Shown: in pieces, positions 1 through 30,799 of the stretch
Layout: each line of letters opens with the position of its first letter
Position numbering within the stretch: the stretch's first letter is position 1
DNA from: Fragilaria crotonensis
Lineage: Eukaryota; Bacillariophyta; Fragilariophyceae; Fragilariales; Fragilariaceae
Direction: 5' to 3'
Length of the DNA stretch: 30,799 nt
NCBI GenBank assembly: GCA_022925895.1
Contig: JAKSYS010000716.1
Coordinates: 1 to 30,799 of the forward strand
Program-made: the position numbers and the translations under genes
The notes under the pieces: generated by a model
Database searches by the model: none
Told to the model about the DNA's origin: nothing
What the model saw: only the letters and a program-made list of their open reading frames with translations

Positions 1-1082
1 CCAATAGAAGGGCATAATGGTGTAACAGTAATGGCAAGGTCAAGAACACCAGGCAGCACGACAAAAAACCAGAATTTGAAACACTTTCATCAGCATCAGT
101 CAAGCAGGTTCTGCTTCATTGTTCATCCACAGCACTATCCAACACATTGGATCTTTCCGACAACAAACGGCCTAGGCACACAATTATCTCCTAGGCCGTG
201 GTGAATGTAACGTATAGTATGTTATGACTTCCAACCGTGTGTGGTACTGCTTTGGACTGATTTTGCAAATGCGAGCAATGCAGAACCATGGAGAGTTGGT
301 ACACTTATAGTACTAAGTACTAAGTCCATTTGGAAATAAAAAGAGGAAATTTAAGGCACTTAATGGTGAGTAAACAACTACAAACAACTATTACCCGAAT
401 TTTAGCCGAAAAAAGTTTTCAAACTACCGAAAAAAAACTGTTTTCGTTGTTTTCGTGTTTACACGAAAATAAGGAAGCCTGATCGGGATTCGGGATGTCG
501 GGATGTCGCATCATGACCCGGCTGAACTTCAAACAATCTCTAAATCCATATTCAAATACAACTCGATTAGGTTGCAATGCTGGCACATACATGTACAGAG
601 TTTACGGAGAAACATCTTCAATTAAAAAGCACTTTTCTACTACCGGTAGGAGTTACACGTATGTCAAAAATGTGAGGGTTGACATGTATGCATATCACAA
701 GATCACAAGAACACAATAATGCATGGTATGATACCTGCACGTACTGGATGCGCTCGTACTCGTAGTACTCGTACCAGGTGTCATCCTCCTGGCACAGGTG
801 CTGTCCAAGGGGCAATGGCGCGCCTAGAGGTATGTCATACGTGGTCGGTATCGGTACGTATGTACGGTACAGTATCATACGGGAGACGGGAGTCGTCGAA
901 ACGGAGTCTGTTTGAGGTTTGAGCAGTCGGTCCACTTGAGCAGATATCCATAAATTTGAGAATACCTATAATATATCTGAGGAGTAAACTTCTGTCAATT
1001 GACGACTCATCACGATCTTAGCACATACTCCTTGCTCCAGTCTTCCCTAATCAAGTAATAAATTGACAGAGAACGAACAATT
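1..1082. other. Left spacer without a supported gene
   Basis: No reading frame here looks like a protein: the short open frames are Cys/Tyr/Arg-rich translations of repeats. An A/T-rich stretch with repeated gaaaaaa and gttttcg runs lies at about 400-470. A cluster of seven GTAC tetramers lies at about 740-871. The 3' part should hold the promoter and 5' UTR of the downstream ZZ-finger gene, but I see no clear TATA element. Confidence 0.5.
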
Positions 1083-3393
1083 ATGGATGATGAGAGTAGT
1101 GAGTCATTGTATCTGCTCTAGTTCTCGCACTTTCCAACATAGCATAAGACAGATACTAACATTCGGTACTTTCTCAGATATCGATATAATCGCGCTTGGT
1201 ATTGCTGGTCTAAAGATGGCATCCGCGGGAGCAAAGGTTCTCAATGCTGTTGGAGGTACCAAGGGCTTGGCATCGGTCGGCTTATATCACTGCTCACACT
1301 GCAAAGGACGGCGAGGCCCTTGCCAATGTGGATTTGGATGTCCCACTCCAACAAACGCACTGAGGAAAACCCAGTGTTTTCCTATTCACACGGGAACATC
1401 ATGCGACTCTTGCGGCTCACAGAATTTTCCTGGCAGTCGCTTCAAGTGTCAGACGTGTTCAGATTTTGACCTTTGTCAGTCATGCTACGAAGGAGGTCGT
1501 CATGACAATACCCACCCGTTCTTCCACATCGCTGCGCTTGGAAGGCTTCCGGAGTTATTGCAGCCTCGGTGTAATCCTCCTGCGGCGCCGCCAATTCCCA
1601 CACCATCGTACAAACATCAGCATCATTCATCCATATCCTCCTCTACCTCAACTATTACCTCTTCATCCTCTTCTTCCTTCATGCGTCCCCGGCACACTGG
1701 CATTTCTTGCGATTCCTGTGGCGACCAGAACATGCAAGGTAATCGCTTCAAATGCCAGACCTGTGATGAGTTCGATCTGTGTCAATCCTGCTTCGACGAT
1801 AACATCCATGACGGAAGCCATGCCTTTGCCCTTATTGTCAAAGAAGGCGCAACTCCTATCTTTTTGGCAAAACCTCAAAATGCCGTCTCGCAAGCCGCGA
1901 CGTCGTCGCCACTTCAGGCAAACCCTCCTCGACAGCCGCAGTACTATCCTTCAGACGTTCGTCATCAAACGTTCACAACTGTTTCTGCCACCTCGCCATT
2001 TGCTCCGAACATCAAAGGAATGCTGAGTGAATCTGACGGCTCAGACTCCACTCCGTACCTTATGGAGTCAAGCACGAGTCTTTCGTCGTCACAACCGCAC
2101 CTACGTTTGTACCAGCATACTACAGATGCTTCAAGCTTCTTGGATACGTCCAGCACGAGCTTGAAGGCACCTCGTCCCTTGGACCTGGTGCCGTATGAGC
2201 CACGAGGCTGGCAAAGCTCCGAAAACATGAATGCAATGCCCAAGCCCTTGGCAGCACAAAACGACATTGGCAACACCGCTGCTACCTCCCTACCTCCGCG
2301 CCAAAATGCAGGAGAACCAATCCACGTGCTTCATTGCCATGTCTTTTGCAAGGGCCCCAGGTGTCGTGGTGCGACGCAGTGCATCGTTGGCCCGCGATAC
2401 ACGTGTGCCAAATGCCCGCGCTCTGTCGATCTTTGCGAAACGTGCTACTCGTCCCAAGCGGCCCATAACATTTCTCACTCCTTCAAGCGATTCGACCGAG
2501 CTGACTCTTCAACGTACATCACTTGTCCTCCCCAGCAACAACAGCAACAGCATCAGCAGCAGCAGCAAGGGCGGCAGACTGGTCACGAACAGCATCCAAA
2601 TGTATTTTGCAATGGACCAAGGTGTCGCGGGGCGACACAATGCATCGTGGGCCCTAGGTACACGTGTGCGAATTGCCCACGTTCTATTGATCTGTGCCAA
2701 GCATGCTACACCTCCAAAGCGGCTCACAACATTTCACACTCCTTCAAGCGATTCGATAAGGCAGGTCTTATCGCATACGTACTATGTCCCCCCCAGATGC
2801 AGCAACCTCAGCAGCAGCAGACTCGTCAAGAACAGCATGCTAACGTCTTTTGCGATGGGCCAAGGTGTCGCGGGGCTACACAATGCATTATTGGACCTCG
2901 TTATACGTGCGCAGAATGTCCACGTTCTATTAATCTTTGTCAAGCATGCTACACATCCAAAGCGGCCCACAATATTTCTCACTCTTTCAAGCGATTCGAC
3001 AAGGCTGGTCTTACGACGTTCGTATTGTGTTCGCCGCAGATACAGATGCAGCAATCGCAGCAGCAGCAGACTCGACAAGAACGGCATCCAAATGTGTTTT
3101 GCGATGGGCCAAGGTGTCGCGAGGCGACACAGTGCATCGTTGGGCCTCGGTATACGTGCGCCAATTGCCTACCTTCTGTTGATTTTTGTCACAAATGCTT
3201 CTCCTCCCAATCCGCACACAACCCGTCGCACTCCTTCAAGAGATTCGACAAGCCCGGATTGTCCTCGTTTGTCATGTGCCCACCTCTGAGCCAAGAGTGC
3301 CCACGGCCAGCAGTTTCCCATTCGCAACCAGCCAATGTTGGACCTGGTGGAAGTCAGGGTTGGAGCTGCGCCTCCCAATCGACCATCAACTAA
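1083..3393 (+). CDS. ZZ-type zinc-finger array protein
   Basis: ZZ domains are small cross-brace zinc modules that bind proteins, often histone tails, ubiquitin-system partners or autophagy cargo; the partner here is unknown. The chosen start is ATG 1083 with an intron at 1099-1177, which gives a clean N-terminus (MDDESN then IDIIALGIAGL) and a product of about 743 residues ending at the stop at 3391-3393. Two classic ZZ domains follow (C-D-S-C-G...F-K-C-Q-T-C...F-D-L-C-Q-S-C...H), at about 1384-1530 and 1693-1845. After a Ser/Pro-rich linker come four nearly identical ZZ-like units separated by Gln-rich spacers. The frame closes shortly after the fourth unit, but codon-like sequence continues in other frames to 3728, so the true C-terminus may be longer. 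The ZZ family is certain from the Cys pattern; the cellular role is not. Confidence 0.85.
1099..1177 (+). other. Intron 1 of the ZZ-finger gene
   Basis: The donor is GTGAGT. A ctaac branch-like motif sits at 1156-1160 and the acceptor is ttctcag, giving 79 nt. Splicing joins ATG 1083 to the frame at 1180 and removes the implausible Cys/Ser-rich leader that an unspliced reading would give. Confidence 0.75.
2341..3290 (+). repeat. Four tandem ZZ-like coding repeats
   Basis: Four units begin at about 2341, 2602, 2845 and 3094, with periods of about 243-261 nt. Each encodes V-F-C-x-G-P-R-C-R-x-A-T-Q-C-I, then Y-T-C-A-x-C, a C-x-x-C-[YF] pair and H-N-[IP]-S-H-S-F-K-R-F-D. They are linked by Gln-rich spacers of cag/caa runs. 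Units 2 and 3 are the closest pair, suggesting recent unequal exchange. The fourth has drifted most (L-P-S-V-D-F-C-H-K-C). Confidence 0.85.
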
Positions 3394-3728
3394 TGCAGCC
3401 AATCAAGGAGGGGAAGATCCTCCCGATCGTTTCCAACAAGCCATGGAGATTGGTATTGAGATTTTGGAAAATGAGCAGAGCGAACGAGAGAGAAGAACGC
3501 GAGGCACAGATTCTGGAGCAATGGCAACAGAACCAACAAGATGCGCTGGAATACGAGAATGCACGTCTGGCTTATGAACAAGAAATGCTCTATCAACAGC
3601 AAATGCAACACCAACAGCAGGAAGCCGTCTTAACGGAGCAGTATTATGACAATTCTTACCAGTATACCGAAGAAGTCCAAGCATATGAAGTCAACGTCCA
3701 GGAGTATGAATTCTCGTCGGATTATTAG
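3302..3728 (+). CDS. Probable out-of-frame C-terminal tail of the ZZ protein
   Basis: Just after the ZZ frame, protein-like sequence continues in two further frames. From about 3335 one reads a polar stretch (R-F-Q-Q-A-M-E-I-G-I-E-I-L-E-N-E-Q-S-E-R-E). From about 3485 another reads a charged coiled-coil-like, Gln/Glu/Tyr-rich tail (E-Q-W-Q-Q-N-Q-Q-D-A-L-E-Y-E-N) ending at TAG 3726-3728. The Gln-rich style matches the linkers upstream. No GT-AG pair that I could find repairs both changes, so two single-base indels (assembly error or real decay) are the simplest reading. It has no start of its own that I trust. Confidence 0.45.
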
Positions 3729-4105
3729 AAATCAAGGATTGAGGATTGCCAAATCTCTTTCCATGCTGCACGACGTTTTGATTGGCAGACCTCTCAAGAG
3801 ATTTGTGCACTCGTCATGTCATTCTTCTCAAGCTTCCATCCATACACTGACGACCTTGACGTGATGACGTTTATGTGCATACATGTATTCCGTAGTCCAC
3901 ACGTTTCTATAACTTTAGCACAAACTCAAATCACGTGATTGCTACTCATTTTTTTCACAACAGAGATGAACGCATGGTGAGGGACAAAGCAATGCATCGA
4001 ATGTTTGTGCTCTAGTATAATAGAGGTCAGCAATAAAGGCTGAACTGGACAAGCATGGAGGTGAAGAGTGAAGATTTGAATCTATTCAAAAATGTGAACG
4101 GGGAA

Positions 4106-4174
4106 ATGATGTTTTACGCCGTCCTGTTATGCTCACTCTGTATCTTCTACGTTGCGTTCGTACTACAAGTATAG
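4106..4174 (+). CDS. Putative 22-residue membrane micropeptide (copy A)
   Basis: A short ORF begins ATG ATG TTT TAC GCC and ends TAG. It encodes a single hydrophobic helix (MMFYAVLLCSLCIFY, then VAFVLQV). Alone it would be ignored. It is listed because a diverged duplicate with the same upstream motif (aaggctgaac...gaactggaca) lies about 235 nt downstream and also encodes a hydrophobic N-terminus. No family recognised; it may be non-coding. Confidence 0.25.
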   Translation: MMFYAVLLCSLCIFYVAFVLQV

Positions 4175-4339
4175 GACCACAGAAAGCGAAGCTCGTTCTC
4201 GGATTTCGGATGCCCGTACAGGTACTGCATTCCAATCGAGAACGAACTGTCAATTATAAAATTCTCAACTATTGAAGGCTGAACGCCGAACTGGACAATC
4301 ATAGGGAAGGCGAAGCAGTAAATTCAAGTAGCGTCCATA

Positions 4340-4573
4340 ATGCGCTATTACGCCTCGTTGTTGTACTTCATGTCGATACTGATGGTGTTCCTAAGTTATA
4401 GTTTACAACATTCCTCGACTGGAAAGTATCTCGTCCACGATTCTCTTCCTCATTCTGTGTGTGTATACTCTGGAACCAGGCAAAATATTGTCCAATTAGA
4501 ATTCTTGGTACAAATAGTACTTGTGGCGACAAGAGCATGTTCATGGTCCACGCCGACTCTCCACCGCACCTGA
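4340..4573 (+). CDS. Putative small membrane peptide (copy B)
   Basis: The first 20 or so codons (M-R-Y-Y-A-S-L-L-Y-F-M-S-I-L-M-V-F-L-S-Y) form one hydrophobic helix alignable with copy A. An in-frame continuation to residue 77 looks non-native and overlaps the 3' end of the gene on the other strand. The upstream 4266-4310 region repeats the copy A upstream motif. It may be a duplicated micropeptide or an old non-coding repeat. Confidence 0.2.
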   Translation: MRYYASLLYFMSILMVFLSYSLQHSSTGKYLVHDSLPHSVCVYSGTRQNIVQLEFLVQIVLVATRACSWSTPTLHRT

Positions 4574-6832
4574 AAGTGCAAATACGAGCATCTTGTTCTT
4601 CTCAAAGAGCGGCAGATACAGCTTGGCAATGCCCGCAGGTGATTTACCAAAACTTCCATATCCAATACCAATACTTCCGACAGTAGCACCAGTTTCAATC
4701 TCACAAACGAGTTTGTAACGAGTGCTGGGATCCACACCATCAGCGGTAGTGGCGGTTGCGTGATCATGATGTGATCCTGTACTGCCATCACCATCATGTT
4801 CTATTGGTTGAAGGATATAGGCAGATTCGGAACAGTCACCAGCAATTGCAATCATGGGACGTTGTTTTTGATCTTGTTGTCGCAATGGAAATTCTTGCGG
4901 TTGTTGTTGTTGACGAGGATGAAAGGTGTACACAAATCCTGGAGCACCTGGATTGATCATGTTCCACAAATTGGTGCGAACTTGAAATCCAGACGCAACT
5001 GTGGTTCGTTTCCATGGTTCCGTCTTCCAATCTCCCGTCGTGGGAACTCGGTAGGCAAAGAGTGCACCTCCCTCTTCACCACTGGCATGCTTGCCCTTGG
5101 CAGGTTGGCTGGTCACAAGAATGTGGGAAAAGGAATCTCCAAATTTGGTGGTTGCTACTGTGCTTCCGGAATCCACAACCTTGGGACGGTTGTTGGTTGA
5201 ATCCGTCTCCTTGGTATTCCCTCGCTTGTGAGTATCCAAGTCGGCTAGTATGGCACTAAATGGAGCACCACATTGATCATCAATAATGCGTCGAAACACC
5301 ACCTTGGGGGATGGTCCTTTCTGAATGGAGCGTACTGATACCTTTCGATCAAAGAATTCGCTGGAAATGACTTCAATGGTGTCATCCGTCGTGTCGAGAT
5401 CGGCCACGGCAAACATGACATCCGGACCCTCATCCAGTACATGCGATTTCCAAGGCAAGTGTTGTGGATGGAAGGGATCAAACGGAGATCCATCAGCTTC
5501 CACTGCATACTGATTGATGTTGTTGCTGCTGTCATCTGTCACGACGGCATGTGGTTTTGGCATTTCCAACCATACGAGTTGCGTCCGTGCTGTCTTGTTA
5601 CCGAATGGGCTGTTCATTTGGGCACGAGCTGTCAATATAGACTTGCGTCCATCGCCTGTCAGGTCCACCCAGACTGATTTATGGTAAAACCAACTGTCCT
5701 TGGAGGACGACCCACCCGTGAGGCAGACAGTCTCCTCGTGCATCGAATTGGTGGGATTCTTGACCACATACAAGCCACCACTGTTTTTGCCAGGTACAAG
5801 AAATCCATCGCTGACCAAGAGTGCGTCATGGTACTTTGTTTTTGGATTCGTCGATCCTTCCTGAAACATTTTCGGGACGGCATTGGATTCGTTGGGCCAT
5901 AACATGGATTTGGATGTTTTGCTCCCGACGCATCGGCTTTTGCCAGTGGCAGAATCAAGACTTTGAATTTGTCCATTACTCTCTGTGAGGGAGAAGCTTG
6001 TAATCCAGACCCGATCGGATGATGATGATGTGGAACTGGTACTTCGTTTGGATGTCGAAGACGATGCTGCAGCAGCAGCTGCCGTCGATCCTGCGGAATG
6101 TGTTGGGAGTATATTGACGAATGCTGGATTCTTGACGGACAAATCACCAATGAGTTCCAATGACATGGTTTGATAGGTTGTTTTCAAAAGTCGATTTTGG
6201 TATTGCGTGAGTGGGACACTTGAATTTGGACGATAATCCACGGGCGCAATGTTGCTTCGGAACGACGTTTCGCCTTTAATGATTCGAATTCCGTCCATAC
6301 TTCTTAGCAATGTTTGAACTGGATTGTCCTTTTGAATCATTGATATTTGAAGTGGATCCGTTCCCATTCGTACTCTTGTCTTTGGTTGATTCCGTTGCAA
6401 CGGTTCAGTCTGAGTCCGGATGGATGATAGCAGTTGATAAAATCCTGCTTCCATGTACATTCCCAGAGACAAATCTTCCTCCACGAATTTGGACACCATA
6501 TCAAGATTCATGTTTCGTTTTGAATTGCGTCCCATTCTTCCAACGACAGTGGCTCGTTCTATTTTTTGGATAATTTGGTGGTTGTGAGCAATACTGCCGG
6601 TGCCACCCTTTTGTCGTGATGTAGTAGGACGAGAGCATACTTGTAGTTGTTGCTGTTGTTGTGGTATGCTTTGAAAACCATGTATTCGATCCATCCGTGC
6701 CGTCATGATTGTCAACATGGCAAGCATGAACGTTGTGACTGTAGTTGTTGTTGTTGTAGCAATACTACAGGATCGTCGTGTTGTTCTTGTCGTCATCCGT
6801 CGCCGTTGTTGTTGTACTTGTTGTGAACTCAT
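4541..6832 (-). CDS. Secreted or plastid-targeted FG-GAP/VCBS-like protein
   Basis: The open frame extends to 7030, but the natural start is the ATG at 6832, where the product begins MSSQQVQ and has about 763 residues. A basic N-terminus is followed by a hydrophobic segment (about residues 22-45) and then H-G-F-Q-S at about 51-55. Phe just after a signal cleavage site resembles the diatom plastid presequence motif (ASAFAP-type), so plastid import is possible; plain secretion is the alternative. The body has D-L-T-G-D-G-R-K-S (about 390-398) and A-V-A-D-L-D-T-T-D-D, signatures of FG-GAP/VCBS calcium-binding beta-propeller blades, with Ser/Ala low-complexity loops. No catalytic residues were recognised. 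The stop is TGA at 4541-4543. It stands alone, with a roughly 950-nt spacer upstream. Confidence 0.75.
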   Translation of the reverse strand: MSSQQVQQQRRRMTTRTTRRSCSIATTTTTTVTTFMLAMLTIMTARMDRIHGFQSIPQQQQQLQVCSRPTTSRQKGGTGSIAHNHQIIQKIERATVVGRMGRNSKRNMNLDMVSKFVEEDLSLGMYMEAGFYQLLSSIRTQTEPLQRNQPKTRVRMGTDPLQISMIQKDNPVQTLLRSMDGIRIIKGETSFRSNIAPVDYRPNSSVPLTQYQNRLLKTTYQTMSLELIGDLSVKNPAFVNILPTHSAGSTAAAAAASSSTSKRSTSSTSSSSDRVWITSFSLTESNGQIQSLDSATGKSRCVGSKTSKSMLWPNESNAVPKMFQEGSTNPKTKYHDALLVSDGFLVPGKNSGGLYVVKNPTNSMHEETVCLTGGSSSKDSWFYHKSVWVDLTGDGRKSILTARAQMNSPFGNKTARTQLVWLEMPKPHAVVTDDSSNNINQYAVEADGSPFDPFHPQHLPWKSHVLDEGPDVMFAVADLDTTDDTIEVISSEFFDRKVSVRSIQKGPSPKVVFRRIIDDQCGAPFSAILADLDTHKRGNTKETDSTNNRPKVVDSGSTVATTKFGDSFSHILVTSQPAKGKHASGEEGGALFAYRVPTTGDWKTEPWKRTTVASGFQVRTNLWNMINPGAPGFVYTFHPRQQQQPQEFPLRQQDQKQRPMIAIAGDCSESAYILQPIEHDGDGSTGSHHDHATATTADGVDPSTRYKLVCEIETGATVGSIGIGYGSFGKSPAGIAKLYLPLFEKNKMLVFALSGAVESRRGP

Positions 6833-7976
6833 TTTTATAATCCTCGTATCGTCAAATTTTGTTTTGTCGTGTTGGTTTTGGTGATTGTTGCGTTCAACTT
6901 GACACAATTTCGAACCCAAAAAAAGTGCGTTGTCAATTGCGCAAATAATGAAAAGTCTATAACGATAACTCGGTGGCAGTATGTAACGAGTCCAAAGAGT
7001 TTGGACTTGTGCGTGTGCGTGTAATATCAATTACAAAAACCGTAGCTTGCTTGCCCCTCCAAAAATGACAACTGTCTCTCTCTCTATCACTCGACTCGGA
7101 TGATCAGCACCAACACCAGCACCAACGAGAATGGAGATCAATATGTATATAAATGGAAGCAATGTATAGTCTATGATAACACGACGTAAGGGACAACGAT
7201 GACTCCCGAGATTTGGCAAATCGACTCAGCAGTGATTGTTGCTAAATCACCTCCTCGAGTCAGGATTTTAGCTCAAGTACGTAATTCAAGCACGCTACCG
7301 GATACCACCGTTGAACTAGCGATGGACAGTACCCACGACTGTGTGGTACTACTGGTACTTTTTGTGTCAAGGCAGACCTGTCATCGGCAGCGCCGAGAGA
7401 GATGGTGTTCCGATCCGCTGCGTCTCCCACACAGACGTACTCCTCGAGGATGCTCTGACGCGTAAAACGTAATACATGAGTACTGTAGGCCAGCAGAATC
7501 AGGGGTTGGGGACTTGAGGTTTTCGAGCTGACAAAAGATTTGTCGAACCCGGAACTTCTACGACGGTACCAGTAGTGTATTTACATTGAATCCAAAGGGT
7601 GGGCGTTTGGGAAGTGGGATTTAAAATGTGAGTGTGGACAGGTTAACAAATATTCACAGCTGATAGCAGTGTCATTGCTTACTTCTTGTGCTGTGCTATG
7701 CTATGCTATATTATGTTGTAAGTAGTATAGAGAGATCCCCAATGTGCCATAATCCTTACCTCATGATGCACTACCCCGAATGATAACTCTCAAGTTTTAC
7801 TTTTAACATGTTCAACCCAAGAACTGACCATTTCAGGTCGCGTGCGAACCGAAAACCCAACCCAAACGCAGATATTTATTCTTGGCCATGGGACAGTGTC
7901 GGATGATTTTGTCTTGGCCTATTCCACGGCGCCAACCGAACAAAAAGGTAACTCCGTGGAGAAAAACATCCATCTG
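6833..7976. other. Intergenic spacer upstream of the FG-GAP gene
   Basis: This region lies between two leftward genes, so it should contain the promoter of the FG-GAP-like gene and the 3' UTR of MLH1. A CT-rich run (ctctctctctatcactc) sits near 7074-7090 and a tatgtatataaatgg A/T-rich element near 7141-7155. No reading frame here shows recognisable protein character. Confidence 0.45.
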
Positions 7977-10615
7977 TCAACGTTCAAACGCCTTGTACAA
8001 CGTCGACAATTGGGTCAACGTTTGGAAACAGTCGCACTTTTTCGGAGGGACCAACAGCTGACAAATTGCTGGGAACAGCAAGTGTTGCATTTCATCATCA
8101 CCGCCGCCGCCAATAGCAGATCCATAGTAGAGCCCCAATTCCTTGGATACTTGCCAAAAGCATGGCTTCTCCTCGTCCCAATTCACTTGTGTTGCCAAGC
8201 GAAGTAGGAATAGCGAAAGACCACCTGGTTCTGGCTCGTGTTGTGGAAGAATCACAGGTAGTGTCGTTAGGACGATTCGGCCGTCCGGTTCTGATTTCGT
8301 AACGCCAATGCTAAAGTATTCCTCCAGCATGTCGGCACGATCGAGCAAGCACATGGCCACTTGATTCGCTAGACTTTCATGCGCCTCGTGGACGGGCAAC
8401 AACAATGACAATGATGATTCGACATCATCGTCGGAAACCAACAAATCTTCCAATTCCAGCAGCTGTCCAACAACCTGCGCAATATCGATTGGTCCAACTG
8501 TGGCTTCGACCATGCCTCCAAACTGTTGTAGAACCAATTGTTGGAACAAGAGTTGCGCCAGACCCTCCATGTCCCATTCTTGCAACTCGACACCACATTG
8601 TACCAAACAACGTTGCTCACTCATCGGTCCAACAAACATGGCTTCCTTCCGGAGCCGGCGTTTTCTATCCTCATCGGCATGCTTCACCAAAATCCGATGT
8701 CTCAAGGACAAGACTGATTTGTACGTACAGTCAGTCGTGACAATCTTGGGGACCTTGGGTTGCATCCTGCGGAGCGTCCGAACAATCGTAACACACGTAC
8801 ATCGTTGCGCAAAGGCACCAGGATTGTTCATATCTGGAGGTGTTGCCAACGCACACGTTGGTTCGTGCTGCTGCTCTGTGGTAACAGGCGTGTTGGCGGT
8901 TGCGTTGGTGGATTGTGGAGTTGTTGTGTCGGCAATAATGGTAGGTGTTGTTGTTGAATTTGACCCGGACACAGGCGATTTCTTCATGGACACGAACAAA
9001 GGGTTCCATCGCACCTGCGGGTGCCGCAGTTGTGGTACGAATCTTGTCCTTGGGAAGACTTGGTTTGACAGTCTTGTTGGCGGACATTGCCATTGGACCC
9101 TGGCTACTGCTGTTGTTGCCAATCACTGTCTCATCCGTTCGTGGTCGTTTGTTGGCATATGGATTCTTCACCGACTCTCGTGACGCAGCGGCAGCAGCTA
9201 TGGCGGTGCGAGTCGTGGTTGGTAAGGTGCTAATCGTCCGACCCACTCCTTCCAATACCTTGCGGACTGCGGCCAGGATGGAGGCAAAAATTTCATCTTG
9301 ATAGAGCAATGTGACTTGTTTCTTGGACGGGTGGACGTTGACATCCACTTCCTTGGGGTCCACTTGAATCGAAATGTACAAGAGTGGCTTGCTACTTTTG
9401 TTGGAAACGAATTCCTGGTATAGACTTTCGAGTGACTTCTTCAGTACGTTGGATTCCACCCATCGATGATTGCAAAACAGGATAAACTGTGTCTTTTTGA
9501 TTTCCGTCGATGAGGAGGGATCTGATACCAGACCTTGCAACTCGCAACGACCCTGTTCGACGAATTGCACCTTATGCAACGTACATTCCCGAAATATTGA
9601 TGTCAACACTTGTCGTCGTGCGGTATCGATCAAGAGTTCCAACGCATTTTTGTCTGGATGACGCTGATCGGAATGCTCCTCCTCCTCTATATTCTGCTTT
9701 TGTTGTTGTATTTGTTGTTGCAACTCCTTGACTGCCGACAACATTCCGGTATTGAGATCAATACTAACAGGTCCAGACTTTTTGTGACGACAAACAAATG
9801 TCACTTGAGGATAATGAATGGCATAGGCTTGGACGACGGTCAATACTCTGTGGAATTCATCACCACTAGATGACGACCGTTGTTCCAAAAGCGCTCGTTT
9901 CCGATGTGGTACATTGTAAAACAAATCTGTCACGGTCACGGTCGTTCCTGGAACTCGTGCATGAGGTTTGGGATGTGGCAAGACGGGTTGCCCGTTGAGA
10001 TAGGATTGGATCCATCCAGTTGTGGTAGTAGTAGTAGTTGTTGTTGTCGGTGAACTGCTACTGCTACTACTTGTAGCATTCTTGTTCTCAGTTATTTGAA
10101 CACGAGAGACTAATTCCAATCGTGCCACCAAACTAATGCTGGCAAGGGCTTCGCCTCGGAATCCAAACGTAGATAGCGTTTTGAAATCTTCCGTTGATGA
10201 TAATTTGGACGTGGCAAAGCGAGTTGCTGCCAGGCCTAAATCTTGTGGAGCAATTCCACAACCATTGTCAATAACTTGGAGTTTGGTAGGTTCGTAGTGT
10301 ACGAGAATGGATGTGCTGGGAGTGTGTGGGAAAACAAAATGTTGGTGACTTGGTTGCAAACTTGAAAGTGAAATCCGGCCTGCAACATGTATCGTACAGA
10401 CAACAATAGAACGGTGAAAGACATGCATCATGGTCTTACCTATTGGCATCCAAAGAGTTCTCAATCAATTCCTTAATGACAGATGCAGGACGTTGAACGA
10501 CTTCTCCTGCTGCAATTTTATCCACCACGTGCTGCGGCAGGGCTTGGATACGACAGTTCTGCTGCGTTGTTTGTTGCTGCTGCTGCTGCTCCTGCTGATG
10601 AGTCGCATCACTCAT
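7977..10615 (-). CDS. MLH1: DNA mismatch repair protein MLH1 (MutL homologue)
   Basis: MLH1 pairs with PMS1/PMS2-type partners and acts after MutS mismatch recognition. Exon 1 starts at ATG 10615 (MSDATHQQ, then a poly-Gln stretch) and carries the first GHKL ATPase motif, [10 protein letters not shown]. After a 124-nt intron, exon 2 carries D-N-G-C-G-I and [10 protein letters not shown], the other ATP-lid motifs, then V-D-V-N-V-H-P-S-K of the transducer domain. A low-complexity linker follows, and the frame changes between about 9014 and 8876. The C-terminal dimerisation domain is recognisable (S-V-L-S-L-R-H-R-I...F-V-G). The protein ends Y-K-A-F-E-R then TGA, whereas MLH1 normally ends F-E-R-C. 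Family assignment is very secure; the linker structure is less so. Confidence 0.93.
8876..9014 (-). other. Candidate MLH1 intron in the interdomain linker
   Basis: The two MLH1 frames overlap here. A GTGCGA donor after gcacccgcag and a tgttaccacag acceptor give 139 nt, exactly the remainder needed to change frame, joining A-P-A to E-Q-Q-H-E-P-T. The alternative is a single-base indel anywhere in the overlapping linker, since both frames are low complexity. Confidence 0.5.
10316..10439 (-). other. MLH1 intron 1
   Basis: The donor GTAAGA follows ...GCC-AAT-AG and the acceptor is cactcccag. The 124-nt excision restores the conserved L-D-A-N-S-T-S-I motif across the junction, which is direct support. 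Confidence 0.9.
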
Positions 10616-11206
10616 CGACAAAAGAGTTTAAACGAATATATTGTAGTCGACTGAAGAGATAAGATGGGTGTTGCGGTCATCCAATGTCGGATTGAAATTG
10701 TTCTGTCGTCAGCTGCTACATGCTCTCTCGATGTCGTTGTTGGTGGTTTGTGTGACCGTGAAAATCTGGCGCGTGTCCTGAAATAAAGGTACAGTACAGT
10801 GTATCATTTCCATTCTCATGTATAGATGTTCAAGAATGCTTCTATTCTACGGACAGTACTCAGTACTCCGAACTCCGAAGTCGACTATGCATACTTGAGT
10901 GTACACTGTACACCCCCGTATGAATACAGTACCTGGTACAAGTGCTACTACAGAACTCAGTGCAAGCCATTACTTCTACCTGGTACATGTACCTGGTACT
11001 GCACGACTGTGAATGCGGGTACAAGTACTGTACTGTACGTCCTAGTGCGGACGCCCTTCAACGGTGCAGCGTGCAGGCAATACGGAGTCTGAATGTGGGG
11101 GAGCTCCACCATGCTCACCACCCTACAGTCTTAGTTGGTCCAGCATAACAATGGCTCTAACAGATATGCTATGAGCATAGTTATATTTCACGCGCTACGT
11201 TTGAAA
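10616..11206. other. Spacer with a dense GTAC cluster upstream of MLH1
   Basis: No gene is supported here. Fifteen GTAC tetramers fall between 10,789 and 11,039, many inside repeats of the type tacctggtacaag and tactgtactgtac. The stretch is upstream of MLH1 and downstream of the decayed DUF6824 gene. It could be regulatory, a simple-sequence expansion, or a structured RNA, because the tetramer is self-complementary. Confidence 0.5.
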
Positions 11207-12172
11207 TTATGGGCGAATTCCATCTCCTCCATAATGATCACTCTCTGCCGATGGTCTGGATCGCGTTTTGTTCAGAAGGGCTTGAATGTGAGAAAATCTC
11301 AATTCCACCTGTCGCTCTAGTATTTCCCTGTCCACTGGAGCAAAGGTTACAATGCCATCATTCTGCTGCTCCTGTGCTGCAAGAGTACCAAGCGTTGTCA
11401 CAGCACCATATCCCCTGCGAGGCTTTTTATTCGCGGGACCGTTTACATTGTGCTCTTCAAAGTTATCGTGCCCAAAGCATTGAGGATATCATCGTGGTGA
11501 CCAACAGCATCATGATCATCCCGTGTTCCTTCCACTTCTTTATGGTTGTTGACGCGTGCGACACCTCCATTCTCTCCGCCTTGCGCTGCTACTGCATTGC
11601 CAGATGATCCTCCCTTTTCTCGCAGAGCCTGACTTGCTTTACGTATCGCTGCTTCATGGTCAAGGATGACATAGTAGTAGTAGGCTCCTTCTTTTTGTGG
11701 AGTTGTACAAGTAGTGGATGTCGAACAAGTGTCATAAGATTCTGCCTGGGAAATCGCCCTATCAGAACTCATATTCATACCGACATGATGATGAGTCTCG
11801 ACTTTGTCCTTCTCGTCGTCACTACTAGCATCACGGCTAGTTCGTTTGTCGTTGTCATCGTGGACATTGTTGCTTTGATATGGTAATTGTTCTTGCTCTT
11901 CATCTTCTTTCGGTTTCACGCTTGTTTCTTTTTTGATTAAAAAACGACTGGGATGAAGGGCATCCACAATGGATTGCGCCAATATGTTTTTTATGACCAA
12001 GAGGCAACTCTCGATACTGGTTCTTGCACGCAGTCACCAATTCATGATACATTCGGTTACCGGGATGCTTGGTAGGACCACGACCACAAATGATATCGTC
12101 GTCACGTGGATGCCAGAGTATACTTTGTTGTCCTGATGTTTTGACATTGTGATGGTAGTTTGCAGGTGTCAT
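11207..12172 (-). pseudogene. DUF6824-domain gene, copy 1, frameshifted
   Basis: This is a diverged tandem copy of the intact gene at 13194-14171. It starts at ATG 12172 with M-T-P-A-N-Y-H-H-N and keeps the domain core (W-H-P-R-D-D-D-I-I-C-G-R-G-P-T-K-H-P-G-N). Near 11,985 one extra base in an A-run (cataaaaaac against cacaagaag in the intact copy) shifts the frame. The matching frame then continues (A-Q-S-I-V-D-A-L-H-P-S-R-F-L-I-K-K). Near 11,460 a second, opposite change restores the original frame and the conserved end (G-I-V-T-F-A-P-V...I-Q-A-L-L-N-K). Two indels in one gene point to a pseudogene, unless both are assembly errors. Confidence 0.75.
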
Positions 12173-12229
12173 ATTTTGGTGAGGACTGTCGTGGTAGTTG
12201 TTGTTATAGATGCTGTAAAACAAATTCAC

Positions 12230-12990
12230 AGCCAGGCTTCAAAGCCTAGAGGTACAGCAATGATGTATGTATAATTGGTTGGAAAACTAGATCGAAAGGA
12301 TCGATTTCGCGTTTGTAATATAATATGACCATTCTATAGACAACGCCGAGGTTTTCTTGCATTGCGACAGACGGTTGGCAATCGCGGACCGTGCTGTGGG
12401 TGCCGGAGGACAATCCGGTCGTATCACACCTGAATTCGTGGTTCAAGACTGATGGGACCTTCCATTTCAAATAGGAGGCCTTACACTAAGACGAGTACTC
12501 GAGAATGGATCTTTTACAATATATACATACGGAGGATGTTGCAGTCGCAGCCACGGAGGGTCTCGCGGCTCGCGTCTTCCGTTCGATGGACACATCAGAG
12601 ATCAGGGAAATCGTGCCATGGTACCACGTATGAGGTACTCGAGACTGGACTACTCCGAAACTACAGTACTACTACTCAACTACTAGTTGTAGCACATTTA
12701 GTCGTGTGTGGTATGTGGGATCGGGATCTGTGATTGAGGAACCTCGACCACGAACTGTTGTTCAACAATGATTACTATGCGTTTAGTACCTCGACCCTCG
12801 TCTCATTCGAACAACGGGCAACGATAAGACGCGCATTCATTCGCCAGTGTCATACTTGATTCTTGATGCTTGATCAAGCGTCGACTCCCGTATCCTGTGC
12901 ACCAGTACTCTTTGTACTACAGTAGAGGTTCGACAAGCGAATTGGCGAGACAACGACCAACTGTCAAACGCCAATCGGCAGGTTGGCACA
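12230..12990. other. Duplicated divergent promoter region, copy 1
   Basis: This is the spacer between DUF6824 copy 1 and the BCAT relic. Its ends match the equivalent spacer at 14,172-14,836: for example caatcgcgga at both 12,379 and 14,319, gagacaacgaccaac against gagagaacgaccaac, and gacgcaatcaagg-type sequence just before both BCAT starts. The middle has diverged strongly. No gene is seen. Confidence 0.5.
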
Positions 12991-13011
12991 ACTACGCAAT
13001 CAAGGCGTGGC

Positions 13012-13206
13012 ATGATGAGTTCCTTCCTCATCCGTCGCAGTTGCAGTGGCAACTCATTGTCACATCAACGCCGCTGGATATTGTCCTTGGGATTGACGAC
13101 CACAATAATCAATGATCGCAAAGCTGGCTATCATTCCAGTTGGGAAGGTGACCAAACACACTCATCGTTTGACATTGTGGGCGGTATCCATTTTCAATTA
13201 TCGTGA
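13012..13206 (+). pseudogene. BCAT N-terminal presequence relic
   Basis: An open frame begins M-M-S-S-F-L-I-R-R-S-C-S-G-N-S-L-S-H-Q-R, the same peptide as the start of the full BCAT (M-M-R-S-F-L-V-R-R-S-C-S-S-N-S-L-S-H-Q-R). Similarity continues through S-L-G-L-T-T-T and I-N-D, then stops before any aminotransferase sequence. The remaining codons to 13206 are unrelated. It is the truncated 3' boundary of the upstream duplicate unit. It could still be transcribed from its copy of the promoter, giving a free targeting-like peptide, but no evidence for that is visible. Confidence 0.75.
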
Positions 13207-14171
13207 TCAATCTCTTCCGATTGACTGGATCGCGGTTTGTTCAGAGCGGCTTGAATAGCAGCAAAGATCACTTCCGCCTGTTGCTCTACTATTTCCTTGG
13301 CCACAGGAGCAAAGGTCACAATGCCATCCGGACGTGCGTGTGGATGAGTACCAAACGTTGCCACCGTACCGTATCCCATTCGAGGTTTCTTGTTTGCAGG
13401 TAGTTTTCGGTCGTTTTCGTCGTCGCCCTCGTTGAATTCTTCGTTGGCAAAGCGTTGACTATGATCATCTTTGTCATCAACAGCATCATCTTGTGTTCCT
13501 TTCGCTTCTTCGTTGTTGAGGCGGACTTCGCATCCACTCGCTACGTCATTTGCTGCTGCATTACCGGAATGTTCTTTGTTTTCTCGCAAGGCCTGACTTG
13601 TTTTGCGTATCGCGTCTTTATGGTCAAGGACCACATAATAGTAGTAGACTCCTTCTTGTTGCGGAGTACTACTACCACTACTACTACTTCTACTAGTAGA
13701 AGTAGTAGTAGAAGTAATGGATGACGAGTAAGTGTCGAAGGATGCCGACTGGGAGATTGCCATATCAGAACTCATAGTCATGCCGATACCATGAGTCTTG
13801 AATTTGTCCATGTCGCTGGCACTAGCATCATCGCTATTTCGTTCGTCATTCTTGTCATGGACATCGTTGGACTGATACTGCAATTGGCGTTCTTCATCGT
13901 TATCCTCGTTGGGCTTAACGCTTGTTGCTTTTTTGATGAGAAAACGACTGGGATGGAGGGCATCCACAATGGATTGTGCCATTAACTTCTTGTGAGCAAG
14001 GGGTAAAATTCTGTACTCGGACCTACAGTCATTCACCAGTTCATGATACATTCGGTTACCGGGATGCTTGGTGGGCCCACGACCACAAATGACATCGTCA
14101 TCACGAGGATGCCACAGTATAATTTGTTTTCGTGACGTTGCGACATTGCGATGGTAGCTTGGATGTGTCAT
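13194..14171 (-). CDS. DUF6824-domain protein, intact copy
   Basis: A single open frame starts at ATG 14171 (M-T-H-P-S-Y-H-R-N), giving about 325 residues; longer upstream extension is not conserved with copy 1. The N-terminal domain has W-H-P-R-D-D-D-V-I-C-G-R-G, then P-T-K-H-P-G-N-R-M-Y-H-E-L-V and A-Q-S-I-V-D-A-L-H-P-S-R-F-L. This is the pattern of the DUF6824 family, expanded in diatoms, with no established biochemical role; a nuclear regulatory role is only a guess. An acidic, Ser/Asp-rich middle follows, with a Y-Y-Y-Y-V segment (about 70 residues before the acidic tail), then P-A-N-K-K-P-R and a conserved C-terminal G-I-V-T-F-A-P-V helix region. It is head-to-head with BCAT across about 665 nt. 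Confidence 0.82.
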   Translation of the reverse strand: MTHPSYHRNVATSRKQIILWHPRDDDVICGRGPTKHPGNRMYHELVNDCRSEYRILPLAHKKLMAQSIVDALHPSRFLIKKATSVKPNEDNDEERQLQYQSNDVHDKNDERNSDDASASDMDKFKTHGIGMTMSSDMAISQSASFDTYSSSITSTTTSTSRSSSSGSSTPQQEGVYYYYVVLDHKDAIRKTSQALRENKEHSGNAAANDVASGCEVRLNNEEAKGTQDDAVDDKDDHSQRFANEEFNEGDDENDRKLPANKKPRMGYGTVATFGTHPHARPDGIVTFAPVAKEIVEQQAEVIFAAIQAALNKPRSSQSEEIDHDN

Positions 14172-14836
14172 GATGGTGAGGACTGTCGTGCTAGTTATTC
14201 CTATAGAGATGTTGTGAACAAATTGAAAAAGGTTTTCAAAAGTGTGTGCGATGAGCGATGAGTCATGTATGGTGATTCGACGGACTAGGTTCATTCTTGT
14301 GTTGCAAGGCACGTTAAGCAATCGCGGATCCTCTTGTTTTATGACGGATGGTGGGGATAGTCGTACTCCCATACTAGTACGAGTACCGCGTGCTCGGAGT
14401 TCCTACTATACACTATACACTGTCTATGCATAGGAAGACAGCCCTATGTCATACACACACCGCATGCTTGTGCTCGAGACCTCGAGACAGAATGCATGAA
14501 AAACGAAAAACCATACACACGGACAGAAGGACAGGACAGATCGTTGTGGTAGTCTCACTGTTTCGCATCCATGATGCAAGACGGAACATGGTGATCACGA
14601 ACTATTGTTTAAATCATAAGCGGTACCTCGAGTCTCAACTGATTTGAGTCCAACGACTATTATGACAACGCATATTCTGCGCCGTCGTCGTTTTGTACTG
14701 GCGGTTGGCGGTACTACAGTTCGAGTAGAAATGAAAAAAGACTCGAGACTGTCGAGAGAACGACCAACGCCTTGGTTGATGGCAGTCACACACGAAAAAC
14801 GGCAGATCAGAGAACGACGCAATCAAGGTGTGCGAC

Positions 14837-15994
14837 ATGATGCGTTCCTTTCTCGTTCGTCGGAGTTGCAGTAGCAACTCATTGTCACATCAACGATGCA
14901 GCATATCGTCCTTGGGATTGACAATTACAAAAACTAACGATGAGAGTCGCTTTGAGAAGAAACCTGCCAAGGAAGAATTGAAATTCGGAACCACCTTTTC
15001 CGATCACATGCTTACGATTGCGTACCAGAAGGGTGCTTGGCAGACGCCTCATATTCGTCCCTATGAAAATTTATCCATTTCTCCAGCTGCGACATCGTTT
15101 CATTATGGCCTTTCGTGCTTTGAAGGGATGAAAGCCTACAAAACTAGTGGGAATACAATTCGACTCTTCCGACCAGACAAGAACATGCAGCGTTTGAAGA
15201 ATTCAATGGAGCGATTGCAAATGCCTGGATATGATTTTGATCCAAATGAGCTCATTCATCTCCTCAAACAATTGCTCCAGCTGGATCAACGATGGATTCC
15301 AGAAGGAGACGGGTATTCGTTGTACATTCGGCCTACTGTCATTGCTACCCATCCATTCCTAGGTCTTGCCGCTCCAACCGAACTTCTCTTGTACGTCATC
15401 ACCTGTCCTGTTGGACCCTACTATCCTAGTGGTTTCAAGCCCATTTCCTTATTGGCGACTCCGGACTACGTTCGTGCCTGGCCGGGTGGCACGGGTAGCA
15501 ACAAGGTGGGAGGCAATTACGCACCCACCATGAAACCACAAGCCGAGGCGGTCCGACAGGGATATTCTCAAGTCTTGTGGCTCTTTGGTGACACTCATGA
15601 GGTTACGGAAGTGGGAAGTATGAATGTATTCTTTGTTCTGTTGAATGATGAGAACGAACCAGTCCTAGTGACGCCGCCTCTGACGCGGGGAGATATATTG
15701 CCTGGTGTCACGAGAGATTCCATCCTAATCTTGGCGCAGTCCATGGGATTGAAGGTGGAAGAACGATTTCCTACCATGCAAGAATTGCTAGATGCCAGTC
15801 ATTCCAATACTTTGATTGAAGCATTTGGTGCCGGAACTGCGGCAGTTGTGACGCCCATTGAACGAATTCACTATCAGGGATCAAACATTGACATCCCAGC
15901 CACAGGCTCGTGGACGCAACGATTTTGGGATGAGTTGACCGGGATCCAATCGGGACGAATTGAGGGTCCCGAAGGATGGAGTGTTGTGGTGTAG
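14837..15994 (+). CDS. Branched-chain amino acid aminotransferase (class IV PLP)
   Basis: It transfers the amino group between Leu/Ile/Val and 2-oxoglutarate using pyridoxal phosphate. The start is ATG 14837 (or 14840); upstream extension uses no ATG. The N-terminus is basic and Ser-rich with few acidic residues (M-M-R-S-F-L-V-R-R-S-C-S-S), typical of a mitochondrial presequence. The fold-type IV core follows: F-H-Y-G-L-S-C-F-E-G-M-K-A, F-R-P-D-K-N-M-Q-R, then G-T-G-S-N-K-V-G-G-N-Y with the PLP lysine at about residue 223, and H-E-V-T-E-V-G-S-M-N for cofactor phosphate and substrate binding. Length (about 385 residues) fits the eukaryotic family. No intron is needed. An AATAAA sits at about 16,034. 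Confidence 0.95.
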   Translation: MMRSFLVRRSCSSNSLSHQRCSISSLGLTITKTNDESRFEKKPAKEELKFGTTFSDHMLTIAYQKGAWQTPHIRPYENLSISPAATSFHYGLSCFEGMKAYKTSGNTIRLFRPDKNMQRLKNSMERLQMPGYDFDPNELIHLLKQLLQLDQRWIPEGDGYSLYIRPTVIATHPFLGLAAPTELLLYVITCPVGPYYPSGFKPISLLATPDYVRAWPGGTGSNKVGGNYAPTMKPQAEAVRQGYSQVLWLFGDTHEVTEVGSMNVFFVLLNDENEPVLVTPPLTRGDILPGVTRDSILILAQSMGLKVEERFPTMQELLDASHSNTLIEAFGAGTAAVVTPIERIHYQGSNIDIPATGSWTQRFWDELTGIQSGRIEGPEGWSVVV

Positions 15995-16105
15995 TAAGTA
16001 GACGTTTGTGGTTCGAGTGGCTCCTTTTAGAAAAATAAATGTATAAAACAGCGGCGATTGCTTTCCACTCCGTCATGGTAGAGATATCCTTGTCACCATT
16101 CCTCT

Positions 16106-17820
16106 TCATGTTGCAACACCTGATTTCACTGGCAGGCTTTCACTTAACTCTAAATCGTGCTGTTCCACGGGTGTGTACGCCGCCGACGAGGCTGTAAACG
16201 ATCTAGTTACCTCCATTTCTTCTCCTCGCAATTCCACCTCGTTGCGGCCTTCTTCATCATCGTCATTTTCGTCTTCCTCGCCTTCCAGCAATGGCAATAT
16301 TTCAGAATCTCCAGGTCTCCAGAGGTATGTGACACCGGCGATCATGACGAAATAATCCAATTCCATGAGATTGGATGCAATCCAAGACAACACTGTATCA
16401 TCCTTGTTGTGATCCAACACTTCAATTTTCACCATGATGAGATATACGGCAGCAACGCCAACGACAACTGCCACAAGGTGCGGAAGTGACGATATCGCAC
16501 CAAACTTCGACTGGAACAGTAGTTCAGTTCCAAATATTGCAAAGTCTTGGCGAGAGTCGCCGCAATGTAAATGGCGTACAAAATGTCAATCCCCAAAATG
16601 CACAGACTCGCAGCAGTCTCACCAGCCAACAAGTCGATCGCCTCCGATCTGATACTAGTATCATCAAAGTGACTGAAATTCTCAAGAGTGGCGATCAATT
16701 CCAAATTAAGAATCTTGACGACAGTGCTCAGAATAAAGTATGAACCACCCAAAACGACCATACGAATGTAGTGTTGTTTCATGGACACTGCAGACACGGA
16801 TGCTGGTGACGCCACGACACCCCATCCCACACCGAGCATGACCAAGAGGGTTCGGGTGAGGGCGTGTTTCGAAACATCCGGGAGAATGGTCAGGTACACT
16901 AGAGCGTTGGCCTGAGTTCCGCGTATATTCCAGAGATAAAAATCCAGGGATCGCACCACAGATTCCATCCAACCCAATCCAATGGTTAGTATGATGCCAC
17001 GTTCCACAAACAATTGGCGACGACCTTGACGGCATGGTGGTGTTATGGTCCGAGGCCGAAACGAGTATCCCAAACCCCACCAGGCCGCAACAATCAAGAG
17101 AGAATAGGCGACCAGCATGAGGAAATAAAACCTCATCGTTCCAATCAAATTGGCTGGCAAATATCCCGCTTTTGATCGAAAGGCATACGATCCCTCCACT
17201 TCCACCAGTCTACCATTAACATTGCAGTTGGCCATGATCAAAATATATTTTCCACTCCCGGATGTGGCCGGAATATCAAATACTGGATTCTTAAGAATTT
17301 GCTTGGACACGAGATCTGGTGGACCTGGAATGTCGAGTGATCGCATTTGTCCTTGAAATGTGTTTCGATCCACAATCAAACGGTCTACTGGTCCATCACA
17401 AAGTCCCATCTCAAAGTGATCCTCGGTACAGCAAAAGAGCAACTCACCATTTCCATTTCCCCCAATTCCCAACTTGGTCCAATCGCATCCTCCTGGACGC
17501 GATTGTGTTGGTGCAGTGTTGATACAATCTTGTGGTTCGTAGAACAAGACAACATCCACAACGGACGCATTCGCGGCTCCAGTCCACCAGGATGAGTAGG
17601 GGGTCGAAAATTCAAGAGATTTCAAATCGACCAATCCTGGAGGTTCCACATATCCCGACGCGAAGTGGACCAAGAATGGCATTGGCTCCAGGAATCCGGA
17701 GTAGACGCGTCGATCGGCAGAGACAAAGACATTGGAATCGTGATTATACTCTGCGTAGTAGTACTGAAGCACCAACAACAATAGAAGACGGTTGAGGACG
17801 TCGGATATGGACAGGAACAT
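16106..17820 (-). CDS. GOST-family seven-transmembrane protein (frame change near C-terminus)
   Basis: This is a Lung-7-TM/GOST-type protein (GPR107/108 and yeast PTM1 relatives), which sits in Golgi or endosomal membranes and acts in membrane traffic. ATG 17820 opens with a signal peptide-like segment (R-L-L-L-L-L-V-L). A lumenal Cys-containing domain follows, then seven hydrophobic segments beginning near G-T-M-R-F-Y-F-L-M-L-V-A-Y-S. In the last third the frame ends at 16,429 after Y-R-H-F, while the expected final transmembrane helix and tail (V-A-V-V-V-G-V-A-A-V-Y-L-I-M, then V-T-Y-L-W-R-P-G-D and a Glu/Asp-rich end) continue in the neighbouring frame to 16,106. The change lies near 16,485; no intron fits. 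An assembly indel or a recent mutation could explain it. The tail W-R-P is diagnostic for the family. Confidence 0.8.
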
Positions 17821-18240
17821 GGTGGTTACAGGTTCTGATCGAGGATATTATAATACTACTCCAAGTGTTGCAAGTTCTAACGTGGTTCCGTCCTCCAGAC
17901 TTGAGACGCAAAGTGCGTGCAAAATGAAAATGGGAATGGAGTGGCAACTAATGACAATGAGAGCATGTGTGTAATATGCATGCAATTCTCAGTCGAGGTT
18001 TTGGTCGTTGAAAGCGAGTGTACTGCGGATTTCTGGATTTTTGGTAGTAGTAGAACTTGGTATGTTTTCGTACAGTTGTAATCCGAGTACTCCAGGGACA
18101 TGCGGAAATCCTTCTTGCTGGGGTTAAGGATCACCGTTTTTCACCGTTAGTTTTTGTTTTAATTATTTATACAAAACGATTACTTATATTTAAGATTGCC
18201 GTAAAAGGTCGGACTTGCGCTTGTGAGCTTGGCTTGCGTT
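17821..18240. other. Host-element boundary spacer
   Basis: This is the promoter side of the GOST gene and, somewhere near 18,120-18,180, the probable left edge of the mobile block, where base composition turns A/T-rich (tttttgttttaattatttat). No gene is supported. The 24 bases at 18171-18194 match the reverse complement of 29203-29226 at 16 of 24 positions. That is too weak to call a terminal inverted repeat. Confidence 0.4.
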
Positions 18241-18252
18241 TTTCCAAAACCT

Positions 18253-18328
18253 TCTTAGCAACGAAGATGGTAAGAAAAACCATCTTCGCTCGAAGACGTT
18301 TGCTTCCGAATCTCTTCGTGCTAAGTAT
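18253..18328. repeat. Fold-back inverted repeat
   Basis: cttagcaacgaaga at the left is mirrored by tcttcgtgctaag at the right, with one unpaired base. Inside it is a second hairpin, cgaagatgg / ccatcttcg, with a nine-base loop. The structure lies between the A/T-rich left edge and the transposase. It may be a subterminal repeat of the element or a small MITE-like insertion. Confidence 0.6.
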
Positions 18329-18598
18329 CTTCGCATTTTCTTCTTCGTTTCACGCCGTTTTCTACTTGGATCGAAGAAGCACGTCACATAAAAATTTGGA
18401 CTGTTTGGTCTCACATCATATTTGCCTTCTTATTTTGATGTAACACATTCATTAAACTTAAAGCAACATCATGGATGCGGGAATGTTGTGACACCCGACG
18501 ACATGCTTCGCCTTGGTCTGATTGCCGGGCTTTGCTGAGGATCGAATTCAGAAGTTGGCTCGTATAACGAACCTGAAGCGCTTCCGTGCTCATTACAG

Positions 18599-19467
18599 GT
18601 CGAATCCATCGTTTATGCCTACATATGGGCAGATTTGCTAAGTACAACAAATCCAGATGCTCGGATTGATGCTGCAAAAGCGGACTTCAATGCATATTTG
18701 ATGTGCCTTAACTTCCTTAAATGTTATCCCAGCGAGTCTGTCTTGGCGGGCAGGTTTGGCATGTGTGAGACAACAACACGAAAGTGGCGTTGCTTCTTTG
18801 CAAGAAAAATTCAAGCATTAAAAACGGACAAGGTATGTTATCATGGCATGTGATTTGTTTCATATAAGAACTTGCACTACCCTCCAACACATGCTTTGTT
18901 GTGGCGCAGATTTTGTGGCCTACGCGTTGGACCCCAGGTCATCCTGATTTTGTAAATGAAGATGTGCCCGTATTTTTGTTGACAGTTGACGGAGTTCATT
19001 GTCGGATGCAAGAACCCCAGCATGCAACCAAATCAAAGGATCCGTCATTTTACTCGCATAAATTTAAACAAGCAGGTGTCAACTATGAACTTGGCATCTC
19101 CGTGTTTGATAATGCTTTGGTGTGGATGAATGGCCCATTCAAAGCCAGTCGACATGATATCACAATTTTCCGACGTGCTGGACTACAAACGCAAATTCCT
19201 CAAGGCCATCGTATTATTGGCGACTCTGGATACACTGGAGAACCTGTTGTCATAAGTACTCCTAATGCACATGATCCTGTGGCATTGCGAAAATTCAAGA
19301 GCCGCGCTCGTGCACGTCATGAATCCTTTAATGGGCGTATCAAAAACTTCAAGTGTTTAGATGAGCGTTTTCGACATGGTGTGGAGCAACATAAAGTGGT
19401 GTTTGAAGCCGTATGCGTTATATGTCAATATCAATTGGAGACAGGCTCACCGTTGTTTAGTACCTAA
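18599..19467 (+). mobile_element. PIF/Harbinger-type transposase (DDE_Tnp_4), two exons
   Basis: It cuts and pastes Harbinger-type DNA transposons through a DDE nuclease. Exon 1 carries a helix-turn-helix-like segment (S-V-L-A-G-R-F-G-M, then T-T-R-K-W-R) and ends L-K-T-D-K at 18832. A 77-nt intron follows. Exon 2 has V-D-G-V-H-C-R (first Asp), I-I-G-D-S-G-Y-T-G (second Asp) and R-H-E-S-F-N-G-R-I-K (Glu), ending at a stop at 19467. All three catalytic residues are present. The 5' end is uncertain: the frame is open from 18539, there is no ATG until 18701, and a tcattacag acceptor-like site at 18598 suggests an upstream exon I could not place. The clean splice and intact triad suggest it decayed little, if at all. 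Confidence 0.88.
18833..18909 (+). other. Transposase intron
   Basis: The donor GTATGT and acceptor ttgtggcgcag give 77 nt at phase 0. Splicing joins K-T-D-K to I-L-W-P-T-R-W and changes frame correctly from exon 1 to exon 2. Confidence 0.85.
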
Positions 19468-19492
19468 ACTTTAGGGATTCATCGCCACGTAT

Positions 19493-20014
19493 TTATCGTC
19501 CATAATAACTTGTGATAAATTTGCGGCGTTTGTTTTCCTGATATATGTGACCCCGAAATTGATCCAATGTAAACAATTGATATTCAGTGCGCGTGTTGTA
19601 CAATGCTTGTGGTGTCATCTGAGTATGCAGTCCATTGGAAATGTCATCTTTAAGCAAACGTTCCGCATCCGATCCTTCCCAGCGCGGAACTCCATTGCTG
19701 CTATGTGTTGCTTGCGGTCGCAACTGTCGATCGTGCATCAACGCTACAGCATCAGAGGCGCGGCGGGCATTTTGACTTCTGGCAAGGACACGCATTGATG
19801 CCAACCGACGGGTAAACAAATCCACCGGAAACGCTGCGTACTCAGGGCGGGATGCGTACACTTCGTGCGATCCCATTTCTCTTCCACTGACCGGGATCAT
19901 TCCAGATGCTAGATCTCGTTCAAGTAGCTTTTTAGCTTCACTTTTGTTCCATGGTACGGCAGTGACGTGGCGAGCGCGGGATGGAGCTGGCAGACCAAAA
20001 ATGTGCTCGTCCAT
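19493..20014 (-). CDS. Protein with two W/S/LL repeat domains
   Basis: The chosen start is ATG 20014 (MDEHIFG), giving 173 residues. Two related segments of about 50 residues begin at Trp22 and Trp112. Each has W-x-x-S-[ED]-A-[KE]-[KR]-L-L-x-x-D-[LI]-x-[SN]-G, then [VL]-Y-x-[ST]-R-x-E-Y, a Phe and a second basic helix ending with R residues. I do not recognise a named family. The Trp-anchored helix pair and basic character recall SANT/Myb-like DNA-binding units, which second proteins of Harbinger elements often carry, so it may be the DNA-binding partner of the transposase; that is inference. It converges on the transposase, the two stops being 25 nt apart. Confidence 0.7.
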   Translation of the reverse strand: MDEHIFGLPAPSRARHVTAVPWNKSEAKKLLERDLASGMIPVSGREMGSHEVYASRPEYAAFPVDLFTRRLASMRVLARSQNARRASDAVALMHDRQLRPQATHSSNGVPRWEGSDAERLLKDDISNGLHTQMTPQALYNTRTEYQLFTLDQFRGHIYQENKRRKFITSYYGR

Positions 20015-20218
20015 AGTGACAAGGCTCAAATATTTGTGTCAATAGAATGTAGCACCATGTCGGTTGTTCACATGTAATCTCGGGAATAGAAAAATTTGGA
20101 CACGTTACACATTGAAACCCGCACGTTTACGATTTAAATGTGTTTAAGCAATGGTAAACAACACATGTTATATCATTATTCAGCAGTCCAACGCTCCTGA
20201 AAAGGCATTTTCTGGTGT

Positions 20219-20776
20219 CTATGGATTTGCCGTCTGAATGCCCATATCCAACAACATTTGCAAATAATCCACACGATTTAACAATTTGAGGTGATGAACT
20301 TTGTTTTGAATCACTCTGCGTTCGGTGGTCCCGGGTCTTCCGTACACGTCCGGTTTGCGATTGCAAATAGTTTTCAAGCCCACTACACCATGCAATCCAC
20401 CGTTGGATTCAATGTCTTGCAACAATGTTTTCAATTGTTGTGGCTTAATCCCAACAACTCTCGGTTTTGATGAGTCTTGCAAGTGTAAAAGACCTCGCTG
20501 TCGCTGATGCGGGAATGCGTTAATGCCTAACGATACGAGCAGCTCCAAATAGGCAACACGACTTAACTTTTTCAACCGCTGAGTTTTGTTCTGCACTGCA
20601 CGACGCATCGCTGTTCCAGGCAAGCCATAAACATCTGGTTTGGCGTCGCACAGGGTTTTCAATTTAAACGTCTCGTGCCATCCACCCTGATCTTCAATGT
20701 CCTGCAGTAACTGCTTCAGCGCTTCTATAGGAAAGCCACGGCAGTCCGCCTCAGGTGCAGAAATTACTGACGACAT
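20219..20776 (-). CDS. Two-copy KPD-x-YG domain protein
   Basis: ATG 20776 opens a 185-residue product made almost entirely of two copies of one unit, at about residues 20-85 and 115-180. The pattern is L-K-x-L-L-Q-D-I-E, then G-G, L-K-T-[LI]-C, K-P-D-V-Y-G-x-P-G, R-R-x-[VI]-Q-N-K, and a final Y-L-x-x-L helix ending G-I. I do not recognise a named domain. The basic R-R/Q-N-K helix suggests nucleic-acid binding. A third copy sits in the divergently transcribed neighbour, about 395 nt away start to start, so the two genes probably share both promoter and origin. The protein is compact, without signal or membrane segments. Confidence 0.8.
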   Translation of the reverse strand: MSSVISAPEADCRGFPIEALKQLLQDIEDQGGWHETFKLKTLCDAKPDVYGLPGTAMRRAVQNKTQRLKKLSRVAYLELLVSLGINAFPHQRQRGLLHLQDSSKPRVVGIKPQQLKTLLQDIESNGGLHGVVGLKTICNRKPDVYGRPGTTERRVIQNKVHHLKLLNRVDYLQMLLDMGIQTANP

Positions 20777-21170
20777 TACGTTAGAACCAACAAATTGTGA
20801 ACTTGTTCAGCGGTAGAAATACGTTTTGTCTTTGTAGTGTGTATGTGTTTGTTGTGTATGCAATATTGGCAGTTACTGAAGTTTCAATCGTGGATCATTG
20901 CCAGACACTTAGTTACCTGCAACTTGAATAAGAAATTATTCCAACGATTGGTTTTAATGTGGAACTTGTTGCTTACCTATTGGCTTGCTGTACTGCAAAA
21001 CCGCAAGAACATAGAATTAGTATGTTGTTGTCACATCATGTGCGGACGTTGTGTTATTACATTTCCATTCACTTGAATCATTTTAAATTGCACGAATTCT
21101 TTGTGGTTTTGGGTGCACTCCTTCACATACGATAAAACATTTACACAGTTTGTTGCTCACAAACCTGCAC
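20777..21170. promoter_or_regulatory. Divergent promoter of the two KPD-x-YG genes
   Basis: This is the 394-nt spacer between ATG 20776 (-) and ATG 21171 (+). It is T-rich on the + strand with no protein-like frame. Direct regulatory elements cannot be assigned; the call rests on the back-to-back gene arrangement. Confidence 0.4.
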
Positions 21171-24100
21171 ATGTCCGGATCATCTCGTCGTTTCTCACAA
21201 CGCAATTTGCAACGCCCAGCTTCGCAACCAGGAACCCCTGTCCGCCGAGTCCAAGGTAATTTTCCATTATTGTTGTCATCGCCATCAACACTGGGTTGTT
21301 GTTAACCGTTACCCCAAGCCACGCCTAGGAAGACGATCCCGGCCCTGCTGTTGCGTTTGACGTTAGAAGTTCCAATCCAACCAACAACTTTCTTATTGGT
21401 TTACGTGAGATTGTCCTTAAAGCTTTGTTAAGCGATATTGAAGCTTCGGGTGGGTTTTCAGCACCTACGTTTAGTTTAAAACAAATTTGCAATTCCAAAC
21501 CAGACATCTACGGCCCACCAGGGTCCGAGCAGCGCCGCCAAGTCCAAAACAAGGTTCAAAAACTTCGCAAATTAGCCCCATTTGAATATCTGTCCGTGCT
21601 TAATTACTATCGTGTTTCATCTGGTGCCTTAACTCGGTCTTTCCGTCCTCTTGATTCTGCAGCTTCAATCAGTGAAGAGTCACTGTCAGAACCTGTCACC
21701 CCAGTTCGTTTGCAACGCCGTGCTGTTGCAAGCCCGTCCCCTTGTTTGGAACGACACCAAATTGTTCCGTTTGATAGTCCACCTCACCACCTTCCGCACC
21801 GTTCTCCGTCACGTCAGCTTCTCTCTGCATCACGACGCCTTGCAATGAACACTCAGCTTTTTTATGATGATTTTAATCTGGATGAAGTTGGTGAGTAAAG
21901 CCACGACAGCATAATGATTCTGTTTGGGAGTTTTGCTGTGACTTATCTACTCTTCGTTCTTGTTCTTGATTTCACAGATGTTATTGCTGTCAACTTAGAT
22001 CATCCAGAGCGCAATCGTGAGGTCATGGTATTTACCGTTAATGATGTTCAGAATCAAGGCAACATGTATAACTGTTTCACAATTATGCTGCGTATTGATC
22101 CTCGCGATGCGGCAGTCACAGATCGTTGCACCGCTTATGTTGTGTCAGAGACGGAATTGTTGATTTCTTATCCTGCATTGGAATATTTCTTCTTTACGGA
22201 TAGCGCTCAACGCAATGAACGCCTTAAAATTGGCACGGACTATGATTCTCAAGTGCAGTTGGCACAAGACATTTGCATTAATGATGTGCGTCGCGCGCCG
22301 CAACGTGTTGTGAAGCGATTGCTACTTCGTTTCCCTCAAGACATAACACTGGCAAATGTGTTCAATCAGTATTCCTACGTAATCCGGTCCAAGATGCCAA
22401 TGGATTATGCATCAACTAGTTTGTTTGGTGATCCGCCAGTTAAAGTGTTGACAACGCACATGCAGTGGATGATTGCTGATTTAAATACGCATCGCAAGGC
22501 CATAATTGAGGCTGCCGAAGCCACTCCTTTGGACGTGTTATCGAACAACTTTGCACGTATGTTCCAGCATGGTGCTTAACACATTGTTGACTGTTTATGT
22601 GTGATCATAATGAATACTAACCACTGCGTTATATGGCATTTGCGTTGTAGGTATATTTCAAGTGACGTCGGCAACTTCGCCTTTTGCAACCCCAGTAGAG
22701 TCCAAGGCTGTTTCAAGCGCCACCGGACACTTTCTACCGCCACCTTCCTTCGCGGCATCTGCGCATCAACGTGAACAACCTTTGGTGTCGGCATTTGCTC
22801 CATGTAATTCCCGCGCTACCTCATATGCGTCGGCAACAGCTCCTGTGCCTCGTCCGCCGGTGATCTTGCAGCAAGCTTTTCCAGCACGTTCGGCGATAGC
22901 TCTTGCAAATCCGGCCGCCGTGCACAACAATCCATTTGCTGCACCGCAACGGCAACCTGGTGCGCTTCCGGCAACCGCATCGCCCGCATTGATGGCTGAA
23001 CCAAAGCCAGCAGCAGTACTCTTTCCCTTGGGTGCAACACTGCATTGCACACAGCCACCCACAACAACCAATCGATACTTCATGCCACATACTACGATGC
23101 AATCAACCAAAGCCGCCATTGCCTGTTTTTCACCAATTGCAACTTCTTCACGTTTGGCAAATGCTGTTGCATCAGCTGCAACAATTGCGGATAACACAGT
23201 GGCTCTGCACAGAGCTGCATTGCAACCGCAGGCCATTGAAAACCTAGCACTGTCCGCTACCACGTCTTCTTTGGTTGTCCCAGCAGCGGCAGTTGCGGCC
23301 TCGTTGATTGGCTGCGTGCCACCAGCAATTGCAACAAACACCTGGATGATACCGGTACCCACGGATACTGCCAATCAGTCATTGATCTCTACCACCAACC
23401 GCACCAATGCAGATGTAAATGCCGATATCAAGATGGACATTGCAATGCGTGGTGCTATTCACATCGGACTTCCACCTCACCATTTGATGACACAACCACC
23501 GATTGTACCAGCAAACTCTGGGACAACGATCACCGCACTACCGTTGGGGGCTGGCTTTTGTTTGCACACTACAACCACATTACCAATATTACCAACCATA
23601 CCACCCACATCAAAGGTTGTTATTAACGTGCCAATCTCGCAAATGCGTGCTGCTGTTTCACCGCTAATGGCAATGACAGACACGGCAGTATTGAATGTCA
23701 AGCCTTTGCCTCAGTCAACAACGGTGGCGTCCATTGCATCTGCGCCTGATGTTGACAACGCTGTGTCCAACACGTTATTGTCATCAATGCATTTTTGTGG
23801 TCCATTCCAGAGCCCAGCGCCTGGTGCTACATTATCTGATGCAACTCTAAACAAAACAGACATAGGATTTGCGATAGGTGTTGCAACAGCGACACGGCCT
23901 CCCAAAGGAAGACTGATGGATATTGGCAAGCAACGTGCAAAGCGCCCTCCGGCAACACCTACACCAATGCGAAAAGAGCTTGGCCGCCCTCGCAAACGCA
24001 CCTGCGTTGCCAACGGCGTTACGCCACTAATGCTAACGGAGACTCCGCATCTGCATACGCAACGCCGATCATCACCGCGCTTGCGTGGCATGGTGCCTAG

Positions 24101-24215
24101 TCCACAAAACACTCCAGAGATATTGCATATGGACCGTGACGGAAACATAAACATGACTACATCTGCAGTTGCACCGGTGTCCGTGAATGATGCAGAAATG
24201 ATAGATATTTTGTAA
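21171..24215 (+). CDS. Four-exon KPD-x-YG / AT-hook protein of the mobile block
   Basis: Predicted exons are 21171-21255, 21333-21890, 21978-22571 and 22651-24215, totalling 2802 nt or 933 residues. Every junction is GT-AG and keeps frame. One KPD-x-YG unit (K-P-D-I-Y-G at about residues 84-89) follows a basic Ser/Arg N-terminus. Exon 3 encodes an unrecognised globular-looking domain of about 200 residues (M-V-F-T-V-N-D-V-Q start; L-L-L-R-F-P-Q-D-I middle). Exon 4 is a long Ala/Pro/Thr-rich, probably disordered region ending in L-G-R-P-R-K-R-T, an AT-hook-like minor-groove motif. Overall it looks like a DNA-binding architectural protein of the element. No enzyme motif is seen. The first junction is the least certain. 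Confidence 0.72.
21256..21332 (+). other. Intron 1 of the 933-residue gene
   Basis: The donor is GTAATT and the acceptor is taggaag, giving 77 nt. The nearer cctag acceptor at 21328 would break the frame, so AAG at 21332 is preferred. Confidence 0.5.
21891..21977 (+). other. Intron 2 of the 933-residue gene
   Basis: The donor GTGAGT and pyrimidine-rich acceptor ttcttgatttcacag give 87 nt at phase 1. Splicing converts two separate frames into one (D-E-V joined to D-V-I-A-V-N). Confidence 0.8.
22572..22650 (+). other. Intron 3 of the 933-residue gene
   Basis: The donor is GTGCTT, a tactaac branch-like motif sits near 22,614-22,620, and the acceptor is gcgttgtag. The 79-nt removal joins F-Q-H-G to I-F-Q-V-T-S and restores frame. 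Confidence 0.75.
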
Positions 24216-24263
24216 CCATGAACATTAAAGCAAGAAGCAGTGAAAGCCCGCGATAAAGGGATA

Positions 24264-25823
24264 CTATATTAGTGAAGTGCAACATCGCCATGGATCAGTT
24301 GGCATAGATTGCTTGCTTTTAAGGAGATTTTGTTTTTTGCCATGTTCGTAAAACAAATATCCAGCCATCACACCATGGTAATTGGCTTGCCGTGTTTGCG
24401 TAGAGCACAAATAATTCAAGTTTGCTTGACACAATGGTAATGCTGTTTTTTCGTTGCTGTCAAAGATCACATTGTCATGCACTGTAATAGCGTGACTTGA
24501 TGTGCCATCGGAGGCTTTGAGAATTACAACTGCCAATACCCCAGTCAAATTTGCGCGTAACAGATCAAACGTTGCTGCGTGTTTGATTTTGTGTGGCAGC
24601 AGCCAACCTGGCGTACTGGAAATTAACTTTGCCAGCTGTGCTAACACTGATGGATCATCCATAGTGCACGGTGCCGCTGCCTTGACCAGCATTGCCATTC
24701 CCTCCAAACCCACTGCCCACAATGCCGAGGCAAATCCAGAGAAAACACAAGTGGCCAAATGTCCTTGTGGGTAACGTATAGCGAGCTGCTTGCACCATTC
24801 TGTATGTACCGGAGCCTCTTCCAAACTTTCGCATTTTGCTTGACCTGGTGGGATGTGGATGAATCCACGTCCAGCTGATTGTCGCAAAATCGCAACATAT
24901 TTTGCACCAAACATTGATTGGACCTCTGTCGGAGTCATTGATCCTTGCGTTTGATCTGAATATTTTACCAAAACACATTCAGGTACGTCCGACTGTGTGA
25001 CAGGTTGCCATTTGCAATGTGTAATGACACGCACATCCAAAGATAAAGTCACAAGCTTTGGCACAGGAACAAAGTTGCTTCTTGACATTAACGACACTCG
25101 TCGCACATACTTAACAACACGCAAAGGAAAATGACGTTGCACAAAGCGTGCAGATAATTCCACCTCCTGTTGGTTAATCAGCGTGCGGCCATTATCATCC
25201 GACTTCCATTCTGCTCGTCCAATGAATAGTTTTTTAACCTTGTCGTAACGAAGATCAGGAATAACACTTGGCGTAGTTCGTAAATACTCCTTTTGCAATG
25301 CACGGTATGCCTTGACATACTCAAGTCGTTCTGCGGCCACTTGGTTTCGGTTTTGCTTATGTTGGGCACGACGTTCCTCCGTCCATGTCTGCCACAGGCG
25401 GCGCGCAGTGGCATTGGCACGATTTTGCTTAGCTACCATAGTCCGCATTTCCGCCCATGACTTATAATTGAGCCGTTGCATGGCGTGAGCAATAACATGA
25501 TTCATTTCATCTTTGCAATGTGGAATTTTCCATGGCAATTGGTGATTGAGAACATGCGATCGAAGCACATGCGGGATTTCCAGACCTGCTGTTACAGCTT
25601 TCGGAGGCGCCCGCGGCTGGGGTGGGTGCTCCAGTTTGACACTCTCAAGACAAAGCAAACAGTACAGCTTCTTGCTGCGCCTTTGCATGCATATGTAATG
25701 CCCAAGCATCTCACAGCGACTACATGACTGGTCGCATCCACGTGCTACATCGTCCGGATCAAGCTTTGTTGAACCACCAGGCCGTCGACATTTGTTGGCT
25801 GCGCAACAGTCATGATTTGTCAT
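24264..25823 (-). CDS. Zinc-finger and papain-like cysteine protease protein
   Basis: ATG 25823 gives 519 residues. The N-terminus is Cys-rich (Cys6, 7, 12, 30, 34, 37, His42, Cys45, 55, 58), matching one or two zinc-binding modules. A basic helical region (about 100-200) follows. Near the C-terminus, C-V-F-S-G-F-A-S-A-L has Cys359 at the start of a helix, with Gln353 exactly six residues before it as in papain-fold oxyanion holes. S-S-H-A-I-T-V-H-D-N has His444, and I-F-D-S-N has Asp455. This is a plausible Cys/His/Asp triad; protease, deubiquitinase-like or transglutaminase-like activity are all possible. It could process element proteins or modify host chromatin proteins; both are inference. 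Its ATG overlaps the stop of the upstream acidic protein. Confidence 0.72.
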   Translation of the reverse strand: MTNHDCCAANKCRRPGGSTKLDPDDVARGCDQSCSRCEMLGHYICMQRRSKKLYCLLCLESVKLEHPPQPRAPPKAVTAGLEIPHVLRSHVLNHQLPWKIPHCKDEMNHVIAHAMQRLNYKSWAEMRTMVAKQNRANATARRLWQTWTEERRAQHKQNRNQVAAERLEYVKAYRALQKEYLRTTPSVIPDLRYDKVKKLFIGRAEWKSDDNGRTLINQQEVELSARFVQRHFPLRVVKYVRRVSLMSRSNFVPVPKLVTLSLDVRVITHCKWQPVTQSDVPECVLVKYSDQTQGSMTPTEVQSMFGAKYVAILRQSAGRGFIHIPPGQAKCESLEEAPVHTEWCKQLAIRYPQGHLATCVFSGFASALWAVGLEGMAMLVKAAAPCTMDDPSVLAQLAKLISSTPGWLLPHKIKHAATFDLLRANLTGVLAVVILKASDGTSSHAITVHDNVIFDSNEKTALPLCQANLNYLCSTQTRQANYHGVMAGYLFYEHGKKQNLLKSKQSMPTDPWRCCTSLI

Positions 25824-27448
25824 TTTGCGCAACGTTTCTTGTCGCTGAAGTTCGCGTAGCTTTGTGCATGATACTCCAGTTCTTCTGGGGTGAGTTTGAT
25901 GGACTTGCTGGCCGGCAAGCGCGTCGCACCACGTCGACGCTTGCGTTGCATGCCAATGGCTCCTGTTATTGGTGCCAATTGACCCATGTTTACCGCTGGC
26001 ACCTCCTCTGCAAAGTCCGTAGTTGCATCGTTGTTTGTGTCAACACTGCTCCCGCTATTGTTATTTGCATCATTACTGTCTTCTGAATGTTCATCGTCGT
26101 CATCACTCTTCTCGGCATCGCTGTTGTATTCAGCATTCTCTTCTTTCTTGCTGTCGTCATTGTCACTGACATTTGCATGTCCTCTGCTACCCTCACAGTC
26201 TTTGGCTTTGCTGTCATCGTCAAAACTATCATCTGCATCGCTGTTGTGTTTGTCGCTGTTCTCTGCTTCTTGGTCATACACGTCACTGCTTGCCGCATCT
26301 CGGTTGTTGTCGTCGTTACTGTCCTCTACATCGCTGTCGTCGATGATATCATCATCATTGTTTGTGCCATCGTTGTCGTTTGCTGCATTTCGGTTGTCTT
26401 CATCACTGTTCGCAGTATTGCTGTCGTCGTCGTTACTGCCTTCTGCATCGCTGTTGGCTTTGGCGCTGTTCTTTGCATCTTGATCATACGCGTCACTGTT
26501 CTCAGCATCCCTGTTGTTGTCATGCTTACCGTCCTCTGCATTGCTATCGTCGACGTTCTCATCATCATTATTGTTCTTGCCATCGTTGTTGACATCATTT
26601 TCACTCTCAACTGCATGTTGATGTTCCGCTGCATTTCTGTTGTCCTGAACACTGTTGCTGCTTTTGCTCCGCTTAGCTTTGTGTTGCTTGTTATCTTTGC
26701 TTTTTAGATCAGTTGTCCCTGACTGTTCAACCGCAATGATTGTGATTGCCGGTGGCTTTGCATCGTCATGTTCGGAAATAGTCTCTGCACTTTGGTTTCC
26801 ACTGCTTAACGACAACAACATGTTTGCAGCGTTGTCCGCATTACTTTGTTGTAACTGTGATGTCCAGTTGCCAAAACCAGACTGATCGACAATGATTGTA
26901 TTTTCTTTCATTTTGTTAACGAAGTTATTTGTTGCATGCGCAGGCGGCTTCAGATACTTGGTATAGTAAGGCTGTTGTCGAACACATTCTGTGCTGCGTC
27001 CTGAAAAAAACATCAGGCGATCACAGAGCGCAATGATTGATTGCACACATAAGGCTTCCACATCCGACGCGATCGGTAGGTATGCAGTTGTACTGCTGGT
27101 TGTTTTGCGACTTGCCGGACTGCGACGCAGTTGTAAGCCTACCTTTTTGCTTAAAAATTGTCCCATGCCAAATGTCTTTGGTATTGGAAAACGCCACAAG
27201 CCATCTTTTGGCATAACGGGTTTAACATTGCCTTTGTGTTGCCATTCAAAACGCTGCGTGCCAACCATGACACACCAATCAACAACAAACAAAAGACACA
27301 TCCATCCCGACTGAAATGCTGCGTTCACAACATCACACCGCAATGGATAATTAACCGGAAGTTGGATTTGCACGAATGAGTCATTACCATTAAACCACGA
27401 AGCTGCGTGCGAAAATCCCATTTCCAAATTTATGCGGGCTGGAAGCAT
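25820..27448 (-). CDS. Acidic repeat protein segment (probably continues upstream)
   Basis: The frame opens near 27,448 and ends TGA 25820-25822, overlapping the next gene's ATG as ATGA. The first 170 or so residues are globular-looking (F-S-H-A-A-S-W-F, then Q-I-Q-L-P-V-N-Y-P-L-R-C). A long Asp/Asn/Ser/Glu stretch (about 26,040-26,680) contains two imperfect copies of a roughly 46-residue unit (D-N-N-R-D-A, Y-D-Q-[DE]-A). The C-terminus is basic (M-Q-R-K-R-R-R-G), giving an acidic-then-basic tail typical of nuclear proteins. The N-terminus probably belongs to the protein encoded upstream (27,390-29,156), because the two frames overlap and read as one sequence after a one-base change near 27,420. 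Confidence 0.6.
   Translation of the reverse strand: MLPARINLEMGFSHAASWFNGNDSFVQIQLPVNYPLRCDVVNAAFQSGWMCLLFVVDWCVMVGTQRFEWQHKGNVKPVMPKDGLWRFPIPKTFGMGQFLSKKVGLQLRRSPASRKTTSSTTAYLPIASDVEALCVQSIIALCDRLMFFSGRSTECVRQQPYYTKYLKPPAHATNNFVNKMKENTIIVDQSGFGNWTSQLQQSNADNAANMLLSLSSGNQSAETISEHDDAKPPAITIIAVEQSGTTDLKSKDNKQHKAKRSKSSNSVQDNRNAAEHQHAVESENDVNNDGKNNNDDENVDDSNAEDGKHDNNRDAENSDAYDQDAKNSAKANSDAEGSNDDDSNTANSDEDNRNAANDNDGTNNDDDIIDDSDVEDSNDDNNRDAASSDVYDQEAENSDKHNSDADDSFDDDSKAKDCEGSRGHANVSDNDDSKKEENAEYNSDAEKSDDDDEHSEDSNDANNNSGSSVDTNNDATTDFAEEVPAVNMGQLAPITGAIGMQRKRRRGATRLPASKSIKLTPEELEYHAQSYANFSDKKRCAK
26040..26660 (-). repeat. Acidic coding microsatellite-like repeat
   Basis: Trinucleotide-rich sequence (gat, aac and agc in the coding sense) encodes Asp/Asn/Ser runs. 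It includes two imperfect copies of a roughly 46-codon unit. The same DNA on the + strand yields a long Val/Ile/Cys frame that is only an antisense shadow. Confidence 0.75.
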
Positions 27449-28006
27449 ACCAAGTTTGAAATGATTTCATGTCGTTGAAAGGCATATCAAGATTTGAGGA
27501 AGCCGTTGTGGTGCTTTGCAATGCTTTGGCCATGGTCATAATGAACAAAGTTGGATTGGATGGATGAATGGATGCAGCATCATATTCCGCACCCTCCGCA
27601 CATGGATCAAAATATACAAAACCACACACAGGCGCACCGTGCTGTGGTTGTGTTTTAGACTGATAATGTGATGTGTTGAGCATCATCAGACATGTCCAGT
27701 TACCATCCACTTCTTGACAAACTGCACACACCGATGGACGGGCCAAAAATGCTGCCTGCTCGCGAATGTACGCCATGACAACAGCAGCGTGGCTTAAAAA
27801 CTTATCTGTGTCCAATACTGCATGAAAGTGAGGTGCTGTGTTGTCGTCACGTTGCAAAGCAGCGGTAGTTTGTAAGTACTGTTGAAACAATGTTTGCATG
27901 CGGTGTGCATGCCGCAAAACAATTGGTGAAACAATAAACATGTGTTCCTGCCAGAGAGCATTGTGGCATTGCGCATCATGCAGCTAAGCAGTAGCATCAT
28001 AACGGC
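27390..28006 (-). CDS. Middle segment of the GNAT-block gene
   Basis: A continuous frame reads L-H-D-A-Q-C-H-N-A-L-W-Q-E-H-M-F-I-V-S-P-I-V, then H-F-H-A-V, a paired C-A-V-C, and G-N-W-T-C-L-M-M-L-N followed by G-F-V-Y-F-D-P-C. The W-x(4)-L...Y-F-D-P pattern is reminiscent of Cys-peptidase folds but not diagnostic. It lacks its own plausible start and follows directly from the GNAT frame through a frame change near 27,970-28,150, where either two short introns or one 205-nt intron fit. It probably encodes part of one large protein with its flanking frames. Confidence 0.5.
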
Positions 28007-28011
28007 TGGCG

Positions 28012-29156
28012 TTAATGGACACTGTCCCCGCAATTGCAGGCGTTCACGCCACGACAATTGACATGGGTAATGCCAACAAACAGGTGCATCCTGCGATGAT
28101 GCCAAACTGTCCTTGAAGCAGTCTTGATCCCACAACAAAGCCCGTTTACACACCAATTGACTTGAGCATTAGTAATTGTATGTGATACCAAGGCACAGAA
28201 ACATGCTTGGTCAATTTGGTTTGAAGGAATGAATGCTTTGACGCACCCTGGCGGCAACAAAGCATATGAGTTGGACAGCGCTGCTCCCTGGCGGAGTTTG
28301 CAATACGCCGGCAACTCCAACCACAACCATTCGGATGGTGCATTGACGTCAGCATCGACATCGCAGCATCAGCAGCATCAGCATCAGCAGCGTTGTCGTT
28401 AGTGTCATTCATGACATGTGGCTTCATCCATGGGGTGCTATTGACAATTTCTGCGACGGACCGGGGCATGCCTCTGTTGGCAGTGGTAACTGTGCTTAGT
28501 TTGAATCCGCGATTTTCAAAGCGGCGGGCTTCTGTGTGGCCTTCTGTATGCACCCGGACCATCATTGCACAAGTGACAACCTTTTGCAGGGGAGGAATGC
28601 AACATTTGCCGGCAAGGAGTAATAGCAATATGCCTAAACCACCAGCGCGGAACTCCTCGTCAACACCAACATACATGATCACAACGGTAGGATGGTGCAG
28701 AACAAACGATATGGCTGCCACAGCTTTGCGTGTTGTTGCTGTGTCATCTGGATATGCCACAACTAACGTGTGACACGTTGAAAGCAGTTTGGAACATACC
28801 AAGCTGTCGTCAGCACATTCGGCGGCAATGGAATGATACAATGCATGCACAGAAGAGATCAGTGAGGTTTCGATTGCATTGCTTGCTGGCACGTGCAGCA
28901 CATGGTGCAATGGTGGAAATCTTTGCTTGGCAATGTGATAGACATCGCAACTGTGCAGCCAAGCCGGCAATGCATCGCTACAAGGATGCCAGATGCGCCA
29001 CAGTTTATATGGCAATTTGGCTAAACCATCAGTGCAGTCGAAGAAGTTTGTCACTGTCTGGCGCAGTTCATCAGTAGTTGACATGTCTTCCAAGGGGTGG
29101 CTCTCAATAGACGCCGTCATGTCTTCCAAGGGTAGGCACTCAATAAACGACTTCAT
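28012..29156 (-). CDS. GNAT-like acetyltransferase domain, N-terminal part of a large protein
   Basis: ATG 29156 opens MKSFIECLPLEDM; a longer frame to 29213 has no earlier ATG. A duplicated L-E-D-M segment opens the protein. A GNAT domain follows at about residues 120-220: V-V-I-M-Y-V-G-V-D-E-E-F-R, then G-G-L-G-I-L-L-L-L-L (the acetyl-CoA pyrophosphate loop and helix) and a later A-R-R-F-E-N-R-G-F, the usual C-terminal GNAT strand. GNATs acetylate amines, including histone lysines; the substrate here is unknown. In an Asp/Ala repeat near 28,380 the frame shifts by one; protein-like sequence (E-W-L-W-L-E-L-P-A-Y, then F-I-P-S-N-Q-I-D-Q-A-C) continues in the new frame. From about 28,180 a 77-nt GTATCA...cttcaag intron is possible. 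Confidence 0.6.
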
Positions 29157-29213
29157 AATTCTCTTTGGTTGAATTTGAGCAGTAGATTGATGAAAACCTG
29201 AGCTTAAAACCAA

Positions 29214-29550
29214 GTTTTACGTTTGTTCTCAGAGAATGCACTGCTGGCATTCAATTGCTATTGACCCCGAAACTGAGTACATGCATGTGCTAGCGTACGT
29301 CACTTCATTGAGCTACGACGCACTGGAGTACGACTCCATTGGTCTACTGTGCTACTGTGAGGTCTTGACACGCTCCACGAGTTTATTGTACATTCAGAGT
29401 CTCTATCCTTGTGGTACAGTGCTTTCTTCTCCCAGTAGCACTACTTGTACTAGTAGAGCTCCCTCTCTCATGAACATGAACAAAACAACTGGTGGAAATG
29501 TCGTGCGCTGAGCTACTATTGCTTGTATTGACATTTCACCTACTTCAAGA
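29214..29550. other. Right boundary of the mobile block
   Basis: From about 29,230 the sequence again looks like the host spacers, with six GTAC tetramers at 29,277-29,450. No gene is seen. The element edge probably lies near 29,200-29,260, where an interrupted ttctcagagaa palindrome occurs. No 3-bp target duplication could be assigned. Confidence 0.35.
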
Positions 29551-29552
29551 TG

Positions 29553-29895
29553 CTACAGTCGGATGTATTCAACAAAAACTACTTGCCATCCATCTTCCAT
29601 CTTGATCATGTTCACAAAGCACACAACAGTGCCGTTTGCCAGCATGCTGCGTACCTTGAGAGGCTGGGGTGTCACCGGTGTGTTAATTTTCCAGACTTTG
29701 CTTCACGGAACCCATGACCTTGCGGTACTTGCTTTCGTCCACGAAGTCATAGCCTGTTGAGTGACCCCGGTGCCTTGTTGTAGGAAGACCGCGCCCCGAG
29801 TCGCCGCAATTGAGGTCCTTCAAGTCCAAAGGAATGCCAGTAACGTTCTCGGTGACTAACGTAGAATTAACAACCGGGAAAGACTTCCAAAGCAA
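29553..29895 (-). pseudogene. Decayed 3' end of an unidentified gene
   Basis: Two neighbouring frames carry protein-like sequence. One, 29,895 to 29,683, includes G-I-P-L-D-L-K-D-L-N-C-G-D-S-G-R-G and Y-D-F-V-D-E-S-K-Y-R-K. The other, from about 29,690 to TAG 29553, includes P-L-K-V-R-S-M-L-A-N-G-T-V-V-C and M-E-D-G-W-Q-V-V-F-V-E-Y. Together they look like one C-terminus broken by a frame change. I do not recognise the family. Further upstream (to 30,060) the trace is lost among stops. Confidence 0.35.
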
Positions 29896-30799
29896 TCAAG
29901 ATGTCGTTCCTGTCGTGGAGAAGAATGATCAAACACACGCCAACAAACTCGTCGTTGCCAACATTGTTGCCATGCCAGCATGCTTGGGGCTGCGCTTTCG
30001 ATGAACTTCTCATCCACAAAGTGATCGCCTGCTATTTACAAAACAGCCAAATCCGAGGATGATGGTGACGTTTTCTCATCATCAGGCGGGCCTTGGATAC
30101 TAGAAGGGATTTAATAAGGAAATCTACGAAACACCATTAGATGAATACCTCAAGAAAAAACGAACAAACACTACAACATGTCCCCACTTACCATCAGTTC
30201 AAGAAGTGTAGGTTCGAACATTTGTTCTCGAAACTTCTAACGACAAGACAGCACAATACCTCAAACCCATCCAGACTGGTTGTTGAAGCAGTTAACGATC
30301 ATCTGGTGTGTTGATTCGACTGCCGCAAGGAGTCAGTAAGAATGAGACTTGAGGTATTGAACAGCATCGTCGTTTGAGGATTGAGATGCGTATGTGTAGA
30401 AGCTGCGATTTGTGTAATTGTGTACGAAATTACACATCCAGAATAGACTACACCCCTACAATTTCTACGTAAGATTCAGCGTAACTTTTGAACCTGTACA
30501 ACTCCTACAATTTGCTCTGAATGATTTCGATCGTCACTGGAAAACCTTCTTCAAGTTTGCATGTGATCAATCTTCGTGCGAAGAATCTTTGCAAAAGCCT
30601 TCGCTGGAAGCATGTTCGAAATTTTTGTCTCAAGGTAAATTTTTGGTTTGTAGCTGGCTGGCCTGAGAGGATTCTGTAAGGAACACGACCCAAATGACGT
30701 TATGACTTAACGATGATAAAACCGTTACATATCGCCAATAAAACCCGAAAACCGACCTCTCACTAGGGTTAAGAAAGATTACCCCATGTCCCTGGTACA
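29896..30799. other. Right spacer without a supported gene
   Basis: Two overlapping short frames (about 30,418-30,693, one on each strand) have no recognisable protein character. A cttcgtgcgaag hairpin lies at about 30,573-30,584 within gaag/cttc-rich sequence that resembles the region near 18,250-18,340. Nothing else is supported. Confidence 0.4.

Follow-up and report, generated by a model that had tools for sequence, protein, structure and literature searches.

NuwaI elements are described as having two ORFs and a mean length of 4,462 bp and as being confined to animals (Han et al., 2015; PMC4482050). According to Kojima (2025; PMC12730594), HarbingerS carries a SET methyltransferase in oomycetes and PHISTA a TET/JBP gene in rust fungi, and TET/JBP genes sit in, and move among, 11 transposon lineages. 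Ginger1 and Mutator elements with Ulp1, OTU or PHD domains have been described as well (Bao et al., 2010; PMC2836005). Enzyme cargo in transposons already has precedents (SET, TET/JBP, Ulp1/OTU). Among the open-access papers searched, by title, start of abstract and selected passages, none describes a GNAT-protease gene in an element of Harbinger or Plavaka type, Repbase Reports and most subscription journals lying outside this search.

Here, we analysed a stretch of 30,799 nucleotides from the diatom Fragilaria crotonensis (contig JAKSYS010000716.1; the window), in which an earlier note had proposed a large, self-contained, multi-gene element of Harbinger type at 18150–29260. Inverted repeats, an empty site, a second copy and a full-length relative bear out such an element, although its true ends are 18096 and 30791. 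The whole transposon (12,696 bp) has the termini GGACATG...CATGTCC. Its left terminal inverted repeat (18096–18116, plus strand) begins GGACATG and was placed by inverted-repeat pairing and by the similarity to contig C317, which runs from 18092, and its right one (30771–30791, minus strand) finishes CATGTCC and was placed by the same pairing and by comparison with C317 and C55. The left target-site duplication is CAG (18093–18095) and corresponds to a lone CAG at the empty site; the right duplication position (30792–30794) reads CTG where CAG is expected, and the contig ends 5 bases further on.

The note had proposed searching other contigs of the genome for full-length copies, shared ends and 3-bp duplications, and looking for an empty site in another strain; copies, ends, duplications and an empty site were all found within the genome itself. 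The left-end query has n = 34 genome matches, the window and the flank on C505 counted among them, and the right-end query n = 16. C317 holds a second copy with both termini present and about 99% identity from end to end (99.3% along a stretch of 4,520 bp and 98.7% along one of 8,262 bp), the remainder being a 4.4-kb retrotransposon-like insert with terminal repeats of 521 bp. The matching empty site lies on C505, where the left flank is matched at 97.4% over 2,929 bp and then at 99.2% over 623 bp until the similarity ends at the inverted repeat, with one CAG there; the first ~370 bp of the right flank on C505 had no other match. The note held that copies of the transposase by itself, enclosed by inverted repeats near 18.2 and 19.5 kb, would speak against its reading. 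The window element gave no sign of such an arrangement: its right end, at window position 30.79 kb, recurs on C317 and on C55, a partial copy. For more distant relatives of the transposase, few ends could be placed. We hold the anatomy of the element, as described here, with high confidence.

The DDE_Tnp_4 transposase gene (18470–19467, plus strand, start approximate; Pfam PF13359, E 1.5e-14) has the intact D, D and E that the note had read, at 18988, 19222 and 19321. Its last exon (18910–19467) follows an apparent GT-AG intron (18833–18909), and the upstream part has one frame change relative to the homologue on C312. This is the IS5-type DDE transposase that characterises the PHIS (Harbinger-like) superfamily. 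PIF/Harbinger proper, with which the note had compared the element, requires a TWA duplication, whereas in all 10 distinct insertions whose two ends could be read the 3-bp duplications match as CWG, a count that covers the fetched loci and not all 34 left-end matches, omits the window itself and the one-ended loci (L003–L006, L024, L062, L064, L065 and the C55 copy) and takes C108 (L060) and C237 (L026), which have identical flanks, as one. CWG is the target type of NuwaI, with which, as described in PMC4482050, the element also shares a Harbinger-like DDE transposase, short inverted repeats starting with G and a second, putatively DNA-binding protein. In contrast to NuwaI as described there, the elements found here are 11.3–12.7 kb long and have the additional genes P173, P185 and BIG, their repeat proteins have no recognisable Myb/SANT-type Pfam match (window, C317 and C312 frames), and the inverted repeat starts GGA directly after the duplication, where that text gives GGG as the usual start. 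A Polinton/Maverick type was set aside since the Pfam matches of the nine long frames include no DNA polymerase B, retroviral-type integrase or packaging ATPase. In IMG/VR, the protease scan gave no pattern match and the transposase scan two, neither of them a relative, which amounts to no support for a viral origin and no more, as single-protein scans reach close relatives only.

Two small proteins pointed out in the note are indeed encoded downstream of the transposase on the minus strand. P173 (19493–20014), a 173-aa repeat protein, is a core gene of the family, 13 of its 15 genome matches being on contigs that bear a related transposase. P185 (20219–20776), of 185 aa, contains a sequence repeat twice, and the repeat is also present at 21413–21601 in the protein encoded by the following plus-strand region (21171–24215, start approximate). 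This plus-strand protein further comprises a conserved 221-aa domain (21914–22579) and an Ala/Thr/Pro-rich tail containing GRPRK, a stretch that we take to be AT-hook-like, and it is probably the DNA-binding partner protein. A single-sequence AlphaFold model of P185 (pLDDT 34.7) was too poor for use.

The rest of the element contains the accessory gene BIG (24264–29156, minus strand; ~1,600 codons). The protease, zinc finger, acidic repeats and GNAT reported in the note are present as frames or by homology, but they are not separate genes: on C317 the GNAT, middle, acidic and zinc-finger parts form one open frame of 1211 aa that overlaps a 459-aa protease frame. In the window copy, BIG has several broken frames, part of which may be due to assembly errors because small indels are frequent between copies (55 gap runs and 24 mismatches between window and C55). 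From its start, BIG (all on the minus strand) consists of a GNAT-like part (28146–29156), a middle region (about 26900–27941), acidic repeats (about 26000–26760, within an acidic frame at 25820–27448), a Cys/His-rich PHD-like finger (25644–25823) and a papain-like protease domain (24264–25040, within a protease-like frame at 24264–25823). The GNAT assignment comes from the C312 protein, which passes the Pfam cut-off (E 7.8e-6); the C317 frame stays under it (E 0.0084) and the window frame has no Pfam GNAT match at E<=1, though it is 97% identical to that of C317. For the C312 GNAT, all NCBIfam matches were below cut-off and the best hit of a profile search against the PDB had E 0.57. The protease domain has an invariant Gln-Cys-His-Asp in 10 of 10 aligned rows; Pfam assigned it to no protease family (window, C317, C312 and Plavaka-associated scans), its profile retrieved 0 PDB chains at E<=10, and its single-sequence AlphaFold model (pLDDT 38.5) was too poor for use. 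Window and C317 differ in coding sequence by 2 synonymous and 5 non-synonymous changes in the 1211-aa frame and by 4 and 6 in the protease, thus showing no purifying selection on BIG over a distance that is too short to be informative.

One long frame that spans several domains, with the protease at its end and linkers of low complexity, would also suit a polyprotein whose own papain-like domain releases the acetyltransferase, the acidic part and the finger, in the manner of viral polyproteins. Among the Pfam matches of the nine long frames, however, there is neither a capsid gene nor a replication gene whose product would have to be processed, and the transposase is encoded by a gene of its own, and we regard self-processing as unlikely.

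BIG is also present on C312, in a diverged element of 11.3 kb with its own CAG-flanked ends. Identity to the window is 67% for the transposase, 46% for P173, 31% for the 221-aa domain of the plus-strand protein and 28, 25, 25 and 32% for the BIG parts, with order and strands unchanged, and BIG thus appears to have been retained since before the split of the two elements. For three further transposase relatives, C232, C41 and C690, stretches of 10.0, 10.0 and 9.5 kb were read and contain no BIG; since their element ends were not located within them, BIG is probably, rather than certainly, absent from these elements. Long gaps separate the core genes of two other relatives, C631 and C378, where a Mutator-like gene with an Ulp1-like motif and a LINE, respectively, were judged by eye and taken as nested insertions.

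Elsewhere in the genome, BIG has a different partner. The BIG protease domain has 67 merged places, and at 54 of them a Plavaka-like transposase gene is no more than 3 kb away, compared with about 0.46 expected from a rough coverage estimate, and a Harbinger-type transposase lies next to the domain in the lineage of the window element only. In the search for Plavaka-like genes, 81 of 372 candidates were scored, which makes its list a lower bound, and a partner may exist at some of the 9 places where neither kind was seen. Of the three long Plavaka-like members scanned, two are recognised by Pfam as Plavaka (PF18759; E 6e-9 and 3e-12). In both Plavaka stretches read (C449 and C733), the 3′ end of BIG faces that of the transposase. 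Plavaka-associated protease domains are 26–31% identical to that of the window (8 rows), and the GNAT regions of the two types of BIG match (E 4.8e-6, probability 86%). Their middle regions show no significant likeness; in the Plavaka type this region has an HW...NCGFG pattern, which is presumably Ulp1-like. The His-Trp...Cys pattern of the Ulp1/C48 peptidases is absent from the middle region of Harbinger-type BIG, which lacks the His (NW in the window type, DW in C312), and a Ulp1 homology of this region across both lineages is unproven. C259, a candidate for another BIG-bearing Harbinger element, was rejected, its protease place adjoining a Plavaka-like gene. From this distribution, mostly near Plavaka-like genes and beside a Harbinger-type transposase in one lineage, a BIG-type gene appears either to have passed between two transposon superfamilies or to have been captured on two occasions.

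The same distribution bears on nested insertion, which the note had named as the main alternative and in which a Plavaka-like element, or its BIG alone, would have landed in an ordinary Harbinger-type element and be carried there without function. BIG typically accompanies Plavaka, and nested insertions are known in the family, as on C317 and, by eye, on C631 and C378. Against this, C312 has the gene set in identical order between its own ends, with BIG in the same place and orientation despite ~25–32% identity, and the Cys, His and Asp of the protease are preserved. In a protease tree of 25 loci and the window, drawn from the 67 merged places, the three Harbinger BIG proteases form one group (100/100) apart from 17 Plavaka-associated ones, with C312 on a long branch whose placement is flagged as uncertain. 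Finally, three Plavaka-like proteins of the genome, which match C449 and C733 by tblastn, had no such match at 1e-3 to the window or to the stretches of C317, C312 and C55; the window element is thus no Plavaka element, its transposase being unrelated although BIG adjoins a transposase in both. A chance composite therefore seems quite improbable. Two unrelated neighbours, a short Harbinger element at 18.1–20 kb beside host genes that would occupy 20–29 kb, can be dismissed, as C317 repeats the element from end to end, C505 has a single empty site for it and the element on C312 is syntenic, even though the non-transposase frames of the window are all under the Pfam cut-off.

We therefore consider it probable that a single cut-and-paste DNA transposon of autonomous type, a member of the PHIS (Harbinger-like) group with a NuwaI-type CWG target, spans 18096–30791, BIG included. 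From what is known of the family, the DDE transposase and the DNA-binding repeat protein or proteins would excise the element and insert it at CWG, and the same machinery probably mobilises MITEs of ~0.6 kb that share its ends. The PHD-like finger and the acidic part could draw BIG to chromatin at the element, where its acetyltransferase part may open chromatin or modify the transposase and its protease may remove a ubiquitin-like tag or a factor that acts in silencing or degradation. We tentatively suggest that BIG counters host silencing or stabilises the transposase or the transposition complex, a role that any DNA transposon could use and that would account for its presence in two superfamilies. 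Slightly more speculative is the idea that BIG is an exchangeable transposon-survival cassette (acetyltransferase, chromatin reader and protease) spread between the unrelated Plavaka and Nuwa-like Harbinger elements of this lineage.

Like HarbingerS and PHISTA, the element is a Harbinger-group transposon with a chromatin- or DNA-modifying enzyme, and TET/JBP crosses lineages as BIG occurs in two; it differs from the elements described in PMC12730594 in combining GNAT, finger and protease in one gene and from PHISTA, whose duplication is TA. With Ginger1 and Mutator elements it shares the presence of cysteine-protease domains, one listed family also having a PHD finger, but in Ginger1 the domain is a C-terminal part of the transposase (PMC2836005), whereas here it is in a separate gene and its protease family was not recognised.

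Where NuwaI has been described as a small two-gene, animal-only transposon, the diatom has an element of 12.7 kb that shares its type of target and bears a conserved multi-enzyme gene common to another superfamily. Gain of similar chromatin-directed enzymes, be it through exchange or in separate events, would suggest a host barrier that such transposons all face, and if BIG is a survival cassette, it would defeat a silencing step common to both superfamilies. A natural comparison for the function of BIG is offered by the allele-like empty site, the near-identical copy and those relatives from which BIG is probably absent.

The DDE_Tnp_4-led run of genes, which the earlier note had proposed as one large Harbinger-type unit, is a real mobile unit, as its ends, a second copy and an empty site make clear. 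The 11 kb then claimed for it covered a real block, but the true unit is larger and better bounded (18096-30791, 12,696 bp). Positions 18092-18116 and 30771-30795 form a 25-nt inverted pair that is 88% complementary. In the 62.1-Mb assembly (881 contigs, among which C687, in full, is the 30,799-bp window) the left end found 34 matches, the window and the C505 flank counted in, and the right end 16. Both ends are present in a second copy on contig C317, whose left 4,520 bp are 99.3% and right 8,262 bp 98.7% identical to the window. Between these two stretches lies a 4.4-kb insertion bounded by direct terminal repeats of 521 bp that are 98.8% alike. We take it to be a Copia-type retrotransposon, from a Copia-like reverse transcriptase/RNase H recognized by eye from its motifs, and by the same visual reading it is a later nested insertion into this copy. 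The insert (L015/L016) sits at the equivalent of window position 22590-22600. The right 6.5 kb of the element is also retained on contig C55, at 98.1% identity. On contig C505 the left flank is matched at 97.4% over 2,929 bp and at 99.2% over the final 623 bp; the match ends at the inverted repeat, and a single CAG is followed by other DNA. C505 is the empty insertion site and probably represents the other allele; over roughly its first 370 bp, the right flank had no other match in the search.

With the termini read as GGACATG...CATGTCC, and counting only loci with two readable ends (one-ended loci were left out), the flanking triplet was CWG and identical on both sides in all 10 distinct insertions among the loci examined. 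These are the C317 copy (CTG), a diverged full-length relative on contig C312 (CAG) and eight short elements (contigs C442, C46, C110, C765, C237, C869, C336 and C549). In the window the left triplet is CAG and the right CTG, and as the contig stops after 5 more bases, which look like the flank of the C317 copy, the right duplication is not verifiable. Together the short elements form a MITE family. One of them gave 42 matches as query, 20 of which (query included) span at least 530 of 593 bases, and MITE ends are about 66–74% identical to those of the large element. By eye, TAC-CWG-GTA is seen whole or in part at several MITE insertion sites (L021-L026, L059-L063), which may point to a longer palindromic target preference. 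Elsewhere in the window, a 243-bp unit occurs in 3.7 tandem copies at 2339-3252.

The last transposase exon lies on the plus strand at 18910-19467 (D 18988, D 19222, E 19321), and the same strand encodes a further protein region, in which a sequence repeat and a conserved 221-aa domain are joined by a tail bearing an AT-hook-like motif. The minus strand carries P173 (19493-20014), P185 (20219-20776) and the large accessory gene BIG (24264-29156). P173 is a small protein that contains two W-x-GS-x-A-like repeats. It has 15 genome matches (the window and 14 further places), and since 13 of them share a contig with a related transposase it looks like a core family gene, alongside the repeat protein. 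As a constant companion of this transposase family, P173 would make the core of these elements three genes. On contig C631 a Mutator-like transposase gene (L067, 1849-4828) with, by eye, an N-terminal Ulp1-like domain (GYDCGIF) separates P173 from the repeat protein in a related element of Harbinger type, and is probably a nested insertion.

BIG is split into several frames in the window copy. BIG is nevertheless one gene, since in C317 a single 1211-aa open frame runs from the GNAT part through the middle and acidic parts to the finger and overlaps a 459-aa protease frame; in C312, the GNAT and middle parts lie within one 808-aa frame. Small indels are common among copies (55 indels to 24 mismatches between the window and C55), so that assembly errors may account for some of the breaks and decay for others. 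The window frame itself had no Pfam GNAT hit, and the putative GNAT identity comes mainly from the C312 protein. The Cys/His spacing of the finger is presumably PHD-like, and the Gln, Cys, His and Asp of the protease are invariant in 10 of 10 aligned rows. The relative at C312:37167-48457 (11.3 kb, CAG on either side) matches the window element in gene order and orientations, at identities of 67% for the transposase, 46% for P173, 31% for the 221-aa domain of the repeat protein and, within BIG, 28% (GNAT), 25% (middle), 25% (acidic and adjoining part) and 32% (protease). That BIG is a recent nested insertion in the window element is argued against by its presence in the same order and orientation in so diverged a relative; BIG has therefore long been part of the lineage.

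The BIG protease domain has 72 genome matches, merging to 67 places. A second transposase-like gene lies within 3 kb of at least 54 of these (expected about 0.46), a lower bound, as the search scored 81 of 372 candidates. The remainder are three places in the Harbinger lineage (C687, C317, C312), one truncated copy (C55) and nine with neither partner, given that the second-gene list is a lower bound. Among three long frames of the second gene, two reach Pfam Plavaka (PF18759; E 6e-9 and 3e-12), and the third, more distant one falls short of it. These three Plavaka-like proteins had no match in the window, C317, C312 or C55 stretches, and matched those of C449 and C733. The Harbinger-type transposase has 29 merged places, 4 with a protease place within 12.5 kb. 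One of these four, on contig C259, was considered as a further Harbinger element with BIG and rejected, because a Plavaka-like gene nearby accounts for the protease place there.

A tree built from 26 protease rows groups the three Harbinger rows together (support 100/100); as the C312 branch is long and the tree has no fixed root, the direction and number of BIG captures are unreadable from it. Protease identity to the window is 26–31% for eight Plavaka-type or unpartnered rows, and the GNAT regions of Harbinger-type and Plavaka-type BIG match with a profile E of 4.8e-6; BIG is thus homologous at both its ends in the two kinds of transposon. The middle regions of the two types showed no significant similarity. 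The Plavaka-type middle has an Ulp1-like pattern, the His of which is absent from window-type and C312 BIG. Plavaka-type BIG proteins (L029 on C449, L033 on C314) combine GNAT-like, Ulp1-like and papain-like parts and have dozens of genome matches; on C314, BIG occurs without a Plavaka-like transposase in the 9 kb read.

These results show that the unit is mobile, has a Nuwa-type target and carries an accessory gene that is conserved. Such elements move by cut-and-paste, by a DDE transposase with a DNA-binding partner. The main functional rival is that BIG is a polyprotein that processes itself. We favor instead that BIG would be brought to chromatin, and would there modify or remove host proteins, thereby keeping the element active; the predicted PHD-like finger and GNAT part favor the chromatin role, and the retained protease residues favor catalysis.

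NuwaI elements are reported to have CWG targets, usually GGG at the TIR, two ORFs and a mean length of 4,462 bp, and are found in animals only (Han et al., 2015, PMC4482050). Kojima (2025, PMC12730594) reports SET in HarbingerS, TET/JBP in a Harbinger lineage whose target duplications are TA, and the presence of TET/JBP genes in 11 transposon lineages; Ginger1 has Ulp1, OTU and PHD domains, and Mutator Ulp1 (PMC2836005). From these examples, enzyme cargo on DNA transposons, Harbinger included, is already known. Our search of open-access literature found no separate GNAT-finger-protease gene common to a Nuwa-like element and Plavaka. In sum, the window carries a Nuwa-like Harbinger element whose multi-enzyme accessory gene is conserved and is common to two transposon superfamilies.
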